A DNA stretch of 64,000 bases from an uncultured Bacteroidota bacterium (GTDB lineage Bacteria; Bacteroidota; Bacteroidia; Bacteroidales; WCHB1-69): assembly GCA_902786595.1 (NCBI GenBank), contig CADADB010000001.1, positions 286,892-350,891 on the forward strand. Reading direction: 5' to 3'. Of this stretch, positions 1 through 64,000 are shown one piece after another (positions within the stretch are counted from its first letter, which is position 1; each line of letters starts with the position of its first letter). The notes beneath the pieces are model-generated. The model was given only the letters and a program-made list of their open reading frames with translations. It searched no databases and was not told the DNA's origin. A program made the position numbers and the translations under genes.

Positions 1-1
1 G

Positions 2-430
2 CTTTCCCTTACGGACGCGGAGAGAATTTATCAGACACAAACTGAAATGCCTGCCCCAAAAGAATTTTATAAAAGATTGATTACCCTTGCATACGAGGGT
101 GATAACGTGAAAGAATACCGTATTGACGATGATAATATGGAATACGTTTATCTATTCCAATACACGGATTATCCCAACCCAATGTATCGTTTTTTCAGCG
201 GCAACTACACCGATTTGTTTATGCCATTCACGTTTAGCTACAGCCGTAACCTGCCGTCTTCAGCAGATATTCAGTATTACCACGAATGGGCTGGCTCAAC
301 AGATGTTCTTAACTACCATAATGAATACCATTATCAATTGGACGAAGACGGGTATGTCACAGATTCCCAATACATTGGAAACGAAGAAAACGGGATTGTT
401 GTGACCTGCCGGTACGAGTATGTAAAGTGA
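2..430 (+). CDS. C-terminal part of an unrecognised protein (5' end outside window)
   Basis: The frame is open from the first bases of the window to the stop at 428-430, so the true start lies upstream; the Met at 47 is probably internal. The visible 142 residues are rich in Tyr and Asp and look like alternating beta strands, ending in a run of short strands (VVTCRYEYVK). That pattern resembles the C-termini of exported Bacteroidetes beta-sandwich lipoproteins, but no family is certain. It converges with the esterase gene on the other strand, 15 bp away. Coding status is well supported; function is unknown. Confidence 0.6.
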   Translation, partial: LSLTDAERIYQTQTEMPAPKEFYKRLITLAYEGDNVKEYRIDDDNMEYVYLFQYTDYPNPMYRFFSGNYTDLFMPFTFSYSRNLPSSADIQYYHEWAGSTDVLNYHNEYHYQLDEDGYVTDSQYIGNEENGIVVTCRYEYVK

Positions 431-445
431 GAAACATGTTTTCCG

Positions 446-1564
446 CTACCGTTCCAGCACCACCTTTGTCACCGCGCCGTCGCCCGCTTGCACGAAATAA
501 ACGCCACCGGGACAACGGGCGAGATCGATTTGTGCGGTCTGTAGGGGCGAATAATTATTCGCCCCTACCACCACGTCTATCATCTTTCCATACACATCGT
601 AAACGCGGATCTCAGGATTTGACAATGGAGAATCCGAGGTTTGGATGTGAAGAATACCGTTTGTGGGGTTCGGCCAAACCTGAAGCTGTCCGGTCTTGCG
701 GTCGGGGATGCCGGAAGGAGTGCTGTGACCCGTAAAGAACTCGTAGATAATGTTCTTGTAGTCAACATCGTATTGGTTGACATTGTCGTACCACGTATGG
801 TTCCCGCCCACCACTTTCAGGTGCTGCAGGTCGGTGCCACAGTTATAGGTGTAGCGGATGAAACGCAAGCCGTCGTTCTTAAGGTCAGGGAGCGTATCGA
901 TGGCAGGTTCGCCGGAGCAGCCGTTGGCATTCTGCCAATAGTCCATGATGGCATCCACCCCGAGACCGAGGTTCGAGCCAAAAGCGGTGGAGCTCCCGTT
1001 GTAACCCACCACAGGATCGCTGGTGCCGTGGATGTGGAGCATCCGCACAGGTGCCACAGGGGTTAAAGAGGCCTGTTCATAGTAGATCAGACCACTTACA
1101 GGTGCGCACGCGGTGATACGGTCTCCATGCTCGATGGCCATACGATGGGTCATAAAGCCGCCCATGGAGAATCCGGTGAAGAAGACGCTGTCGGGGTCGA
1201 GCTGGTACTGAACCGTCAGCGAGTCAAGGAGGGCCATCAAGAATCCCGCGTCGTCAACATTACTGTTTGTCATCCCCACATTCCACATGTTGCCCATGCC
1301 TAAATTGCGGGCCTGTGGCACTACGATTGCCCACCCGAACTCTTCGGCTATCTGTCCGAAATTGAGTTCCTGATTATAGTTCGTAATGTTGTCTCCCAAA
1401 CCATGCAAGAAGAACAATACGGGAAGTGTGCCCTCGTGGTTGGCTGGAATGCGCACGAGATAGTCACGCTGCACGCCCTGCCAGGTGAAATGCTGGATTT
1501 GGGCGGAAATGTTTCCAAACAGGAAAAGCGCCAGTAAGAGACAAAGAGATTGGATCTTTTTCAT
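446..1564 (-). CDS. Secreted alpha/beta-hydrolase esterase with T9SS sorting domain
   Basis: About 372 residues. The start at 1564 puts a signal peptide (MKKIQSLCLLLALFLFGNIS) at the N-terminus; the frame extends further upstream but without export logic. The body resembles the PHB-depolymerase / feruloyl-esterase-like (LpqC) family: oxyanion segment FFLHGLGDN near residue 51, nucleophile motif GFSMGG with Ser near 132, Asp in HGTSDPV near 182 and His in GGNHTW near 255. From about residue 292 a type A T9SS sorting domain follows (LQVWPNPTNG...), so the enzyme is likely exported and surface-anchored or released. The peptide VGANNYSPL at about 332-340, inside the sorting domain, is encoded by a perfect 28-bp palindrome (541-568). 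The substrate, perhaps an ester of plant polysaccharide, is inferred. Confidence 0.85.
   Translation of the reverse strand: MKKIQSLCLLLALFLFGNISAQIQHFTWQGVQRDYLVRIPANHEGTLPVLFFLHGLGDNITNYNQELNFGQIAEEFGWAIVVPQARNLGMGNMWNVGMTNSNVDDAGFLMALLDSLTVQYQLDPDSVFFTGFSMGGFMTHRMAIEHGDRITACAPVSGLIYYEQASLTPVAPVRMLHIHGTSDPVVGYNGSSTAFGSNLGLGVDAIMDYWQNANGCSGEPAIDTLPDLKNDGLRFIRYTYNCGTDLQHLKVVGGNHTWYDNVNQYDVDYKNIIYEFFTGHSTPSGIPDRKTGQLQVWPNPTNGILHIQTSDSPLSNPEIRVYDVYGKMIDVVVGANNYSPLQTAQIDLARCPGGVYFVQAGDGAVTKVVLER
541..568. repeat. 28-bp perfect palindrome inside the esterase gene
   Basis: Two 14-nt arms, GTAGGGGCGAATAA and its exact reverse complement, with no spacer. It lies in the frame that reads VGANNYSPL on either strand; the other frames carry TAG or TAA. 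The same element is found at 31534-31561 (one change) and 51989-52016 (identical). Confidence 0.95.
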
Positions 1565-1634
1565 CGTCAGGGGATTATGTTGAAGATTGATTGGAGACAT
1601 GGGGTATGACGTAGAGACGTGCCATGGCGCGTCT

Positions 1635-1940
1635 CTACAGGTCCTTGTCCGTAATTTCCTCAGCATTCAGCACGAAGGCGCGCAAGCCCTGCTGTTCGGC
1701 GGAAACGTCCAGTTCGTGGATGTCGTGGAGCAACGGCTTCACCTTCTCGTCCGGCACGAAGGCCAGCACAGCGGAGTTCAACGTCGGCCAGGCGTGGGTG
1801 CCGTAGTGCGGCTCCCCGTCGTGGCTGCCGCGACCCTGCACCTCGTTCCAGAAGGTGAACCCGCGGATTTCGTTCTTGTCTAAAATTTCCATGACCTCAT
1901 CGTAGAAGGCCTGATATAAGGATATGAATACTGCTTTCAT
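1635..1940 (-). CDS. Small P-II-like protein at the end of the RND efflux operon
   Basis: 101 residues, beginning MKAVFISLYQ and containing the conserved stretch GRGSHDGEPHYGTHAWPTLNSA. It matches a small protein often found next to RND pump genes in Bacteroidales, with a beta-alpha-beta (P-II / GlnB-like ferredoxin fold) pattern and a His/Asp/Glu-rich middle. No enzymatic motif is visible; a sensory or metal-binding accessory role for the pump is inference. It lies 60 bp downstream of the pump stop codon, on the same strand, with a short direct repeat (GCTAATAGCC twice, 1975-1998) in the gap. The family match is from memory and not precise. Confidence 0.7.
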   Translation of the reverse strand: MKAVFISLYQAFYDEVMEILDKNEIRGFTFWNEVQGRGSHDGEPHYGTHAWPTLNSAVLAFVPDEKVKPLLHDIHELDVSAEQQGLRAFVLNAEEITDKDL

Positions 1941-1974
1941 TTTTCGTATCTATTTGTTTAATTGTTTCTGCCTA

Positions 1975-1998
1975 GCTAATAGCCAAAAGCTAATAGCC
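1975..1998. repeat. Short direct repeat between pump and P-II-like gene
   Basis: GCTAATAGCC occurs at 1975-1984 and 1989-1998, separated by AAAA. Related AGC/TTTT words recur at 16829-16885. Probably a slippage-type intergenic repeat. Confidence 0.7.
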
Positions 1999-2000
1999 AA

Positions 2001-5000
2001 TTACACCTCGTTGACACCTAATGCTTTGTTGCGTTCGCGGCGGGCACGGCGGCGGGCGGCGCCACGGGCGTTCCACTCGGCGAACTTACTATAGATGATC
2101 GGGATGAGGATAAGCGTCACCATGGTGGAGAAGGTCAGACCCCAGGCCACGACCATACCCATGGAGTTCCACATCTCGGCGCCCTCGCCCTTGTCAACGG
2201 CCAACGGGATCATACCGAGCACCGTGGTCAGCGTGGTCATCAAGATCGGGCGCAGACGGGAACGACCGCCGGCGACGACAGCGTCCTTGATGGTCATGCC
2301 GCGTTCAACACACAAACTGGTGTAGTCGATGAGCACGATACCGTTCTTCACCACAATACCGATCAACATCATCAAGCCGATCAACGCCATGATACCCAAC
2401 GCCGTGCGCGTCACGGCCAAGCCGATCAACACGCCGGTGAGGGCGAAGAGGATGGAGAGCATGATGACGAACGGGTAGGTGAACGACTCGAACTGGGCGG
2501 CCATCACCACATAGACGAGGATGATAATCAGCGCCATCAGCATAAACATGTCGCCGAAAGCATCCTGCTGGTCTTCCCACGTACCGCCGATCTTGTAGTC
2601 CAACGTGGCGGGGACGTCCATCTGGTCGAGCTCGTGTTGCGCGGAAGCTACCAGCTCACTCAACGCGGCGCCCTTGGCCACCACACAGGAGACTTTGACC
2701 ATACGTTCACGGTCCTTACGGACGATGGTCGGCGGGGTGAAGGTTTCCTCCACCGTGGCCACGTCACCCACACGGATGCCTTTGCCCATGTTATTGTACA
2801 TCAAGATGTTCTCGATAGCGTGGATGTCGTTACGGAACTCGGGCGCATAACGCACGCGGATGTTGTATTCGTCACCGTCCTCGCGGAACTGCGATGCCGT
2901 GTAGCCATTAAAGCGGTTGCGCACGTAACCGGCCGCCGTCGTGGAGTTGAGCCCGTTCTCGGCCAACTTCTGACGGTCGAAGACGACCTCCAATTCGGGA
3001 GTGTATTCGTCACGGCTGATCACCACCTCGGAACAGCCCTCCACCTGCCGCATACGGGCAGCAAGGTCGGCGGCGAACTGGTCAGTGGTATTGAAGTCGT
3101 AACAGTAGAGCTCAATATCGACGGTCGATTGTCCGCCCATATTACCTTGACCGGTGCTGACCGTGGAGGAGACGATTTCGATGTGCTGCCGCAACAGTTC
3201 GCGGATGCCATCGGAAATCTCCGTGATGAACTTGTCACGCTCGGTCTTCTTCACCAAACGGATGTTGAAGGAGAGCAGGTGTGTGCCGTTATCCCGCATC
3301 AAACTGAAGGTGTTGTCCTCGTCGGGCATACCCACGGAGTAGTTGATGGTCTTGATTTCGTTCGGATACTTCTCCCGGATCTCCTTCACGATCTGGTCGC
3401 CCAACGCCTTGGTGGTCTCCACACGGGTGCCCTGCGGCAGCTTCACGGTGACACTCAAACGGGCGTTATCCTGTGTCGGGAAGAACTCGGTGGGAATCAC
3501 TAGCAGCAATGAAAGGCTGGCCAGGAAGATGATGGAGGCGAAACCGACGACGGTCTTCCGGTGGTTGACACACCAGCGGAGCACCTTGGCGTAACCTTCG
3601 TCCAAACGGATGAGGAATCGCTCGATAGGACCATACACTTTGGCGAACCATTTGCTCTTTTTCGGATTCTTCTTCAGCAAAAGGGAGCAGAGCATCGGGG
3701 TCAGTGTCATAGCGGCCGCCAAGGAGACGGCAATCACGATGGTGACAATCCAGCCCAACTGTTTGAAGAGCACGCCGGCCATACCGGTAAGGAAGGTCAG
3801 CGGCAAGAACACGGCGATAATCACCAAGGTGGAAGCGATAATGGAGAGGGACACCTCACTGGTGGCGAACACGGCCGCCGCCTTGGGCTTCGACCCTCGC
3901 TCGATATGCGTGGTGATGTTCTCCAACACCACGATGGAGTCATCGACTACCAGACCGATAGCGATGGATATAGATGACAACGAAATGATATTCAGTGTAT
4001 TGCCCGTAGCCAGCAAGTAGATGAACGCCGCTATCAAGGAGACGGGCACCACAAGGGCGATGATGATGGTGGCGCGCCATCTTCCCAAGAAGAAGAGCAC
4101 CACAATGACCACCAACAGCAAGATGATGAGGATGGTCTCTTCCAAACTGTCGATAGTGTTGGTGATGTTGTCGGAGTTATCGACCAGCACGTCCAATTTC
4201 ACATCGGCAGGCAGGGAACGTTGAATGTCAGGCAGTTCCTTCAACACTTTCTTACAGATCTGCACCGTATTGGCGCCAGTCTGCTTTTGGATGATGACCA
4301 TGGCGCCGCGTTCACCGTCGGTGTAGGACTCCTGCATACGTTCCTGCAGGGTGTCGCGCACCACAGCTACGTCCCTCAGATAGACGTTTTTGTTGGCGTA
4401 GCTGCCAACCACCACGTCTTCCATCTCATCCGCGCTGTTGAACTCGCCATCCACGCGCATGGAGTAGGTCTTGGAACCTACGTCCATGATACCGAGGGAA
4501 ACGTTGCGGTTCTCCGCACCGAGGATCTGGGCGATAGTCTCGATGGTGAGGTTGTAACTCTCCAACTTGTAGGGGTCGCAATAGACCTGGATTTCGCGTT
4601 GCGGGGCGCCGGCGATGGAGACTGCACCCACACCGCTGACACGTGACAACGGGGAGGAAACCTTGTCGTCCAATATCTTGTACAACGCCTGCGTGCTCTG
4701 TCCCGACTGCACCGACAGCATCATAATCGGCATGTCATCGGCGCTGAACTTGAACAAGTAGGGCTGGTTGGCGCCGTCGGGCAACGCCGACTTCACCATA
4801 TCTAACTTGTCGCGCACGTCGTTGGTTTTCTGCTCAATATCCACACCGTATTCAAACTCCAGATAGACAATAGAGTAGTTCTCTTTGGAGTTGGAAGTGA
4901 TGTGCTTGAGGTCGCTCAAGGTGTTGAGCACGTTCTCGATGGGTTTGGACACGTTGTCCTCGATGTCTTCCGCGCTGGCGCCGCCATAGACGGTGAGTAC

Positions 5001-5138
5001 CATAATGGTGTTGCTGTCCATGTGGGGGAAGAGGTCCACCGGCAGCTTAGCCAGGGAGAAGATGCCGATGATGATGACGGCAATGTATATCAACCCTGTC
5101 ATGATGGGTCTCGCGACCGCTTTCTGGTATAAACTCAT
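2001..5138 (-). CDS. RND efflux pump inner-membrane transporter (AcrB/MexB type)
   Basis: 1045 residues, the usual length of the family. This is the proton-driven inner-membrane trimer of a tripartite efflux system that moves drugs, bile-type detergents or other amphiphiles out through a TolC channel. TM1 is at about residues 11-30 (GLIYIAVIIIGIFSLAKLPV), followed by the porter domain. The paired acidic residues of the TM4 proton relay are Asp399-Asp400 (IGLVVDDSIVVLENI), and the relay Lys in TM10 is Lys931 (GIVVKNGIVLIDY). The second porter domain and the C-terminal TM bundle are complete, with a basic tail. It is third after tolC and adaptor, but separated from the adaptor by an unrelated T9SS gene. 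Substrate unknown; the hydrophobe/amphiphile class is favoured over metal pumps. Confidence 0.93.
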   Translation of the reverse strand: MSLYQKAVARPIMTGLIYIAVIIIGIFSLAKLPVDLFPHMDSNTIMVLTVYGGASAEDIEDNVSKPIENVLNTLSDLKHITSNSKENYSIVYLEFEYGVDIEQKTNDVRDKLDMVKSALPDGANQPYLFKFSADDMPIMMLSVQSGQSTQALYKILDDKVSSPLSRVSGVGAVSIAGAPQREIQVYCDPYKLESYNLTIETIAQILGAENRNVSLGIMDVGSKTYSMRVDGEFNSADEMEDVVVGSYANKNVYLRDVAVVRDTLQERMQESYTDGERGAMVIIQKQTGANTVQICKKVLKELPDIQRSLPADVKLDVLVDNSDNITNTIDSLEETILIILLLVVIVVLFFLGRWRATIIIALVVPVSLIAAFIYLLATGNTLNIISLSSISIAIGLVVDDSIVVLENITTHIERGSKPKAAAVFATSEVSLSIIASTLVIIAVFLPLTFLTGMAGVLFKQLGWIVTIVIAVSLAAAMTLTPMLCSLLLKKNPKKSKWFAKVYGPIERFLIRLDEGYAKVLRWCVNHRKTVVGFASIIFLASLSLLLVIPTEFFPTQDNARLSVTVKLPQGTRVETTKALGDQIVKEIREKYPNEIKTINYSVGMPDEDNTFSLMRDNGTHLLSFNIRLVKKTERDKFITEISDGIRELLRQHIEIVSSTVSTGQGNMGGQSTVDIELYCYDFNTTDQFAADLAARMRQVEGCSEVVISRDEYTPELEVVFDRQKLAENGLNSTTAAGYVRNRFNGYTASQFREDGDEYNIRVRYAPEFRNDIHAIENILMYNNMGKGIRVGDVATVEETFTPPTIVRKDRERMVKVSCVVAKGAALSELVASAQHELDQMDVPATLDYKIGGTWEDQQDAFGDMFMLMALIIILVYVVMAAQFESFTYPFVIMLSILFALTGVLIGLAVTRTALGIMALIGLMMLIGIVVKNGIVLIDYTSLCVERGMTIKDAVVAGGRSRLRPILMTTLTTVLGMIPLAVDKGEGAEMWNSMGMVVAWGLTFSTMVTLILIPIIYSKFAEWNARGAARRRARRERNKALGVNEV

Positions 5139-5218
5139 ATTTCTTATTGTTAAATTATCAACTTATGAAATACATTCATGAAAACAAAAGATAGTAAGAT
5201 AGAATTATTTTACATTTG

Positions 5219-6502
5219 TTATTTGACGATTTTGCCTGAAATCACATTCTCCTTTGAAAACACTTTCAGAAGATATAATCCTTTTTTCCATGAATCAGAG
5301 GAAATGCTCGTTTCTGTCTGTTTTGAGAACTCCTCATTATATATCATTTTTCCTTGGATATCGTATATTTCAATCCTATCAAATGATGATTCATATTTTA
5401 TCCGGAATCTGTCTGATACAGGTTGTGGATAGATTTGAAGTCTCGGTGCCTCTCTATTCATAATATCTGCGCCGAAAAAGGAGGCTCCTTTGTATCGATA
5501 GATATCAGAAGGCGTAATGATAAAAAAAACGGTGTCCTCTTCACAAGCCGTCAAATCACAAACATAATATCCGTAATCGTCTTCCAAGTTATAATAATGG
5601 CGACCATAGTCAGAGGAAGTGGAGATAGGATGAAACTCTTGACCATACCGTGCCACAGCCATCTGGAAACCGCTACGCAAACATTTACTCATAGATTGAA
5701 GGCTAAATTCACTTTCCGACATGACAGATGTGTTAAAGGTTTCAAAGGATGCAAAATCGTTCTCTGTGAAAAGCATGTGGTCCCCATAAACGTACCCTTT
5801 CCCTTCTTCAAAGAAAAAACACTGGTCGATAATCCATGGCATGTGCGGGGGCTTGTCCCCATAGTTGGCTTGTGGAATTATCGTCATCCAAGAGATTCCG
5901 CAATCAGAAGATTTATAAATAGTGGGAAATATAAAGGCGGCATAATCGTAGGAGTATTTTGGCAGAGCATATATAATGTGGTCATTAACAACAGAGTAAT
6001 CGGTTATACCTTTTCCGGCAAAAACATCTTCCCAAGTATACCCACCGTCAGAAGATTTATAAACGTCACCGCTAGAAAGAGCAAATATGGTGTCTGAATT
6101 GACAAATTGAATATTCGAATACGTACGGCTACTGTCCATGCATATCCATGATTCCCCACCGTCAAAAGTGCGGTAAATACCTGGCTTTGAGGTGATGTTC
6201 ATACTCCAATAGGAGTTTCTTCTTGGAGTACACGAGGCAAATCCATTCATTTCATCCCAAAACCAGATTCCATAAAATCGGGAAGATTCTGCGCTGTCAT
6301 AGGTAAAGATGGTTACCCAAGAATCACCATTGTCCATGGATTTGTAGATTCCTTCACTTCCAGAAAGATAGACAACTCCTTGTTTCGGATGTGAGATTCC
6401 TCTGAACATGTCTTGGGGAACACTGGGCAATTGCTCATTCTGCGCACAAAGGTGGAACCCCATCGCACATAAAATGGAGAAAATTAACGACAGCCTTGTC
6501 AT
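5219..6502 (-). CDS. Secreted BNR/sortilin-like beta-propeller protein with T9SS sorting domain, inside the efflux operon
   Basis: The start at 6502 gives the signal peptide MTRLSLIFSILCAMGFHLCA; an earlier ATG at 6532 would add ten residues before it. Repeated units of the kind GVYLSGSEGIYKSMDNGDSW, GIYRTFDGGESW, DVYKSSDGGYTW and TIYKSSDCGISW are Asp-box (BNR / Vps10 / YCF48-like) blades of a beta-propeller. The last 75 or so residues (LQIYPQPVSDRF..., YDIQGKMIYNEEF, GLYLLKVFSKENVISGKIVK) form a type A T9SS sorting domain. It begins 46 bp after the adaptor gene and ends 80 bp before the pump gene, all on one strand, and is clearly more AT-rich than both. That placement suggests insertion into an existing efflux operon. 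No catalytic function is evident. Confidence 0.85.
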   Translation of the reverse strand: MTRLSLIFSILCAMGFHLCAQNEQLPSVPQDMFRGISHPKQGVVYLSGSEGIYKSMDNGDSWVTIFTYDSAESSRFYGIWFWDEMNGFASCTPRRNSYWSMNITSKPGIYRTFDGGESWICMDSSRTYSNIQFVNSDTIFALSSGDVYKSSDGGYTWEDVFAGKGITDYSVVNDHIIYALPKYSYDYAAFIFPTIYKSSDCGISWMTIIPQANYGDKPPHMPWIIDQCFFFEEGKGYVYGDHMLFTENDFASFETFNTSVMSESEFSLQSMSKCLRSGFQMAVARYGQEFHPISTSSDYGRHYYNLEDDYGYYVCDLTACEEDTVFFIITPSDIYRYKGASFFGADIMNREAPRLQIYPQPVSDRFRIKYESSFDRIEIYDIQGKMIYNEEFSKQTETSISSDSWKKGLYLLKVFSKENVISGKIVK

Positions 6503-6548
6503 GATGGACTTTATGAACAAGTCAGTGTACATTATTTTGAATTCTCAA

Positions 6549-7562
6549 TTATTTCGCAACATTGACTTCCAACCCGTCTTTCAGACGTGCGAGACCCGTG
6601 GTGGCCACCATGTCGCCGTCCTGGACGTTGCCGGAGAGCAACTCGTAGGATTTGCCAAGGTGACGACCGACCTCCACTTGGTTGAAGGAAACCTTGCCGT
6701 CTTTATAGACATAGACGTAGCGGTTGCCGGAGCCCTGCTGGCGGAAAATGGCTTCGTCGGGCACCACCACGTGCTTCTGCGTGCCGAAGTTGATGGTCAC
6801 GCGGGCGTACATGCCTGGGCGCACGCGACTGTCGGTGTTGGCCAACTGCACCTCCACGGGGAAGGTGTGCGTGGCACCGTCCATCGTCGGGTAAATCAGA
6901 CTGATTTTGCCCTTGAACTCCTCTTCACCGTAAGCGTCCACCTTGATACTCACCGGCGTGCCGACCTTCACCTGCTTGAACAGGGTTTCGGAGAGGTTGA
7001 TCTTCATCTTCACGGGGGTGATTTGCTGTACCGTTACCACGGGCAGACCACCGAAGAGGTCGCCACTGTCGTAGTTGCGGGCACTGATAACTCCCGAAAT
7101 AGGACTGATTAACTGCGTGTTCTCCAACAGGTTGTCGTATGTGGTCTGCGCCACATCAAGCTGGGTCTTCATAGCATCCCAGTCGGACTTGGAGCATCCG
7201 CCGACCTTGTAGAGCTCGTCGATGCGCTTGAAGCTGGCTTTAAGGTTGTCGAGCTGCGATTTCGATTGTCTCAGACTGTTTTCGTTCATCTGGACGAGGA
7301 CTTTTCCTTTGGCCACACGGTCGCCGACTTCAACGTAGATTTTGTCGATACGGCCGCCGGTGAGCGGGGCAATGTTATTCACGGCATTGGCCTCCACGAT
7401 AGCGGTATATTCGAAAGTCTGGTCCACATCCTCCACATGCACTTCCTGCGTGCGGATGGTCATCGTCTGTCCGCCGGCAGTGACGGCCTCTTTTTTCTTG
7501 CAACCACCCATCACTAACAAGGTGATTGCCAATAAAATGGTTACGTTCGCGATTCTTTTCAT
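6549..7562 (-). CDS. RND efflux periplasmic adaptor (membrane fusion protein)
   Basis: 337 residues. A lipoprotein-type signal (ILLAITLLVMGGCKKK) places it at the inner membrane with a lipidated Cys near residue 20. Next come a biotinyl-lipoyl-like strand (NNIAPLTGGRIDKIYVEVGDRVAKGKVLVQ), an alpha-helical hairpin (about 92-135) that docks onto TolC, the return lipoyl half (ISPISGVISARNYDSGDLF), a beta-barrel and a membrane-proximal domain. It links the pump at 2001-5138 to the TolC-like protein at 7675-8994. The order TolC, adaptor, pump is compatible with one transcript from the promoter near 9075. Confidence 0.93.
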   Translation of the reverse strand: MKRIANVTILLAITLLVMGGCKKKEAVTAGGQTMTIRTQEVHVEDVDQTFEYTAIVEANAVNNIAPLTGGRIDKIYVEVGDRVAKGKVLVQMNENSLRQSKSQLDNLKASFKRIDELYKVGGCSKSDWDAMKTQLDVAQTTYDNLLENTQLISPISGVISARNYDSGDLFGGLPVVTVQQITPVKMKINLSETLFKQVKVGTPVSIKVDAYGEEEFKGKISLIYPTMDGATHTFPVEVQLANTDSRVRPGMYARVTINFGTQKHVVVPDEAIFRQQGSGNRYVYVYKDGKVSFNQVEVGRHLGKSYELLSGNVQDGDMVATTGLARLKDGLEVNVAK

Positions 7563-7674
7563 ATTTGATGCCTTTTTTTCTCAATTGTTCTACCGAGCTC
7601 TTGCCCCTGCGGGGCTGCTCAATGAATATCTTTTCTTTTTTATTGGGGTTTTTCGTTTAATTGCTAATTACTCA

Positions 7675-8994
7675 TTACTCATTCCCTAGCGTTGCATCCA
7701 AGTTCGCTTTTGCCACGAGATAGTTGAAGATGGCCTGGCAATAGGTGAGCTGGGTGGTGGTTAGAGTGAGTTCGGCGGTGTTGAGGTCGAGCCAGGTGTT
7801 CATGCCGACTTCGTATTGTTTTTGGGCAATATCGTAAGCTTTCTGCGCCTGCCGCATGGTCTCGCTGTCGGCGGCAATGTCCTCAATGGCCTGTTGCATA
7901 TCGTTCAGGTAGCTCTGCACGCCGAGACGGAGGTTTCGCTCCACGTCCGCACGTTGGTCACGCATGTTCGCGATGTTCATGTCCGCCTGTTTTAGCTTGT
8001 AATGGGTTGAAGCCCAACCAACTATGGGTACTTGTAACGACAAGGCGACGTAAGAGTAGGGGTAGTTGGTGAACGTGCCGCCGTCGTCACCCATACCGGA
8101 ATATTGGAAAGCGCCGGCCAAGGCGAGCATTGGTAGAGAGGAACCGATGAGAATCTTCTTGGACTGCTCCAACTGGTCAATGCCGAGGTCCAACTGTCGC
8201 AACGCGGAGTTGTACATTAGTTGTACATCACTTTCGGAGGGCATTGTGGCTGCAAGCACACTCTGCTCATAATCAGACAGTTGTCCGTCGAAAATCACAG
8301 GTTCATTGACATCCATGCCGAGAAGCACTTTCAGGCGCATACCGGCCAATTTTACCGATTTGGCGGCGGAATTCACCTGCGGTCGCTGGTTCTGCAACGC
8401 CACGTCAGAACGCAATTTCTCGAATTCGGAGACTAAGCCTTGTTCGAAAGAGTTAGTAACTAGCTTGTTGCTTTCTTCCAGATGGGCGTAACTGCTCTGG
8501 AGGACGTCATACGACTGTTTGGCCAACAGATAGGTGTAGTAGGCCTGTTTCACCTGGTTGACCAGCTCAATCTTCGATGACCGCGCAGACTCCAGTGCCA
8601 TTTCGATGTCCATGGAGCTGAGTTTCAAGCTCGACCAAAGCGGGAAGGAGATTATCGGGAGACTCAAGTTTGCCCCGACAGAGTAGGTGTTGTCGCGACC
8701 CACCTTGATGTTCATCGTCTGTCCACCCATGTCCATTGACATCGTCTGCTTGAGCAGCGTGCGGTTATAGTTGGCCGCCACCGACACGTCGGGGAAGAGC
8801 GACACGATCTGCTCCTTCTTGTACTCCCGTTTGATATCGACAGAGCGGTCGGCGATGCGCATCGTCGGCGACTCGGAGAGGGCGATTTCGATGGCCTTGT
8901 CCAGATTCACATGGACGGAATCCTGCGCCTGCAACCTTGTAGCCAGTCCACACACCATCACTCCTGCCAACAAGTAAGCCAAACTTTTCTTCAT
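7675..8994 (-). CDS. TolC-family outer-membrane efflux channel
   Basis: About 439 residues. The ATG at 8994 (MKKSLAYLLAGVMVCGLATRLQAQ) starts a normal signal peptide; the ATG at 9003 adds only three residues. The protein shows the two pseudo-repeats of the family, each with long amphipathic helices (RSSKIELVNQVKQAYYTYLL... and RADVERNLRLGVQSYLNDMQ...) and a conserved end (YEVGMNTWLDLNTAELTL). It forms the trimeric outer-membrane duct of the efflux system and is the first gene of the operon, with a Bacteroidetes -7 box 80 bp upstream. Confidence 0.92.
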   Translation of the reverse strand: MKKSLAYLLAGVMVCGLATRLQAQDSVHVNLDKAIEIALSESPTMRIADRSVDIKREYKKEQIVSLFPDVSVAANYNRTLLKQTMSMDMGGQTMNIKVGRDNTYSVGANLSLPIISFPLWSSLKLSSMDIEMALESARSSKIELVNQVKQAYYTYLLAKQSYDVLQSSYAHLEESNKLVTNSFEQGLVSEFEKLRSDVALQNQRPQVNSAAKSVKLAGMRLKVLLGMDVNEPVIFDGQLSDYEQSVLAATMPSESDVQLMYNSALRQLDLGIDQLEQSKKILIGSSLPMLALAGAFQYSGMGDDGGTFTNYPYSYVALSLQVPIVGWASTHYKLKQADMNIANMRDQRADVERNLRLGVQSYLNDMQQAIEDIAADSETMRQAQKAYDIAQKQYEVGMNTWLDLNTAELTLTTTQLTYCQAIFNYLVAKANLDATLGNE

Positions 8995-9074
8995 TATCTG
9001 CATATTCTTTTCTTTAGTAATTTTCTATAACACAATAAATTAGGATAAACTTTTTACCTAATTTAAAACGGGTG

Positions 9075-9082
9075 CAAAAATA
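9075..9082 (-). promoter_or_regulatory. -7 box of the efflux operon
   Basis: Reads TATTTTTG followed by C on the minus strand, matching the Bacteroidetes TAnnTTTG box, 80 bp before the tolC-like start. Confidence 0.6.
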
Positions 9083-9237
9083 GTAAAAAAATGTTATGCT
9101 GTGTATTAATTACACACTTTTTTGATATGGTGTGAAATTTGCCTGAAACTTGGGCAGTGAGGAGTTGGTTTTCTTTGCCTAATATTATTGATAATGTTTT
9201 CATTTTATAGCATTTTTAATTGTTTCTGCCTATATAG

Positions 9238-9321
9238 TATGGAAAAAAAGGAAAATGTTACACCTAAAACAGAAGAAAAAATTTTTTTCGCTGGGGTGTA
9301 ACATTTCGGTTGTTTTCCATA
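9238..9321. repeat. Imperfect inverted repeat, 27-nt arms
   Basis: Left arm 9238-9264 and right arm 9295-9321 match at 23 of 27 positions when one is reverse-complemented (TATGGAAAA...AAATGTTACACC). The 30-nt loop holds A and T runs. The right arm recurs upstream of the next gene (11193). It could be a regulatory hairpin or a mobile-element remnant. Confidence 0.7.
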
Positions 9322-9326
9322 CTTGT
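9295..9326 (+). repeat. 32-bp direct repeat, copy 1
   Basis: Starts GGTGTAACATTTCGG and ends TTTTCCATACTTGT. It is identical to 11193-11224. This copy lies 211 bp upstream of the unknown gene at 9537. Confidence 0.9.
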
Positions 9327-9536
9327 AGATAAAAACGAATGCAATTTGACAAGGCCATGATACGAATTAACAAGAAAGACATGATCATGATATACATCAT
9401 ACAAGGACGCTTTGTCTGGATTCTCTATAATGAGATAGACCTTGGGGCGCAACGGGCGGCCAGGTGGTTTCCCAGTAGGCGAAACGAGCAGAAGTATCCA
9501 ATAACGGTAATAAGATTGTGAAAGAAAAATATCATT

Positions 9537-11150
9537 ATGAACAAGAAAAAACTAAACCAACCACTGATGCGTCGCCTTTCGCGAGGAGGGTTCGACAACA
9601 GCTACGCCGTCACCAATCCTAAAAGTCACTGCATTCTTTTGGAAATCAAACTCCTTTTGGACATTTTCGAACCTATCAGTGACGACTACCGTCACGGGCT
9701 ATGGATAGAGATTCCGCGAGGAGAACCCTCAGACTGGGTCAGTTTCGAGGAAGTTAAAGACCGGGGTGAAGCAAAAACCGAGGAAGAATACTTGTCATAC
9801 TGGCAATGTGAATTTCCTCAGGATACATACTGGTATTATCTCTCTGTGAGTCAATACCGAGGAAAAACTTTCCTCCATATTTCAGACAATGATATGCATT
9901 GGTGTATCATCCACGATGATATTGACAGGAACTGCCACAGTCACGATCCTTTAGACTGGTTCCTTGACCCGCTTTTGACTTTTTTGAAGGAAAAAGTGGC
10001 CGAAATCGCAAAGAATCCAGAAATCTACAACCGTTATGTGGAAGAAAATCTTCCCAAGCGGCAACGCACGGGACATATTCCTCGAAAAGACTTGGACAGG
10101 ATCGTACCCTGGCAGCGAAGATTGCCTAAGGATGTGGAGAAAGCCATCCGAGTGCTTAAAGAGTGCATCGTCAATGAGGAAATTTATCGGAAAGCAGAAT
10201 CAGGAGAGGCTATCGATTCTTATCCGTCATTCTATCGGGGGCCTTTACCAGACATGAGTATTCGATTGTACGCCAAATATTTCCGCGTGGCGTACTTGGC
10301 ATACGAAAAACATTTCCGCCAATTCTACGACAAAAAAGAATCTAAGAAGAAAGAGAAATGGTTGAAGGATGTTGCCGGCATGACAGATGTGGAATTCTAT
10401 CGACAGTATCAGTTGGGGCGGCACGGCGAGATCACGGATGAGACGAATCTGGACAGTGCGGCGGCATTCAAGGAAATGGCGTTTGACCATTATGGGGAAT
10501 TGGGACTGTCACGGATGGATGTACATGCGACGGATTGGTACAACCCAGGCAAATGGCTGATAACTTTCGGAATAAGCTACTCTTCTTGTGTGGATGTGGG
10601 TGCGGAGATTGCCGTGGCGCTCTACGAAAGCGGTTGCCCCCTTATCATCTATGACGCACAAAAAATTCTGGATGTCTTGGAAGAGCGCGACAATGTGCTC
10701 CTTACGCCTCACACCTTCCACGATTATTTCGGGCATCATGTAGAAGGCACTGTTTTCGACCTTCCATACGAATGCTACTTGGGGAGGGACTGCGAACTCA
10801 CCCGCGAACAGTACGACGAAATTGTGTCATTGGCCAAGTGGGATCAGGAAACGCCATTGGTTCTTGACCTTCCAGTTCCACTGGATAGCCCTGCATACGA
10901 TCTCATTCGCGAAGAGGATCAACAACCGCTTACCGTCTGTGGCATCCTTGCAGCCCTACAGAAGAAATACGACAAACTCGTCTTTGGAATTATGGATGAA
11001 GACTCTAAAAGTTTCAGCTACCTTATTGAACACTGCGAACCCGAAATCAAGGTTGAAAACCGCTCCCGGCTATTTGATTGTCCCAATGAAGCGTTGCTGG
11101 ATGCTGTAATTCGATACACGGAAATCAAGAAAAGCCGACAAACATTATGA
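9537..11150 (+). CDS. Unrecognised 537-residue protein
   Basis: A long clean frame starting MNKKKLNQPLMRRLSR with coding-like composition. No signal peptide or membrane segment is seen, so it is probably cytoplasmic. It is acidic and rich in Trp, Tyr, His and Asp. Visible elements are a strand-rich N-terminal third, a Lys/Glu-rich helical middle (KKESKKKEKWLKDVAG near 280) and a C-terminal half with a His cluster (LTPHTFHDYFGHHVEG). I do not recognise the family and no catalytic motif is certain. Its downstream neighbour at 11252 is also unknown, and the same 32-bp repeat precedes both, so they may be regulated together. Confidence is for coding status. Confidence 0.75.
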   Translation: MNKKKLNQPLMRRLSRGGFDNSYAVTNPKSHCILLEIKLLLDIFEPISDDYRHGLWIEIPRGEPSDWVSFEEVKDRGEAKTEEEYLSYWQCEFPQDTYWYYLSVSQYRGKTFLHISDNDMHWCIIHDDIDRNCHSHDPLDWFLDPLLTFLKEKVAEIAKNPEIYNRYVEENLPKRQRTGHIPRKDLDRIVPWQRRLPKDVEKAIRVLKECIVNEEIYRKAESGEAIDSYPSFYRGPLPDMSIRLYAKYFRVAYLAYEKHFRQFYDKKESKKKEKWLKDVAGMTDVEFYRQYQLGRHGEITDETNLDSAAAFKEMAFDHYGELGLSRMDVHATDWYNPGKWLITFGISYSSCVDVGAEIAVALYESGCPLIIYDAQKILDVLEERDNVLLTPHTFHDYFGHHVEGTVFDLPYECYLGRDCELTREQYDEIVSLAKWDQETPLVLDLPVPLDSPAYDLIREEDQQPLTVCGILAALQKKYDKLVFGIMDEDSKSFSYLIEHCEPEIKVENRSRLFDCPNEALLDAVIRYTEIKKSRQTL

Positions 11151-11192
11151 GACCAGCACGAAGACTAACCTCAAAGAAAATAATTCAACCGA

Positions 11193-11224
11193 GGTGTAAC
11201 ATTTCGGTTGTTTTCCATACTTGT
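11193..11224 (+). repeat. 32-bp direct repeat, copy 2
   Basis: Identical to 9295-9326; ends 27 bp before the start codon of the next gene. Its nearness to that start suggests a regulatory or 5'-UTR role. Confidence 0.9.
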
Positions 11225-11251
11225 TAAAAGAAACGATAAAGTTATGAAACG

Positions 11252-12094
11252 ATGAAAGAATTAATAGAACCCATACAGAGTGACACCCCGCTGGCGAAGG
11301 CCTTCAATCGTGTGATGGCAAAAATACAATTGTTGCGTATCATGTCCATCCCTCGCGTTTTTAGAGATTCTAAAGACGAGATGGCTGTATTCAGGATGCA
11401 AAACTACTATGAGACAGTTCTTTGGGAAAAATGGCTGCATGGTGTCCTCGGACGATTGGAGGAATGGTCAAAAACCATCAATGCTTACTTTGATGAGTTT
11501 AACGGCAGTTGGAAATATTATGCGTTGTCCAAACGTTTAGATTTCATTCGTGAATTTGGCTCTGACGTAGAAGAAGACTATAATTCGGACGGGAGCATCA
11601 AAACGCAAAGTATCACTCGTGAACAATTGAAATACCACACCCTTTTCAGCGACCTCTACCATGACAGTGTGGATATCGTTCAAGATACCGAGCCGTCAGA
11701 CCTGTATTCTTTGATGAGTGCTCTCAACGCCAATTCATGTATGTCCATTATCGATGTTCTGCAACAGTTGTCGTGTAAGGGAATAAGGAGTTATATCGTG
11801 GACAAGAACGGGAATATTCGCCTTGCGACAGAAGACGACAGGACGCAGATGAGGATTTCTGAATTGGCTGAGGCGATTGATCTAGGACAATTGGTCTTTG
11901 CGGTCGCCCAGTTGATGGAGACATTAATTTCTGAAATCGAATCCATCTACAAATCAGATCGAGCATTTGAGGATAATCACGACGTACTTAATGATATGCT
12001 TTGTGATATCACAGCCATACTTCATCTGAAATTGGATGAAACGAGGTTTTTTAAACAATCAGCCACCTGTTCAGCTTGCACCAGAAGCCCTTGA
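11252..12094 (+). CDS. Unrecognised 280-residue helical protein
   Basis: Starts MKELIEPIQSDTPLAKAFNR. The protein is predominantly helical and acidic, with Trp-rich helices (YYETVLWEKWLHGVLGRLEE) and no signal peptide or membrane span. The last 14 or so codons (12051-12094) overlap the 3' end of the sigma-factor gene on the opposite strand, so the final residues (SATCSACTRSP) may be a fortuitous extension after loss of an earlier stop. No family recognised. It shares a repeated upstream element with the gene at 9537. Confidence 0.7.
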   Translation: MKELIEPIQSDTPLAKAFNRVMAKIQLLRIMSIPRVFRDSKDEMAVFRMQNYYETVLWEKWLHGVLGRLEEWSKTINAYFDEFNGSWKYYALSKRLDFIREFGSDVEEDYNSDGSIKTQSITREQLKYHTLFSDLYHDSVDIVQDTEPSDLYSLMSALNANSCMSIIDVLQQLSCKGIRSYIVDKNGNIRLATEDDRTQMRISELAEAIDLGQLVFAVAQLMETLISEIESIYKSDRAFEDNHDVLNDMLCDITAILHLKLDETRFFKQSATCSACTRSP

Positions 12095-13085
12095 CGGTGA
12101 GTCGGGCAAAATAGGATGCCGTGGGTTCATGAAGCGTATGACCGGTGGTTTCACGGTGTTGCTGGCGAAGTTGCCTGATGGCGGCGGCACAAGGCAACGT
12201 GTCGATGATCTGATCATAGTAAACCGACAAGGTGGGATAGAGGTTCGAGAAGTCATCGTTGATGTGTTGCGCCATCTGCAAGTGGGTGTCGTCGAGAGGG
12301 AGAGATTCGCCACGAAGCAGACGGTCGCGAAGTCTCGCAAGGCTGCACTTCGCACGATGAGCGGTGACCCGGTATGAAAGGCAGGTCATCCCAAGGGCTT
12401 GGGCCACCGCCTCGTTCGACAATGACTGCTGCCGATTGAGCATCGACAAGAGAAAACGGAAAAGGACGAAACGGTAGTTCGGGTTGAAGGTCTGGTGCGC
12501 GTATGCGATCAGGCTGGCGGCAACGGAAAGAATCCACTCGTCGGTCTGAAAAGTGTCGGGAATATCGGGGATTTCGGGAATTTCGCAGGAGGCGAAGGGG
12601 TTAGTGACATCAGCGGCATTAGGGGTGTCACTGACATCACTGATGCCAATATCATCAGCTGCATTGAAAATGTCGGGACTGGCAATGCTTTCGGCTGAGA
12701 CTTCCACATGAAGGAACTTCTTTTCCGCAGCAGCACGCACAGCGAGGTAGTTTCGGAAGGTCCTGACCAGCCAGGCCTCAAAGACCTCCTTGTTACGGAT
12801 ACTTTGCAGTGACCGGTAAGGAGTGCGGTCCCCGCCGTCCACGCTGTCATTTCCTTCGCGCAGGTATAGGAAGAAATCCTCGACCACATCATCGAAATCG
12901 TCCGCCAAACGGGAGTGGTACACCTCGAACCGCCTTTTCAGCTGGAAGTTGACCCGATGGTGCAGTAAATAGTATGCCGCCTCGTCCGCCCGCGCACCTC
13001 CTTGCAGCAGGATGTCGATGAAATCTGCAGATGGGACTTCCGAAAAAGAGGAAACTTCGTCTTTGTCAAAGTTGAACTTTTGCAT
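12051..13085 (-). CDS. Atypical sigma-70 family (ECF-like) sigma factor
   Basis: 344 residues, much longer than the 160-200 usual for ECF sigma factors. Residues of about 45-115 resemble sigma region 2 (HSRLADDFDDVVEDFFLYLR and VFEAWLVRTFRNYLAVRAAA). A 65-residue acidic Pro/Asp/Ile-rich linker follows, then a region-4-like helix-turn-helix at about 215-255 (SLSNEAVAQALGMTCLSYRV), and finally an 80-residue C-terminal extension unknown to me. It would direct RNA polymerase to a private set of promoters. No anti-sigma or SusCD pair lies next to it. A TATATTTG box lies upstream at 13112-13119. Its identity as a sigma factor is probable, not certain. Confidence 0.65.
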   Translation of the reverse strand: MQKFNFDKDEVSSFSEVPSADFIDILLQGGARADEAAYYLLHHRVNFQLKRRFEVYHSRLADDFDDVVEDFFLYLREGNDSVDGGDRTPYRSLQSIRNKEVFEAWLVRTFRNYLAVRAAAEKKFLHVEVSAESIASPDIFNAADDIGISDVSDTPNAADVTNPFASCEIPEIPDIPDTFQTDEWILSVAASLIAYAHQTFNPNYRFVLFRFLLSMLNRQQSLSNEAVAQALGMTCLSYRVTAHRAKCSLARLRDRLLRGESLPLDDTHLQMAQHINDDFSNLYPTLSVYYDQIIDTLPCAAAIRQLRQQHRETTGHTLHEPTASYFARLTVKGFWCKLNRWLIV

Positions 13086-13111
13086 CGTTTTGAATTGGAA
13101 ATAGAATAACG

Positions 13112-13119
13112 CAAATATA
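13112..13119 (-). promoter_or_regulatory. -7 box of the sigma-factor gene
   Basis: TATATTTG then C on the minus strand, 27 bp before the start codon. Confidence 0.5.
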
Positions 13120-13389
13120 TTGTATCTTGTCTCTTAAAATCTTTTCGAATTTGTTCGCAAAGATAATACAAAAATGCTCTCCTGTCAATACTTTTGCGGA
13201 ATTTGTTCAACATTGAGTGTCAACTGAATATAAAAAATAATTTAACTAATCAAGCTTGAATAGTAAATTTTCAGAGTGGTATTTTGCAAGAAAATTGTCC
13301 CTGTTCCCACAAAACATATTGGTTCAACACCCTTTAACCCTCAAACTCCCTAACCTTCAATAACCCATAACCCATAACCATTAAAATTG

Positions 13390-13397
13390 TATCTTTG
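13390..13397 (+). promoter_or_regulatory. -7 box of the Nudix gene
   Basis: TATCTTTG followed by CCG, a near-perfect Bacteroidetes -7 box, 25 bp before the start codon. Confidence 0.7.
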
Positions 13398-13422
13398 CCG
13401 CGTGTAAAAATCACACAGAATT

Positions 13423-14121
13423 ATGGGAGAAAAAGGAGTTTTCACATACGATTATTGGCGTCCGGCAGTGACGGCGGACATTGTGGTGTTCAGCTTTGAC
13501 GGCACGCACCTCAACGTGTTGTTAATCAAACGCGGGAATGAACCCTACAAGGGGCAATGGGCTTTCCCAGGCGGTTTCCTGGAACCGGATGAAACCTTGG
13601 AGGAAGCCGCACGCCGCGAGCTGAAGGAGGAAACGGGACTCACGCCCAAGCATTTCTACGAGGTGGGGTCTTTCAGTGATTTGGATCGCGATCCGCGAGG
13701 CCGCACCATCTCGGTTGGGTTCGCATCGGTCGTGCGCCCGTCCCAGATAAAAGCTGTCGCCGGCGACGATGCGAAAGAGGTCCGCTGGTTCGACATCCAT
13801 GAGATGCCCCGCTTGGCCTTCGACCACGAGAAAATCTGCCGCATGGCCCTCTGGAAACTCCGCCTCGCCTTCATCAACTCCCCCGTCGCATTTCTCCTCG
13901 TGGACGACATCTTCACCCTGCCGGAGATGCAACGGCTCTACACCCACGTCTTCAGCAAAGAGTTCGATCGTCGCAATTTCCAGAAAAAGTTCCTGTCATC
14001 GGGCATCATCACCCCTGTGGCACAAAGTGATGAAGAGCGGAAATCGCCCCATGCCCCTATCCAATATCGCTTCAACGAAGCCGGATACGTGCACCTTCGC
14101 GAGAAAATGCTGCAGTGCTGA
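13423..14121 (+). CDS. NrtR-like Nudix hydrolase / transcriptional regulator
   Basis: 232 residues. A Nudix domain fills about residues 10-140 with the box GGFLEPDETLEEAARRELKE then ETGL (GX5EX7REUXEEXGU), which binds Mg and nucleoside-diphosphate ligands. The C-terminal 75 residues (FTLPEMQRLYTHVFSKEFDR, RNFQKKFLSSGIITP) match the winged-helix domain of NrtR-type regulators and related ADP-ribose-responsive proteins. A role in controlling NAD or sugar metabolism through ADP-ribose-like ligands is inferred from the family. A single gene with its own -7 box. It could also be mainly an ADP-ribose pyrophosphatase, since the catalytic Glu residues of the box are intact. Confidence 0.85.
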   Translation: MGEKGVFTYDYWRPAVTADIVVFSFDGTHLNVLLIKRGNEPYKGQWAFPGGFLEPDETLEEAARRELKEETGLTPKHFYEVGSFSDLDRDPRGRTISVGFASVVRPSQIKAVAGDDAKEVRWFDIHEMPRLAFDHEKICRMALWKLRLAFINSPVAFLLVDDIFTLPEMQRLYTHVFSKEFDRRNFQKKFLSSGIITPVAQSDEERKSPHAPIQYRFNEAGYVHLREKMLQC

Positions 14122-14171
14122 CAATAGTGACCTATGAGTGGTCTTGGATGAACAGCAGAAATAATTCGTGT

Positions 14172-15335
14172 TTACAGACTTGCGGTTATGATTTCGGCAA
14201 TGTCCTTCTCCGACAGAGGGGCATAAGCTTGGTCTAACCCTTCATTCACGGCGATGTGGTGCGCCATCTCGCCGATACGACTCTCATCGATGCCGACTTC
14301 GCGCAGATGCATGGGGATGTTGATGCTCTCAAAGAAACGGTAGGTCTCGTCGATGGCCTTGCGGGCGATCTCCCATTTATCCAAATTTGCGTCAATGCCG
14401 AAGACGTTGATGCCGTACTTCACGAAGCGCGGCAGCGTTCGTTCGTTCAAAATGTGCGTCATCCAGCGAGGGGTGATGATGGCCAATCCCTCACCGTGGG
14501 TGATGTCGTAGTAGGCACTCAAGGCGTGTTCAATGCCGTGGCAGGGCCAACCCGAAGGACTGTTGCCGAGCGAGAGAATGCGGTTGCAGCCGTATGTGCA
14601 GGCGAGCATCATCTCAGCGCGGGCAGTGTAATCTTCGGGGTTTTCCAGGCACTTGCGGCCGTTGACCATCAAGCTGCGCAACATACTCTCGCAGAAGCCG
14701 TCGTTTAACAAGGTGGTGTCCTCGGTGAAGTATTGCTCAATGGTATGGTTCATCGCGTCGGCGATGCCCGCAGCGGTCTGCTTCTTGCTGACGGTGAAAG
14801 TATAAGTCGGGTCGAGGAATGACACGCGCGGATAGAGTAGGGGATCGATGTAGCCGATCTTGTCGTTGGTTTCAGTGCGGGAAATCACCCCACCGGAATC
14901 GTATTCACTACCTGTGGCAGCCAGTGTGATGATGTCCACGATGGGAAGTGCGGCCTTGGCCTTCACCTTGTAGGAGATGAGGTCCCACGGGTCTCCGTCG
15001 TAGCAGGCGCCAGCGGCAATGGCTTTCGAACAGTCGAGCACACTTCCGCCGCCCACAGCGAGGATCACATCGACATTATGCTCTTTGCAGAGGCGCACGC
15101 CGTCAAGGACACTGGGATCGTACTTCGGATTTGGCTGGATGTCAGAAAGTTCCACAATCTCGCGATCTTTCAGCAATTCCAGAACTTTCTGGTAAAGACC
15201 TATTTTCTTGATGCTTCCGCCACCGTAGGTAAGGAGAATCTTGGGGCCGAACTGCGCCATCACTTTTGGCAGTTTCTCAATAACGCCCTTACCGAAAATA
15301 AGGCGCGTCGGGGTCATATAATCGAAATTTTGCAT
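14172..15335 (-). CDS. Iron-containing alcohol dehydrogenase (YqhD/BDH type)
   Basis: 387 residues from the ATG at 15335 (MQNFDYMTPTRLIFGKGVIE), the usual family start; an upstream ATG at 15365 falls in the promoter. Group III metal-dependent dehydrogenase: NAD(P)-binding GGGSVLDCSKAIAAG near residue 95, and metal ligands in DAMNH near 195-200, GWPCHGIEHALSA near 268 and THGEGLA near 282. It reduces aldehydes or butanal-type substrates with NAD(P)H in the cytoplasm, so it may serve fermentation or detoxification of reactive aldehydes. A minus-strand TATATTTG box at 15363-15370 precedes the gene. Confidence 0.92.
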   Translation of the reverse strand: MQNFDYMTPTRLIFGKGVIEKLPKVMAQFGPKILLTYGGGSIKKIGLYQKVLELLKDREIVELSDIQPNPKYDPSVLDGVRLCKEHNVDVILAVGGGSVLDCSKAIAAGACYDGDPWDLISYKVKAKAALPIVDIITLAATGSEYDSGGVISRTETNDKIGYIDPLLYPRVSFLDPTYTFTVSKKQTAAGIADAMNHTIEQYFTEDTTLLNDGFCESMLRSLMVNGRKCLENPEDYTARAEMMLACTYGCNRILSLGNSPSGWPCHGIEHALSAYYDITHGEGLAIITPRWMTHILNERTLPRFVKYGINVFGIDANLDKWEIARKAIDETYRFFESINIPMHLREVGIDESRIGEMAHHIAVNEGLDQAYAPLSEKDIAEIITASL

Positions 15336-15362
15336 AATATTGTCGTTTGAATTTTTTCGGGG

Positions 15363-15370
15363 CAAATATA
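15363..15370 (-). promoter_or_regulatory. -7 box of the alcohol dehydrogenase gene
   Basis: TATATTTG followed by CC on the minus strand, 28 bp before the chosen ATG at 15335, which supports that start over 15365. Confidence 0.6.
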
Positions 15371-15456
15371 CTTTAATTATGAATCGGTCAATTCAGTAAA
15401 GATCTTGTGCATAAATCTTTTTTCAAAAACTTCGAACAAATTGAAAATCAATCGTT

Positions 15457-16212
15457 TCACTTCTTCATATCCCCCACCGTCACCTTCGGGTGGTGGTACT
15501 GGTGTGCCTTGGGCGTAGGCTTGCGGTTGAGCTCGACGGCCTGCTTCGGGCAAAAGTGGACGCAGGCGAGGCACTGCGTGCAGTTGTCGCCGCAACAGGC
15601 TTTGCCGTCCGTGAGGGCGATGTTGCCTTGCGGGCACACGTCAGCGCAGATACCACAGCCCACGCAGAGGTCGGCGTTGACGGCGGGCGTGAGCATCGGC
15701 AATGTGCGGCGTTGCATACCGGGACGGGCACACAGCGCGCCTATCGGTCCCCACCACGCGTAATGCAGACTATGCGTTCCAGCGGCAATCTCCTCGGTGA
15801 TGCGCTCCAACCGATCGGCGTACTTCTCGAACTTCCAGACCTGCTTGTTAGGGTCGCGTCCGAAACCGACAGCGCTGTTGTCGGGCACGCGGATTTTCTG
15901 GCTGTACGCCAACGGCAATCCTTTGTCGGCCAGCAGTTTCCGAACCGTATGGATGGAGTTGCCGGCCTGCGCGCCGCAGGGGATGACGATGAAGACGTAC
16001 GCCTCCTTGGGCAGTTGCAGTCGTGGCAGCAACTCCGTCACCGCCCGCGGCGCGTTGAACCAGTAGCTGGGATAGACCAGCCCGATGCGCCGCTCCTGCG
16101 ACAAATCCTGATGCACCGCCTGACTGAGCGGCATCACCGTTTCGTTGAGTTTCTCCGCGATGTGGCGGCTGATGGCCAAGCTGTTGCCCGTGCCCGAGAA
16201 ATAGAGGATCAT
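15457..16212 (-). CDS. EFR1-family flavodoxin-ferredoxin fusion
   Basis: 251 residues. The N-terminal flavodoxin domain starts directly with the FMN phosphate loop (MILYFSGTGNSLAISRHIAE). The C-terminal part carries two 4Fe-4S motifs, CVGCGICADVCP near residue 181 and CTQCLACVHFCP near 210. Such fusions pass low-potential electrons in the cytoplasm of anaerobes; the specific partner is unknown. It starts 7 bp after the stop of the glutathione peroxidase gene, so the two are probably co-transcribed, linking it to redox stress. Confidence 0.9.
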   Translation of the reverse strand: MILYFSGTGNSLAISRHIAEKLNETVMPLSQAVHQDLSQERRIGLVYPSYWFNAPRAVTELLPRLQLPKEAYVFIVIPCGAQAGNSIHTVRKLLADKGLPLAYSQKIRVPDNSAVGFGRDPNKQVWKFEKYADRLERITEEIAAGTHSLHYAWWGPIGALCARPGMQRRTLPMLTPAVNADLCVGCGICADVCPQGNIALTDGKACCGDNCTQCLACVHFCPKQAVELNRKPTPKAHQYHHPKVTVGDMKK

Positions 16213-16219
16213 AATCGTT

Positions 16220-16768
16220 TTATTTCAACATAGATTCAACATCTGCTTCCATATCCTCCGGCGTGGCCACAGGCGGGAAACGTTTGACGATGCTGCCGTC
16301 TTTGGAAATGAGGAACTTGGTGAAATTCCAGCGCACGCCGCCTTCTTCGCGACCTTCAGATTTGCTCAGACCGTCCACAAGGGCCATCGTGGCCTTGTTT
16401 TTCAGCCCTTTCACCTCTTCAGTGGGCACGGTTTGCGTCAGATATTTGAAAATCGGGTGGGCATTCTCGCCGAAAACGTCGATCTTTTTCATCAGCGGAA
16501 AAGTGACGCCGTGGTTGAGGCGGCAGAACTCCGCGATCTCCGCGTCGGAGCCGGGCTCCTGGTGCTTGAACTGGTCGCACGGGAATCCGAGAATCACGAG
16601 ACCTTGGTCTTTGTACTTCTTGTACAGTGCCTCCAAACCATCGTATTGCGGGGTGAAACCGCATTTGGAAGCGGTGTTGACAATCATGAGGACCTTGCCG
16701 CGGTATTGCGCCATGTCCACCTCTTCGCCCTTGTTGTTCAGAGCCTTGAAATCATAAATAGTAGCCAT
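16220..16768 (-). CDS. Glutathione peroxidase family protein (cytosolic)
   Basis: 182 residues, typical length. The peroxidatic Cys lies in NTASKCGFTPQYDGLEALY near residue 36, where vertebrate enzymes have selenocysteine; the Gln is in FPCDQF (usually FPCNQF) and the Trp-Asn pair in VRWNFTKFL, so the catalytic tetrad is complete. Bacterial members normally reduce peroxides with thioredoxin. No signal peptide, unlike the second copy at 40757. The flavodoxin-ferredoxin gene follows 7 bp downstream. Confidence 0.93.
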   Translation of the reverse strand: MATIYDFKALNNKGEEVDMAQYRGKVLMIVNTASKCGFTPQYDGLEALYKKYKDQGLVILGFPCDQFKHQEPGSDAEIAEFCRLNHGVTFPLMKKIDVFGENAHPIFKYLTQTVPTEEVKGLKNKATMALVDGLSKSEGREEGGVRWNFTKFLISKDGSIVKRFPPVATPEDMEADVESMLK

Positions 16769-16828
16769 TTCTTTATTGTTTTAAGTGATATTTTTTGTTA
16801 ATTCGAATTTTCTTTGGGTTTTAGGTTT

Positions 16829-16885
16829 GGCTTTTAGCTTTTAGCTGTTGGCTTTTGGCTTTTGGCAGCTAACAGCCAGCAAAAC
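16829..16885. repeat. Degenerate heptad-like intergenic repeat
   Basis: Successive variants of TTGGCTTTTAGCTTTT and GGCTTTTGGC fill the gap between two redox genes. A slippage-type repeat related in wording to 1975-1998. Confidence 0.6.
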
Positions 16886-17647
16886 TCACTCTTTCGCCTC
16901 CGCCATCCGCTTCCCCGCCTCGAAGGCCTTCTGCAGGTCCTCCTCCCAATGTTCCTCGCGGTATTTCCGCTTGGCCTCTTCGGAGAAGCCGGCCAGTTCG
17001 TAGCGATCGTAGTTCTTCACTTGGTAGGTGTTGTAGGCGACCAGCCGTTCGGGATCGCCGAGCGCGGCGGAGATGCAGTGCTCCATCGAGCCGTAGCCCT
17101 TGCTGTTGTTGCGGGCGGGCGTGCCGTTCATGGTCTCCAACAGTACCACGGGCATCTTCTTGGGAGCTGTCATGCTGTAGTCGTTGTAGGAGAGCCACGG
17201 GAAAGCCAGCCGCTCCAGGAAGGTGCGCATCTGGCCGGTCACGTCGCCGAAATAGATTGGGGAGCCGAGCACCAGACCGTCGGCTTCGGCGATTTCCTCT
17301 AAAACTGGGGTCAAGGCATCCTTGAACTTGCAGATGTTCGAGGCCTTGCCTTTGAGTTTGCAGGCCATGCACGACATGCAGCCCTTGTAGTCCAAGTCGT
17401 AGAGGCGCACAAGTTTCACTTCTGCTCCACTCTCTTTGGCGCCGTTGGCGAAGGATTCCAACATGGCGGCGGTGTTCATGTTGCGGCGCGGACCACCGTC
17501 GATAACCATTATTTTCTTCATCATATTCGGTGTTTTATTGTTAATCAATTCATTTGCTGTAGCCACAGCGGGATGCTCCAGAAGGCTGGTTGCCGCCACT
17601 GCCGCCACCCCGAGGGCGGCTTTCTTCAAAAATTCGCGTCTGTCCAT
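16886..17647 (-). CDS. Tat-exported flavodoxin-like NAD(P)H-dependent FMN reductase
   Basis: About 253 residues from the ATG at 17647. The N-terminus MDRREFLKKAALGVAAVAAT is a twin-arginine (Tat) signal, implying export after folding with cofactor. The mature part is an FMN-reductase / flavodoxin-2 fold: MVIDGGPRRNMNTAAML binds the FMN phosphate, and the Cys-rich GCMSCMACKLKG is typical of the iron-sulfur-flavoprotein group. LVLGSPIYFGDVTGQMRTFL is the conserved flavin contact. The protein may deliver electrons in the periplasm or carry out flavin-dependent reduction; the acceptor is unknown. A TAACTTTG box lies just upstream (17669-17676). Confidence 0.85.
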   Translation of the reverse strand: MDRREFLKKAALGVAAVAATSLLEHPAVATANELINNKTPNMMKKIMVIDGGPRRNMNTAAMLESFANGAKESGAEVKLVRLYDLDYKGCMSCMACKLKGKASNICKFKDALTPVLEEIAEADGLVLGSPIYFGDVTGQMRTFLERLAFPWLSYNDYSMTAPKKMPVVLLETMNGTPARNNSKGYGSMEHCISAALGDPERLVAYNTYQVKNYDRYELAGFSEEAKRKYREEHWEEDLQKAFEAGKRMAEAKE

Positions 17648-17668
17648 TCGCTGTTTAAATTCAGGGGG

Positions 17669-17676
17669 CAAAGTTA
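17669..17676 (-). promoter_or_regulatory. -7 box of the Tat flavoprotein gene
   Basis: TAACTTTG then CCCCC on the minus strand, 22 bp before the ATG at 17647. Confidence 0.55.
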
Positions 17677-17779
17677 TAACTTTTTAGCTAACTAAATGCA
17701 CAAGAGTTATTTTATGTGTCAAAATTAAAAAAATAGTAATTTCGCAGTCCAAAAAACCTTTGTCCAAAAATCTGTCATT

Positions 17780-19531
17780 ATGAACAAAAAGGCTTCTCTT
17801 TTCTGCATAGTCACCCTGTTTGCGGTTTGTGGTTTCGCGCAGACCGTCACACTCACCTTCACGGGACGGGACGCCGCCAACCACCATGTGCAGGCCGAAC
17901 TCTTTCGAGTGGCCAACCTTTCAAAGAACTGGCAGGAGTATCTTTACTGGCCCGACACGGTGCTGACCCTACAAAAGGGATCTGGCATTCAAAATCCTGA
18001 GATGTCACAGCTGCCGTCTTTGGAACTGTCGCCAAACAGTCCGAATCCGTTTCATGGCACCACGGACATCCACTTGACCTTGGCGGATGCAGGCGTGGTG
18101 ACGTTGGATATCGCGGATGTTGGCGGGCGGCTAGTTTGGGCGGACGACATCCTTTTGAATCCTGGGCGCCACCAGTTCCGCATCACCCTTGCCCATGCGG
18201 GCACATACGTGATGAGCGCCCGCCTTAAGGGGGAATTGTCTTCCGTCAAAATGGTGTGCAACGAAGGCGGGGGTACCAATGTTGTTGAATATGTGGGCTA
18301 TACAAGGAAGGATAGTCGAGAAGCGCCGCCGGCCAAGTCCCATACCCGTGGCTCGGTCGTCCGTCCTTACGATCTCGGCGACCAGATGGAATATTCGGCG
18401 TATGCCACCATCAACGGCCAAGGTGAGGAAAGCCCGCACATCGAACAGCCCCTTGCGGATTCACAGACGGTGGTGCTGCCGTTTTCGAGTGTACAGCTAC
18501 GTCTTCCAACCGTCGTTACCGCGAATGTCACGAATATTACCGGCACTTCCGCTGTATGTGGCGGCATTGTGACCGATGATGGCGGTGACAGTGTAACGGC
18601 CCGAGGCGTTTGCGTAAGCATTTCGCCCAATCCGACGCTTGCCGGGCTGCATACGTCCGACGGGAGCGGCTTGGGAGTCTTCACCAGCCAATTGACAGGA
18701 CTGATGTCCAATCTTGTTTATTATGTTCGTGCATACGCCATCAATTCTGTGGGCATTGCCTATGGCGAGAAACAAAGTTTTTTCATACCTGTCAATCCCG
18801 ACGGTGATGCGAGGTCTTGTCCAGACGCACCGTTTGTTGTGGATATAGATGGGAATACGTATAACACAGTGCAAATTGGCCAGCAATGCTGGATGCGCGA
18901 GAATTTGCGTACAAGAAGGTATGCCGATGGCACCGACATTCCACAGGGGGAGAGCTATTCCCTCACATCGGCTTTTTGGTATTACCCGATGAACGAATCC
19001 GCCAACAAAGCGAATTACGGACTGCTGTACAACTGGGCGGCGCTGATGCACGACGCCACCGCCTCCAATTCCAATCCAAGTGGAGTGCAGGGTATCTGTC
19101 CTGACGGCTGGCATGTTCCGAGCAATGCCGAATGGGAACAGCTCCACACCTATGTGAAAAGCCATGGTCAAAATGTATGCGGCGGCATTGAGGACCAGAT
19201 TGGTAAGTCGCTGGCCGCCACGATGGGTTGGGATCTTGGGGGTACCTCCTGCGAGGTGGGCAATGCCAATCCGGCCACCAACAATGCTACCGGTTTCAGT
19301 GCATTGCCGGCAGGGTATTATCAAGGAGGCGATTACCTCATACCTGAGTTTGTCAATTACGGTGGGCTTGGCTATAACACATTCTTCTGGACCACTACCA
19401 TGGGAACCGACTCTTATGGCTTCAACAACACCTATTACTGGGGACTTCATTCGAACTATGCCTCCGTAATCCACAATAACTTTTATGACGCCGACGGCGA
19501 CGCTTATTCGGTGCGCTGTGTGAAAGACTGA
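17780..19531 (+). CDS. FISUMP-domain surface protein with an internal sorting-like domain
   Basis: 583 residues. Signal peptide MNKKASLFCIVTLFAVCGFA. Domain order: a short N-terminal beta region; residues of about 75-160 resembling a T9SS sorting or FlgD-like beta-sandwich (LELSPNSPNPFHGTTDIHLT, VTLDIADVGGRLVWADDILL, GTYVMSARLKGE); a fibronectin-like domain of about 235-340 (TSAVCGGIVTDDGGDSVTAR...YYVRAYAINSVGIAYG); and a C-terminal FISUMP domain from about 355 (VQIGQQCWMRENLRTRRYAD, GLLYNWAALM, GICPDGWHVPSNAEWEQL, YSVRCVKD). FISUMP proteins are abundant secreted proteins of gut Bacteroidetes and Fibrobacter with unknown function. The sorting-like module being near the N-terminus rather than at the end is odd. 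A single gene. Confidence 0.85.
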   Translation: MNKKASLFCIVTLFAVCGFAQTVTLTFTGRDAANHHVQAELFRVANLSKNWQEYLYWPDTVLTLQKGSGIQNPEMSQLPSLELSPNSPNPFHGTTDIHLTLADAGVVTLDIADVGGRLVWADDILLNPGRHQFRITLAHAGTYVMSARLKGELSSVKMVCNEGGGTNVVEYVGYTRKDSREAPPAKSHTRGSVVRPYDLGDQMEYSAYATINGQGEESPHIEQPLADSQTVVLPFSSVQLRLPTVVTANVTNITGTSAVCGGIVTDDGGDSVTARGVCVSISPNPTLAGLHTSDGSGLGVFTSQLTGLMSNLVYYVRAYAINSVGIAYGEKQSFFIPVNPDGDARSCPDAPFVVDIDGNTYNTVQIGQQCWMRENLRTRRYADGTDIPQGESYSLTSAFWYYPMNESANKANYGLLYNWAALMHDATASNSNPSGVQGICPDGWHVPSNAEWEQLHTYVKSHGQNVCGGIEDQIGKSLAATMGWDLGGTSCEVGNANPATNNATGFSALPAGYYQGGDYLIPEFVNYGGLGYNTFFWTTTMGTDSYGFNNTYYWGLHSNYASVIHNNFYDADGDAYSVRCVKD

Positions 19532-19622
19532 AATAGACAACTCAAAGCCTGAAATGATCCAGCACTTCCGTCCCGGCGAGAGCGCCGGCAATGGCATCGA
19601 CAGGCTCAGCGACGGAGATGAT

Positions 19623-20165
19623 TTAGCGATTCATCAGACGGCTTTCACCCCATTTGTACTGCGGGTACGCCTTCTTGAGGTCGTTGGCGGAACCCTCCAC
19701 GCCACTGCCACCGCTGGTGGCGAACACGTTGAGCACCTTGCCGCTAAGGTCGTGGGCTTCGATGAAAGTGTTGACGATGGTGGGAGCAGTGTACCACCAC
19801 ACGGGGAAGCCGATCCACACCGTGTCGTAGTCGGCGATGTTCTCGCATTTGCCCTTGATGGCCGGACGCGAGCTCTTGTCCTGCATCTCCAGCGTGGAGC
19901 GGGACTTCTTGTCGCGCCAGTCGAGGTCGGCGGCAGTGTAAGGTTGTTCAGGGGTAATCTCATAAAGGTCGGCGTTGTACTCTTGGGCGAGTTTCTGCGC
20001 GGCGGCCTTGGTGGTGCCGGTAGCTGAGAAATAAACGATCAAAGTCTTTTTCATCTCTTTCTGATTGGTTTGTGAATTCTTTTGGTTTTCAGCACTTTTG
20101 GGCGACTGAGCGCAGGCGGCCATCATCAGGCAACATGCGGCAACGATAAAGGTAATGTTTTTCAT
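19623..20165 (-). CDS. Lipoprotein flavodoxin
   Basis: 180 residues. A lipoprotein signal (FIVAACCLMMAACAQSPKSA) is followed by a short linker and a flavodoxin domain whose phosphate loop is LIVYFSATGTTKAAAQKLAQ. Conserved WIGFPVWWYTAPTIVNTFIE and FATSGGSGVEGSANDL are typical of flavodoxin-4 proteins. Cytoplasmic versions start at the internal Met (MKKTLIVYFSATG), so a shorter product is possible. The signal peptide suggests a periplasmic, membrane-anchored electron carrier, paralleling the Tat-exported flavoprotein at 16886. It is divergent from marC, with a -7 box at 20187-20194. Confidence 0.88.
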   Translation of the reverse strand: MKNITFIVAACCLMMAACAQSPKSAENQKNSQTNQKEMKKTLIVYFSATGTTKAAAQKLAQEYNADLYEITPEQPYTAADLDWRDKKSRSTLEMQDKSSRPAIKGKCENIADYDTVWIGFPVWWYTAPTIVNTFIEAHDLSGKVLNVFATSGGSGVEGSANDLKKAYPQYKWGESRLMNR

Positions 20166-20186
20166 TTCTGTCTTTTTTTAAGGCCG

Positions 20187-20194
20187 CAAAAGTA
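20187..20194 (-). promoter_or_regulatory. -7 box of the flavodoxin gene
   Basis: TACTTTTG then CGG on the minus strand, 22 bp before the ATG. Confidence 0.6.
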
Positions 20195-20249
20195 CATTTT
20201 TTATTTAGATGCAACGCATTGGAAAGCAGTTCCGCATCTGACATTTTTG

Positions 20250-20257
20250 TACTTTTG
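20250..20257 (+). promoter_or_regulatory. -7 box of marC
   Basis: TACTTTTG then CCGCCG, 25 bp before the ATG at 20282; supports that start rather than 20219, which lies upstream of the box. Confidence 0.65.
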
Positions 20258-20281
20258 CCGCCGTTAAAAAAAGGAAAGGCT

Positions 20282-20878
20282 ATGTTCGGAACCATCAACT
20301 TCGTAGAGATATTCAGTTCGTTCATCGTGATGTTCGCCATCATCGATATTTTGGGCTCCATCCCCATTTTCATGGGCATTCGTGATAAAAACCAGGACAT
20401 CAAGGCGGCACAGGCCTGTCTGACGGCTTTGGGTCTGTTCTTGCTCTTTTTCTTCGCCGGCGATGCCTTGTTCCGGCTTTTCGGCATCAACTCGGCCTCC
20501 TTTGCGGTGGCGGGTTCGTTGGTGCTCTTCATCCTTGCGGTGGAGATGGTCTTGGGTCGTGACATCATCAAGAACGAGCCGAGCAGCGGCGGCGCGAGCA
20601 TCGTGCCCGTGGCCTTCCCGCTCATTGCGGGTCCCGGCGCCATCACCGCCCTGCTCTCCCTCCGCGCCGACTACGCCGTCATCAACATCCTGCTGGGACT
20701 GTCGCTGAACATCATCCTTGACTACCTCGTCATCCGCTACCTCGACAAAATCCAGAAGCTGTTGGGCGCCAACGTGATCTTCATCATCCGCAAGTTTTTC
20801 GGCGTCATACTCTTGGCGATGGCCATCAACATGTTCGTCAACAACATTTTAGAGATCATCCACCAGGTGCCGAGATAG
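20282..20878 (+). CDS. marC: MarC-family integral membrane protein
   Basis: 198 residues from the ATG at 20282, behind a clear -7 box. Six hydrophobic segments are visible (FSSFIVMFAIIDILGSIPIF, ACLTALGLFLLFFFAGDALF, AVAGSLVLFILAVEMVLG, PLIAGPGAITALLSL, VINILLGLSLNIILDYLVIR, FFGVILLAMAINMFV). The DILGSIPIF and AGPGAITALL motifs are diagnostic of the MarC / UPF0056 family. Its transport function is still uncertain; the old link to multiple antibiotic resistance is not supported. Single gene, divergent from the flavodoxin. Confidence 0.92.
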   Translation: MFGTINFVEIFSSFIVMFAIIDILGSIPIFMGIRDKNQDIKAAQACLTALGLFLLFFFAGDALFRLFGINSASFAVAGSLVLFILAVEMVLGRDIIKNEPSSGGASIVPVAFPLIAGPGAITALLSLRADYAVINILLGLSLNIILDYLVIRYLDKIQKLLGANVIFIIRKFFGVILLAMAINMFVNNILEIIHQVPR

Positions 20879-20942
20879 GGCGGTGACAGGAGTCTCTTTT
20901 CAGGAGGGAGTTGAGTTTGAAACTATTTTCTGGATTTTTCCC

Positions 20943-22106
20943 TTACAATTTCGGCTCGTCGAAGGGGAAGGATATCTCCACCGTCTCATGGTCGCGCTGG
21001 ATCGTGAGGGTGATCTCCGTCATGCCGTCGAAGAAGGTCTTACGTTCCTCAAGAGAAATCCCCTTCACATCCCGTCCGTTGACAGCCGCGATGCGGTCGC
21101 CATTTCTCAAACCGGCTTTCTCGGCATTGGATTCTTCAGCCAGACTGTTGACCACCCAATATCCGAGGGTCCGGCTTCGGTCGGTGTAGGAGAATCCCCG
21201 CACGGGACTTTCAAATGGGTCATTGAACTTGGTGTTCGGCTTAAGAAAAAGGCGCTTTCCCGGAAGATCGATGATCATGTCGAAACGTTCCCAGAAGTCA
21301 TTGCCGACAATGCCGATGTATTCCTTGCTGGCGAGCGCCCCGCCCGTGTTGTTGCTGAATCCCATGACAATGTCGTTAAAGGTGAAGCCGCCCACCGAGG
21401 CGCTTTTCGCCCTGAAATCGCTGCCGGTAGCCGCCCCGCCGATACCGCCGACAGCCGTAGAGTACCGTATCTGCGGTGTGATGTTCGTCAAAGCATATTT
21501 CTGAGCCACCAAGCTCGTCAACTCCACCGAGCCGCTGCTGCCAAGGTCCATCAATCCCTCCCCTTCGATGATTATCCCCTCACTGATGGTAACCGTCAGC
21601 GGCACATAGATGCGTCTGTTTTCATAGCGTATGGGAATGGAGGTAAAACCTTCGGTGTGGCCCAATTGGTCTTCAAAAGCCATCAGCTCATTCAAATAGT
21701 CTATTGTGATGACTTTGCCGTCCAAGTTGTCGATTCCCAGTATGCCGTCGGCGTAATCGCCCACGATGGGTTTAAGCTGGATGATGGGAGAGATATCGCT
21801 CACATACTCTTGACCCGAAACGGTGTAAGTCAGCTCGTTGACGATGACCCGTACCGTTTCCTGACTGTTTCCGGCGCCGCCCATCCTGCCCTCGACGATC
21901 CTACTGTATTGGAGGTTGCTGTCGGCAACGAAAATGCTGTCGATGCAGGTGTAGGGGGATCCGGTGTCGAAGACCAGCCGGGCGGTTTTCCCGTTGACCT
22001 TTGATTCCAGGTAGAGATGGCTGTAATAGAGGATCTTGTTCATCTGCTGCCCCATGAGGGTGGAGAAGCAGAAGACGGCCGTCAGGAAAAGCAGTGTCTT
22101 TTTCAT
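20943..22106 (-). CDS. Retropepsin-like aspartic protease with C-terminal PDZ domain
   Basis: 387 residues from the ATG at 22106 (MKKTLLFLTAVFCFSTLMGQ), a signal peptide; an upstream ATG at 22148 would mask it. Two retropepsin-like halves are seen: the first with the catalytic triad Asp-Thr-Gly (RLVFDTGSPYTCID near residue 42), the second with GLMDLGSSGSVELT, where a DTG/DSG-type triad would be expected but Asp-Leu-Gly is present. A PDZ domain follows at the C-terminus (NAEKAGLRNGDRIAAVNGRD). It is probably a periplasmic or surface protease of the pepsin-like / PDZ type common in Bacteroidetes; the substrate is unknown. Whether the altered second triad is active is open. A TACCTTTG box lies at 22136-22143. 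Confidence 0.85.
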   Translation of the reverse strand: MKKTLLFLTAVFCFSTLMGQQMNKILYYSHLYLESKVNGKTARLVFDTGSPYTCIDSIFVADSNLQYSRIVEGRMGGAGNSQETVRVIVNELTYTVSGQEYVSDISPIIQLKPIVGDYADGILGIDNLDGKVITIDYLNELMAFEDQLGHTEGFTSIPIRYENRRIYVPLTVTISEGIIIEGEGLMDLGSSGSVELTSLVAQKYALTNITPQIRYSTAVGGIGGAATGSDFRAKSASVGGFTFNDIVMGFSNNTGGALASKEYIGIVGNDFWERFDMIIDLPGKRLFLKPNTKFNDPFESPVRGFSYTDRSRTLGYWVVNSLAEESNAEKAGLRNGDRIAAVNGRDVKGISLEERKTFFDGMTEITLTIQRDHETVEISFPFDEPKL

Positions 22107-22135
22107 TTGCGACATTTGGTGATAAAACAACGCCG

Positions 22136-22143
22136 CAAAGGTA
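22136..22143 (-). promoter_or_regulatory. -7 box of the aspartic protease gene
   Basis: TACCTTTG then CGGCG on the minus strand, 30 bp before the ATG at 22106. Confidence 0.6.
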
Positions 22144-22283
22144 CACAAAATAATGGTTTGGGATTCTCTTTTTCTTAGTCAGCAACTCTGTCTTCTGATT
22201 GCGAACTATATCAATGGTCGCTGATGATTGATTTTTTTCATAAGGAATTCTGATATTTTATATTACTACCCCGCCTAAAGGCA

Positions 22284-22304
22284 CCCCTTCTTGAAAAGAA
22301 GGGG
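22284..22304. repeat. Palindromic hairpin CCCCTTCTT-gaa-AAGAAGGGG
   Basis: Two perfect 9-nt arms with a 3-nt loop, followed by AATTTT. It could be a bidirectional terminator or a REP-like unit; the element in the second ZIP gene (59801-59817) is similar in style. Confidence 0.75.
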
Positions 22305-22566
22305 AATTTTCGCGATCGCACTTATCGTGCGGAAAACGGGATTTATTTCAAATCGAAAATTCAACAAATATTCATAAAGACATGTATGTCAATATGTTAA
22401 AATTGTTTTTTTTGAAAAATAATGCATCAGTAGTAGTTTGGGATTAAGGATTATCAAAACGGGGTGAGATGTGGAAAGATGCTCCGAGAGGCGACTTTCG
22501 ATATCAAGCTCCGCAATTGTCAAAGTCAATAACGTGATATTGAATTGTTTTTGTATTTTTTCAGCG

Positions 22567-22662
22567 GCAAAAACTAATGATACTAAGACAACAAAAACTA
22601 ACGATACTAAAGCGACAAAAACTAATAACGCTAAGGCGAAATAAACTAACAGGAATAAAAGT
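22567..22662 (+). repeat. Four tandem 24-bp repeats
   Basis: Units start at 22567, 22591, 22615 and 22639; the core is ACAAAAACTAAnGATACTAAnGCG, with the fourth unit most diverged. They end 9 bp before the ATG of the Fic-type remnant. In one frame they would encode repeats of KTNDTKA-like peptides, but there is no start codon for it. Confidence 0.85.
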
Positions 22663-22671
22663 ACTACAAAA

Positions 22672-22767
22672 ATGGCAACGATACAAGAGAAATTGGCAGA
22701 GTCACTGGCGGTGCTGAAGCAGGCGAGCGTGGAAGGGGATGTGTGGTTTATTGGGAGGTTAATGTAA
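22672..22767 (+). pseudogene. Truncated N-terminus of a Fic-type or AbiEi-like protein
   Basis: A 31-codon frame starting MATIQEKLAESLAVLKQ, then losing similarity and ending at TAA. The opening residues match, from memory, N-termini of Bacteroidales Fic proteins (MTIQEKLAESLxVLK...). The rest of such a gene is absent, suggesting it was cut when the following genes were inserted. Confidence 0.45.
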
Positions 22768-22816
22768 GAAGAGGTGTTCCTCTCTTCCTCAAGATTTGAC
22801 GAATAAGGATTTTTTG

Positions 22817-22824
22817 TATTTTTG
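22817..22824 (+). promoter_or_regulatory. -7 box of the AAA/TOPRIM operon
   Basis: TATTTTTG followed by C, 23 bp before the ATG of the AAA gene. Confidence 0.65.
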
Positions 22825-22847
22825 CAAATTAATTTGAATAAAAATAT

Positions 22848-24230
22848 ATGCTGACATATATCAAGATAAACGGTTTTAAGTCATTTCAAGATTTTGAAAT
22901 GACTTTCACTCCCTTGACAATTATCGCTGGAACCAATGCCGCTGGGAAAAGTAATTTATTTGATGCATTACGTCTTTTGTCCAGACTAACTGAAGTTGAT
23001 AAAATCCATACCGCTTTTCGTGAGGAGCAAAGAGGTGACATGCATGAGCTTTTCACCCAATATGATAATGATGAATATGCATCTATTATGGAGTTTGTTG
23101 TTGAGATGCTGGTTAACAAGGAGATTGCAGATGCATGGGGCGCGACCGCAACTTTAAAATACACAAGGCTGCGTTATGAGCTAAAGATCAAGCATTTCAT
23201 CAATGATAATGGGTTGGAGGATTTAGAAGTTGTACATGAATATCTGAGCACTATAAAACATAACGATGATCATTGGATAAAGCTCATTCCGCACAAACAA
23301 ATGGAACTCTGGCGGCCAAAAGTTGTGACGGGCAAGCGCGGTGTTCCATATATTGACACAAAAGTCGAGAACGGCATTCCTGTTGTTTATATTCCACAAG
23401 ACGGGACTTCTGGAAAAAAACGCGTCATTAATCTGCTGCACGCAAAGAAAACGATATTGAGCAGTTTTGATTCCGTAGATTTCCGACACATTCTCGCTGC
23501 AAAAGAGGAAATGAGGAGTTGGCAATTCCTTCAACTGAATCCTGAAGACTTAAGGCAACCCACAAGCAAGAAAGACGGAGAGGACACCATTTCTTTCTCT
23601 GGGAAAAATTTAGCCGCAGCACTTTATCGAATCAAACAAAAAGATCCATACTCTTTGGTGGAAATTTCAAGAAAACTGAGCAGTTTTATCCCGAATTACA
23701 CTGAAGTTGAAGTGAAAGATGATATTGAGAACAAGCAATATGTAATCTATCTAAAAGGGGAAGACGGAAAAGAATACTCTTCAAGAGTTCTTTCGGAAGG
23801 AACACTTCGGATGCTCGCATTGTGTATTTTGGAACAGGATGACAAACACACAGGTCTTTTGTGTTTTGAAGAGCCTGAAAACGGCATTCACCCGTTTCGA
23901 ATCAAAACAATGGTTGACCTGTTGAAAGATTTGTCAACAGATTTTGAAGATTCGGAAATGCCCTTAAGACAAGTCATTGTCAACACGCATTCTCCAGTGC
24001 TTGTCAATATCATTCATAAGCACTGGGTGAAAGACCTCAATGTTTCGCTTCACTTTGCCGAAATGCGGACCAGAATACAGGAGATAAACGGGAAAAAACA
24101 GAAGACAAAGTTCACGACCATTCTTCCGGTGGCAAAAGATGGTCAACTGTCGCTGCCTATCTCTGAGCAGGACAAAAAAGTCTCCATACTTACCGTAAAC
24201 GAATATCTAACCTCATTAAACGGAGAATAA
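22848..24230 (+). CDS. AAA (ABC/SMC-like) ATPase of a two-gene defence-type pair
   Basis: 460 residues, starting with the family's N-terminal strand (MLTYIKINGFKSFQDFEMTF). Walker A is GTNAAGKS at 28-35, an ABC signature-like motif is RVLSEGTLRMLAL near 317, and Walker B is GLLCFEEPENGIHP near 345; a His switch region follows (VIVNTHSPVLVNI). These mark the AAA_21/AAA_15 class related to OLD and AriA ATPases. The next gene, 2 bp downstream, is a TOPRIM-like protein, so the pair looks like an OLD nuclease split into two polypeptides, comparable to PARIS (AriA/AriB) or other AAA-TOPRIM defence systems. The gene is AT-rich, consistent with transfer. Function in phage defence is inference. Confidence 0.85.
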   Translation: MLTYIKINGFKSFQDFEMTFTPLTIIAGTNAAGKSNLFDALRLLSRLTEVDKIHTAFREEQRGDMHELFTQYDNDEYASIMEFVVEMLVNKEIADAWGATATLKYTRLRYELKIKHFINDNGLEDLEVVHEYLSTIKHNDDHWIKLIPHKQMELWRPKVVTGKRGVPYIDTKVENGIPVVYIPQDGTSGKKRVINLLHAKKTILSSFDSVDFRHILAAKEEMRSWQFLQLNPEDLRQPTSKKDGEDTISFSGKNLAAALYRIKQKDPYSLVEISRKLSSFIPNYTEVEVKDDIENKQYVIYLKGEDGKEYSSRVLSEGTLRMLALCILEQDDKHTGLLCFEEPENGIHPFRIKTMVDLLKDLSTDFEDSEMPLRQVIVNTHSPVLVNIIHKHWVKDLNVSLHFAEMRTRIQEINGKKQKTKFTTILPVAKDGQLSLPISEQDKKVSILTVNEYLTSLNGE

Positions 24231-24232
24231 TC

Positions 24233-24907
24233 ATGGCGGCGAGACAGGTTTTTGTTGGATTCACAACAGAGGGAAGTACTGATGTTCGTTTCCTGAGGAA
24301 GATCATAGAAAGGTCTTTTGAAGAAATCGCGTACGAGTGTCAGGGAGACGTGGAGCCCGTAGTCTGGCCATTGGGTGTTAAAAAGACAGACCTTTCGTTT
24401 AGTGAATACGCATTGAAAGCAGCGCAACAAGGGGTTGAGGAGATAGGGATGATGATTCTTTGCATACATTCAGATGCCGATGACGCCACAAATCAAAACG
24501 TACTTGACAATAAAATTGCTCCGGCACGGGAACTAATCAATGCCCAAAGCGATGACACTACGTGTAAAATACTAGTACCCGCGATTCCGGTTCAAATGAT
24601 GGAATCATGGATGTTGGCAGATAAAGACTTGTTAAAAAACGAGATTGGGACCACAAAAACAGATAATGAGCTCGGAATTAACCGCTCTCCCGAATCTATC
24701 ACAGACCCTAAGGCTGTAATTGAAGAAGCCATTAGAATAGCACGACAAGAAATAACGAGACGTAGAAGAAAAGAGTTAAGAATTAGTGATTTGTATCTTC
24801 CAGTTGGACAAAAAGTGTCGATTGACAAACTGAAAGGACTCCCTTCATACAGACGGTTTCAAGAAGATATCAGACAAGCCTATCGGGAATTGCATTTAAT
24901 GAAATAA
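24233..24907 (+). CDS. TOPRIM-like DUF4276 protein paired with the AAA ATPase
   Basis: 224 residues. The first strand VFVGFTTEGSTDVRFL carries the TOPRIM-type Glu (Glu13) with Asp17, and ILCIHSDADDAT carries the DxD (Asp81, Asp83). The pattern fits DUF4276, a TOPRIM-fold family expected to bind Mg and cut or bind nucleic acid. A Lys/Arg-rich helix (RQEITRRRRKELRI) near residue 175 may touch nucleic acid. Translation is probably coupled to the ATPase gene (2-bp gap). By analogy with AriA/AriB the ATPase would hold and release this effector, but no phage trigger can be seen from sequence. Confidence 0.75.
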   Translation: MAARQVFVGFTTEGSTDVRFLRKIIERSFEEIAYECQGDVEPVVWPLGVKKTDLSFSEYALKAAQQGVEEIGMMILCIHSDADDATNQNVLDNKIAPARELINAQSDDTTCKILVPAIPVQMMESWMLADKDLLKNEIGTTKTDNELGINRSPESITDPKAVIEEAIRIARQEITRRRRKELRISDLYLPVGQKVSIDKLKGLPSYRRFQEDIRQAYRELHLMK

Positions 24908-24909
24908 TC

Positions 24910-25032
24910 GTGTTCGATTGCCAAACTCGCGCCGACCTCCACGACAAATCGACGGGGCTGTACCTTTACGGGGATTTGTATGTGGCGGATGAGTTTATGA
25001 GGGAGATGGGGGATGGGATCCAGTGTACTTGA
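24910..25032 (+). pseudogene. Short remnant reading frame between defence genes
   Basis: A 40-codon frame from a GTG, VFDCQTRADLHDKSTGLYLY..., ending MREMGDGIQCT. It has the GC-richer composition of the ordinary genome, unlike its AT-rich neighbours, and looks like the 3' end of a broken resident gene. Family unknown; may be nothing. Confidence 0.3.
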
Positions 25033-25126
25033 ACAAATCCCATCACTATATGCGGAATTAGAGAAGGTGTGGTGGAAGGATGTAGTGGGGTGTTTATTTT
25101 GGAAATTTTGAAATAATTGCCAATAT

Positions 25127-26815
25127 ATGGAAAACATGGAATTACAAGTGCAGAAGCTGCTCTCTTATAGTATTATGTTTCCAGCCAAACACGATAGGAT
25201 AGAGGATTTGTTGGCTGATGTTCCATCAAGAAGTGCAGTTGAATTTGTGGCAACTCTTATCTCTTGGAAAAATAGTCAGCTAATCACTCAACTTGAAACA
25301 GATGTTTGGTTACCGTGGGTAATGCAATGTAGAAGTGACGTTAAAAACCCTATTGGAAACTATATGGATGGAGCCAATCTGAAAGAATATGTTCTTGTAG
25401 ACATTTATTCCCTACTTTTATTGTTGGATAAACTTTTGTGTCAGTACAATGATGACGAAAGAGAACTCAGCATAGACGACAAATCAAACCTAATGCTGTC
25501 TTATTTAATTTGTTGCGACGAAAGACTTGACTTCGGAAAAAAGTTGCCAAATAACAATATGCCTGCTTATAAGTTTGTCGAATTGTTCCTTCCTATAGAG
25601 TTGAAATATAACAATGTTGAGACAATTAGAGATTATCGGTTACAACTAATACTATGTTATTCGCTTTTGATGGATTTCCCAAAGGAGAATAATAAGTTTA
25701 AAGGTTATGTGGATGCATTTTGCAAAGAACGAGATCTATCTAATCCAAAAGAATATTTGGACAACCTCTTTATGTTGAACTTTGACTTGATGGGAGCCAA
25801 ACAAGGAACATGCGTAATGGAGATAGACGATGGTTGTTGGAAATCAATTAACTTCATAGAACGATTCTGTCTTGATGTTCATAATTACAAACATTCAGAG
25901 GATTTTCATGAATTCAGAGAACACCCTGTTCTAAAAACAGGTTCAAACAGGTATGTGTTCTTATTCACTAATTTGTTTTTGGACAAATCTTTTGCAGGAT
26001 TACTGTTCGACATGTCCGATGTTTTAGAGAATATAGGAGTTCTGAGCCCCAAGAATTCATATGCGGACTTGAAAGGTTTTTTAGGTGAAGAATTCAGCGA
26101 AAAGTACCTGTTTTACAATATTATGCAGAGATGTTTTGGACAAAGATACGTGAGATATACAGGAACAGATCTTAAATCGCTTATTGGGGATGGAGAACCT
26201 GATTACTACATGAGAAGGGGTAATAGAGTATTTGTCTTCGAATGCAAAGATACGCTACTAGCCAATAAATACAAGTTGAGCGGCGATTACGGAGAAATTG
26301 TAAAAGGTATTGAAGAGAAGTACATATCCAATATGAATGCAAAACCAAAGGGAATTGTACAGTTGGCAAATGTTATTGAAAACAAGATATCAATGATATT
26401 AAGTGACGTTGACAAAGATGCACCTCAAGGAAAAAAATATGTCTTTCCCATACTTGTCTATTTCGATGACAGTTTTGATTCTGAAGGGGTGAATTGGCAT
26501 TTGAACAACCGATTTAAAGAGATTATTTCCCAAAGAACGTTTTCGTCAAATTATGTTGTAAAGGACCTAGTTATGATTAACATAGCACAATTGATGCGTC
26601 TTGAGAATTTCTTTGCTGATGACAAATTAAGATTGGCGACTTTGATCAACTCATACATAGATTATAAAAATCAAAAAGACTTAAATCAAGTATTTCCTTT
26701 CAATAAGTTTCTGTTTCAAGAAGCAAGAAAAAAAGGGTATGAATTGAAGAAGACCAGATGGTTTGATGAGGTTTACCAAAACTTAGTCGCTTTGGATAAA
26801 AAAGAAATACAGTAA
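25127..26815 (+). CDS. Large PD-(D/E)xK nuclease-like protein
   Basis: 562 residues, no export signal. Around residues 355-375 the sequence GDGEPDYYMRRGNRVFVFEC then KD shows the hallmark of PD-(D/E)xK nucleases: Asp359, then a strand with Glu372-x-Lys374. The preceding 350 residues are helical with no recognised domain, and the C-terminal 180 residues are alpha/beta with Tyr and Phe. It may be a DNA or RNA nuclease effector. The gene is AT-rich and sits between the AAA/TOPRIM pair and a HEPN-like gene, which supports a defence role. No known system name is claimed. The second Met (codon 4) is an alternative start. Confidence 0.65.
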   Translation: MENMELQVQKLLSYSIMFPAKHDRIEDLLADVPSRSAVEFVATLISWKNSQLITQLETDVWLPWVMQCRSDVKNPIGNYMDGANLKEYVLVDIYSLLLLLDKLLCQYNDDERELSIDDKSNLMLSYLICCDERLDFGKKLPNNNMPAYKFVELFLPIELKYNNVETIRDYRLQLILCYSLLMDFPKENNKFKGYVDAFCKERDLSNPKEYLDNLFMLNFDLMGAKQGTCVMEIDDGCWKSINFIERFCLDVHNYKHSEDFHEFREHPVLKTGSNRYVFLFTNLFLDKSFAGLLFDMSDVLENIGVLSPKNSYADLKGFLGEEFSEKYLFYNIMQRCFGQRYVRYTGTDLKSLIGDGEPDYYMRRGNRVFVFECKDTLLANKYKLSGDYGEIVKGIEEKYISNMNAKPKGIVQLANVIENKISMILSDVDKDAPQGKKYVFPILVYFDDSFDSEGVNWHLNNRFKEIISQRTFSSNYVVKDLVMINIAQLMRLENFFADDKLRLATLINSYIDYKNQKDLNQVFPFNKFLFQEARKKGYELKKTRWFDEVYQNLVALDKKEIQ

Positions 26816-26876
26816 GTTTAACAACAATTGATTTCTTTGAGTTTGTGATTTTATAAATTATCGTGTGTTAATAATT

Positions 26877-28004
26877 ATGAAAAAGTCGGATGTTTTTTGG
26901 CAAACATATTTGAATCTTGAGAAAGAAGCTATTGAAGTTTCTAAATTTATATTCGTAACGGATGAAGTTATTACAAATCGCGGAGGAAAAGAATTGGTTG
27001 AGCCCTGCGAATCACAGTTAAAAACATTTTCGCCCCACATTGCAGACTTATTGGTAAGGTGTTGTGTTCAGATAGAAGCTATCTCCAAGGAGTTATATTA
27101 TGAAAATGGTGGTACTAAAACCAGAGGGGATAATACAATTTTCTTTGATGAAGACTGCTTAAAACTAATTGATATAAAATGGGAAACACATAATAAACGA
27201 GTACTTGTTGTGGCCCCTTTTTTCAATTTAACGAAGGAAGAAAACCGAGAGTTGCGTCCATTGAGAGAAGCTCACAAAAAAAAGGGGACCTATTGGGAAA
27301 GAGCATATCAGGCTGTTAAACATGATCGATATGCATCACTTTCGATGGGAAATATCAAAGCATTTCTTCATGCTTTGGCTGCTCTCTATTTATTGAATCT
27401 GTATTATAGAAATGATTCTTGGGTGACAACTTATAATGATTTAAATAAGCAAGATTATAGTATTGGCTCTGCTTTATTTGCTGTAAAACCACCTGAAGCA
27501 GGACTGTTATGGCATGGGAATCAACCACAAATTAGTGATAGTCCTTATGTTGTGACATACCAAGACGAGGATTTTAAACGTATTGAGGAAATGCAACAAG
27601 CTGAAAATGATGCTTTGTTTGATTATTGGCAACAACAACCTGAATTAAATGAGCCTGAATTTATTGCTTTGTTAGCGGCTGAATTTGAAAAGCAAAAACA
27701 TGATCCATCTCAACGAGTTATGTTTATATGGGAACTTGCTAAATATCGTTTGAATAAAATGTTGCCAAACAATTTGCCATTTGAAGATAGAAAAAAACGC
27801 TTTGTTGAAAGTGAGGCGTGGAATAGTTGGATCAATCAGCATAACACTCACCTTTTACCTGATGAAATAACGGAAGAGAATTTTCAAAAAGAAATAGAAA
27901 GAGTTGGTGTTCGGTGGGGCAGGGAAATAGAAAAAAAATTCCATACGTTAAAATGGATTCCTATCGCATTGAATAGCGGAATGTGCAAAGTGTATATTCC
28001 ATAA
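26877..28004 (+). CDS. HEPN-like protein, probable defence gene
   Basis: 375 residues from the ATG at 26877; a GTG at 26865 is also possible. Residues around 137-175 (YWERAYQAVKHDRYASLSMG then NIKAFLHALAALYLLNLYY) resemble the helical HEPN signature of DUF4145-type and related proteins, where an Arg-x(4-6)-His motif (here Arg-x6-His, RAYQAVKH) can form an RNase site. A preceding helix (LVRCCVQIEAISKELYYE) fits the same bundle. The rest is helical and acidic with no assigned domain. AT-rich, 61 bp after the nuclease-like gene. RNase activity is inference. Confidence 0.5.
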   Translation: MKKSDVFWQTYLNLEKEAIEVSKFIFVTDEVITNRGGKELVEPCESQLKTFSPHIADLLVRCCVQIEAISKELYYENGGTKTRGDNTIFFDEDCLKLIDIKWETHNKRVLVVAPFFNLTKEENRELRPLREAHKKKGTYWERAYQAVKHDRYASLSMGNIKAFLHALAALYLLNLYYRNDSWVTTYNDLNKQDYSIGSALFAVKPPEAGLLWHGNQPQISDSPYVVTYQDEDFKRIEEMQQAENDALFDYWQQQPELNEPEFIALLAAEFEKQKHDPSQRVMFIWELAKYRLNKMLPNNLPFEDRKKRFVESEAWNSWINQHNTHLLPDEITEENFQKEIERVGVRWGREIEKKFHTLKWIPIALNSGMCKVYIP

Positions 28005-28067
28005 AGATTTGAAAATTCCATCCCATATATGAATGTCTGTGATGGTTTGTGCGTGAATATTATTTTG

Positions 28068-28075
28068 TATCTTTG
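28068..28075 (+). promoter_or_regulatory. Promoter of the restriction-like module
   Basis: TATCTTTG followed by CCGCC, with a TTTG -33 element at 28046-28049 (18-bp gap). It lies about 240 bp upstream of the first gene, leaving a long leader. Confidence 0.7.
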
Positions 28076-28181
28076 CCGCCCAATCAATCACAAATATAAA
28101 CTTTAACGAATAATATTATACCCAAACAATAGAAGAATAAAAAGATAAATAACATATTATAAAGCGTTTTCGCTCCATCTT

Positions 28182-28330
28182 GCCATCTTGAAGTTCCACA
28201 AATCAAGCCCGGGCAACAGTAAAGCGGTAAACGCTCACGAGTAATCGTGGGCTTTACTTAGTTGCTGGGCAGGTCGTGGAACACCTAAGATGGCATAAGC
28301 AAAGTTCCACGATTTTTTATGCCCAGCAAC
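28182..28330 (+). promoter_or_regulatory. Structured leader with mutually exclusive hairpins (candidate attenuator)
   Basis: The segment 28261-28294 (GTTGCTGGGCA, CGTGGAAC, AAGATGGC) can pair upstream with GCCATCTT 28182-28189, GTTCCAC 28193-28199 and GCCCGGGCAAC 28207-28217, enclosing an inner stem (GTAAAGC 28219-28225 with GCTTTAC 28251-28257, and CACGA 28236-28240 with TCGTG 28245-28249). Parts of it can instead pair downstream: CGTGGAAC 28275-28282 with GTTCCACG 28304-28311, directly before ATTTTTT, and GTTGCTGGGCA 28261-28271 with TGCCCAGCAAC 28320-28330, which overlaps the ATG at 28319. The second form looks like a terminator or a start-codon lock. A composite palindromic repeat is the alternative reading. 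Confidence 0.6.
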
Positions 28331-28975
28331 GAAAACACAAAACAAATCAAAAGCCGCCAGAGGGTGGCTGACCATGGCGAGGTGTTCACCAATCCCCGCG
28401 AGGTGAACGCCATGCTCGACCTCGTGCGCGACGAGTCGTTCCGGCTCGACAGCCGCTTCCTCGAGCCCGCCTGCGGCGACGGCAACTTCCTCATCGAGAT
28501 TCTTCGCCGCAAACTCTCCCTTCTGCAAGATGTCAAATCCCAAACCGAATGGGAGTTCCAGAGCCTCATCACCGTAGGCTCCTGCTACGGCATCGACATC
28601 CTGCCCGACAACGCCGAGGCCTGCCGCACCAGACTGGAAGAGTACGTCCTCTCTCAACACCCAGCCTCGGAGAGGCTGCCCGTGGACAGTCCCTACCTTC
28701 TCTCGCTCCGCTATATGCTCCAGAAGAACATCGTCTGCGGTGACGCCCTCACCTACCGCACCGCCGAGAATAAGCCCATCACCTTCTGCGAATGGACACC
28801 CATCGCTGGCAGTATGCAGTTCTCCCGCCGCGACTTCCAGTTCGACTTCCTCGTCACTCAAAGCCACCAATACAGCCTCTTCGACGAGCAAGGCGAGGTA
28901 CAAAGCTTCGACGAACCTGTACACACTTATCCCCCTTTGCATTATACCCAACTTTATCGATATGACACACTATAG
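28319..28975 (+). CDS. Methylase-like protein with SAM motif but no NPPY (RM-like module)
   Basis: 218 residues. RVADHGEVFTNPREVNAMLD is the typical N-terminus of N6-adenine methylase-type proteins, and FLEPACGDGNFL near residue 47 is the SAM-binding motif I. The catalytic (D/N)PP(Y/F) motif expected after it is absent; the C-terminal half (CEWTPIAGSMQFSRRDFQFD) is a conserved alternative found in a short family that accompanies Eco57I-type methylases, as far as I recall. It may be a regulatory or target-recognition partner of the next protein, which has NPPY. The two genes overlap by 14 bp. The start codon lies inside a predicted hairpin. Confidence 0.75.
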   Translation: MPSNENTKQIKSRQRVADHGEVFTNPREVNAMLDLVRDESFRLDSRFLEPACGDGNFLIEILRRKLSLLQDVKSQTEWEFQSLITVGSCYGIDILPDNAEACRTRLEEYVLSQHPASERLPVDSPYLLSLRYMLQKNIVCGDALTYRTAENKPITFCEWTPIAGSMQFSRRDFQFDFLVTQSHQYSLFDEQGEVQSFDEPVHTYPPLHYTQLYRYDTL

Positions 28976-30491
28976 TCCAGACATCCTCAATTGCTTGGCC
29001 AACCTTTCCAGCGACGAGGTCTTCACTTCGCCCGAATTGGCCAACCGAATGCTCAACCTGCTGCCGCAGGAACTATTCCGCAGTTCCAAAACGCGGTTTC
29101 TCGATCCCTGCAGCAAGAGCGGTGTCTTCCTGCGTGAGATTGCGAAACGGCTGCTGGCGGGTCTTGAAGAGCAGATTCCCGACCTGCAACAACGCATCGA
29201 CCACATTATGACCAAGCAGGTCTTCGGCATCGCCTGCACCGACCTTACCGCCGAGATGAGCCGCCGCACGCTCTACTGCACCAAGCAGGCCAACGGCAAG
29301 TACAGCGTCAGTACGGCTTTCCATGATGTGCAGGGTAATCTGCGTTACGACCGCTGCCGCCACACGTGGAACGCGCAAGGCCGCTGCGAACGCTGTGGAG
29401 CCAGTCAAGGCGAGTATCTCCGCGCCGACTCCCGCGAGACCTACGCCTACCCGTTTATTCACAAATCAATCAAAGAAATATTCAAGAAAGATATGCAATT
29501 CGACGTAATTATTGGAAACCCGCCGTACCAATTGAATGTTGGGGTTGAGAAAGAGAACTATGCAATCGCTATTTACCATAAATTCGTACAACAAGCCAAG
29601 AAACTTAACCCAAGATTCCTTTGCATGATAATACCAGCGCGTTGGTATGCAGGAGGACGTGGACTTGATGAATTTAGAGATGAAATGTTGCACGACAATC
29701 ATTTGCGAGTTTTAGAAGATTATCCAGATGCCTCAGATGTTTTCCCTGGAGTTCAGATAAAAGCAGGGGTGTGTTATTTTTTATGGGACAAGGATAATGC
29801 TGGGGATTGTAGTGTGACAACAAATTTGAATGGCGAGAAAACAGGTCCTACTATAAGACCCCTTTTAGAGAAGGGCGCGACTACATTTATCAGATACAAT
29901 CAAATGACTTCCATTTATTACAAAATAAAAGCAAAAGCCAACCTAGAGAATAGTTTTAGTAGTCTTGTGAGTCCTCAAACGCCTTTTGGAATCATAACAA
30001 GTGAAAAAGGTCATTTAGAAAAAACTTCGTCTTCTGATGTTAAGATGTATATAAGTGGTAATGAGAAAGAATATAAAGGAGGAACTTCATTTATTGAAAG
30101 CTTTAAGATAACTAAAGGGAAAAATTTGATTGATTGTCATAAAGTTCTTATAGGAAAAGCAGGAAGTGGAAGTGATTCTTTTCCTCATTCAATTCTAAGT
30201 ACTCCTTTTTATGCTGAACCAGGCACCGTATGTAATCAAACATATTTGGTAATAGGCCCATTCAAGGATAAAAAAGAGTGTAACAATGTTATTTCATACA
30301 TTAAAACACGTTTTTTCAGATTCATGGTACTCCTGCGTAAAAATTCGCAAGATGCTATGCGCGGTGTTTACCAATTCGTCCCCCTCCAAGACTTCTCCCA
30401 CCCCTGGACTGACGAGATGCTGTACGAGAAGTACGGATTGGACAAGGACGAGATTGCCTTTATTGAGAGTATGATACGGCCGATGGAATAG
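28962..30491 (+). CDS. Eco57I-type N6-adenine DNA methyltransferase
   Basis: 509 residues from the ATG at 28962 (MTHYSPDILNCLANLSSDEV). Motif I is FLDPCSKSGVFLREI near residue 46 and the catalytic motif IV is FDVIIGNPPYQLN near 183. A Cys-rich insert (CRHTWNAQGRCERCG) may bind zinc. The part from about 29470 to 30330, including target recognition, is much more AT-rich than the flanks, while 28962-29460 and 30330-30491 have ordinary GC, so that block may have been exchanged by recombination. It would methylate adenine in DNA. With the helicase at 30865 it forms a restriction-like or methylation-guided defence module; no separate restriction enzyme is seen except the GIY-YIG-like domain of the helicase. 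Confidence 0.88.
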   Translation: MTHYSPDILNCLANLSSDEVFTSPELANRMLNLLPQELFRSSKTRFLDPCSKSGVFLREIAKRLLAGLEEQIPDLQQRIDHIMTKQVFGIACTDLTAEMSRRTLYCTKQANGKYSVSTAFHDVQGNLRYDRCRHTWNAQGRCERCGASQGEYLRADSRETYAYPFIHKSIKEIFKKDMQFDVIIGNPPYQLNVGVEKENYAIAIYHKFVQQAKKLNPRFLCMIIPARWYAGGRGLDEFRDEMLHDNHLRVLEDYPDASDVFPGVQIKAGVCYFLWDKDNAGDCSVTTNLNGEKTGPTIRPLLEKGATTFIRYNQMTSIYYKIKAKANLENSFSSLVSPQTPFGIITSEKGHLEKTSSSDVKMYISGNEKEYKGGTSFIESFKITKGKNLIDCHKVLIGKAGSGSDSFPHSILSTPFYAEPGTVCNQTYLVIGPFKDKKECNNVISYIKTRFFRFMVLLRKNSQDAMRGVYQFVPLQDFSHPWTDEMLYEKYGLDKDEIAFIESMIRPME

Positions 30492-30567
30492 TTAAATATT
30501 AAACAACAAATAATTTGCGTTCTTTGAAATAAAATATAGGGAGGCACTTTTGTTCAACAAAAAAGTG

Positions 30568-30575
30568 TATTTTTG
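30568..30575 (+). promoter_or_regulatory. -7 box of the small gene / helicase unit
   Basis: TATTTTTG then CGGCAG, 21 bp before the ATG of the 74-residue gene, implying a promoter separate from the methylase transcript. Confidence 0.6.
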
Positions 30576-30596
30576 CGGCAGTAGAAAAAATACAAC

Positions 30597-30821
30597 ATGG
30601 CGAAGGAATATCCAATAGAAGACGCTGAAATACAAAAAGCTAACGAGCCTCAAGCTCAGTATGTCGCCCCTGTCCGAAAAACGCTGCGGGTATTGACCGA
30701 TGATGAATTGGAGCGGAGCATGACACTTGAAGAACTTGATGCCCATCTGACAGAACTCATCCATCAACATTATCACAACAAATTCGTTCGTGACGCAGTA
30801 CACAGTTTGTTGTATCATTAA
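30597..30821 (+). CDS. Small conserved-looking protein of the RM-like module
   Basis: 74 residues, MAKEYPIEDAEIQKANEPQA..., with an acidic helical C-terminal half (SMTLEELDAHLTELIHQHYH). It has its own -7 box and lies 43 bp before the helicase gene. No HTH of C-protein type is apparent, so a control function cannot be claimed. It could be a subunit or antitoxin-like partner of the helicase. Coding is supported by promoter, start and spacing. Confidence 0.6.
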   Translation: MAKEYPIEDAEIQKANEPQAQYVAPVRKTLRVLTDDELERSMTLEELDAHLTELIHQHYHNKFVRDAVHSLLYH

Positions 30822-30864
30822 ATCCTTAAAATTATTTCAAAGAGCGCCATAAACTTTTGAGATT

Positions 30865-33423
30865 ATGGCGACAATTGAACAGATTTTGCCCAGCGGAAAA
30901 CGCACGGTCCCGCAAATCTACATGTACGACGACATCGCCTTTCCGGGATGGATCAAGATTGGGCAGACAGGCCGCATCGATGTGAACGAGCGCATCGACG
31001 AGCAGCACCCCATCACGGAACCGTACAAGACCTACCACCTGCTGTGGCACGACAACGCCTTCTATGCCGACGGCAGCGGTGAGAGCTTCGGCGACCACGA
31101 CCTCCACGACTACCTGCGCCGCATGGGCAAGGAACTCATCGGCGAGTGGTGTCGCTGTTCTCTACGCGAGGCACAAGCGGCTTACGTGGCCGTGCGTCAC
31201 CGCGACACGGACATCAAGACAGTGCGCGACCTCGACTACGAGATGCGCGATGAGCAGGCGCAGGCGGTGAAGCAGACCGCCGACTACTTTGCCAAGATGG
31301 ACGAAGAGGAGCCCGACCGCCCCAGCCACTACCTGTGGAACGCCAAGATGCGCTTCGGCAAGACCTTCGCCACCTACCAGCTCGCCAAACACATGGGGGC
31401 CAAACGTGTGCTGGTGCTCACCTTCAAGCCCGCCGTGGAAGACTCTTGGCGCGACGACCTGCTGCGGCACCGCGACTTTGAGGGCTGGAAATATTACAGC
31501 GAAAAATGGAGAGAAAAGGATGACACGAATGCCGTAGGGGCGAATGATTATTCGCCCCTACAATCGCAACAATCCGCTCCTTTGGTGGTGTTCGGCTCGT
31601 TCCAGGACTACCTCGGCAGGGATAAATACGGCAACATCAAAACGAAAAATGAGTGGGTACACAGCATCCACTGGGATCTGATTGTGTTGGACGAATACCA
31701 TTTCGGGGCTTGGAACGACAACGCCAAGAGTCTGCTCGACCTCGGGGATGCCGATGCCAAGCGACGGCAGGCGGAAGAGGACGCGGTGATGAGCGAGAGC
31801 GGCATCGATGTGGAGAGCGGGCGCGCCTGGGACGACAGCGATGTGCCCATCGCGGGCAAACATTACCTCTACCTCAGCGGCACCCCTTTCCGTGCCCTCG
31901 CCACGGGCGAATTCATGGAAAGCCAGATCTTCAACTGGACCTATCAGGACGAGCAGGCACGGAAAGAGTCTGTCGGCGGTCCCTATTTGGAGATGCCCAC
32001 CATGGTGATGATGACCTACCAGATGCCGCAAGACCTCGGGGCGATGATCGAGCAGTGGGACATGGACGGCTTCGATCTCAACGAGTTTTTTCGCGCAGAG
32101 GGCAAGACCTTCGTCCATGAGAAGGCCGTGCAGAAGTGGCTCGACATTATCCGTGGCAAAGCCCCCATCTTCGGCGACGGGAGTTCTCCGCTCAATGTGC
32201 GTCCGGCCTTGCCCTTCGAGGACACCCGTCTGCTCGACCTTTGCGCCCACACGATGTGGTTCCTGCCCAACGTGGCCTCGTGCGATGCGATGGAAGCACT
32301 ATTGCATCGTCCCGCCAACGGTTTCTACCAGAACTACACCATCATCAACTGTAGCGGTACGAAAGCCGGTATCGGCATGGATGCTCTCGGTCCGGTGCGC
32401 GAGGCCATGGGCGACAATCCGCTGAAGACCCGCACCATCACGCTAACCTGCGGCAAGCTGACCACGGGTGTCACCCTGCGACCGTTAGGCGGACTGCTGA
32501 TGCTGCGCAACTGCTCCAGTCCCGAGACCTACTTCCAGACGGCTTTCCGGGTGCAGAGTCCGTGGACGGCCACCGACGAGGAAGACCCCACGAAACGGAC
32601 CATTCTCAAGCCCACCTGCTATGTCTTCGATTTCGCGCCCAACCGTGCTTTGCGCGAGGTGGTGACCTACGCCAACCAGTTGGACGTGGATAGCAACCGC
32701 CGCATCACCGACAAGGTGGATGAGTTCATCAACTTCCTGCCCATTCTGCAATTCGATGGCAGTTCCATGAAGCGGGTGGATGCCACCGAAATCCTTGACT
32801 TTGTGGACAATGGCACCAGCGGCACACTATTGGCCCGCAGGTGGAATAGTGCCCAATTGGTGAATGTCGATAATACCACGCTGCAACGGGTCTTGAACAA
32901 TCCTGATGCCATGGCCGCCATCATGAAGATTGAGGGCTTCCGTGCTTTGGGCAGTGACATCATTGAAAACATCGTCAATCGTGCCGATAGGATAAAGAAG
33001 CTGAAACGCGAAGCCGGCGAAGGCGGCGACAGCAAAAAGAAAAAGGAACTGACGCAGGAAGAGAAGGAATACCGCTCTAAACGGCGCGAGGTGCAGGAAA
33101 AGCTGATGAAATTCGCCACGCGAATTCCCATCTTCATGTATCTCACCGACTATAGGGAAGAGAGTCTTGAGGATGTCATACGCAAGCTGGAACCGAGTCT
33201 GTTTGAGCGCGTTACAGGCTTAACCATCGATGATTTCGACCTGCTGTTGCGCGTTGGCGTCTTCAACCGCGCCCAAATGAACGACGCCATCCTGAAGTTC
33301 CGCCGCTACGAGGACGCTTCCTTAGCGTACACCGGTGTCAACCGCCACGCCTCCGACACCCGCATCGGGCTGATGGACAGCACGGTGCCGATAGAGGCTC
33401 TGGTGAGTCGTGAGGTGGATTGA
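30865..33423 (+). CDS. GIY-YIG/T5orf172-like nuclease fused to a DEAD/DEAH helicase
   Basis: 852 residues. The N-terminal 115 residues (QIYMYDDIAFPGWIKIGQTG, RIDVNERIDEQ) resemble the T5orf172 / Mug113 branch of the GIY-YIG fold, a possible nuclease. The SF2 helicase core follows: motif I variant MRFGKTFATY (Lys166), DEYH at 276-279, and YLYLSGTPFRALATG as motif III; a second RecA-like half extends to about 620. The C-terminus is Lys-rich and helical. It would act as translocase and nuclease of the RM-like module. At residues 224-232 the peptide VGANDYSPL is encoded by an inserted 28-bp palindrome (31534-31561), between motifs I and II. The flanking reading frame is intact, so the protein probably tolerates it. 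Confidence 0.85.
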   Translation: MATIEQILPSGKRTVPQIYMYDDIAFPGWIKIGQTGRIDVNERIDEQHPITEPYKTYHLLWHDNAFYADGSGESFGDHDLHDYLRRMGKELIGEWCRCSLREAQAAYVAVRHRDTDIKTVRDLDYEMRDEQAQAVKQTADYFAKMDEEEPDRPSHYLWNAKMRFGKTFATYQLAKHMGAKRVLVLTFKPAVEDSWRDDLLRHRDFEGWKYYSEKWREKDDTNAVGANDYSPLQSQQSAPLVVFGSFQDYLGRDKYGNIKTKNEWVHSIHWDLIVLDEYHFGAWNDNAKSLLDLGDADAKRRQAEEDAVMSESGIDVESGRAWDDSDVPIAGKHYLYLSGTPFRALATGEFMESQIFNWTYQDEQARKESVGGPYLEMPTMVMMTYQMPQDLGAMIEQWDMDGFDLNEFFRAEGKTFVHEKAVQKWLDIIRGKAPIFGDGSSPLNVRPALPFEDTRLLDLCAHTMWFLPNVASCDAMEALLHRPANGFYQNYTIINCSGTKAGIGMDALGPVREAMGDNPLKTRTITLTCGKLTTGVTLRPLGGLLMLRNCSSPETYFQTAFRVQSPWTATDEEDPTKRTILKPTCYVFDFAPNRALREVVTYANQLDVDSNRRITDKVDEFINFLPILQFDGSSMKRVDATEILDFVDNGTSGTLLARRWNSAQLVNVDNTTLQRVLNNPDAMAAIMKIEGFRALGSDIIENIVNRADRIKKLKREAGEGGDSKKKKELTQEEKEYRSKRREVQEKLMKFATRIPIFMYLTDYREESLEDVIRKLEPSLFERVTGLTIDDFDLLLRVGVFNRAQMNDAILKFRRYEDASLAYTGVNRHASDTRIGLMDSTVPIEALVSREVD
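31534..31561. repeat. 28-bp palindrome inside the helicase gene
   Basis: GTAGGGGCGAATGA paired with TTATTCGCCCCTAC; one base (G for A in the left arm) differs from the copies at 541 and 51989. It begins exactly on a codon boundary and reads VGANDYSPL. Confidence 0.95.
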
Positions 33424-33447
33424 ACGCGCCACCTCCGTCAGAGCAGA

Positions 33448-33930
33448 TTACGCTCCTGCGAACCGCTTCAACGCCCCCTCGTCCAGCCGCTGCACCGTCC
33501 ATTCGTCCATCGGGACGGCCCCGATGCTGCGATAGACTTTCAGGGCGGGCTCGTTCCAGTCGAGGCAGATCCACTCCATACGGCCGCAGTTGCGCTCCCC
33601 GGCGATCTTGGCCAGATGCTTCAGCAGGGCTTTGCCGTATCCCCTACCCCGCTTCTCGGGAAGGATGAACAGGTCTTCGAGATAGAGTCCCTTGCGCCCC
33701 ACGAAAGTGGAGAAGTTGTGGAAGAAGAGGGCGAAGCCGACCACGGTGCCGTCTTCCTCCGCGAAGACCACTTCGGCGGAACACTCCACGAACAAGGAGT
33801 GATAGACGGTGGCCTCGTCGGCCACCACCTCGTCGGCGCATTTCTCATAGACAGCCAACTTCTTGATGAATTCTAAGACGAGACCCGCCTCTTCGGGCTT
33901 CGCCGGACGGATATTGAAACTATGGCTCAT
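33448..33930 (-). CDS. GNAT-family N-acetyltransferase
   Basis: 160 residues. The acetyl-CoA loop is EDLFILPEKRGRGYGKALLK near residue 90 (RGRGYG variant of R/QxxGxG/A), followed by the conserved helix and WICLDWNEPALKVYRSIGAV. The N-terminus (FNIRPAKPEEAGLVLEFIKK) is the usual first strand and helix. It resembles diamine / spermidine-type acetyltransferases, but the substrate cannot be fixed from sequence. Single gene, convergent with the helicase. Confidence 0.92.
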   Translation of the reverse strand: MSHSFNIRPAKPEEAGLVLEFIKKLAVYEKCADEVVADEATVYHSLFVECSAEVVFAEEDGTVVGFALFFHNFSTFVGRKGLYLEDLFILPEKRGRGYGKALLKHLAKIAGERNCGRMEWICLDWNEPALKVYRSIGAVPMDEWTVQRLDEGALKRFAGA

Positions 33931-33969
33931 ATACTATCATTTTGTTATACTTTTTACGATTGCCACTCC

Positions 33970-35409
33970 TCACGCCAACCGTCCCAGCAACTCGATCAGC
34001 ACCCGCCAGATGTCGTGGATGGTCGAGAGTTCCACGCGCTCGCTGGTGGAGTGCGGCTCCACGATGCGCGGACCGATGCTGGCGATCTGGATGCCGGGAT
34101 AGTGCTGCACGAAGAAGCCCGCCTCCAACACGAAGTGCATCGCCACCATGCGGGGACGCCAGCCCAGCACGTCCTGGAACGTGTCGCTGACCCGCTGCAG
34201 GAACGGCGACTGCTGGTCTTCCTGCCACGCCGGGGCCGACATCACGACCTCGGAAACGGCGCCTGCTTCGGCAAAGGTCGCGGCAATCGTCTTGCTCAAC
34301 GCGGCCATGTCGTCGTCAACGAAGCTGCGGGTGTGGGTGGAGACGAAAAGGTGGTCTTCTTCCGCCACGATACGCCCCACATTGTTGGAGGTTTCCACCG
34401 TGCCGGGCATCGTCTCACTCATCTTCACCACGCCCTGCGGCACCTTCTCCAAACTGCGGACCAAAGCCGCAACTGTCTCTTTGGGGATGACCGTCTCCCG
34501 CTTCTCGCACGCCTCCATACTGCAGGTGATGCGCGGGTCGGTGCCCGCATATTGTCTCTGGAACGTCTGGTTGATGTTGTCCAACAGCTCCTTCACGAAC
34601 TCGGAAGCCCCGTTGTTTTCGGTCCAAATCACCATCTCGCCCGACGATGCAATCGAGGCGTTGGCTTCACCGATCTGGATGTCAGCAACTTCGATATCCT
34701 CTTCCTTGCGGATTACTTTCAGGATGATTTTAGTCTGCTCCACCGCGCTGCAGCGTCCCTTGTTGATATCGACGCCGGAGTGGCCGCCCAACCCACCGGC
34801 GATGCGGATGCGGTGCCACTGTCCGTTTTTGGGTGCTGGCAGCCGTTTCACGGGGATGCGATGGAACTGCAGGCAGGCGCCGGCAGCCCCAGTGGTGATG
34901 GTGTCGTAGTCCTCCGAGTCGAGGTTGATGACCTTGCGGCCTTTGAGGAAGTCCTTGCTGAGCTGCGAGGCGCCCGACATGCCGTCCTCCTCGTTGGTCG
35001 TGGTGATGACCTCCAAGGCGGGGTGCACGATGCGGTCGTCTTCGAGCACGGCCAGCGCCATCGACAGTCCGATGCCGTTGTCGGCGCCCAGCGAGGTGCC
35101 GCGGGCCTTCATCCAGCCGCTCTCCTCGTAGGCTTCGACGGGGTCGTTGAGCGGGTCGTTCATGCCCACGCAGACCATGTCCATGTGGTTGAGCAGCACG
35201 ATGGGCTCGGCCGCCTCATGTCCGGGGGTGGCGGGCTTGCGAATCACCACGCAGTTCTCCTTGTCATGCTCGTACTCCAAATGCAGCCGCTCGGCGAACT
35301 GGCAAAGGTAGTCGGCGATGCGCTCCTCATGGTGCGAGGGACGCGGAATCCGGTTCAGCTCGCGGAAGATGCTGAAAACACGGTCGGTATTGATGTTGTT
35401 GGTTGTCAT
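33970..35409 (-). CDS. pepD: Aminoacyl-histidine dipeptidase (M20 family)
   Basis: 479 residues from the ATG at 35409 (MTTNNINTDRVFSIFRELNR); an upstream ATG at 35448 is less likely. Cytoplasmic di-zinc peptidase that cleaves Xaa-His and other dipeptides. Metal ligands appear in VLLNHMDMV near 78, LGADNGIGLSMALA near 115 and the catalytic EEDGMSGA near 145, with further ligands near the C-terminus (MHFVLEAGFF, MVEPHSTSE-type IVEPHSTSERV). Length and motif order match PepD. Expression probably starts in the short gap from the DUF4143 gene upstream (35438), with which it may be co-transcribed. Confidence 0.93.
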   Translation of the reverse strand: MTTNNINTDRVFSIFRELNRIPRPSHHEERIADYLCQFAERLHLEYEHDKENCVVIRKPATPGHEAAEPIVLLNHMDMVCVGMNDPLNDPVEAYEESGWMKARGTSLGADNGIGLSMALAVLEDDRIVHPALEVITTTNEEDGMSGASQLSKDFLKGRKVINLDSEDYDTITTGAAGACLQFHRIPVKRLPAPKNGQWHRIRIAGGLGGHSGVDINKGRCSAVEQTKIILKVIRKEEDIEVADIQIGEANASIASSGEMVIWTENNGASEFVKELLDNINQTFQRQYAGTDPRITCSMEACEKRETVIPKETVAALVRSLEKVPQGVVKMSETMPGTVETSNNVGRIVAEEDHLFVSTHTRSFVDDDMAALSKTIAATFAEAGAVSEVVMSAPAWQEDQQSPFLQRVSDTFQDVLGWRPRMVAMHFVLEAGFFVQHYPGIQIASIGPRIVEPHSTSERVELSTIHDIWRVLIELLGRLA

Positions 35410-35437
35410 ATTTTTGGGGGATTGATTTTTTTTAGTG

Positions 35438-36643
35438 TCAGAAACCATTTTTCAAGAAATCAGCAAGTGGGACGTGAATGATGCCCTCATATTTGCTGGA
35501 ATCCATGAAAGGGGTCATCGATATTACATATTTCGGGTAGTTGTCGTTAATCTTCTGAAGGTTCCCGAATTCGCGTTCGAAAGTTGGCTCTTCACTGATG
35601 AGATAAGCTGCCTGAACGTAAATGGTGTCATCACCCTTTGTTCCTACGAAATCGATTTCCGTGGCATACATTTGTCCGACGGTTACCTTATATCCTAAAC
35701 GGATGAGATGCTGATATACAAGGTTTTCCACAATTTTCTCAATGTCATTGGCACGTCTGCCGCCAACTATGAAATTACGGAGCCCAACATCACCAAAATA
35801 ATATTTGTCGTTGTTTTCCAGCAGTTTCTTCCCGTGTAAGTTGAAACGTGTTACATCATGCACAAGAAAAGCCTCGGACATTGCTTTCAAATAATTCAGA
35901 ATGAGGTTCTTGGATACTTCATTCTTGTTGGATGTCATATAGTTTTGAATATTGGTGGCCGACAGCGGCTTGCCGATGTTGTCACCAACATATTTGATCA
36001 GGTTTTCCAAAAAGGACACATTGCGCACTTTTTTGCGACGGACGATGTCTTTCACAAGGATTGTGTTGTAAACGCCCTGAAGATATTGCCGAACGACTTC
36101 GGGGTCATCCAGTCCGATAGGACGAAGGCCGGGCAGTCCTCCAAAATTGATATATCTACGGAGCGTATCATCACTATCTTCCAAATTATGGAAGATCAGG
36201 AACTCTTCATAGCTGAGGCCCTGCACGAAGATTTCCACATATCTGCCAGAAAGCAGAGTCGCCAAGTCGCTTGAAAGCGTGTCGGAATTGCTGCCTGTCA
36301 CAATTATGTCAATATCCGGATTGTCATAGTAATTCCTTAGTCCGCGTTCAAATCCCTCGATTTCCTGAACCTCGTCAATAAGGATAAATGTATGCTTATT
36401 CGGCTCTCTTCGTTCGTCAATATATGCCACCAGATCTTTGTAGTTCTGGATGAAGTCGAAATCGGTCTTTTCCTTGTCAATATAGATGACGCACGAGTCT
36501 GAATCCTGTCGTTTCCGTTGGACAACCTCCCTCATGACGTAACTTTTGCCGACACGGCGTTGACCGGTCAAAACAAGAAGTACGCCTGTGCCGAGAAATT
36601 TCTCTACTTTTGAGTAGTAATAGGGTCTATAAACCAGTTCCAT
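35438..36643 (-). CDS. DUF4143 / AAA_14 ATPase
   Basis: 401 residues. A P-loop ATPase: Walker A is LTGQRRVGKSYVMRE near residue 25, Walker B is TFILIDEVQEIEGF near 90, and IIVTGSNSDTLSSDLATLLS is sensor 1. The C-terminal half contains the DUF4143 region (YYFGDVGLRNFIVGG) and a PD-(D/E)xK-like patch (VGQMYATEIDFVGTKG...YVQAAY). These mobile 'AAA_14' proteins are common in Bacteroidetes with unclear function. Two palindromic operator-like sites lie just upstream. A second member is at 56598. Confidence 0.88.
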   Translation of the reverse strand: MELVYRPYYYSKVEKFLGTGVLLVLTGQRRVGKSYVMREVVQRKRQDSDSCVIYIDKEKTDFDFIQNYKDLVAYIDERREPNKHTFILIDEVQEIEGFERGLRNYYDNPDIDIIVTGSNSDTLSSDLATLLSGRYVEIFVQGLSYEEFLIFHNLEDSDDTLRRYINFGGLPGLRPIGLDDPEVVRQYLQGVYNTILVKDIVRRKKVRNVSFLENLIKYVGDNIGKPLSATNIQNYMTSNKNEVSKNLILNYLKAMSEAFLVHDVTRFNLHGKKLLENNDKYYFGDVGLRNFIVGGRRANDIEKIVENLVYQHLIRLGYKVTVGQMYATEIDFVGTKGDDTIYVQAAYLISEEPTFEREFGNLQKINDNYPKYVISMTPFMDSSKYEGIIHVPLADFLKNGF

Positions 36644-36680
36644 GTCTCAATATTTTTCTCGCGCAAAAATACTATTTTTT

Positions 36681-36740
36681 TTGTTCACTATAATGAACAA
36701 AATGAAAAATTTTTGATTTTTGTTCATTATGATGAACGAA
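36681..36740. promoter_or_regulatory. Pair of TTGTTCA/TGAACAA palindromes upstream of the DUF4143 gene
   Basis: TTGTTCA 36681-36687 pairs with TGAACAA 36694-36700; TTGTTCA 36720-36726 pairs with TGAACGAA at 36733-36740. Start-to-start distance is 39 bp. They look like a dimer-binding operator pair. Confidence 0.6.
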
Positions 36741-36913
36741 TTTCAAGGATTGGTTAAGACATTTGAGCAGCTTCGTCCGCAAGGGAGATCAAATGTTTCC
36801 ATTTTTCTAATTGCCTTAAGCAGTCCAGTGTGAATTCTTCAGTCTATGAATCTTGGATAATACATAAAATCGCAACCTTATATTATTGACTACAAAAACA
36901 CAAAATTAATATT

Positions 36914-36991
36914 ATCCAAGGAAATAAATTGCTAAAATTCGATAAAATCCAAAGAAATAAACTGTCGGATTATGATAAAATCCAAGGAAAT
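36914..36991. repeat. 33-bp tandem repeat with ATCCAAGGAAAT core (2.4 units)
   Basis: Cores at 36914-36925, 36947-36958 and 36980-36991, exactly 33 bp apart. Each full unit starts ATCCAArGAAATAAA and ends GATAAA. The spacing is about three helical turns. Confidence 0.8.
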
Positions 36992-37007
36992 ATCTTTTCG
37001 CAACAGG

Positions 37008-37571
37008 CTATTTCAGCTTCATCCCGTCCTTGAAGGCTTCGCCAACGCGTTGGGAGACAAGATAGTAACCGTGCGTGTAGGGGTCGAAGGCGATGGCCTT
37101 CAGGGCGTCGATATCCACTTTGCCCTCCTTCATCTTGTCGGCTTCCACGGAGGTTTGCAGCACCTTGCCGATAACACCCAGACCAGTGTCATCGCCTTGG
37201 TATTCAATAAATTCGCACTCCATCGCGATGGGCAGCTCGTTGATGACGGGAGCATCCACCAATGAGGATTTGGTGGCGGTGAGACCGCTCTTGGCGAACT
37301 TGTCTTTCTCCTTGTGACCCGACACCACGCCGAAATAGTCGGCCTCCACCACATGGGCGGCGTCGGCGATGTGGACCACAAAGCCCTTGCGTTTCTTGAT
37401 GTTCTCCACCGTCTTGTGGGTTTCGGTGAGGTTGAGGGCCACGCGGTCGCGGTCGAGCATCGTGCCCCAGGCGGCGTTCATCACGTCAACGGTACCGTCC
37501 TCGTTGTAGGTGGCGACGAGCAGAACGGGCATCGGGAAAATGGCTTCGGTTGTTTTAATCGGTTGTTTCAT
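37008..37571 (-). CDS. Flavin reductase family protein (FMN-binding split barrel)
   Basis: 187 residues, starting MKQPIKTTEAIFPMPVLLVA. The core TYNEDGTVDVMNAAWGTMLD and VALNLTETHKTVENIKKRKG is the flavin-binding split-barrel pattern, with a conserved C-terminal strand set (MECEFIEYQGDDTGLGVIGK). Members often act as flavin reductases or store FMN, supplying reduced flavin to other enzymes. It is flanked on both sides by ATCCAAGGAAAT repeats and is followed, on the same strand downstream, by nothing closely linked; the AraC-type gene lies upstream. Confidence 0.9.
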   Translation of the reverse strand: MKQPIKTTEAIFPMPVLLVATYNEDGTVDVMNAAWGTMLDRDRVALNLTETHKTVENIKKRKGFVVHIADAAHVVEADYFGVVSGHKEKDKFAKSGLTATKSSLVDAPVINELPIAMECEFIEYQGDDTGLGVIGKVLQTSVEADKMKEGKVDIDALKAIAFDPYTHGYYLVSQRVGEAFKDGMKLK

Positions 37572-37667
37572 AATGGATTATATTTAACTTGTGATTACTT
37601 GAAATGCTTATTGGTATTGGAATGCAAAAGTAGAAAATCTGCCAATAAAAAAGCACAAAGAAATCCC

Positions 37668-37738
37668 ATCCAAGGAAAAAAACATCGGAATTCTATAAAT
37701 TCCATAATTTGCCGAAATCAGACAAAATCCAAGGAAAT
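37668..37738. repeat. Two further ATCCAAGGAAAT-type sites
   Basis: ATCCAAGGAAAA at 37668-37679 and ATCCAAGGAAAT at 37727-37738, the second ending 4 bp before the AraC stop codon. Same core as the tandem array at 36914-36991. Confidence 0.65.
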
Positions 37739-37741
37739 CCC

Positions 37742-38593
37742 TTATTGGCTGTTGCGGAAGTCGGAGGGACTCATGCCCGTCTCGCGGCGGAAATAACGGC
37801 TGAACGTGGATTGTTCCTCGAAACCTAACATGTCGGCGATGACCTGCACCGAGAGGTCTCGCCGAACGTGCAGCAGCATTTTCGCTTCCGCCACAACTTG
37901 GCGATGAATCCAGTAGGCGGCGGTTTGACCCGTCTCCTGCTTGACAACAGCACTGAAATGTTTGCTTGACAAGCATGCTTTCTCGGCATAGAAGCTCACG
38001 TCGCGGTGTTCGCGGAAATGCTGTGCGAGGTCATTGTGGAAATGTGCACTGACCCGCTTGTCGGCAGGTGCCTCGTTCAGTTTGTTCCGGCGGTAGTTGC
38101 TGAGCAAGCGCAGGAAGAATTCCAACAGGCGCATCATCAGCATCTGATGGTCGGGAAGTTTGAGACGAGTGATTTCGCACATCCCCTCCACCACGTTCGT
38201 TATCATTTTGTATTCATGCCTGTCGAGCTTCACGTTGGGATGCGGCTCGTAGCGGTAACGCAGTTGGTTGATGATTTGCAGCATCGGGTCATTCAGGAGC
38301 GATGCCCTGACCACAATCAATGTGGCACGATAGTCGTCGGTTTTGTCCACTTTCAACAGTCTGTGATTGGGGAAGATGACGCCAACGGTGCGCTGCTCCG
38401 ACAAGTCGGTGATGTCGTCGTACATGAGGTTGATGCGTCCTTTGTGACCGATACAGATGACGTAGTCTGACGAGACAAACGGCTCGTCCCCGGAGGGCAA
38501 CCCCCTCACATCATTGAAAACCACAATGCCTTCCTCCTTGATTCTCTGAGGATAAAGGTTCATCGGATGGGTATATGACGATTTCTTTTTCAT
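37742..38593 (-). CDS. AraC-family transcriptional regulator
   Basis: Up to 283 residues. ATGs lie at 38593 and 38563; a TATTTTTG box ends only 5 bp before 38593, so 38563 (MNLYPQRIKEEGIVVFNDVR) is a plausible start. The N-terminal sensor half is cupin-like and the C-terminal 100 residues hold two HTH motifs (YAEKACLSSKHFSAVVKQET and SVQVIADMLGFEEQSTFSRY, then FRRETGMSP), the AraC/XylS signature. It is divergent from the exported protein gene at 38739 and precedes the flavin reductase; one or both may be targets. Confidence 0.9.
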   Translation of the reverse strand: MKKKSSYTHPMNLYPQRIKEEGIVVFNDVRGLPSGDEPFVSSDYVICIGHKGRINLMYDDITDLSEQRTVGVIFPNHRLLKVDKTDDYRATLIVVRASLLNDPMLQIINQLRYRYEPHPNVKLDRHEYKMITNVVEGMCEITRLKLPDHQMLMMRLLEFFLRLLSNYRRNKLNEAPADKRVSAHFHNDLAQHFREHRDVSFYAEKACLSSKHFSAVVKQETGQTAAYWIHRQVVAEAKMLLHVRRDLSVQVIADMLGFEEQSTFSRYFRRETGMSPSDFRNSQ

Positions 38594-38738
38594 GATGCAA
38601 AAATACGGATTTTTTAAAAAATACGTCACAATCAGTCTTTTTGCCAAATTTTTGCGTCGATATGTCAACTTACGTGACGGTGGCGAAATTAATTTTGCAG
38701 GCAAATTTAATAGTACGTATTTTCTAAAAGACAATCTT
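38594..38738. promoter_or_regulatory. Divergent promoter region between AraC gene and exported protein gene
   Basis: Minus box TATTTTTG (38598-38605) for the regulator; plus box TAATTTTG (38690-38697) for the gene at 38739. CGTCAC near 38624 and GTGACG near 38674 form an inverted pair that might be a regulator site. Confidence 0.5.
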
Positions 38739-40736
38739 ATGAAACACACAGCTTTCCTGATCTGTATGTTGCTTTTGACAACCTGCGCTTTTGCACAGAC
38801 GCCGAGCGACAACACCGTCGAAGTGGTCTATAACGGCACGACGGCAACGGTGGCCGTCGCCGACAATGTGACGCAGTACCTGACCGTCTCGCAGCAAGGG
38901 GCGCACGTCTCCATCACTCAGAGCGATTCCCTTGCCAGCGAAATCACCTACAAGCTGAGCGGCACTTCGACCGACGGTGAGTTCTATATGTCGGGCTCTT
39001 ACAAGGCCACTCTCGAGCTCAACGGCATCACGTTGACCAACGTCACTCCCGTATATAGTGGTGCTGCCATACACATCCAGAACGGCAAGCGCATCAACGT
39101 CAAGCTGATTACCGGCACCACCAACACGCTCGTAGATGCGGCCAGCGGCTCGCAGAAGGGCTGCCTCTACGTGAAAGGCCACGCCGAGTTCAAACAGCAG
39201 GGCACGCTCAACGTGGTCGGCAACGTGAAACACGGCATCAAGGCCGGCGAGTACATCAGCATAAAGAACGCCACGATCAATGTGACCTCCGCCGTGGGCG
39301 ACGGCATCTCGTGCAACCAGTATTTTCTGATGGAGAGCGGCACCCTCAACATCAGCGGCACCGCTGATGACGGCATCCAGTGCGACCTTGATGGCGACAC
39401 CTCCACCGGCATCACCACCGACCATGAGGACGAAGACTCGGGCAACATGTACATCAGCGGCGGTACTATCACCATCAATTGCACGGCGATTGCCGCCAAG
39501 GGCATCAAATGCGCGGGTGACCTATACATCACCGATGAACCCGTCATCACGGTAACCACCAGCGGCAAAGGCACTTGGGATGAGGATGACTTGGAAACCA
39601 AAGCGGCCTGCGGAATAAGCGCTGACGGGGACATCAACATCAGCGGCGGCACGTTCAACTTGACCTCCACCGGTTCGGGTGGCAAAGGGCTGAAATGCGA
39701 CAACGTGCTGACCATCAGCGGTGGTAACATCACCATATCCACCAGCGGCGGCCTCTACTACAACAATGGCACATCGGAAAACACCAACTACACTGGCAAC
39801 ACCGACCATGTGAACAGCGACTATTACTCGTCGCCCAAGGGCATCAAAGCCGGCTTGAAGACGCAGGTCGGCAACAGCTACACTTACACCCACAGCGGTG
39901 GCATGGTCATCAGCGGCGGCTATACAAAGGTGACCACTACCGGTTATAACGGCGAAGGCATCGAGAGCAAGAACACATTGGAGATAACGGGTGGCGAAGT
40001 CTATGTCAACGCATACGACGACGGCGTCAATTCAGCCCAGAATCTGACCGTCACCGACGGTTATGTCTATTCCCGCTCCAACAACAACGACGGCATGGAT
40101 GCCAATGGCAACTTTTACATCAATGGCGGCCTTGTTTACGCCATCGGCGCACGTTCGCCCGAGTTGGCCATCGATGCCAATTCAGAAGGGGGAAAGAAGG
40201 TCTATGTCAACGGAGGTGTTGTCATCGCGGTGAGAGGCATCGAAAACGGTAGCTCCATCAACCAACCCTATATCCAGTCTTCGTCCGTCAGCGGAAACAG
40301 CTGGTACACTGTGACTTACGGCGACAATGCCGTGGCGTTCTATACTCCCACGATTAACACCGGCGGCGGCGGTCCTGGCGGTGGTGGTCCTGGTGGCGGT
40401 GGTCCTGGTGGCGGCAATTCGTCCACGTTGATTTCCGCTCCCTTAACGCCATCGCTCGCTAACGGGAACACCATAAGCGGTGGCACCTCGCATTTCGAGG
40501 CGAACTGTTATGTCAGTGGTGATGACGGCGGCGACGACACTGGCATCGACGAACTTGACATGGAGGATGTCACCATCAAGAGTCTGAACGGCAATATTAT
40601 CGTGGAAGGTTGTGAAGACTGTGCAGTGACCATATTCAATATGGAAGGCCGTAGGGTAGGGGACAGTGGACTTGCTCCCGGCGTGTATATCGTCAAAGTC
40701 GGCGACCGCCCGGCACGAAAAGTTGTCGTGAACTAG
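38739..40736 (+). CDS. Exported carbohydrate-binding-type protein (DUF4353) with sorting-like C-terminus
   Basis: About 665 residues from the ATG at 38739 (MKHTAFLICMLLLTTCAFAQ, signal peptide). The body is a long right-handed beta-helix-like array of repeats with motifs such as LNISGTADDGIQCD, GNMYISGGTITINCTAIAAK and DINISGGTFNLTSTGSGGKG, typical of 'carbohydrate-binding domain-containing' DUF4353 proteins. A Gly-rich linker (GGGGPGGGG repeats) near residue 545 precedes an acidic strand and a C-terminal segment (CAVTIFNMEGRRVGDSGLAP, GVYIVKVGDRPARKVVV) like a T9SS sorting domain. It is probably surface-exposed, perhaps an adhesin or glycan binder; the ligand is unknown. Confidence 0.85.
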   Translation: MKHTAFLICMLLLTTCAFAQTPSDNTVEVVYNGTTATVAVADNVTQYLTVSQQGAHVSITQSDSLASEITYKLSGTSTDGEFYMSGSYKATLELNGITLTNVTPVYSGAAIHIQNGKRINVKLITGTTNTLVDAASGSQKGCLYVKGHAEFKQQGTLNVVGNVKHGIKAGEYISIKNATINVTSAVGDGISCNQYFLMESGTLNISGTADDGIQCDLDGDTSTGITTDHEDEDSGNMYISGGTITINCTAIAAKGIKCAGDLYITDEPVITVTTSGKGTWDEDDLETKAACGISADGDINISGGTFNLTSTGSGGKGLKCDNVLTISGGNITISTSGGLYYNNGTSENTNYTGNTDHVNSDYYSSPKGIKAGLKTQVGNSYTYTHSGGMVISGGYTKVTTTGYNGEGIESKNTLEITGGEVYVNAYDDGVNSAQNLTVTDGYVYSRSNNNDGMDANGNFYINGGLVYAIGARSPELAIDANSEGGKKVYVNGGVVIAVRGIENGSSINQPYIQSSSVSGNSWYTVTYGDNAVAFYTPTINTGGGGPGGGGPGGGGPGGGNSSTLISAPLTPSLANGNTISGGTSHFEANCYVSGDDGGDDTGIDELDMEDVTIKSLNGNIIVEGCEDCAVTIFNMEGRRVGDSGLAPGVYIVKVGDRPARKVVVN

Positions 40737-40756
40737 TAGGCGACCGCAGTCTGCAA

Positions 40757-41389
40757 TCACTCTCCCAGCATCCGTTGAATATCCTCCTCCAAACCTTCCG
40801 GTGACACCATCGGTTCAAAGCGCAGGATGGTTTTGCCGTCTTTGGAAACCAAAAACTTGCCGAAGTTCCACTTGATGGCATCGCCTTTGTCGAAACCGGA
40901 ACCCGTTTTTTGGTGAATCATGTCGAGCTGGGCGGCGAAGGCCTCGTAGCCCTCCGGATAGCCGGTGAACGGGGCTTTGGACTTAAGGAAGGTGTAGAGC
41001 GGACTCTCTTTCTTCCCGTTGACATCGACTTTGTCGAACAGCGGGAACGTGACGTTGTAGGTCAAAGAACAGAAATTCTGAATCTCCTCGTTGGTGCCGG
41101 GCTCCTGTTCGAGGAACTGGTTGCACGGGAACGCCAGGATCTCCAGTCCTTGGTCCTTGTATTTCAGATAGAGGGCTTCGAGGCCTTCATATTGCGGGGT
41201 GAGCCCGCACTTGCTCGCCACATTGACGATCAGCAGCACCTTGCCTTTGTAGTCGGCCAGCGACAAGTCATTGCCTTTGATATCCTTGACCGTGATGTCG
41301 TAGATGCTTTTGTACTTTTTGTTTTGTCCGAAGCAACTCACCGCCGCAAGCAGGGCGAAAGTTGCAATGATGAGGGTTTTAACTTTCAT
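40757..41389 (-). CDS. Exported (lipoprotein-type) glutathione peroxidase family protein
   Basis: 210 residues from the ATG at 41389. A signal with lipobox-like [10 protein letters not shown] near residue 18 suggests a lipid-anchored periplasmic enzyme. The mature part matches glutathione peroxidases: peroxidatic Cys in [32 protein letters not shown] with the Gln, and [11 protein letters not shown] with Trp-Asn. It is a paralog of the cytosolic enzyme at 16220, so the organism protects two compartments against peroxides. It converges with the DUF4353 gene. Confidence 0.92.
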
Positions 41390-41518
41390 AAGAGCTGTTC
41401 TATTTTTGAACGGCAAAGATACAAAAAACGCCGATGTGGTTGTAAATCACGACCATCTCGCACTCATGCTAAATGAGGTAAAGATTTGTTTATGGAAGAC
41501 CATATTGGTACTGCTGGG

Positions 41519-41563
41519 GATTGACGATGCGCCATGTAGGCCTTGTAAACGGTGCGGGCTATT
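41519..41563 (-). pseudogene. Remnant of a tyrosine phosphatase C-terminus
   Basis: The minus strand reads IARTVYKAYMAHRQ, nearly the same as IARTVFKAYMAHRH at the C-terminus of the phosphatase at 46061-46771, with DNA similarity of about 40 bp. No further phosphatase sequence adjoins it. It directly follows the PCMD stop codon. Confidence 0.55.
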
Positions 41564-41566
41564 GGA

Positions 41567-42520
41567 TCAGTACACCAACCGTATGTTGTCAACCCACAAC
41601 ACATTGCCCGGACAGCCGGTGAACGCTTCCTGACAGCCGGCGGAAATCTGCAGAATCAGATGGGTGGGCGTCGCATCTGCTTTATAGCCAATCTCTTGCA
41701 CAGGAACCATCTTCCCTTTTGAATTGCGAGCCATAAAACGGTCTTTTGACAATTTCTCCCAAGACTTGTGGTTTGGGGTCTTGGTTATGTCCCCATAGCG
41801 TATGGGCACACGATAGTTGTTTTTCCAGTCGGGGACACTTTTCGTGATGCGTTCCGATGCCGTTCCTACGCGATAGGCGAAGATGTTGCCGTCGGCGTCT
41901 TCCCAACGGTGTTGCAGAAACAGTATGATCTCGCCCGCATCCTGCCCTTGAACAGTGGTCACTTTGGTGGATCCTGTGGCCCGCACCATTGACCTGCCCT
42001 GCTGTATAACCGCTTTGTAGTCAAGCATAAGCGCTATCGGTCGTTTCGTGAACGGAATGCCCATGTCAATGGCTTTCATCGGCACTTTGACCCCTTCCAA
42101 GGTCACGGGGTCAAGCAGTCGGCCCGTATAGATGCTGCCGGTGGCTAATGCCTTGAGGTCGATGCCAACGGCTTTGACAGTCTGCAATGTGGTCTCTAAC
42201 CGACAGCAGTAGCCCTTGCCCCGTCGCTCCGGAGTGACCGACACAGCGGCTTTCTCCACCCCGCACACTTTGGCGTAGGCATTGCTCGTGCCCCACGGAG
42301 AGCCATTCCTGCCGTAGGGATAGGGCTTGTTCTGTCGTAGGGTGTCAGTCTTGGCGATGACATACAGCGCACGGGTCTTGCCGCCCAACAAAATCGACTC
42401 CTTGATGTAACGCACCGTCCAAGAGTCCATCTTGCCGTAAGGAAGATATTCGATTCTCTCTTGGGAATAAAGGGACATACTCAGGATGGATGTCAAAAAC
42501 AGAAAGAAACATTTTCTCAT
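41567..42520 (-). CDS. PCMD domain protein (putative carbohydrate metabolism domain)
   Basis: 317 residues with signal peptide MRKCFFLFLTSILSMSLYSQ. The middle and C-terminal parts (GIDLKALATGSIYTGRLLDP, GIPFTKRPIALMLDYKAVI, AGCQEAFTGCPGNVLWVDNI) fit the PCMD family of secreted Bacteroidetes beta-sandwich proteins, thought to bind carbohydrate. The start overlaps the stop of the esterase gene by 4 bp, so the two are translated together. It is the last gene of a glycosyltransferase / esterase / PCMD operon. Confidence 0.8.
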   Translation of the reverse strand: MRKCFFLFLTSILSMSLYSQERIEYLPYGKMDSWTVRYIKESILLGGKTRALYVIAKTDTLRQNKPYPYGRNGSPWGTSNAYAKVCGVEKAAVSVTPERRGKGYCCRLETTLQTVKAVGIDLKALATGSIYTGRLLDPVTLEGVKVPMKAIDMGIPFTKRPIALMLDYKAVIQQGRSMVRATGSTKVTTVQGQDAGEIILFLQHRWEDADGNIFAYRVGTASERITKSVPDWKNNYRVPIRYGDITKTPNHKSWEKLSKDRFMARNSKGKMVPVQEIGYKADATPTHLILQISAGCQEAFTGCPGNVLWVDNIRLVY

Positions 42521-43665
42521 TTGTCCGCGCTTTTAAAAATAAATTGAAGAAATTCAGAGAGATAGAGTCTCCAATTTCGCCATGTATGCCCTCCGCTTGA
42601 GTTATAATAGACGAAAGAAATCTGCTTGTCTTTTGATTTTTTGACAAATCGTGTGCTTTGTGAATGGAAGATGTCCACTTTCCCAGAGCCAATCCAGTAC
42701 GTGGTACTCTGATCTGTCGGCAGTTGTTTACGATGCACTACGGGAGAAAATAAGCCCACATATTGGAAGCGGTTTTCATTGACATTGGCAAGATTACAAG
42801 CTTGCATAGCTCCTGCCGATAATCCGGCGACAGCCCGTGATTTCCTGTCGGAGGATATACGATAGTGGATAAACAACAGACTGTCCATTTGTGGGAACAC
42901 CCGTTCGAAATCGCGATGCAGCCAGGACGGATAATGAAGCAGGTTCCGCATCATGCCTATCTTCTCTTTTTGCCCGATAAGTTTTCGCGGATTCACGTCC
43001 GGCATCACCACAACCATAGGCACAATCTTTTCTTGTTGTATCAGTTTGTCCACTTGCTGCACGGCACGCCCTTTGTCTTGCCAGGCCTTTTCGTACCCAT
43101 TGATTCCGTGCAACAAGTAAAGAACAGGATAAAGTTGCTCGGTTCGGTCATAATCGGGAGGAAGGAACAACAGTATGCGTCTAGTCTTTCCACAGGCCGT
43201 GTCCCATATCTCAAAAAATTCAATTCTGCCATGCAAAGAATCCTTAATGCATAAATCAGACAAGGTGGAACCGGGTATCACAAACACGCTTCGTCTGGTG
43301 TTCAATACACGAATGGAGTCCGCATTGTCTGGATCCACAAATCGTCGTCCGTGTGTCTTGAACTGGTAGGTATAGACTTCCGGGGTGAGTGGTTTTGTGG
43401 TAAAGGTGAACACGCCGCTGTTGTCTGGTTTCATACGGACGGACTGCAAATTTTCCCTCTCAATATTATAGTTGTTGTTACGCAAATCACAGTCGCAGAA
43501 TAATTTGACTCGCTTTGCGGAAGGGTTTTTATAGGAAAAAGTGACAGATCCATCTGAGTGGATTACAGGGGAAGTAGTTCCTTCCGTTTGTGAATGAACC
43601 GAAACAGAAAGCAGGAGTGCTAAGATGAGCAAAGCCGTTTTAAGCTTGAACGGATTGTTTTGCAT
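42517..43665 (-). CDS. Secreted Fes-like esterase (alpha/beta hydrolase)
   Basis: 382 residues with signal peptide MQNNPFKLKTALLILALLLS. An N-terminal early-set beta-sandwich (about 30-125: VIHSDGSVTFSYKNPSAKRV) is followed by an alpha/beta hydrolase with ILLFLPPDYDRTEQLYPVLY, LLHGINGYEKAW and the nucleophile motif AVAGLSAGAMQA (Ser near 278); His lies in SSGGHTWRNW. The layout matches the enterochelin esterase / feruloyl esterase-like (CE1) group that removes acyl or feruloyl esters from plant polysaccharide. It overlaps the glycosyltransferase gene by 26 bp and the PCMD gene by 4 bp. Confidence 0.88.
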   Translation of the reverse strand: MQNNPFKLKTALLILALLLSVSVHSQTEGTTSPVIHSDGSVTFSYKNPSAKRVKLFCDCDLRNNNYNIERENLQSVRMKPDNSGVFTFTTKPLTPEVYTYQFKTHGRRFVDPDNADSIRVLNTRRSVFVIPGSTLSDLCIKDSLHGRIEFFEIWDTACGKTRRILLFLPPDYDRTEQLYPVLYLLHGINGYEKAWQDKGRAVQQVDKLIQQEKIVPMVVVMPDVNPRKLIGQKEKIGMMRNLLHYPSWLHRDFERVFPQMDSLLFIHYRISSDRKSRAVAGLSAGAMQACNLANVNENRFQYVGLFSPVVHRKQLPTDQSTTYWIGSGKVDIFHSQSTRFVKKSKDKQISFVYYNSSGGHTWRNWRLYLSEFLQFIFKSADK

Positions 43666-44806
43666 TGTCCTCGATTTCCTCGTTCAACATCTCCTCAAAC
43701 ATTCGCACCGAGTTGGCCAGACTGTACTTCTTTGCCGCCACACGGTAAAGTTCTCCCATATATTCCCTCTCATTCGGATGATCAAGCCAGTAGTCGATGG
43801 CGCGGGCGAGGTCCTTGGGGCTGCCGGGCTTGAACAGGCTTCGGCCGTCGAGGGCAAACTGTGGCGTGGCGCTGACCTCCGAATTGGCGATGACCGGCAC
43901 CAGCCCGGTGGCAAAGGCCTCGATGCACGAGATGGCCTCGCTCTCCATATCGCTGGCGTGTACGTACAAGTCGCATTGCAACAATAAGTCAATCAGTTTC
44001 TGTTGCTCGAGATAGACAAATTGGGGCGGGTTTTTCAACTGCTTTCCAAGTTCCACATAACGATCGTACTCGGGACCTTTTCCAGCAAAAATCAGCTGTA
44101 TTTTGTCGGCATATTTCGAATATTGCACCGAGTTGATGATTACATCCTGCCTTTTCTCCTGCGAAAGACGGCCGATCATGATGATCGGTATTTTACCCTC
44201 AAATTCAGGCGATTTGGACGGTCTGCCCTGCTGATGGACGAGATGTCCGGTCTCCAGGAAAGCGTCTTGGATGCCGTTGGAAATGACGTGGATTTTGGCG
44301 GTGTAACCTCGTTTCTTGATCTCATCGGCCATGAATTGCGACGGGGCATGGACGTGGCGGAACTTGTTGTACAGAAAGGTACGGAAACTCCGATAAGTAC
44401 CGTTCTGAATCCAATCCACCTTGCCCAAACCCACCGACGACCAAAGGTTTTGCGGCTGGATGTGGAAAGCGGCGGTTGAGGGCTTCCCTATCTTGTCGGC
44501 ATAGCGTTTGGCTTCCACCTCGATAGCGAACGGGAGGAAGCAATGTATGATATCAGCCCATTCAACGGCTTCCCGAATGGTCTTTTTTTCACTATAGGCA
44601 AAGTTGAAGTTGTGTTTGTCCATCAATGGCTGGAATATGGGCATCTTGTAGGTGGGCAAGGCAAAACGGTCTTCGCCCGGCTCTCCGGAAGTGAGGATTT
44701 TCACTTCGTGCCCGCGTCGTCGCAATTCGGCGGCAAAACGCTGCGCCGAGATGCTGGTACCGTTGTTGTTAGTGTCGTAAGTGTCTATGACAAAGAGAAT
44801 TCTCAT
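43640..44806 (-). CDS. Family 4 glycosyltransferase
   Basis: 388 residues from the ATG at 44806 (MRILFVIDTYDTNNNGTSIS). GT-B fold: an N-terminal acceptor domain with the Gly-rich loop, then IPIIMIGRLSQEKRQDVIIN, LIFAGKGPEYDRYVE and the E-x7-E motif in DMESEAISCIEAFATG near residue 300. It transfers a sugar from a nucleotide donor to a lipid or glycan in the cytoplasm; 1,2-diacylglycerol or capsule-type substrates are possible. The 3' end overlaps the esterase start by 26 bp. Promoter box at 44836-44843. Confidence 0.92.
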   Translation of the reverse strand: MRILFVIDTYDTNNNGTSISAQRFAAELRRRGHEVKILTSGEPGEDRFALPTYKMPIFQPLMDKHNFNFAYSEKKTIREAVEWADIIHCFLPFAIEVEAKRYADKIGKPSTAAFHIQPQNLWSSVGLGKVDWIQNGTYRSFRTFLYNKFRHVHAPSQFMADEIKKRGYTAKIHVISNGIQDAFLETGHLVHQQGRPSKSPEFEGKIPIIMIGRLSQEKRQDVIINSVQYSKYADKIQLIFAGKGPEYDRYVELGKQLKNPPQFVYLEQQKLIDLLLQCDLYVHASDMESEAISCIEAFATGLVPVIANSEVSATPQFALDGRSLFKPGSPKDLARAIDYWLDHPNEREYMGELYRVAAKKYSLANSVRMFEEMLNEEIEDNAKQSVQA

Positions 44807-44835
44807 AACGGATGGAATTAGTGAAAACAATTTTG

Positions 44836-44843
44836 CAAAAATA
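44836..44843 (-). promoter_or_regulatory. -7 box of the glycosyltransferase operon
   Basis: TATTTTTG then C on the minus strand, 30 bp before the ATG. Confidence 0.55.
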
Positions 44844-44921
44844 AAACCGTTATGCGATATGACAATGTCCTCAGGACAACAAAATATGTTCTATTTTATA
44901 TATTCCAATTTGAAAAAAATG

Positions 44922-44929
44922 TATCTTTG
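44922..44929 (+). promoter_or_regulatory. Candidate -7 box of the AraC-type gene
   Basis: TATCTTTG then CC, about 74 bp upstream of the ATG at 45003. Confidence 0.5.
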
Positions 44930-45002
44930 CCAATTTTTAGTGGATTTATCAACAATTCAACTGTTCTAATTTCAATATTAATTGTTCTAAAACATAGATG
45001 TT

Positions 45003-45890
45003 ATGAATATTGAACAGAAGAGGCATGACGGTCTGCCGGTTTTGTACGATTCGGAAAAAATCGTAAAGCGTACCTCGTGGCGTAACAGCGAGATTCTGGT
45101 GGCGGAAATAGATGGTTATGGTGATGAAAACCTGCCAGAGTACTTTCGCACCAGCCATTATGCCATCCTTTTCATCACACAGGGAACACTCTGTGCAAAG
45201 ATCAACCTGCTTGACATTGAATTAAAAGCACCGGTTGCTGTGTATATTTTTAATGACCACGTTTTGCGATATAACAACAGCACCCCGGACCTGAAGGTTA
45301 GGCTACTGTCCTTCTCGCCTGTCATTGCGGAGAAACTGATGCTTTCATTGCCATACGACAAATTGCATTACGCATACATACGCCCCGCCACACAGATTGA
45401 CGCACCCAATATGCAGACGTTAATGCTCTATCTCGACCTCGTAGAGGAACTGATGCGGAAGGAAACCCCGAATCGGCAAACGACTATCCTGCACCTTATC
45501 CGATCACTCGTGTCTTTTCTTTACGGATTTTTCACCGACAATCTTGCGTCGCAGAAACCGCTTTCCCGTGCTGAGGAATTGACGGGACGATTTCTTTCTT
45601 TGGTGGATCAATGTTGCCACGAGCATCATGACATCAAATGGTATGCCGACGAGCTGCACCTCACACCCACGTATGTGGCCAATGTGGTGAAACAGGTGAC
45701 GGGCAGTACCGCCGGCGACTGCATCAGCGAAATCCTAATTCGGAAAGCCAAGTCGCTGTTGCGGACCTCCACGCTTTCTGTCCAGGAGATTTCCGACCGC
45801 CTCGGTTTCCAGAACCAGAGCCACTTCGGCACCTTCTTCCGCCGCTCGGTCGGCGTGAGTCCGAAGGCATTCAGGACAGGGGGAGAATAA
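45003..45890 (+). CDS. AraC-family transcriptional regulator (second)
   Basis: 295 residues. A cupin-like N-terminal half (YAILFITQGTLCAKINLLDI, LRYNNSTPDLKVRLLSFSPV) is followed by two HTH motifs (WYADELHLTPTYVANVVKQV and SVQEISDRLGFQNQSHFGTF, then FRRSVGVSPKAFR). It probably responds to a small molecule; the adjacent glycosyltransferase operon is divergent and could be a target, though this is inference. Its N-terminal domain resembles AraC proteins of Bacteroidales without known ligand. Confidence 0.9.
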   Translation: MNIEQKRHDGLPVLYDSEKIVKRTSWRNSEILVAEIDGYGDENLPEYFRTSHYAILFITQGTLCAKINLLDIELKAPVAVYIFNDHVLRYNNSTPDLKVRLLSFSPVIAEKLMLSLPYDKLHYAYIRPATQIDAPNMQTLMLYLDLVEELMRKETPNRQTTILHLIRSLVSFLYGFFTDNLASQKPLSRAEELTGRFLSLVDQCCHEHHDIKWYADELHLTPTYVANVVKQVTGSTAGDCISEILIRKAKSLLRTSTLSVQEISDRLGFQNQSHFGTFFRRSVGVSPKAFRTGGE

Positions 45891-45954
45891 GACGCAACGA
45901 AAGCAACTCCCCACTGGTATTTAGGATGAGTTTCCGGTAACGTTTCTGTCCACT

Positions 45955-46030
45955 TCAAGCCTAGCGGGTTCTTTATGGCTCATTTTCGAAATGGCCCACA
46001 AAGTCATGTTTTTGACTTTCGGACATGCTT
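45955..46030 (-). pseudogene. C-terminal fragment of a Panacea (DUF4065) antitoxin-like gene
   Basis: The minus strand reads KVKNMTLWAISKMSHKEPAR, matching KVKNMTSRAISKMSHEEPAW at the C-terminus of the gene at 47602-48600. DNA similarity spans about 65 bp (plus strand 45962-46028 against 47671-47735). The rest of that gene is missing here. Confidence 0.65.
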
Positions 46031-46060
46031 CGCTTGGCTTCCTATGGCGAAAGAAAATGT

Positions 46061-46771
46061 TCAGTACTCGCTGATGGCGACTTCGATGAGATGACGATGC
46101 GCCATATAAGCTTTGAAAACGGTGCGGGCTATTTCTATGCTTCCGGTCATCAGGAATATCCCGATGCTTTTGCCAAGAGCGGGGAGAAAGGCGTTGCGGT
46201 TGGTGCGCAGGTAGTCTTTGATGATGTTGCGGTCGCTGACACCGAACTTTCGTAACAGTGCCATACTGACGACGCCTGTGCGGTCTTTGCCGGCGGTGCA
46301 ATGGAAAAGGGTGCAGCGACCGTTGCGCATGTTTTCCAACAGCAGAGCGACAATCGTGTCGAGCTGTTGGCGACTCCATGGATCAGTGACCATGCGACGG
46401 TAGAGCTCCTCGAAATTGGGAACCATCGCCTTCAGCCGTTCAGGATGACAACGCAAGCTGCGGATGATAGTCATCGGATCAGAGCCCGTTTCGTGGGTGA
46501 TGCCTATGGCAGCCCCTTTGAACAGCGGCAGACTGATGTACTCCACCCCATCGGGCAATGGGTCAGGGAATTCGGCGGCTTCCACCTCAGTGCGCAGGTC
46601 GATTACGCAGCGGATATTGTAAGTCCGGCACAGCCGGGCGCACTGCTTCCGGGTAAGCGCCGACAGTTTTCCACTGCGCAGGAACAGTCCGTGCGGGATG
46701 CAACTCCCGTCGGCAGCGGCGATTCCGCGCAAATCGCGCAAATTGAGCCCATATTTGACAAACATCCTCAT
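46061..46771 (-). CDS. Tyrosine/dual-specificity protein phosphatase
   Basis: 236 residues from the ATG at 46771 (MRMFVKYGLNLRDLRGIAAA); the next ATG at 46765 is also possible, and longer starts would run into the CAT-like gene. The PTP signature HCTAGKDRTGVV carries the catalytic Cys near residue 150 with the Arg six residues later. The N-terminal NLRDLRG and DLRTEVEAAEFPD (Asp acid) patterns are typical of bacterial tyrosine phosphatases of the IphP type, which can also remove phosphate from phosphoinositides. The gene starts 24 bp after the stop of the CAT-like gene. Confidence 0.9.
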   Translation of the reverse strand: MRMFVKYGLNLRDLRGIAAADGSCIPHGLFLRSGKLSALTRKQCARLCRTYNIRCVIDLRTEVEAAEFPDPLPDGVEYISLPLFKGAAIGITHETGSDPMTIIRSLRCHPERLKAMVPNFEELYRRMVTDPWSRQQLDTIVALLLENMRNGRCTLFHCTAGKDRTGVVSMALLRKFGVSDRNIIKDYLRTNRNAFLPALGKSIGIFLMTGSIEIARTVFKAYMAHRHLIEVAISEY

Positions 46772-46794
46772 AATGCAGTGCAAAAACGCGATAT

Positions 46795-47424
46795 TTATCC
46801 TATTGTGAGTCCATTGATGGTTTCCTGCAGCCCGTTGAGGAAGCGCGCCGCCTCGAAACCGTCCATTTGGGCGTGGTGGAACTGGAACGAGATGGGCAAG
46901 GTCGTTTTGAAGAACCCTCGGCGGTATTTGCCCCAAGCTAAGAAAGGATTGGTAAACAGTTCGGAATAGACGCTCGCCACGCCGTCAATCTCGCATTCCA
47001 CCAACGTCGAAGTGTCAACGGCCATGTATTCGTCGCCGAGAAGATGATCTTCGTTCGTGTCGTGCACCTGACGTGTCAGCCGCAGATAGTCCTCATTGAA
47101 CTGATGAATATCCTCCGAGAAGGGAATATCGCAGAGGTGGAATGCACCGTTCACGGTCATCACAACGGTGTTGACCGCCAGACGATCATACTGCCACAGA
47201 TGTCCACCGGCAGGCAGCGTATAGAACTCCTTGATAGGGCTTGCCGCATGTCCGACACACCAGCACATCAGCATGTTGGTCTTCATCCCGCTCCGTTTGG
47301 CGACCTTGATCAATCTGGTGATATCGAAGGTTTTGAAAATGGTCACCTTCGGCATCCCAGCTGTTTTCCACAGCTCGAAAGCAAATCCGCGTGGCGAGTC
47401 TTGAGGGTTGATTTCTTGTTTCAT
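46795..47424 (-). CDS. Chloramphenicol acetyltransferase-like acyltransferase
   Basis: 209 residues. The family active-site motif HHxxxDG appears as FHHAQMDGFEAARFLN near residue 186, and the CAT fold patterns WCVGHAASPIKEF and VSVYSELFTNPFLAWGKYRR-type segments are present. The trimeric enzyme acetylates with acetyl-CoA; many such 'CatA-like' proteins in Bacteroidales do not act on chloramphenicol, so resistance should not be inferred. Promoter box at 47496-47503; the phosphatase gene follows closely and may be co-transcribed. Confidence 0.85.
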   Translation of the reverse strand: MKQEINPQDSPRGFAFELWKTAGMPKVTIFKTFDITRLIKVAKRSGMKTNMLMCWCVGHAASPIKEFYTLPAGGHLWQYDRLAVNTVVMTVNGAFHLCDIPFSEDIHQFNEDYLRLTRQVHDTNEDHLLGDEYMAVDTSTLVECEIDGVASVYSELFTNPFLAWGKYRRGFFKTTLPISFQFHHAQMDGFEAARFLNGLQETINGLTIG

Positions 47425-47495
47425 ATCGTATCGTTTGCCAAATCCTTATTATTCATTGCCGGTAATCCAGACATCGTGACCGGTTGCCGAGTTGG

Positions 47496-47503
47496 CAAAA
47501 ATA
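47496..47503 (-). promoter_or_regulatory. -7 box of the CAT-like gene
   Basis: TATTTTTG then CC on the minus strand, 72 bp before the ATG. Confidence 0.5.
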
Positions 47504-47601
47504 CAAAATCTCACACAGAAATCGAAAGTATTCTTCCTTTTCTATGCAGAATTTTGAATGTGCCGTTGTTGCACGTGTGTGGAAGTAAGGGGCGAGGATT
47601 A

Positions 47602-48600
47602 TCACATCCCGACCAGTTTGAAGGCGTCTCTGAAGGGGATGGTTTCGGGGTCGCCGGCGTGGTCTTTCCAGGCGGGTTCCTCATGGCTCATTTTCGAAAT
47701 GGCGCGCGAAGTCATGTTTTTGACTTTCGCACATACTTCGTTGATTATCGACATCTCTTGATCTGTGAAACAGCTCATGTCCGCTTCACCCGCTGCCTCT
47801 AACGACACGCATTCCTGATTCTGGACCAGTCTCAACCTTTCTACCACTTCATCGAACGCACTGTAAACCCTGTCCCAACGTTGCGGCACGGGACCGAACT
47901 CGAGGGCATTGTAGGCGAGGCCCGAAATGGCCATCCCGCGTTCGCGATAGGACAGAAAGTCGATATAGAACAGCACTTTGTTCATTTTCGTCTGGTAGGT
48001 TTCACCCATTTGCCCCAGCACATACAGTAACAGGTTTTTCAGTCTCTTTGTGGACACCGGTGCGAAACCGTTGGCAAGCCCCCTGCCGCTTCGGAACAGC
48101 CGTTCGACCGCTCGCTGCTCTTCGGCACACTGCTTATACTGGTCAACAACCTCCTGCACACGAGCTGAAATCTTTGCATACTCTTTTTCGGTAAGCTGAT
48201 GCCTCGAACTTTTCACCAAATCGAGAAAAACTCGCGGGTTCATCGCACTGCGAATCATCTTCCCGTTGCTTTCGCTGGGCACCTCACCGTCTTCATACAG
48301 CCGATACTGATTTGCGCCGAAGCCCAATATCACCGACATTTTGGCTGCACTAAGACCATACAGTTCACGCAGGGCGACAATCTCATCCTGATATGGAATT
48401 CCATACTTCTCGCGATACTGGTTGGTCAATTGACTAAGCCAGATGCCATCGCTTTCTGTAGTGGTATAGCTTTCGCCTTCCGCGTCATCGCGGAATGAAA
48501 TGTATATAAAACTGTATTCTTCGCCGCGATACATTTCAGTGTCGGACTCGTAAACAACCCGCATGGGTTTGCCTGTAAATGGGCTATTTGGTATCTTCAT
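47602..48600 (-). CDS. HTH + Panacea (DUF4065) antitoxin-like protein
   Basis: 332 residues. The MqsA-type HTH at about 78-105 (EIVALRELYGLSAAKMSVIL, GFGANQYRLYEDGEVPS) is followed by a helical region and the Panacea/DUF4065 domain from about 180 (RLKNLLLYVLGQMGETYQTK, LFYIDFLSYRERGMAISGLA, YNALEFGPVPQRWDRVY). Panacea domains act as chaperone-like antitoxins for varied toxins. No toxin gene is recognised directly next to it, which is unusual. A fragment of a second copy remains at 45955-46030, so two copies may once have flanked this region. Promoter box at 48692-48699. Confidence 0.82.
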   Translation of the reverse strand: MKIPNSPFTGKPMRVVYESDTEMYRGEEYSFIYISFRDDAEGESYTTTESDGIWLSQLTNQYREKYGIPYQDEIVALRELYGLSAAKMSVILGFGANQYRLYEDGEVPSESNGKMIRSAMNPRVFLDLVKSSRHQLTEKEYAKISARVQEVVDQYKQCAEEQRAVERLFRSGRGLANGFAPVSTKRLKNLLLYVLGQMGETYQTKMNKVLFYIDFLSYRERGMAISGLAYNALEFGPVPQRWDRVYSAFDEVVERLRLVQNQECVSLEAAGEADMSCFTDQEMSIINEVCAKVKNMTSRAISKMSHEEPAWKDHAGDPETIPFRDAFKLVGM

Positions 48601-48691
48601 AGCGTTGTTATTTAAATGGATACGTCAACGGACGCTCCGCAATATGAAACGATATACAGATAGTTTGGCCATTCGCTTTCATTTATGGGCG

Positions 48692-48699
48692 CAAAGATA
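48692..48699 (-). promoter_or_regulatory. -7 box of the Panacea gene
   Basis: TATCTTTG then CGCCC on the minus strand, 92 bp before the ATG. Confidence 0.6.
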
Positions 48700-48793
48700 C
48701 AATTATTTTCAATACAAACACACAAAAATTCAACGATAAAGTTGAATTTTGGCATATTTATATGAAACGCCGAGACCTCGGCTTGATGCCGCA

Positions 48794-49498
48794 TTAATGG
48801 GTTGTCTCCTTCAAGGGCGAAAACGGACATCTCTTGCCGATGCATTGGTTGTTACGGGCCGAATAGTGGCAGACAATGTGCGGTTTCTCCATCTCGATGC
48901 CGAAATGCTCCTTCACGAACCCGATGGCGGAAAGGATGGAAAGGTAGGAGTCGCGTTTGCAGCAGCGCGGACCGCCGATGTCGCCGATCGCGTTCAGCGA
49001 TTTGGCGGTCATCCAGTGCGGCAAGGAGAATAGTTCCTGCGACAAAGGAGTGGCCTTGGCGATGATGGAGACGAACATGCCCGAGCTGATGCCCGCGCCA
49101 CAGGCACCCCAGAAACCGCAAGCACCTCCGGGAACCTGCTTGCCACGATTCATCATCTCCGCAAGGGCTTTGGGAAGATCAATATCCCCTCCGGCATTCT
49201 TGAAGGCAGTCAGCAGCGCGACACCCACCATCACGTGGTGTTCCGGACCGTGAATATGGCAGAACGGCAGATCCATCATCTTGTTGAGGATTTCAACGGG
49301 ATTTTTCGACGACTCCGCCAGGCAGAGGCCGACGATAGTGTCCATCCCCGCTGTGTGGCATTCGGAGCAGACGTAATGGCCGTTGACGCAACGGGTCTTG
49401 CTGTTCTCCTTTTTGTGGCATATCGCACACTCCATCAGCGTGTCCTGTTCAAGATATTCCAGCGGCGCACCGCAAATCAGGCATTCTTCGTGGTTCAT
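48794..49498 (-). CDS. DUF5714 protein, Cys-rich
   Basis: 234 residues. An N-terminal zinc-ribbon-like part (CLICGAPLEYLEQDTLMECA, ICHKK and NGHYVCSECHTAG) is followed by the DUF5714 core with many Cys and His residues (FCHIHGPEHHVMVGVALLTA, GGACGFWGACGAG, GPRCCKRDSYLS, CHYSARNNQCIGKRCPF). Members often sit near radical-SAM or corrinoid proteins in anaerobes and may bind metal clusters. No such neighbour is present here. Function unknown. Confidence 0.8.
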   Translation of the reverse strand: MNHEECLICGAPLEYLEQDTLMECAICHKKENSKTRCVNGHYVCSECHTAGMDTIVGLCLAESSKNPVEILNKMMDLPFCHIHGPEHHVMVGVALLTAFKNAGGDIDLPKALAEMMNRGKQVPGGACGFWGACGAGISSGMFVSIIAKATPLSQELFSLPHWMTAKSLNAIGDIGGPRCCKRDSYLSILSAIGFVKEHFGIEMEKPHIVCHYSARNNQCIGKRCPFSPLKETTH

Positions 49499-49530
49499 AA
49501 TTTTTTTTTATGGCAAAAACATAAAAATCC

Positions 49531-50775
49531 TCAATCAAGGATTTGTTCTAACAATTCCATTTCACGTTTCGCTATTCCAAGACTAGCGGCCATTCTTCTC
49601 CAACCTTTGACAGCATCAGTCACCTCACCTATAATCTTGGCGGCCTCTTCCTTGCCAATCATGTACTCTTCCGAGGATCCCAAGAGGAGATTCAAATCAG
49701 ACTTGTTGGTTGAAGAATTGATGAGGAGACTTTGGTATTCGTTAGAGGTAGGATTCAAGTCGTAGGCGGGCGAGAGTGTCCAGCCCTTTGGGGTGAGCAG
49801 GAAGCCGTGGTTGCGGAAATGGTCGTCCGTGTTGCCAATAGCGATGTTGAACGCTACACGGCGGTAGAGCTGACGAAGATTGTTCTCCACGTCACAGCAG
49901 CTCTGGAGGATGAAATCAACGATGTCGAGATAGCCGTTGCCCGTTTGGGCATCGCTGCCATCCGTCAAACCCAAAAGGGTCATCGCTGACGCAAAGTGGA
50001 TTCGTCGTCTGTCAATAGTTCTGTCGAAACGCTTGGAGAGCAGCGCATGGTATTTCTCACCCGTGGAAATGACACTTGTTTCAGCGGCATTTACACCAGC
50101 CTTTTTTGCCAACAGATGACTCAAATGCTCCCAGAGCGACACATCGTAATCGTCGTTGCGGGACGGGAACTTGGCCACGTAAAGGCAGCCGTCAGTGCCA
50201 CGCACACCCGCTTTGGGACGTGCACCGCCCAACGAGCTTCCCGGATGAACGAGTTGCTGAATCCATTTCTTTTCGGGCAAACGGTTTTGCTCCTCGCTTT
50301 TCTCAATCTCCATACTGGCGGCAACCAAAGATCGAAGGTCGGCCAATGGAGGAATGCGAAGATGACTGTCGCAGTTGATGAAATCGCCATCGGGTATCGT
50401 CTTGAAACGGAAACCACCCATGCGCGAAAAGTCATCGATGCCAATCAGATAATCGAACGAAGATAGTCTCCTGACAGGTCGCCGCTCTTCGGTAGCTAAA
50501 ATCTGTTCGCGTCGGTTTAGCAAGAGCCTGCCCCAACGGTCGGGCAAGGCATCGCTGAAACAACCGAAAATGTCACGTCCAGGTTGGGTGTATTGCTGTC
50601 CTGGATAGTTGTTGATGTCGGCACTCAGAAAGAGACTGCCGTACTGCCGAAGCCAATCGTTATCGAACTTGAAAGCATAGCTATCCGAGCCACGAAGCGA
50701 CTCATAGCCCAACTCGCCCACCAACATCGGTTCTGCCAGCCAGTCAAAATCCGCATAAACATATAATGTCTTCAT
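49531..50775 (-). CDS. hipA: HipA-family kinase toxin
   Basis: 414 residues. The N-terminal HipA_N domain precedes the kinase core with GSSLGGARPKAG near residue 178 (P-loop-like Gly/Ser region) and LYVAKFPSRNDDYDVSLWEH (Lys for ATP). The catalytic loop NIAIGNTDDHFRNHGF carries Asp, His and Asn near 314, and LSPAYDLNPT is the metal-binding DFG-like site. Such kinases phosphorylate aminoacyl-tRNA synthetases and cause growth arrest. It follows the HTH gene by 24 bp, giving the hipBA order. Confidence 0.9.
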   Translation of the reverse strand: MKTLYVYADFDWLAEPMLVGELGYESLRGSDSYAFKFDNDWLRQYGSLFLSADINNYPGQQYTQPGRDIFGCFSDALPDRWGRLLLNRREQILATEERRPVRRLSSFDYLIGIDDFSRMGGFRFKTIPDGDFINCDSHLRIPPLADLRSLVAASMEIEKSEEQNRLPEKKWIQQLVHPGSSLGGARPKAGVRGTDGCLYVAKFPSRNDDYDVSLWEHLSHLLAKKAGVNAAETSVISTGEKYHALLSKRFDRTIDRRRIHFASAMTLLGLTDGSDAQTGNGYLDIVDFILQSCCDVENNLRQLYRRVAFNIAIGNTDDHFRNHGFLLTPKGWTLSPAYDLNPTSNEYQSLLINSSTNKSDLNLLLGSSEEYMIGKEEAAKIIGEVTDAVKGWRRMAASLGIAKREMELLEQILD

Positions 50776-50799
50776 ACTCTATCCATTAAACCATCAACT

Positions 50800-51120
50800 T
50801 TAAACCTTTTTCGACGCGCGTTCGCGGTGTTTCAGTGCGAGGTCCTGCAAGGCTCTGCCCATCTCATCTTTCTGCGCCAAAAGCAGAATGTCATCATCCA
50901 ATTGTAAAGCATATAACACCCTGAGATAAATACCGATAGCCACTGTGGGCGTGCCTTTTTCAATCCGCGCCACAGTTAGCGGCGAACAGGTGGCCCGTTC
51001 AGCCACTTGTGCTATGCTGAGATTACGTCTCAAGCGGGCCAACCTGATTTGCGCGCCCACCGTCTGCATCTTTTGCTCCAGCTTCCGGGGCAATTTGTTG
51101 CCCATCGTCGTTTTGCTCAT
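50800..51120 (-). CDS. hipB: HipB-like HTH antitoxin
   Basis: 106 residues from the ATG at 51120; an upstream TTG would add two residues. A Cro/C1-type HTH fills about residues 15-65 (GAQIRLARLRRNLSIAQVAE, RATCSPLTVARIEKGTPTVA). It neutralises HipA and represses its own operon in known cases. A TATTTTTG box at 51147-51154 lies 26 bp before the ATG, so hipBA has its own promoter although the macrodomain gene is just upstream on the same strand. Confidence 0.9.
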   Translation of the reverse strand: MSKTTMGNKLPRKLEQKMQTVGAQIRLARLRRNLSIAQVAERATCSPLTVARIEKGTPTVAIGIYLRVLYALQLDDDILLLAQKDEMGRALQDLALKHRERASKKV

Positions 51121-51146
51121 AACCAAACAACTAATAATTAAGAGCG

Positions 51147-51154
51147 CAAAAATA
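51147..51154 (-). promoter_or_regulatory. -7 box of hipBA
   Basis: TATTTTTG then CGC on the minus strand, between the macrodomain gene and hipB. Confidence 0.6.
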
Positions 51155-51165
51155 CAAATTTTTCT

Positions 51166-51954
51166 TTATTTTATGACAGGTTGATAAATATCCCTGTCCT
51201 CATCCTTGAACACATTGAAAACCACCTGCTTGACGCTGCAATCGGGATGCACGGTCAAATAATCCTTGACGGTGTGCACGGCGATTTCGGCGGCCAGCCG
51301 GTTCGGGAAACGGAACTCGCCCGTGGAGATGCAGCAGAATGCGACGCTTTCGAGACCGTTTTCATCGGCACACGACATAATGTTACGGTAACAGGAGGCT
51401 AATTGGTCCTTCTGGGATGCCGTCGGGATTCCGTCAGGGATGATGGGGCCGACGGTGTGGATGACGTACTTGCACGGCAGGTTGTACGCCTTGGTGATTT
51501 TGGCCCGCCCCGTCGGTTCCAAATGTCCTTGCTGCAGCATCAGCCGGTGACATTCCTCGCGCAGCTGCACGCCCGCCGCGGAATGGATGGCGTTGTCGAT
51601 GCATCTGTGCAACGGGTGGAAACAGCCCAGCATCTGCGCATTGGCGGCGTTGACGATGGCATCCACGCCGAGGCGGGTGATGTCGCCCTGCCATAAGAGA
51701 ATTGAAAATTGAGAATTGATAATTGATAATTTTTGGACGGCATCCAATTCCACCACACCCTTCTCCTGCAATTGTGCCTGTAATTCCTCGTCCTGCAAAC
51801 GCAGGAACTCCTCGCTGACGGGTTTGGGTTCGCGCACGTTGCGCAGGGCGCGGAACAGGTCGCGCTTGCCTTGCAAATCCTCGGGAATCCGCATCTCGGA
51901 ATATTGCGGGTCTTCGTTTATCAAATATTGTATCAAACAATCCAAACGGTTCAT
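51166..51954 (-). CDS. Zinc-dependent macrodomain protein-ADP-ribose hydrolase
   Basis: 262 residues from the ATG at 51954. The macrodomain spans about 85-255: LWQGDITRLGVDAIVNAANA, GCFHPLHRCIDNAIHSAAGV (zinc ligands His/Cys of the Zn-macro class), GRAKITKAYNLPCKYVIHTV and ISTGEFRFPNRLAAEIAV. The N-terminal 80 residues are a helical extension (LIQYLINEDPQYSEMRIPED) known from this class. It removes ADP-ribose from proteins. It lies 49 bp downstream of the Sir2 gene, the pairing seen in SirTM modules. An AT-rich insertion encodes KLSIINSQFSIL just before the domain (51699-51733). Confidence 0.88.
   Translation of the reverse strand: MNRLDCLIQYLINEDPQYSEMRIPEDLQGKRDLFRALRNVREPKPVSEEFLRLQDEELQAQLQEKGVVELDAVQKLSIINSQFSILLWQGDITRLGVDAIVNAANAQMLGCFHPLHRCIDNAIHSAAGVQLREECHRLMLQQGHLEPTGRAKITKAYNLPCKYVIHTVGPIIPDGIPTASQKDQLASCYRNIMSCADENGLESVAFCCISTGEFRFPNRLAAEIAVHTVKDYLTVHPDCSVKQVVFNVFKDEDRDIYQPVIK
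51699..51733. repeat. AT-rich short-word repeat inside the macrodomain gene
   Basis: Successive AATTGAAAATTGAGAATTGATAATTGATAATT-like words (period about 8). It is in frame and encodes a short linker-like peptide before the macrodomain. Confidence 0.65.
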
Positions 51955-51988
51955 AATCAATGTTTTTTATTTTGTTGGGACGAATGTG

Positions 51989-52016
51989 GTAGGGGCGAAT
52001 AATTATTCGCCCCTAC
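51989..52016. repeat. 28-bp perfect palindrome at the 3' end of the Sir2 gene
   Basis: Identical to 541-568. On the minus strand it is read in a different frame from the other two copies and provides the last residues (RGE) and the TAA stop (52003-52005) of the Sir2 protein. Confidence 0.95.
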
Positions 52017-52845
52017 GGGCAATCAATGTTTCCAACACCTCCCCGATGTCGCCGTTGATTACAATCGACCGGTCCGCGATCTGGTCCACGGTGAACGCCT
52101 CGCCAAGATTGACGGTGGCATAGGTGGCGTTCGGGTTCTGCATCGTCCAACGGATGAAGGGGATTTTGAAGATGACGGGCGTGTTGCCGCCGCTGCCGAG
52201 GTCGAGGAACAACACCCTGCCGTCATTGTGCCGCTGGATAAATTCGGTGTATCGTTCCGATGCCGTGTGCCAGCCTTCGTCCTCCACAAAGGTCTCGTCG
52301 GCGCGCAGGTTGACCTTCATCGGGCCGCCACAGACGGGACAACGGGGAATCAATTCCGACGGGATACGCATGTCCATTTGCTCGGCAATCATCCGTTTCA
52401 CCAATTCCTCGTTGTCGTATGTTTTCTGGTGACAAGGTTTCGCGCATTGAAACAGACCATAGTCACCTTGCGTGTAGAACAGCCGCTTTTTGTCAAAACC
52501 CGCTTTTTGGAACTGGTGATCGACATTGGTGGTGATGACGAAATAGTCCTTCTCCTGCAGCAGTTTGAGCAGGTTGTCATAGACGGGCTTCGGGGCGGGC
52601 ACGTAGCGGTTGTAGTAGATGTGGCGGCTCCAGTAGGCCCAATGTTCCTCTTCGGTGGGAAACGGATAGAAGCCCGCCGAGTACATGTCGGTGAAGCCGT
52701 ATTTCTCGATGAAGTCGGCAAAGTGCCGCTGGAAGCGTTCGCCGGAATAGGTGAAGCCCGCCGAGGTCGATAGTCCCGCGCCGGCCCCGACGACGATGGC
52801 GTCGGCTTCGAGTAAGGCTTTATGTAGTTTTTCTGTTTCCGTCAT
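52003..52845 (-). CDS. Sir2-family NAD-dependent protein (SirTM type)
   Basis: 280 residues from the ATG at 52845 (MTETEKLHKALLEADAIVVG). Rossmann motif GAGAGLSTSAGFTYSG near residue 20, FVITTNVDHQFQKAGFD with the Asn-Asp-type catalytic loop near 105, and zinc-like CPVCGG near 170 are visible; the standard catalytic His region is replaced by LFYTQGDYGLFQC. The class SirTM (type M sirtuins) ADP-ribosylates lipoylated GcvH-L in Firmicutes and fungi and is paired with a macrodomain hydrolase, as here. No GcvH-L or lipoate ligase gene is adjacent. The stop codon comes from an inserted palindrome. Promoter box at 52865-52872. Confidence 0.85.
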   Translation of the reverse strand: MTETEKLHKALLEADAIVVGAGAGLSTSAGFTYSGERFQRHFADFIEKYGFTDMYSAGFYPFPTEEEHWAYWSRHIYYNRYVPAPKPVYDNLLKLLQEKDYFVITTNVDHQFQKAGFDKKRLFYTQGDYGLFQCAKPCHQKTYDNEELVKRMIAEQMDMRIPSELIPRCPVCGGPMKVNLRADETFVEDEGWHTASERYTEFIQRHNDGRVLFLDLGSGGNTPVIFKIPFIRWTMQNPNATYATVNLGEAFTVDQIADRSIVINGDIGEVLETLIARRGE

Positions 52846-52864
52846 TATTCGTTGTTTTGAAGTG

Positions 52865-52872
52865 CAAAGATA
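52865..52872 (-). promoter_or_regulatory. -7 box of the Sir2/macrodomain operon
   Basis: TATCTTTG then CAC on the minus strand, 20 bp before the ATG at 52845; supports that start. Confidence 0.65.
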
Positions 52873-52941
52873 CGATATTTGCCGAAAATGGGCGAGATTT
52901 TTTGAAGTAGGCCTTGGTATAGTTTGGGATTCCAATTTACA

Positions 52942-53751
52942 ATGAATATACTTTCCGAAAATACCCACTTATTGGGATATCCCCACGCTCAGGAAATCGG
53001 ATTTTTGCCGTCGGAAATATCAAATGGACAGATTATGGGACTTTTGAGCAAATTTTTCAGCAATGCCAGAAAGCCCGAGGGCTTTTTAGGCAAAATTATG
53101 GTCAACGGAATGAACGGTGGCGGTCACGCTGCGATGGCGAATTGGGCGTTGGAAATGGTGACGATTGGCCGCGACGACCGCATTCTCGACATCGGGTGCG
53201 GCGGTGGCGCGAATATCGCCCGGCTGCTGCAACGCACCCTGCGGGGAACCGTCACGGGTATCGATTTCTCGCCGGTATCCGTACGGAAATCAACGAAAGT
53301 GAACGCCAAAGCCATACAGGAAGGCCGCTGCAAGGTCTTGGAAGGCAATGTCGCCAACCTCCCATTCACTGAAGGTTCGTTCGACGTGGTGACCGCCTTC
53401 GAGACCATCTACTTCTGGCCCGACATTGAGCACTGCTTCAATGAGGTGAAAAGGGTGCTGAAACCCGGCGGCCAATTCGTCATTGTCAACGAATCAGACG
53501 GCAGCGGCGAAATGGATGCCAAATGGGAGAGCATGATCAAGGGCATGCACACCTACACGCCGGAAGAAGTACGGCTCCATCTGACGAATGTCGGCTTCCG
53601 CGACCTCAACATCACGGTGAACGAGGAAAAGCGGTGGCTGTGCGCGACGGCGAGGAAATGTTCAACCGTTTCGGCCTGCCGCCTTCACTGCCCCCAAACA
53701 GTGAATCCTGACCACTCTGTTGTTGTCGGTTTCCGCGATGTGGCGCAATAA
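52942..53751 (+). CDS. SAM-dependent methyltransferase (class I)
   Basis: Up to 269 residues from the ATG at 52942 (MNILSENTHLLGYPHAQEIG); a TTG at 52924 is less likely. Motif I RILDIGCGGGANIARLLQ near residue 82 and the motif II/III regions (VTGIDFSPVSV, EGNVANLPFTEGSFDVVTAF) mark a UbiE/MenG-type methyltransferase, with VLKPGGQFVIVNESDG as the post-motif. The substrate is unknown. The last 30 residues after WLCATARK overlap the 3' end of the HEAT-repeat gene on the other strand (53662-53751), so the original stop may have been lost. Divergent from the Sir2 gene. Confidence 0.88.
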   Translation: MNILSENTHLLGYPHAQEIGFLPSEISNGQIMGLLSKFFSNARKPEGFLGKIMVNGMNGGGHAAMANWALEMVTIGRDDRILDIGCGGGANIARLLQRTLRGTVTGIDFSPVSVRKSTKVNAKAIQEGRCKVLEGNVANLPFTEGSFDVVTAFETIYFWPDIEHCFNEVKRVLKPGGQFVIVNESDGSGEMDAKWESMIKGMHTYTPEEVRLHLTNVGFRDLNITVNEEKRWLCATARKCSTVSACRLHCPQTVNPDHSVVVGFRDVAQ

Positions 53752-54270
53752 ATCCAAGTAGGGTTCCACAAACTCCGGCCGGCGCTTGCCGAGGACGCGG
53801 AACATTTCGGGAGCTTCCATCCTTACTTTGTCATCGGGATCGTGCAACAGTTCCGCAAATAGCGGCAGGTAGTCTTTGTACGGATCAGGGGTGTTGGTGG
53901 CGACATTCTCCGAAGCCCAGATGAAGGCCAGCCGGATGCCCGCCTCTTCGTCGTGGGCGAAGCGGAACAAACTGGCCCAATACGGCTCAACGGACGAATA
54001 GCATCCTCGCCCGATTCTGCCGATGGCATTCACAACGCGTTCCCGCAGAAGCGGATCCGGGCTGTTGCAAAAGGCGGCAATCGCGGGAACGCTGTCCTTG
54101 ATGGCAAGTGGGAACTTTAGCCCCATCTCGCCGAGCAACCACAACGCCTTCGCTTTGATTTTGGTAGAGTCCGACGACAACAGCGACGCGACGAATGGGA
54201 TGTTTTCTTCCCATTGGTCTTTACTTTTGGTAAGGGAACCGAGGTTTTTGTATAGTTCGGATTCGGGCAT
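53662..54270 (-). CDS. HEAT-repeat protein
   Basis: About 202 residues from the ATG at 54270 (MPESELYKNLGSLTKSKDQW); a TTG at 54297 is possible but abuts the upstream stop. The protein is a run of helical pairs (TKIKAKALWLLGEMGLKFPL, RERVVNAIGRIGRGC, VRMEAPEMFRVLGKR, VVRIHCLGAVKAAGR) typical of HEAT or PBS-lyase repeats, which serve as protein-binding scaffolds. It lies directly downstream of the small lipoprotein gene (stop at 54298), so the two form an operon. Its 3' end overlaps the methyltransferase on the other strand by 90 bp. Confidence 0.8.
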   Translation of the reverse strand: MPESELYKNLGSLTKSKDQWEENIPFVASLLSSDSTKIKAKALWLLGEMGLKFPLAIKDSVPAIAAFCNSPDPLLRERVVNAIGRIGRGCYSSVEPYWASLFRFAHDEEAGIRLAFIWASENVATNTPDPYKDYLPLFAELLHDPDDKVRMEAPEMFRVLGKRRPEFVEPYLDLLRHIAETDNNRVVRIHCLGAVKAAGRNG

Positions 54271-54297
54271 ACTTTGAATAATTACAGCATTGCTCAA

Positions 54298-54666
54298 TTA
54301 TCGTGCGAACTCGCAGGTCATTACAACACTATCCCCTTCTGTCACAGAATTCGAATAGTATTGAAAATGCAGTTTGTCATTGTACCAGTCATTACTGTAA
54401 ACCTTATCTATGTCGCCAATCAGGGTATCATCATTGCAGAAATTATCCCCTGCCTTATTGAATGAAATGTACATCGTATCAGAAAGATGTCCTTTGACAT
54501 GCACAGTGGCTTTCCATACAGTTGTTGTGGACTCGATAGCAAAACTATCTGTTACGAGTTCCGTTGTGGGGTACAGGACAATTTTTCCTTCGTACTGATT
54601 GTCGCCACAAGAAGTTATCGCAACAAGGGAGAGCACCACTGCACATAGCATTACTGTTTTCTTCAT
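54298..54666 (-). CDS. Small lipoprotein of unknown function
   Basis: 122 residues from the ATG at 54666. The lipobox is SLVAITSCGDNQ with Cys near residue 20. The mature 100 residues are beta-rich (IVLYPTTELVTDSFAIESTT, DTMYISFNKAGDNF) and resemble a small periplasmic beta-sandwich. Family not recognised. A TATTTTTG box at 54689-54696 precedes it, and the HEAT-repeat gene follows. Confidence 0.8.
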   Translation of the reverse strand: MKKTVMLCAVVLSLVAITSCGDNQYEGKIVLYPTTELVTDSFAIESTTTVWKATVHVKGHLSDTMYISFNKAGDNFCNDDTLIGDIDKVYSNDWYNDKLHFQYYSNSVTEGDSVVMTCEFAR

Positions 54667-54688
54667 AAATTTCTGATGTTTAAGTTTG

Positions 54689-54696
54689 CAAAAATA
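54689..54696 (-). promoter_or_regulatory. -7 box of the small lipoprotein gene
   Basis: TATTTTTG then C on the minus strand, 23 bp before the ATG at 54666. Confidence 0.6.
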
Positions 54697-54773
54697 CTCA
54701 TTTTTTGTAAACTGTACTAAACACCGCCATAAAGATGCGAAACCCTTGCGGCAGTATGTTCCGTTTTCCACCG

Positions 54774-54985
54774 CGTGCCAAAGGCACGATATTTTAGTAA
54801 CCCCACATAAGCGACCGGAGGGAGTGCAGTGTGGGGTACAGCGGCCGCCTGCGAGACAAGCGTATCGAAGATACGCCACTATAATCGATTGAGTAGTAGC
54901 GTGCCTTCCGCACGCAGCTGTCGCATCGCGCCCATCACCCCACACTGCGAGTGTGGGGTTACTAAGATGGCGTGTTTCCAACACG
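54774..54985. repeat. Cluster of six hairpins bounded by an inverted repeat
   Basis: Hairpins: CGTGCC-aaa-GGCACG (54774-54788), CCCCACA...TGTGGGG (54801-54836), GCGTATC-gaa-GATACGC (54860-54876), GCGTGC-cttcc-GCACGC (54899-54915), CCCCACACT-gcg-AGTGTGGGG (54938-54958) and CGTGTT-tcc-AACACG (54971-54985). TTAGTAACCCC (54794-54804) and GGGGTTACTAA (54955-54965) are exact inverted copies near the ends. It fills most of the gap between the lipoprotein gene and the Fic-type remnant and looks like a composite REP/BIME-like element. Confidence 0.8.
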
Positions 54986-55056
54986 TTTTGTGGCGTATCG
55001 CATTTTTCCGATTCTTCTGTTTGTCGTTTTCCATTACTAATGAATTTGTCTTACTA

Positions 55057-55479
55057 TTACACGCCTGCCATTCTATAACTCCGGTTTCTGTTCCCGCCAC
55101 GGGCCTCTATATAGCCGAATCCGGTGAGCTGGCGCATGTAGCGTTTGGCAGTAGTCAGAGTGAATCCGAAATGTTGCACAATCGCTTCGGTAGTAAACTC
55201 CTCCTTATCGGCCACAAAGAACATAATATCGGCCAGTTTCTCGGCCAAAGAGGGCTTTATCGACCATTTATCGACCATTTTCTGCTGCAGATTGGTTTTA
55301 TCGACCATTTTCTCGGTTTCATCGAAAACTATATTATCGGGAAATGGGTCGGATAGAGCGACTGAATTGGAAATGATAGACTCCATGTAGAACTTGTCGT
55401 AGTCTATCTGCGAGGAGATGCCTAACTCGCGATGTCGGTCAAGCAGTTGCACCAGTACGTCCCTGTTCTCATTCGTCAT
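55057..55479 (-). pseudogene. Fic-type protein lacking its catalytic core
   Basis: About 140 residues from the ATG at 55479. The first 45 residues (NRDVLVQLLDRHRELGISSQ, IDYDKFYMESIISNSVALSD) match the N-terminal region of Bacteroidales Fic proteins, and the last 60 (SLAEKLADIMFFVADKEEFT, TAKRYMRQLTGFGYIEARGG) match their C-terminal winged helix. The intervening Fic domain with HPFxxGNGR is absent, so it cannot AMPylate. It may be an internal-deletion derivative kept as a regulator, or a pseudogene. A TATCTTTG box at 55499-55506 is intact. Confidence 0.65.
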
Positions 55480-55498
55480 TAAAGTGTCAAATTTTCGG

Positions 55499-55506
55499 CA
55501 AAGATA
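55499..55506 (-). promoter_or_regulatory. -7 box of the Fic-type gene
   Basis: TATCTTTG then CCG on the minus strand, 20 bp before the ATG at 55479. Confidence 0.55.
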
Positions 55507-55610
55507 GTCATTTTTACAATTGGTCAAGATGCTTTTTCGTTTTATCCACTCGCTTTAATGTCTTTACAATTGTGCCTATGTCGATTATTTTCCGAGTGAT
55601 TGTTTCTCCG

Positions 55611-55682
55611 TAAAAATAGCCATTTATAGGGATTCCTTTCTGACAGAAAATGTGCATTTTTGCGGCGTGAAAGATTAATGTA
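55611..55682 (+). promoter_or_regulatory. Repeated promoter cassette, copy 1 (ZIP gene 1)
   Basis: AAATAGCC, then ATTTATAGGGATTCC, then CAGAAAATGTGCATTTTTGCGG and GTGAAAGA, ending at the start codon of the ZIP gene. The -7-like box is CATTTTTG (55655-55662). Near-identical cassettes are at 59545 and 63091. Confidence 0.85.
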
Positions 55683-56441
55683 ATGAATGCCATAATCATC
55701 GGAATACTGCTGCCGCTGCTCGGCACGATGCTGGGCTCGGCTTTCGTCTTCTTCATGAAGAAGGAAATCCCCGACAGGATGCAGAAGACGCTGCTGGGGT
55801 TCGCCAGCGGGGTGATGGTGGCCGCCAGCGTGTGGTCGCTGCTGATACCGTCGATCGAGATGGCGGGCGAGCGTGTGCTGCCGGCCGCCATAGGCTTCCT
55901 GGCCGGTATCGCGTTCCTGCTGCTGATTGACGAACTGACGCCGCACCTGCACAACGGTGCCCTGAAAGCCGAGGGACCGAAATCAAAGCTCTCGCGCACG
56001 GCAATGTTGGCGCTGGCCGTCACCATCCACAACCTGCCCGAGGGCATGGCCGTGGGCGTGGTCTTCGCCGGCGAAGCGCAAGGGCTGACCCTCAGCGCCG
56101 CCCTCGCGGTGAGCATTGGCATCGCCATACAGAACATCCCCGAAGGCGCCATCATCTCCATGCCCATGCACGCGGAGGGCAACTCCCGTATGAAGTCGTT
56201 CCTCATCGGCACCCTGAGCGGCGTGGTGGAACCCATCGGTGCCGTGGCCATTTTGCTGCTGGCCGGCGTGCTCGGTGTGGCGCTTCCCTACCTACTGGCC
56301 TTCGCCGCCGGCGCCATGATGTATGTGGTCGTGGAGGAACTCATCCCCGAGACCGCCCAAGGCGCCCACACCAACCTCTCCACGATCGGCTTTGCCGTCG
56401 GCTTCGTCTTGATGATGGTGATGGATGTGGTGCTGGGGTAG
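55683..56441 (+). CDS. ZIP-family metal transporter, copy 1
   Basis: 252 residues with about eight membrane segments. The cytoplasmic-loop and TM4-5 metal motifs ALAVTIHNLPEGMAVGVVFA and IGIAIQNIPEGAIISMPMHA (His/Asn-x-x-Pro-Glu-Gly) form the binuclear metal site of the ZupT/GufA branch. It imports Zn(II) and possibly other divalent metals. A paralog at 59617 is almost identical except for a short insertion. Both are preceded by the same promoter cassette. Confidence 0.92.
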   Translation: MNAIIIGILLPLLGTMLGSAFVFFMKKEIPDRMQKTLLGFASGVMVAASVWSLLIPSIEMAGERVLPAAIGFLAGIAFLLLIDELTPHLHNGALKAEGPKSKLSRTAMLALAVTIHNLPEGMAVGVVFAGEAQGLTLSAALAVSIGIAIQNIPEGAIISMPMHAEGNSRMKSFLIGTLSGVVEPIGAVAILLLAGVLGVALPYLLAFAAGAMMYVVVEELIPETAQGAHTNLSTIGFAVGFVLMMVMDVVLG

Positions 56442-56460
56442 TCCGCAAATAGGTAGAATC

Positions 56461-56601
56461 CGTGCCGCGACCACATCAGCTACACAGGAACGCTTGACAT
56501 TCCTCGCCGCCAAACTTGTTCTGCAAGATGAACGTACAGGCAATCCTATGTTTATTATGATGGCAAAAAATCCGAATGGTTACAGTTTGTTGGCTTTTTA
56601 A
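56461..56601 (+). pseudogene. Possible C-terminal remnant after the ZIP gene
   Basis: An open stretch of 46 codons (RAATTSATQERLTFLAAKLV..., ending NGYSLLAF before TAA) with no start codon of its own. It reads protein-like but matches nothing I recognise, and may be a decayed gene end. It touches the convergent DUF4143 stop. Confidence 0.25.
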
Positions 56602-57737
56602 ATAATCATCCCTTCCCACAATTCTTTGAAAAAGTCCGTCACATAATACAAATCGACATCCCCGCTCCGTCGGGTGACCCGGTCGCGCGAAACTAAAATC
56701 TGCCTGACGTTGGGGTGCTCCTTGGCAAATTCGGCAAGACCTTTCTTGTGACTTGCTTGAACCGAATCGGTCGATTTGATTTCGATGGCCACCCGCGCAT
56801 CCCCGATGACAGCGTCCACCTCCAGATTGTCGTACGTATGCCAATACGCCAACTTTTCCTCGCTATCGCTGTAGCCGAGATACGCCACAATTTCCTGCAT
56901 CACAAGATGCTCGAAAGCATGACCGTATTCAGGAGTCTTTGGGGCGAGATGATGACGGCCGGTCAGATAATTGGCGATGCCCACGTCAAAGAAATAGAAC
57001 CGCGAAGCTTTGGCCAGCTTCCGTTTGATGACTTTCGAGTAAGCGGGCACCTCGAATCCTAACAAGGTGTCACAAAGTATCTTGTAATAAGCTTTGACCG
57101 TATTGGCTGAAACGCCACAATCCGCTGCCACATTCTCATAATTGAGCATCTCACCGTCCGAAATGGCAGCCACCTCCAGAAAACGGACAAAGTCATCCAC
57201 GTTTTGAACAACGGTTTCTTCGATGATTTCCTCCTTCAGGTAGAGTTCAATATAGGATTTAAGGCGGTTGCGGGCATTCGCGACCATATAGTGCCGTGGA
57301 ATCATACCGTTTTGTACAGCTCTTTCGAGATCGTAATCCGGAATCTCCGCACTGACCAAAGGGAATAGCGTTTCAGGAATAGCCCGCCCGCCGAGATTGT
57401 TGGCACCGCTCTTTTTCAACTTTCGGGCACTGGAGCCGCTAAGAATAAAGAAAAGACCCTTGTTCACCATCAGCCAATGGACTTCATCCAACAAGTCGGG
57501 TACTTTTTGGATTTCATCCACAATGACTAACGTCTCCGGCGGATAACGCAGCAACGATTCCCGAAAAACTTCGGGATGCTGACGGAAGCGATTTCTCAAC
57601 TCAGAGTTCAGGAGGTCGAAGTAAACAGCCTTCGGGAAACGCTCTTTCAACAGCGTTGACTTTCCCACCTGACGGCCTCCGAACAAGAACATCGCCTCGT
57701 CCAAACGGTTCTCAATATCGAATATTCTATGGTACAT
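56598..57737 (-). CDS. DUF4143 / AAA_14 ATPase (second copy)
   Basis: 379 residues from the ATG at 57737 (MYHRIFDIENRLDEAMFLFG). Walker A is FLFGGRQVGKSTLLKERFP near residue 20, Walker B is TLVIVDEIQKVPDL near 70, sensor 1 is FFILSGSSARKLKKSG, and the DUF4143 C-terminal part contains RFYFFDVGIANYLTGR and a PD-(D/E)xK-like LEVDAVIGDARVAIEIKSTD with Asp, Glu and Lys. The last could be a real nuclease site. Function unknown. A 17-bp-stem hairpin lies just upstream, paralleling the palindromes before the gene at 35438. Confidence 0.88.
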   Translation of the reverse strand: MYHRIFDIENRLDEAMFLFGGRQVGKSTLLKERFPKAVYFDLLNSELRNRFRQHPEVFRESLLRYPPETLVIVDEIQKVPDLLDEVHWLMVNKGLFFILSGSSARKLKKSGANNLGGRAIPETLFPLVSAEIPDYDLERAVQNGMIPRHYMVANARNRLKSYIELYLKEEIIEETVVQNVDDFVRFLEVAAISDGEMLNYENVAADCGVSANTVKAYYKILCDTLLGFEVPAYSKVIKRKLAKASRFYFFDVGIANYLTGRHHLAPKTPEYGHAFEHLVMQEIVAYLGYSDSEEKLAYWHTYDNLEVDAVIGDARVAIEIKSTDSVQASHKKGLAEFAKEHPNVRQILVSRDRVTRRSGDVDLYYVTDFFKELWEGMII

Positions 57738-57753
57738 AACGAACAAAATTTCC

Positions 57754-57798
57754 GCAGCGTCGTTGCGGATTTTTCAAGAATATCCGCAACGACGCTGC
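57754..57798. promoter_or_regulatory. Large hairpin upstream of the DUF4143 gene
   Basis: GCAGCGTCGTTGCGGAT (57754-57770) and its exact reverse complement (57782-57798) with an 11-bp loop, 17 bp before the ATG. The position suggests an operator or 5'-UTR structure. Confidence 0.75.
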
Positions 57799-57916
57799 AA
57801 AAATACAATAAATTTTGATTATGCAATTAGTTGCCCTAAAAAATATTTTCACGTCAGGTCTGAGCACTTTGTTTCGGTGCCACACATAATCCAGCATTGT
57901 CGCATTTCTTCCATCA

Positions 57917-58228
57917 TCATTCCATTGGCGACAACCTCCACCCATTGTCCCCGTGGTAGATCATCTGGCGGGTCATTCCGCCGTCGATGCAGATGTTCTC
58001 GCCGGTGATGAAGCCGGCCTTGTCGGAGCAGAGATACAGCACCATATTGGCGATGTCCAGGGGATTGCCCACACGACCCGCCGGTTGCTGCACGGCGTCA
58101 GGACCCTCATAGACAGTGTACTGGGTGTCGATCCAGCCCGGGGAGATGGAGTTGACGCGCACCTTCCCTGCCAGACTGACCGCCAGCGCGTGAGTCAGCG
58201 CGGCGATGCCACCCTTGCTGGCCGTGTT
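57917..58228 (-). pseudogene. C-terminal fragment of a short-chain dehydrogenase
   Basis: The minus strand reads TASKGGIAALTHALAVSLAG, then KVRVNSISPGWIDT and ends ENICIDGGMTRQMIYHGDN... . These are the C-terminal motifs of SDR enzymes (Tyr-x-x-x-Lys segment partly kept, NSISPG, GxxxxxDGG). The nucleotide-binding N-terminal half (TGxxxGxG) is missing. Upstream it joins abruptly to the tail of a lipoprotein gene, implying a deletion fusion near 58226-58231. A still shorter copy lies at 59325-59410. Confidence 0.7.
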
Positions 58229-58658
58229 CTATCGTCATCCTGACGTTTTGCTTTTCGACTTCTCCTTCGGCAGACAATATCTCCGCACCTTGAACCGCGT
58301 TGCCTGTGACAGTCAATTTATATTCAATATGTGAGCCGGCTTGACTCACTCCATCCACTGTGATGTTGTCACCCTGCCAAGTACCTTCCACATTGATAGG
58401 CACACAATAGTCACATCGCGTGACGACACCCGTCACATCGTTGCCGTTCTTATCCAACACCATGCTGGCTTTGTCTTCACCAATGGTACCCGTCAGACGG
58501 TAGCTTTGGGGATAACTTGCCGTCGGGTCCGTTTCTTGCGGTTCCATCGCTTCTGTTGAATCCGCAACGGCTGCGCCAGCACTTTCTGCCTGCGTTTGCC
58601 TGCCACGACATGCTGTAAGCATTATCAAGGCAAAGATTATCAAAATACTTTTTCTCAT
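58107..58658 (-). CDS. Lipoprotein of unknown function, 3' end fused by deletion to SDR sequence
   Basis: From the ATG at 58658. Lipobox ALIMLTACRG near residue 14, acidic linker, then a beta-rich region (SYRLTGTIGEDKASMVLDKN, GVVTRCDYCVPINVEGTWQG, SHIEYKLTVTGNAVQGAEIL). After about VEKQNVRMTIE the frame enters SDR-derived DNA out of frame and ends about 40 residues later, so the natural C-terminus is lost. The gene may still make a shortened product. TACCTTTG box at 58682-58689. Family not recognised. Confidence 0.55.
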   Translation of the reverse strand: MRKSILIIFALIMLTACRGRQTQAESAGAAVADSTEAMEPQETDPTASYPQSYRLTGTIGEDKASMVLDKNGNDVTGVVTRCDYCVPINVEGTWQGDNITVDGVSQAGSHIEYKLTVTGNAVQGAEILSAEGEVEKQNVRMTIEHGQQGWHRRADSRAGGQSGREGARQLHLPGLDRHPVHCL

Positions 58659-58681
58659 ATTCCTATCTTCTTTTGAGACGG

Positions 58682-58689
58682 CAAAGGTA
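58682..58689 (-). promoter_or_regulatory. -7 box of the truncated lipoprotein gene
   Basis: TACCTTTG then CC on the minus strand, 24 bp before the ATG at 58658. Confidence 0.55.
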
Positions 58690-58886
58690 AAAAAAATCAG
58701 CAAGCCCGAAACCTCTCTTTCGGAGTTGCAAAATGCGCTTGCAGAACCCTGTGAATACCAGTCACTTACAACCCAATCGTAAAAAATTCATTTTCAATGT
58801 AACAAAATCGGCTTTTTTTGCGACACAATAAGGTGTAAAGGGAAATGTGTGTCAAATCCAGTGAACAATCATCAAAAGTATTAAAT

Positions 58887-59318
58887 ATGAAACATCTAAG
58901 CATTAAAAACATCACCGTCCTTGCCCTCGTCACCATCCTGATGGCAGCCTGCGGCAAAGACAACATGAACAAAGACGCTCTTATCGGCCAATGGGTCAAC
59001 ACGGCGCAGACGTTCGAAATAACCATCGCAGGACAGGAATACATCCCAGAAGGATGTATCTGTATGGAGTTCACAAACGACAAGGTGTGGATACTCGACT
59101 CACGAACGGACTGTCTCCCAGCGTGGCATCGTTATACTCTCTCGAAAAAATCCGGCAAATGGTGGCTGGAGATTCAAGGAGGTTGCTATAATGGAGGGGT
59201 GTTTATAGTGGAAAAGCTCACCAACGACGAGCTGGTGCTGGCACCGTTCTCCAGTGGAGTCGACTGGGACTTCCGCTACATCATGAAACGGGACGAGTCA
59301 TCGATCTGGCCCAATTAG
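58887..59318 (+). CDS. Lipoprotein, lipocalin-like
   Basis: 143 residues from the ATG at 58887. Lipobox VTILMAACGKDN with Cys near residue 22. The mature part starts with ALIGQWVNTAQTFEITIAGQ, the usual first strand of small lipocalin-like Bacteroidetes lipoproteins, followed by further beta strands and two Cys (EGCICMEFTN). Role unknown. Neighbours are duplication debris. Confidence 0.75.
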   Translation: MKHLSIKNITVLALVTILMAACGKDNMNKDALIGQWVNTAQTFEITIAGQEYIPEGCICMEFTNDKVWILDSRTDCLPAWHRYTLSKKSGKWWLEIQGGCYNGGVFIVEKLTNDELVLAPFSSGVDWDFRYIMKRDESSIWPN

Positions 59319-59324
59319 CCGTTT

Positions 59325-59410
59325 ATTGCAACCTCCAACCGTTTTCCCTGTGGTAGATCATCGGCGGGTCATTCCTCCGTCGATGCAGATGTACTCGCCG
59401 GTGATCCTTG
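59325..59410 (-). pseudogene. Second, shorter SDR remnant
   Basis: The minus strand reads ITGEYICIDGGMTRR, then a frameshift, then a degraded copy of the MIYHGDNGWRL tail. DNA similarity to 57948-58016 is clear. It is cut at 59410. Confidence 0.6.
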
Positions 59411-59544
59411 TTTTTGCAATGATTTGAGTCGATTCCCGGCGAGGGTTCTTTATCCGCGCCAGCATCTCTACAAGTTGGGGTGCCGGGCAAAAAATCATCT
59501 ATCGGAAATCCGCGCAGATCCGCGCGATCCGTGGAGATTCCCCC

Positions 59545-59616
59545 GCAAAATAGCCATTTATAGGGATTCCTATTTGACAGAAAATGTGCATTTTTGCGGT
59601 GTGAAAGAGTAATGTT
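59545..59616 (+). promoter_or_regulatory. Repeated promoter cassette, copy 2 (ZIP gene 2)
   Basis: Same ATTTATAGGGATTCC and CAGAAAATGTGCATTTTTGCGG blocks as copy 1; -7-like box CATTTTTG at 59589-59596. Confidence 0.85.
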
Positions 59617-60405
59617 ATGAATGCCATAATCATCGGAATACTGCTGCCGCTGCTCGGCACGATGCTGGGCTCGGCTTTCGTCTTCTTCATGAAGAAGGAG
59701 ATTCCCGACAGGATGCAGAAGACGCTGCTGGGGTTCGCCAGCGGGGTGATGGTGGCCGCCAGCGTGTGGTCGCTGCTGATACCGTCGATCGAGATGGTTG
59801 CTCCCCTTGAAGGGGAGCTGTCCGCAGGACTGAGGGGTGTGCTGCCGGCCGCCATAGGCTTCCTGGCCGGTATCGCGTTCCTCCTGCTGATTGACGAACT
59901 GACACCGCACCTGCACAACGGCGCCCTGAAAGCCGAGGGACCGAAATCAAAACTCTCGCGCACGGCGATGTTGGCGCTGGCCGTCACCATCCACAACCTG
60001 CCCGAGGGCATGGCCGTGGGGGTGGTCTTCGCCGGCGAAGCACAGGGGCTGACCCTCAGCGCCGCCCTTGCGGTGAGCATTGGCATCGCCATACAGAACA
60101 TCCCCGAGGGCGCCATCATCTCCATGCCCATGCACGCGGAGGGCAACTCCCGTATGAAGTCGTTCCTCATCGGCACCCTGAGCGGCGTGGTGGAACCCAT
60201 CGGGGCGGTGGCCATTCTGTTGCTGGCCGGCGTTCTCGGTGTGGCGCTTCCTTACCTGCTGGCCTTCGCCGCCGGTGCCATGATGTATGTGGTGGTGGAG
60301 GAACTCATCCCCGAGACCGCTCAAGGCGCCCACACCAACCTCTCCACGATTGGCTTTGCTATCGGTTTCGTCCTGATGATGGTGATGGACGTGATGCTGG
60401 GGTAG
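59617..60405 (+). CDS. ZIP-family metal transporter, copy 2, with an in-frame insertion
   Basis: 262 residues, almost identical to the protein at 55683. The difference is at codons 61-74, where VAPLEGELSAGLRG replaces AGER of copy 1, a net gain of 10 residues in a loop between early membrane segments. The metal motifs (HNLPEG, QNIPEG) are intact, so it is probably still functional for Zn(II) uptake. The insertion is a palindromic element (59797-59838). The duplication with its promoter and adjacent SDR debris suggests a segmental duplication. Confidence 0.92.
   Translation: MNAIIIGILLPLLGTMLGSAFVFFMKKEIPDRMQKTLLGFASGVMVAASVWSLLIPSIEMVAPLEGELSAGLRGVLPAAIGFLAGIAFLLLIDELTPHLHNGALKAEGPKSKLSRTAMLALAVTIHNLPEGMAVGVVFAGEAQGLTLSAALAVSIGIAIQNIPEGAIISMPMHAEGNSRMKSFLIGTLSGVVEPIGAVAILLLAGVLGVALPYLLAFAAGAMMYVVVEELIPETAQGAHTNLSTIGFAIGFVLMMVMDVMLG
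59797..59838 (+). repeat. Palindrome-containing insertion in ZIP gene 2
   Basis: CTCCCCTT (59801-59808), one base, AAGGGGAG (59810-59817), then CTGTCCGCAGGACTGAGGGG. The corresponding 12-bp site in copy 1 reads GCGGGCGAGCGT. It is in frame. Confidence 0.85.
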
Positions 60406-60429
60406 TCCAAATATCGAACCTCAACAGTT

Positions 60430-62559
60430 TCATATCCTGACATTTACTCCAAGATATACACTTCTCGGCTGTTTCGGGCCATAGATGTATCCCGCGTCGC
60501 GGAGGACACCGTAGTCCAGGTCGGGCTGGTAGGCATTGGTGATGTTCTGCACGCCTGCGGTCAGGCGTAGCACCACCTCGTTGTAGCCCACTTCAGACGG
60601 GTGCTGTATCATAGGATCCTCCGCTTTCCGCTGGACCTTGAAATGGAAGTCGTAGGAAACCTGCGCGTTGAGGACGAAAAACGACTGCGTCTTCATCAAT
60701 ACGAGCGTTTCGGTCTCGTGGGGTACCAGCATCGGGCCGGTGAAATTGCCCGTGACGTTCAGGGTCAGGTGCCGCCAGGGGTTGCTCTCCAAAATCAGAT
60801 AGCCATAGACATTCGGGGTTCTGAGCATCCGGATTTCGGGGGCGGCGTCCTCGCTCCATTCCACCGGTTCAGTGTAGCGACTTACCTGCCAAGTGGCACC
60901 GAGCTGACCGGAAATCCACCGGTTCCAGCTTACCTTCACCGCACCATGCACGCCCGCCACATACCCGCGACCAGCGTTGTAACGCTCTGATATCTCATTC
61001 CCTGCGGCATCCTCATACCGCCTTTCCGCAAAGATGTCCTTCAGGTAGGTATAAAAGCCCTCGCCCGTCAAATCCACATCCACGCCGCCTTTGTAAAGAC
61101 AGTAGTCGGCTGAGAAAGACACACTGTGCGAACGCTCCTCTTTGAGATCCGGTGCGAGGGTGCTGATGATGCGTTCGCCACCCGCCAGGGAGACGTGCAG
61201 GTCTTCATCGTAGGTTTGCGGAGCTCGGAATCCGGTGGCGTAACTCACTCGCAAGGAAAGTTTTCGAATCGGGTTGTAACGGATGTTCACCCTCGGGGAG
61301 AAAATCGGACGACGGATGAGCGAGTGCTTGTCCATGCGCACTCCGGCCAGCAGCGACCATTTCTCATTTTTCCATTCGTTCTGCGCATAAACACTGCCGA
61401 TATGCACGTCTTGGTGCAGAAACTGTGCGTAACCTGGAATCGAATCGGTCAGGTGGTCGAAATTGTATTCCGCGCCCACGGTCAGAGATGCGGGCATAAA
61501 CCACAGTTTGTCAAAGTGATAACGCCAAAGAGCCCCGGTGGCGAGGGTGAAATTGGTGGTATAGCCGTAGGCCTTCAATGCGTCAATGCGCTCTTCGGGC
61601 GTGCCCTCGCCAATGCCGCCGTAGTAGCTGGTGCGGCGGATGTGCTGCAGGGCGGTGTAGGCCTCCACGTGCTGGTGTCCGAAGTCAATATGATAGTCGA
61701 GGTGCCCGCTGTGGATGAGATGTCCCGCACCCTCGGAAATGTTCGACTCATGGGGCTGCAGACCGAGATTGTTGCCTCCCCGGTGCTCGTCATTGACGAT
61801 GTTGTAGCGGACACTCAATTTCGACAGTCGCGTGGGCCGTACAAACGCGTTCACCCCGACAGAGAGGTTTCGCAGCTTCGGAAGGTCGCTGTAACTGTCG
61901 CCGTTGCGGTCGTATGGGTCGCGGTGACGATCCTGCGCAAAAAGGTAAACGCCCGCGTTGCGGTTTCGGGTGACGGCGGAGGCATACGCGTGCGTGGTGT
62001 TGTCGAAGGTGCGCGTAAAGTCGTAATTGCTAAACGTGTGCCCGAAGCCGCCGCCGTTTTCCGTGGCCTCCTTGGTGATGATGTTGATGACACCCGCCAC
62101 TGCCGATGCGCCGAAGAGGGCACTGCCGCCGCCGCGCATCACCTCGATACGGTCAATCATCTCCGCAGGAATCTGCTCAAGACCGTAAACGCCGTTCAAC
62201 GAGGAGAATATCGGCTTCGAGTCAATGAGGATTTGCGAATAGTGACCGTCCAGACCGTTGATGCGCACCTGCGTGAAACCGCAGTTCTGGCAGTTGTCCT
62301 CCACACGCAACCCCGGCATAAAGTCGAGGGTTTGCGCTATACAGACGGCGTTGGTGGCGATCATCGTGCGTGGCGTGACGATGTCAATCAGCGCAGGTGC
62401 TTCCCGCAGGAGAGTTTGTTCTCGGTTTGAAGATATGGTGATTTCGTCCACGTGCAGCGTGTCGTGCTCGTGGTCATGGTGCGGTAAATCCTGGGCCCCC
62501 GCACCAAAGGCAAGCACCCCGAACAGAAGTGTCAGGGCGTAGTTTATACGTCTTTTCAT
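60430..62559 (-). CDS. TonB-dependent outer-membrane receptor, metal-type
   Basis: 709 residues. Signal peptide to about residue 22, then a His/Asp-rich stretch (DLPHHDHEHDTLHVDE) at about 24-39, likely metal-binding. The plug domain follows (DEITISSNREQTLLREAPAL; NGLDGHYSQILIDSKPIFSS; RIEVMRGGGSALFGASAVAG) and then a 22-strand barrel ending in an aromatic terminal strand (RSVYLGVNVRI). The NCQNCGF element in the plug is typical of Bacteroidetes receptors for metals or metallophores. It takes up its ligand using TonB energy. The His-rich exported protein upstream (62661) and the neighbouring ZIP and HMA genes support a zinc or copper role. Confidence 0.93.
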   Translation of the reverse strand: MKRRINYALTLLFGVLAFGAGAQDLPHHDHEHDTLHVDEITISSNREQTLLREAPALIDIVTPRTMIATNAVCIAQTLDFMPGLRVEDNCQNCGFTQVRINGLDGHYSQILIDSKPIFSSLNGVYGLEQIPAEMIDRIEVMRGGGSALFGASAVAGVINIITKEATENGGGFGHTFSNYDFTRTFDNTTHAYASAVTRNRNAGVYLFAQDRHRDPYDRNGDSYSDLPKLRNLSVGVNAFVRPTRLSKLSVRYNIVNDEHRGGNNLGLQPHESNISEGAGHLIHSGHLDYHIDFGHQHVEAYTALQHIRRTSYYGGIGEGTPEERIDALKAYGYTTNFTLATGALWRYHFDKLWFMPASLTVGAEYNFDHLTDSIPGYAQFLHQDVHIGSVYAQNEWKNEKWSLLAGVRMDKHSLIRRPIFSPRVNIRYNPIRKLSLRVSYATGFRAPQTYDEDLHVSLAGGERIISTLAPDLKEERSHSVSFSADYCLYKGGVDVDLTGEGFYTYLKDIFAERRYEDAAGNEISERYNAGRGYVAGVHGAVKVSWNRWISGQLGATWQVSRYTEPVEWSEDAAPEIRMLRTPNVYGYLILESNPWRHLTLNVTGNFTGPMLVPHETETLVLMKTQSFFVLNAQVSYDFHFKVQRKAEDPMIQHPSEVGYNEVVLRLTAGVQNITNAYQPDLDYGVLRDAGYIYGPKQPRSVYLGVNVRI

Positions 62560-62660
62560 TATTTGTTTGCTTGTTTGTTAGTGAACAGTGATCAGTGATT
62601 AGAAAACAGGGAGAAAGGATAGTTCACGGCAAGGTCACCATTGCCGCAAACTACTAACTG

Positions 62661-63035
62661 CTAACTTCTAACTACTAACTGGGCTGGCGGTGCCCGTAAC
62701 AAGCTCACTCCCTTGACTGAAAGAATTTCGCAGGGGGTGGAAACAAAATGATGAAGGAATAAGGTGACCGCTCCACTGGAGAGATGTTGGCTCTCCGAAA
62801 GAACAACTTTCGAGATGGTAAAATGGCAGATGGCGCAATCGCTGTCATCATCCTCATCAACAGATTGCAGGATGGTATGTGCGAGCGTGTGGTGCGACAT
62901 TGCAATGCCATCTAACGGACAGACAATGTCCTCCACCGCCTTCCAGTGGTGGTGGTGAAAGGCCTTGGTGCCGGTCATACCGCAGAACGCGAGCAGTAGC
63001 ACCCACGCGGTTATCTGTCTAAATCGTGCGCTCAT
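62661..63035 (-). CDS. Exported His-rich protein upstream of the receptor
   Basis: 124 residues from the ATG at 63035 (MSARFRQITAWVLLLAFCGM). The signal-like segment is followed by KAFHHHHWKAVEDIVCPLDG and CAICHFTISK, a His cluster and Cys pairs suited to binding Zn or Cu. It resembles short His-rich proteins that precede metal TonB receptors in Bacteroidales. It is divergent from the outer-membrane protein gene at 63165 and in the same direction as the receptor gene, 101 bp away. Metal identity is inferred. Confidence 0.7.
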   Translation of the reverse strand: MSARFRQITAWVLLLAFCGMTGTKAFHHHHWKAVEDIVCPLDGIAMSHHTLAHTILQSVDEDDDSDCAICHFTISKVVLSESQHLSSGAVTLFLHHFVSTPCEILSVKGVSLLRAPPAQLVVRS

Positions 63036-63043
63036 TGCGGCGG

Positions 63044-63051
63044 CAAAAGTA
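63044..63051 (-). promoter_or_regulatory. -7 box of the His-rich gene and receptor
   Basis: TACTTTTG then CCGCCG on the minus strand, just 8 bp before the ATG at 63035. Confidence 0.55.
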
Positions 63052-63090
63052 CAAAAAAACCAACATTGTCGTCCGACTGAATGTTTTTCC

Positions 63091-63164
63091 CGCAAAAATA
63101 ACCATTTATAGGGATTCCCATCTGGCAGAAAATGTGCATTTTTGCGGCGTGAAAGATTAAGGAT
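63091..63164 (+). promoter_or_regulatory. Repeated promoter cassette, copy 3 (outer-membrane protein gene)
   Basis: CGCAAAAATAACC, then ATTTATAGGGATTCC and CAGAAAATGTGCATTTTTGCGG; -7-like box CATTTTTG at 63137-63144. The cassette is shared with both ZIP genes although the downstream gene is unrelated to them. Confidence 0.85.
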
Positions 63165-63740
63165 ATGAAAAAAGCAGCCGTATTACTCCTATTACTGACA
63201 TTTGCCGTCGGCCTCAAAGCACAGAAAAAACAGCTGTTCGACGGGGGGATGATGGTCCATACGGGCTATCTCATTGACCATATCCCGGCTCTGGATTACA
63301 AAACCAGTGGGATGTCTTTCGGGCTTGGCGGCGTGCTGCGCTTCCACATCGGCAATCACGTGCGCTTAGGTGGCGAAGGCTATGTCTCCACGCTCCCTCA
63401 GAAGCGCAACGGCAGCTATGTCCGTATGGGCTGGGGCGGAGTTGTGGCCGATTTCTACTGGCCGGTAAAGCGGTGGAGTCCGTATGCCGGATTATGCGTA
63501 GGAGGCGGTAAGACCTCAACGCTGCTTGTTCTTGAGGGTTCCGACAGCGACTGGGAAGCCGAGACAAACGCGGTGGTACACAAAGAGCACTTTTTCTTCG
63601 TCAACCCCTACCTCGGAGTGGAGTTCGCGCTCACCGAAGCGATCCACCTCACGCTCAAGGCCGACCACCTCTTCCCCTTCAAAGGCGAGGCCGTGCCCAA
63701 AGGAGTGCGCATTTACTTCGGATTCGTGTTTGCACATTAG
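63165..63740 (+). CDS. Small outer-membrane beta-barrel protein
   Basis: 191 residues with signal peptide MKKAAVLLLLLTFAVGLKAQ. The mature part alternates amphipathic strands (LDYKTSGMSFGLGGVLRFHI, HVRLGGEGYVSTLPQK, GVVADFYWPVKRWSPYAGLC, VNPYLGVEFALTEAIHLTLK) and ends in a strand with Phe (GVRIYFGFVFAH), as in small OmpA/OmpW-like barrels. It shares a promoter cassette with the ZIP genes, so a metal-related role is plausible. Specific function unknown. Confidence 0.8.
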   Translation: MKKAAVLLLLLTFAVGLKAQKKQLFDGGMMVHTGYLIDHIPALDYKTSGMSFGLGGVLRFHIGNHVRLGGEGYVSTLPQKRNGSYVRMGWGGVVADFYWPVKRWSPYAGLCVGGGKTSTLLVLEGSDSDWEAETNAVVHKEHFFFVNPYLGVEFALTEAIHLTLKADHLFPFKGEAVPKGVRIYFGFVFAH

Positions 63741-63783
63741 CGGTAATCAGGATTGGGGTGCCTGCCGCTGTATTTCCACCTTC

Positions 63784-63999
63784 TTATTTCACCCCTTTGA
63801 ACTCGAAGCCCGCTTGTTCCACGGCCTTGCGGATGTCGTTCTCGCTTGCAGTTCCCGTGACCACAAGCGTGTTGGCGGCCGGGGTGGCCTCGCAGGTCTC
63901 AACGCCTTTCAACTTGCCCACCGACTGCTCGACGGCGGCCTTGCAGTGGTTGCAGTGCATACCCTCGACGGCATAAACCACCGTCCCGGCTTCGGTTTC
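63784..63999 (-). CDS. Heavy-metal-associated (HMA) domain, partial at window edge
   Basis: The frame reads ...ETEAGTVVYAVEGMHCNHCK and continues beyond the window, so the N-terminus is missing. The HMA motif GMHCNHC binds Cu(I) or Zn(II) and the ferredoxin-like fold follows (AAVEQSVGKLKGVETCEATP...GFEFKGVK). It may be a free CopZ-like chaperone with a short N-terminal extension or the end of a longer protein. The location beside a metal receptor and transporter cluster fits metal trafficking. Confidence 0.85.
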   Translation of the reverse strand, partial: ETEAGTVVYAVEGMHCNHCKAAVEQSVGKLKGVETCEATPAANTLVVTGTASENDIRKAVEQAGFEFKGVK

Positions 64000-64000
64000 C

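Follow-up and report, generated by a model that had tools for sequence, protein, structure and literature searches.

The 28-bp palindrome GTAGGGGCGAATGATTATTCGCCCCTAC that lies within a Bacteroidales helicase gene is best interpreted as a double-foot REP of TnpA-REP/RAYT subclass 2.4, as that subclass is set out in the available text of PMC6006769. We hold with good confidence that it is non-autonomous and is most likely moved by a RAYT/TnpA-REP similar to those of subclass 2.4. The palindrome itself belongs to a described class. The swapping of its core at fixed sites and its exact identity over phyla may be new to specialists.

The window, meaning the whole 64-kb stretch of DNA that was analyzed, contains three copies of GTAGGGGCGAATNATTATTCGCCCCTAC, beginning at 541, 31534, and 51989, and none of 100 shuffled sequences gives any copy. 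The first and last of these are perfect, and the helicase copy is imperfect, with 13 of 14 base pairs formed. A sister palindrome with another core, GTAGAGACGTGCCATGGCGCGTCTCTAC, is probably located upstream of the true start of the ORF in which it was called. As RNA, the hairpin is modest in its context (z = -2.32; 7 of 200 shuffles are equally good). The features are listed in Table 1.

Table 1. Palindromes in the window and the genes that hold or adjoin them.
Feature	Position	Strand	Description
Hydrolase-like gene	449..1666	-	alpha/beta-hydrolase-like protein with Por_Secre_tail (secretion sorting domain)
Palindrome	541..568	.	perfect copy, in frame (VGANNYSPL), inside the C-terminal Por secretion tail of the hydrolase-like gene
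Sister palindrome	1611..1638	.	GTAGAGACGTGCCATGGCGCGTCTCTAC, at residue 10 of ORF 449-1666 as called
Helicase gene	30865..33423	+	restriction-type helicase, Pfam ResIII, partial PADLOC match REase_MTase_IIG
Palindrome	31534..31561	.	28-bp double-foot palindrome, in frame (VGANDYSPL), in the helicase gene
Palindrome	51989..52016	.	perfect copy over the 3' end of the Sir2-family gene, provides its stop codon
Sir2-family gene	52003..52968	-	Sir2-family protein

The helicase ORF is 852 amino acids in length. An earlier note on this DNA had placed the palindrome on codon boundaries. It does start on one, but its 28 bp amount to nine codons and one base. The encoded VGANDYSPL falls, as that note had it, between the Walker A motif MRFGKT and the DEYH motif. 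The claim that both strands read the same peptide holds for the perfect copies; the opposite strand of the helicase copy reads VGANNHSPL, with seven of nine residues equal. Stops are present in the other frames as had been stated, though they are TAG and TGA on the plus strand and TAG and TAA on the minus strand. The three unrelated genes of that note amount to two gene interiors (541 and 31534) and one gene end (51989). This last palindrome provides the final codons and the stop of the Sir2-family gene (...LIARRGE*) at window positions 52003-52016.

Two other regions of the window were observed beside these features. An Eco57I-type methylase lies near the ResIII helicase (28740-33423), and both match parts of a single type IIG model in PADLOC, as if they formed a split restriction-modification system. 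Long direct repeats of 96-97% identity are present at 55603-56172 and 59537-60136, about 3.9 kb apart, with a third partial copy at 63085.

The palindrome is one member of a dispersed family. The genome of the window (2.84 Mb, 40 contigs) contains 28 places with three or fewer mismatches to the 28-mer. The looser pattern GTAGNGRCG...CGYCNCTAC is found at 127 places with several cores. About 50 of these were listed; nearly all are 28 bp, and the recurrent cores include TTTCATGAAA, TGCCATGGCG, CAATGCATTG, and CAAAATTTTG. The inner 26-mer is present in 36 of 197 relatives, 27 of which are among the 40 genomes of the same genus. The looser pattern is present in 128 of the 197 and in all 40 genomes of the genus.

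The exact 28-mer was also identified in at least 118 loci of GTDB contigs from many phyla, and its presence was confirmed in each of these 118. Titles were seen for 80 of them. They include Bacteroidales, Desulfacinum (Thermodesulfobacteriota), Chloroflexi, Dehalococcoidia, SAR202, Planctomycetota, Omnitrophota, Synergistaceae, Uhrbacteria, Fibrobacteria, Spirochaetia, Nitrospirae, Geomonas, Sandaracinaceae, Wallbacteria, Geitlerinema, Fluviicola, and Tannerella. Single records may be contaminants because most are MAGs; Desulfacinum infernum, Geomonas silvestris, and Geitlerinema are records without MAG in the title. In Desulfacinum loci within the range L153-L270 (e.g., L153, L159, L176, and L226), a longer conserved frame (cct...agg and beyond) surrounds the 28-mer, which is not the case in Bacteroidales. 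A literature search on the arm sequence gave, among the matches listed, no title on bacterial repeats.

Several properties place the palindrome beside the double-foot REPs of subclass 2.4. These are abundant in Cyanobacteria and Bacteroidetes and scattered over other phyla, according to the available text of PMC6006769 (Quentin et al. 2018). They carry GT[AG]G at the 5' end with its reverse complement at the 3' end and are dispersed in multiple copies per genome, as is the palindrome (PMC6006769, same text). The same text describes in-frame REP insertion within subclass 2.4 tnpA-REP genes, generally between the HuH and Y motifs. Palindromes inside RAYT-like genes after HuH were likewise found here, in relatives and other phyla and not in the genome of the window. 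Beyond what that text relates, the units described here are also in ordinary Bacteroidales genes, share an identical 28-mer across phyla, and show apparent core swapping at fixed sites. The earlier note knew of no description of this element in Bacteroidales; as a class it has been described, and the available text of PMC6006769 includes Bacteroidetes among the hosts of double-foot GTAG REPs of subclass 2.4.

The GTAG REP superfamily, in the portion of Di Nocera et al. 2013 (PMC3733652) consulted, shares the GTAG tag, dispersed copies, some intragenic copies, and a link to RAYTs. It differs in that the canonical GTAG is unpaired at the foot, whereas here GTAG pairs with CTAC. That portion assigns GTAG repeats to Proteobacteria, Cyanobacteria, Chloroflexi, and the PVC group, and mentions Bacteroidetes solely in connection with CGTC repeats. 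It identifies the intragenic repeats of R. conorii as RPE-4 and RPE-6 and treats them as CGTC repeats. The parallel with Rickettsia drawn in the earlier note is therefore one of behavior: in-frame palindromes occur in unrelated genes in both cases, but RPE-4 and RPE-6 are CGTC-tagged and described there as without a dedicated transposase, and the tag here is GTAG (PMC3733652). Proteobacterial REPs and RAYTs (Nunvar et al. 2010, PMC2817692) and the REPINs (Bertels and Rainey 2011, PMC3116915), so far as the available parts of these papers go, are also RAYT-linked short repeats with a GTAG-like foot. REPINs are described in that part of PMC3116915 as inverted REP pairs, whereas the elements here are mostly single units. 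The small dispersed repeats of cyanobacteria, attributed in citing papers to Elhai 2008, are reportedly very small, mobile, and dispersed like the palindrome.

The earlier note had proposed looking for a REP-type tyrosine transposase. A search with PF01797 identified three genes in the genome of the window, all of IS200 type by NCBIfam. These Y1 genes were rejected as the mobilizer, having no palindrome near them and IS200 as their NCBIfam family. None of 26 distinct Y1 genes from a first HMM has a palindrome within 1 kb, in loci that mostly extend only about 1.5 kb a side. The number of Y1 genes correlates with the number of palindromes in the genus (rho 0.58), and this was set aside as support because genome size is a confounder (rho 0.71). 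Of 25 genomes that carry the exact 28-mer, 12 have a PF01797 match and 13 have none; the model also missed the RAYT-like gene at locus L287.

A weak PF01797 match led to a RAYT-like gene in a Nitrospirae MAG (L302), which has GTAG hairpins inside it. With its protein as a query, RAYT-like genes were found at L287, L290, and L058, and at L189, L193, L224, and L261 among the 118 loci. Palindromes are contained within the genes at L287 and L290 (own genus), L058 (same family), and L189 (a Spirochaetia MAG), in each case shortly 3' of the HuH motif and with the frame kept. The degraded gene at L224 (a Tannerella MAG) also has its palindrome a short way past HuH. In the L302 gene, HuH is followed by two other GTAG hairpins, and an imperfect copy of the 28-mer is present at the C-terminal end. 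Palindromes beside the genes were found as well. Flanking of the transposase gene by REPs, a trait of subclass 2.4, was seen on one side only: at L287 and L290, a second palindrome starts 5 bp past the stop codon, and none is present within 400 bp upstream. A palindrome lies about 110 bp ahead of the C-terminal fragment at L261, and L193 has an exact copy about 2 kb from its gene.

The L189 protein has NHVH, WQ, and YIVNNP, and fits all of the subclass 2.4 transposase motifs NH[IFV]H, WQ, and YIxNNP. The corresponding motifs are NHFH, WQ, and YIQGNP in L302 and NHIH, WQ, and YIENNV in L287. The REP-associated tyrosine transposase model NF047646 gives 49.2-68.6 bits for L058, L287, L290, L189, and L302, and REP_Tyr_transpos is the sole NCBIfam family that these five match. 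The genes are termed RAYT-like because these scores fall under the curated cut-off of 80 bits; the in-gene insertions probably lower them. L261 scores 25.9 bits, and L224 has no match. Against the link, the two Y1 proteins above 80 bits, L297 and L301 from Desulfacinum genomes with the 28-mer, are adjoined by other GTAG hairpins and not by the 28-mer. RAYTs of this type were not found in the examined stretches of the window's own genome, which are a small part of it. The suggestion of a mobile in-gene micro-element gains support from the repeat family, presence and absence and altered cores at orthologous sites, the flank polarity described below, and the RAYT link, although the proposed transposase is seen with palindromes in relatives and other phyla and not in the examined part of the window's genome.

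In the mechanism that we favor, the unit carries GTAG at one end and the complementary CTAC at the other, around a core able to fold back on itself. A RAYT/TnpA-REP, which is a HuH single-strand transposase, would recognize the single-stranded hairpin with its GTAG and cut at a nearby CT. Survival of copies that land in genes would require both an open frame and a tolerant place (a loop, linker, or gene end), and no benefit of the peptide need be assumed.

Copies avoid gene interiors. Within 236 kb of chosen stretches, 9 of 38 palindromes are inside a predicted gene, against a coding fraction of 0.87; this is no random sample, because the stretches (the 20-kb L127-L132 and further loci) were picked for palindromes and the genes are simple ORF calls. 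Outside the GTDB-scan loci, 45 of 133 distinct copies are inside an ORF of at least 200 amino acids, a count that takes in orthologous sites from more than one species as well as some short ORFs of doubtful gene status. One phase holds 41 of these, and in 16 of the 45 no other phase is open. Where two phases are open, which gives the informative count, 25 of 29 copies use the phase starting V-E-T or V-G-A and four use the other. The phase bias arises partly by construction, since the phase beginning with TAG is barred from any open ORF. Three sigma-70-family proteins with long C-terminal parts are among the hosts, as are the Por secretion tail protein and the helicase. The palindrome can sit within genes without breaking them. 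An open phase together with selection accounts for this passage through genes, so a useful peptide is not needed.

The scarcity of copies in gene interiors (9 of 38) would also suit fixed regulatory hairpins, that is, terminators or mRNA stabilizers kept by selection, homogenized by gene conversion, and not mobile today. In a hand-picked set of 12 genomes, every member has a palindrome at one intergenic site, and RNA roles are favored for many REPs in the available text of PMC3733652. An Rfam scan of three loci (L127, L132, and L004) gave zero matches. The absence of an Rfam match there, the in-gene copies, the presence and absence at orthologous sites, and the palindromes in RAYT-like genes all argue against this explanation, which we consider unlikely.

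Among the sites listed, there is one clean empty site (genome G039). It and the occupied forms differ by 36 bp, with a repeated GACG/CGTC. A sister palindrome within a Sir2 relative accounts for a 33-bp difference from the empty form (L104 versus L105), with a repeated CGTTC. Both differences are multiples of three. These two sites can be read as short duplications, and they would fit a MITE-like element moved by a target-duplicating DDE transposase; however, no rule of target-site duplication emerges over 105 copies distinct by their flanks, and we give this explanation a slightly lower probability still. The first site's geometry, 2 bases on either side and a 4-bp repeat, is observed three times in the 105 copies versus 1.18 expected. 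The best of 252 geometries tried (a 3-bp repeat, six versus 1.4 expected) has a z of 3.3.

The flanks of the same 105 copies show a polarity. Read towards GTAG from each end, TT on one side is paired with CT or CC on the other. The observed and expected counts are 30 and 13.3 for CT/TT, 17 and 9.7 for CC/TT, and 1 and 11.0 for TT/TT. This set includes orthologous sites, and the test was repeated with one copy per flank cluster (n = 71), giving 17 versus 7.1, 11 versus 6.5, and 1 versus 6.2, respectively. The CT/TT polarity was not seen in the 118 GTDB-scan loci, where CT/CT is the commonest pair (13 of 159 copies). The available text of PMC8266576 reports a CT on either the 5' or the 3' side of the REP as the cutting site of E. 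coli TnpA-REP. Insertion into older hairpins was rejected as a target rule. Complementary flank runs of at least six bases are inconsistent between locus sets, with 17 of 156 versus 6.1 expected in the GTDB-scan loci and 4 of 139 versus 8.6 in the other loci.

Presence and absence are also seen among orthologs of the genes in the window. The helicase set has 19 loci, with two further matches of about 53% left out, and 18 of these align over the region; the remaining one (L061) is a fragment that ends before the palindrome site. The palindrome is present at one place in 4 of the 18 (window, G026, G013, and G016), or in 4 of 13 when limited to at least 90% identity, and the loop at this site is otherwise variable. 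The earlier note had reasoned that the peptide would be ancestral if all orthologs carried it at the same place, and the comparison came out against that reading. That the peptide is a functional ancestral part of its host proteins is thus extremely improbable: four helicases share the insertion place, but 14 of the 18 relatives lack the peptide in a variable loop, and the same or sister peptides are present in sigma factors and the Por secretion tail.

Three further observations concern the helicase relatives. L053, L056, and L057 have a repeat-like ctctaaact stretch in the same loop, at the place of the palindrome. In L048, the G026 helicase relative, a stop codon lies a little ahead of the palindrome. 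The helicase tail (window 33262-33423, residues ~800-852) has many matches among short ORFs of the genus, with several in each genome and identities of 38-96%. These tail matches are a dispersed repeat and are unexplained.

The Sir2-end site was compared in nine aligned sequences. The 28-mer is intact in three (window, L102, and L104) and has two changes in L103. No palindrome is present at that spot in L098, L105, L106, and L107. L099 contains a decayed sister palindrome of the CAATGCATTG kind, which adds one core swap at this site.

Clustering by flanks sorted 129 copies into 63 clusters, 32 of which contain two or more species. The core differs at four or more of 10 places in 8 of the 32. 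These represent about five independent places, because three of the eight clusters are one intergenic site (S6) and two share one intergenic region (S3 and S5). In 131 between-species pairs with a mean flank identity of 0.91, the core differs at 0-2 places in 107 and at 4-10 places in 24, and none differs at three. The pairs are not independent, and the data come from two 20-kb regions plus a few loci. Hand-listed sites, compared over 80-base flanks with gapped columns left out of flank identity, give the same picture. Among them, an intergenic site shows five or more cores across the 12 genomes listed, each still palindromic with no more than 2 of 14 pairs open, although the flanks of this site are weaker in G003 (0.76 and 0.90). 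Sites S7 and S8 were added by hand and have weaker flanks in some species. At a site just past the RAYT-like gene, the palindrome is reversed between G008 and G022 with near-identical flanks, although two point changes would look the same.

From these alignments, the core appears to be swapped at orthologous sites while the flanks stay similar. One tentative reading, to which we give perhaps a one-in-three standing, is that the palindromes are exchangeable cassettes at fixed addresses. The resident core would be replaced or flipped, with the GTAG feet and the neighboring sequence kept, by a RAYT-driven exchange of hairpin for hairpin and not by new insertion. The address would be old, and its tenants would circulate among phyla. 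RAYT exchange has a fair rival in gene conversion from other copies, and repeated insertion into one spot keeps a small probability where the flanks are gapped.

With the palindrome read as a double-foot REP, an in-gene palindrome of a Bacteroidales helicase is tied to a class of RAYT-linked REPs already described. The copies here show how such units can supply a protein with extra residues or with its stop codon. The identical 28-mer in distant phyla calls for an explanation, whether by frequent horizontal spread or by tight recognition on the part of a single kind of enzyme. The fixed sites with different cores in related species form a natural data set for distinguishing REP replacement from new insertion.
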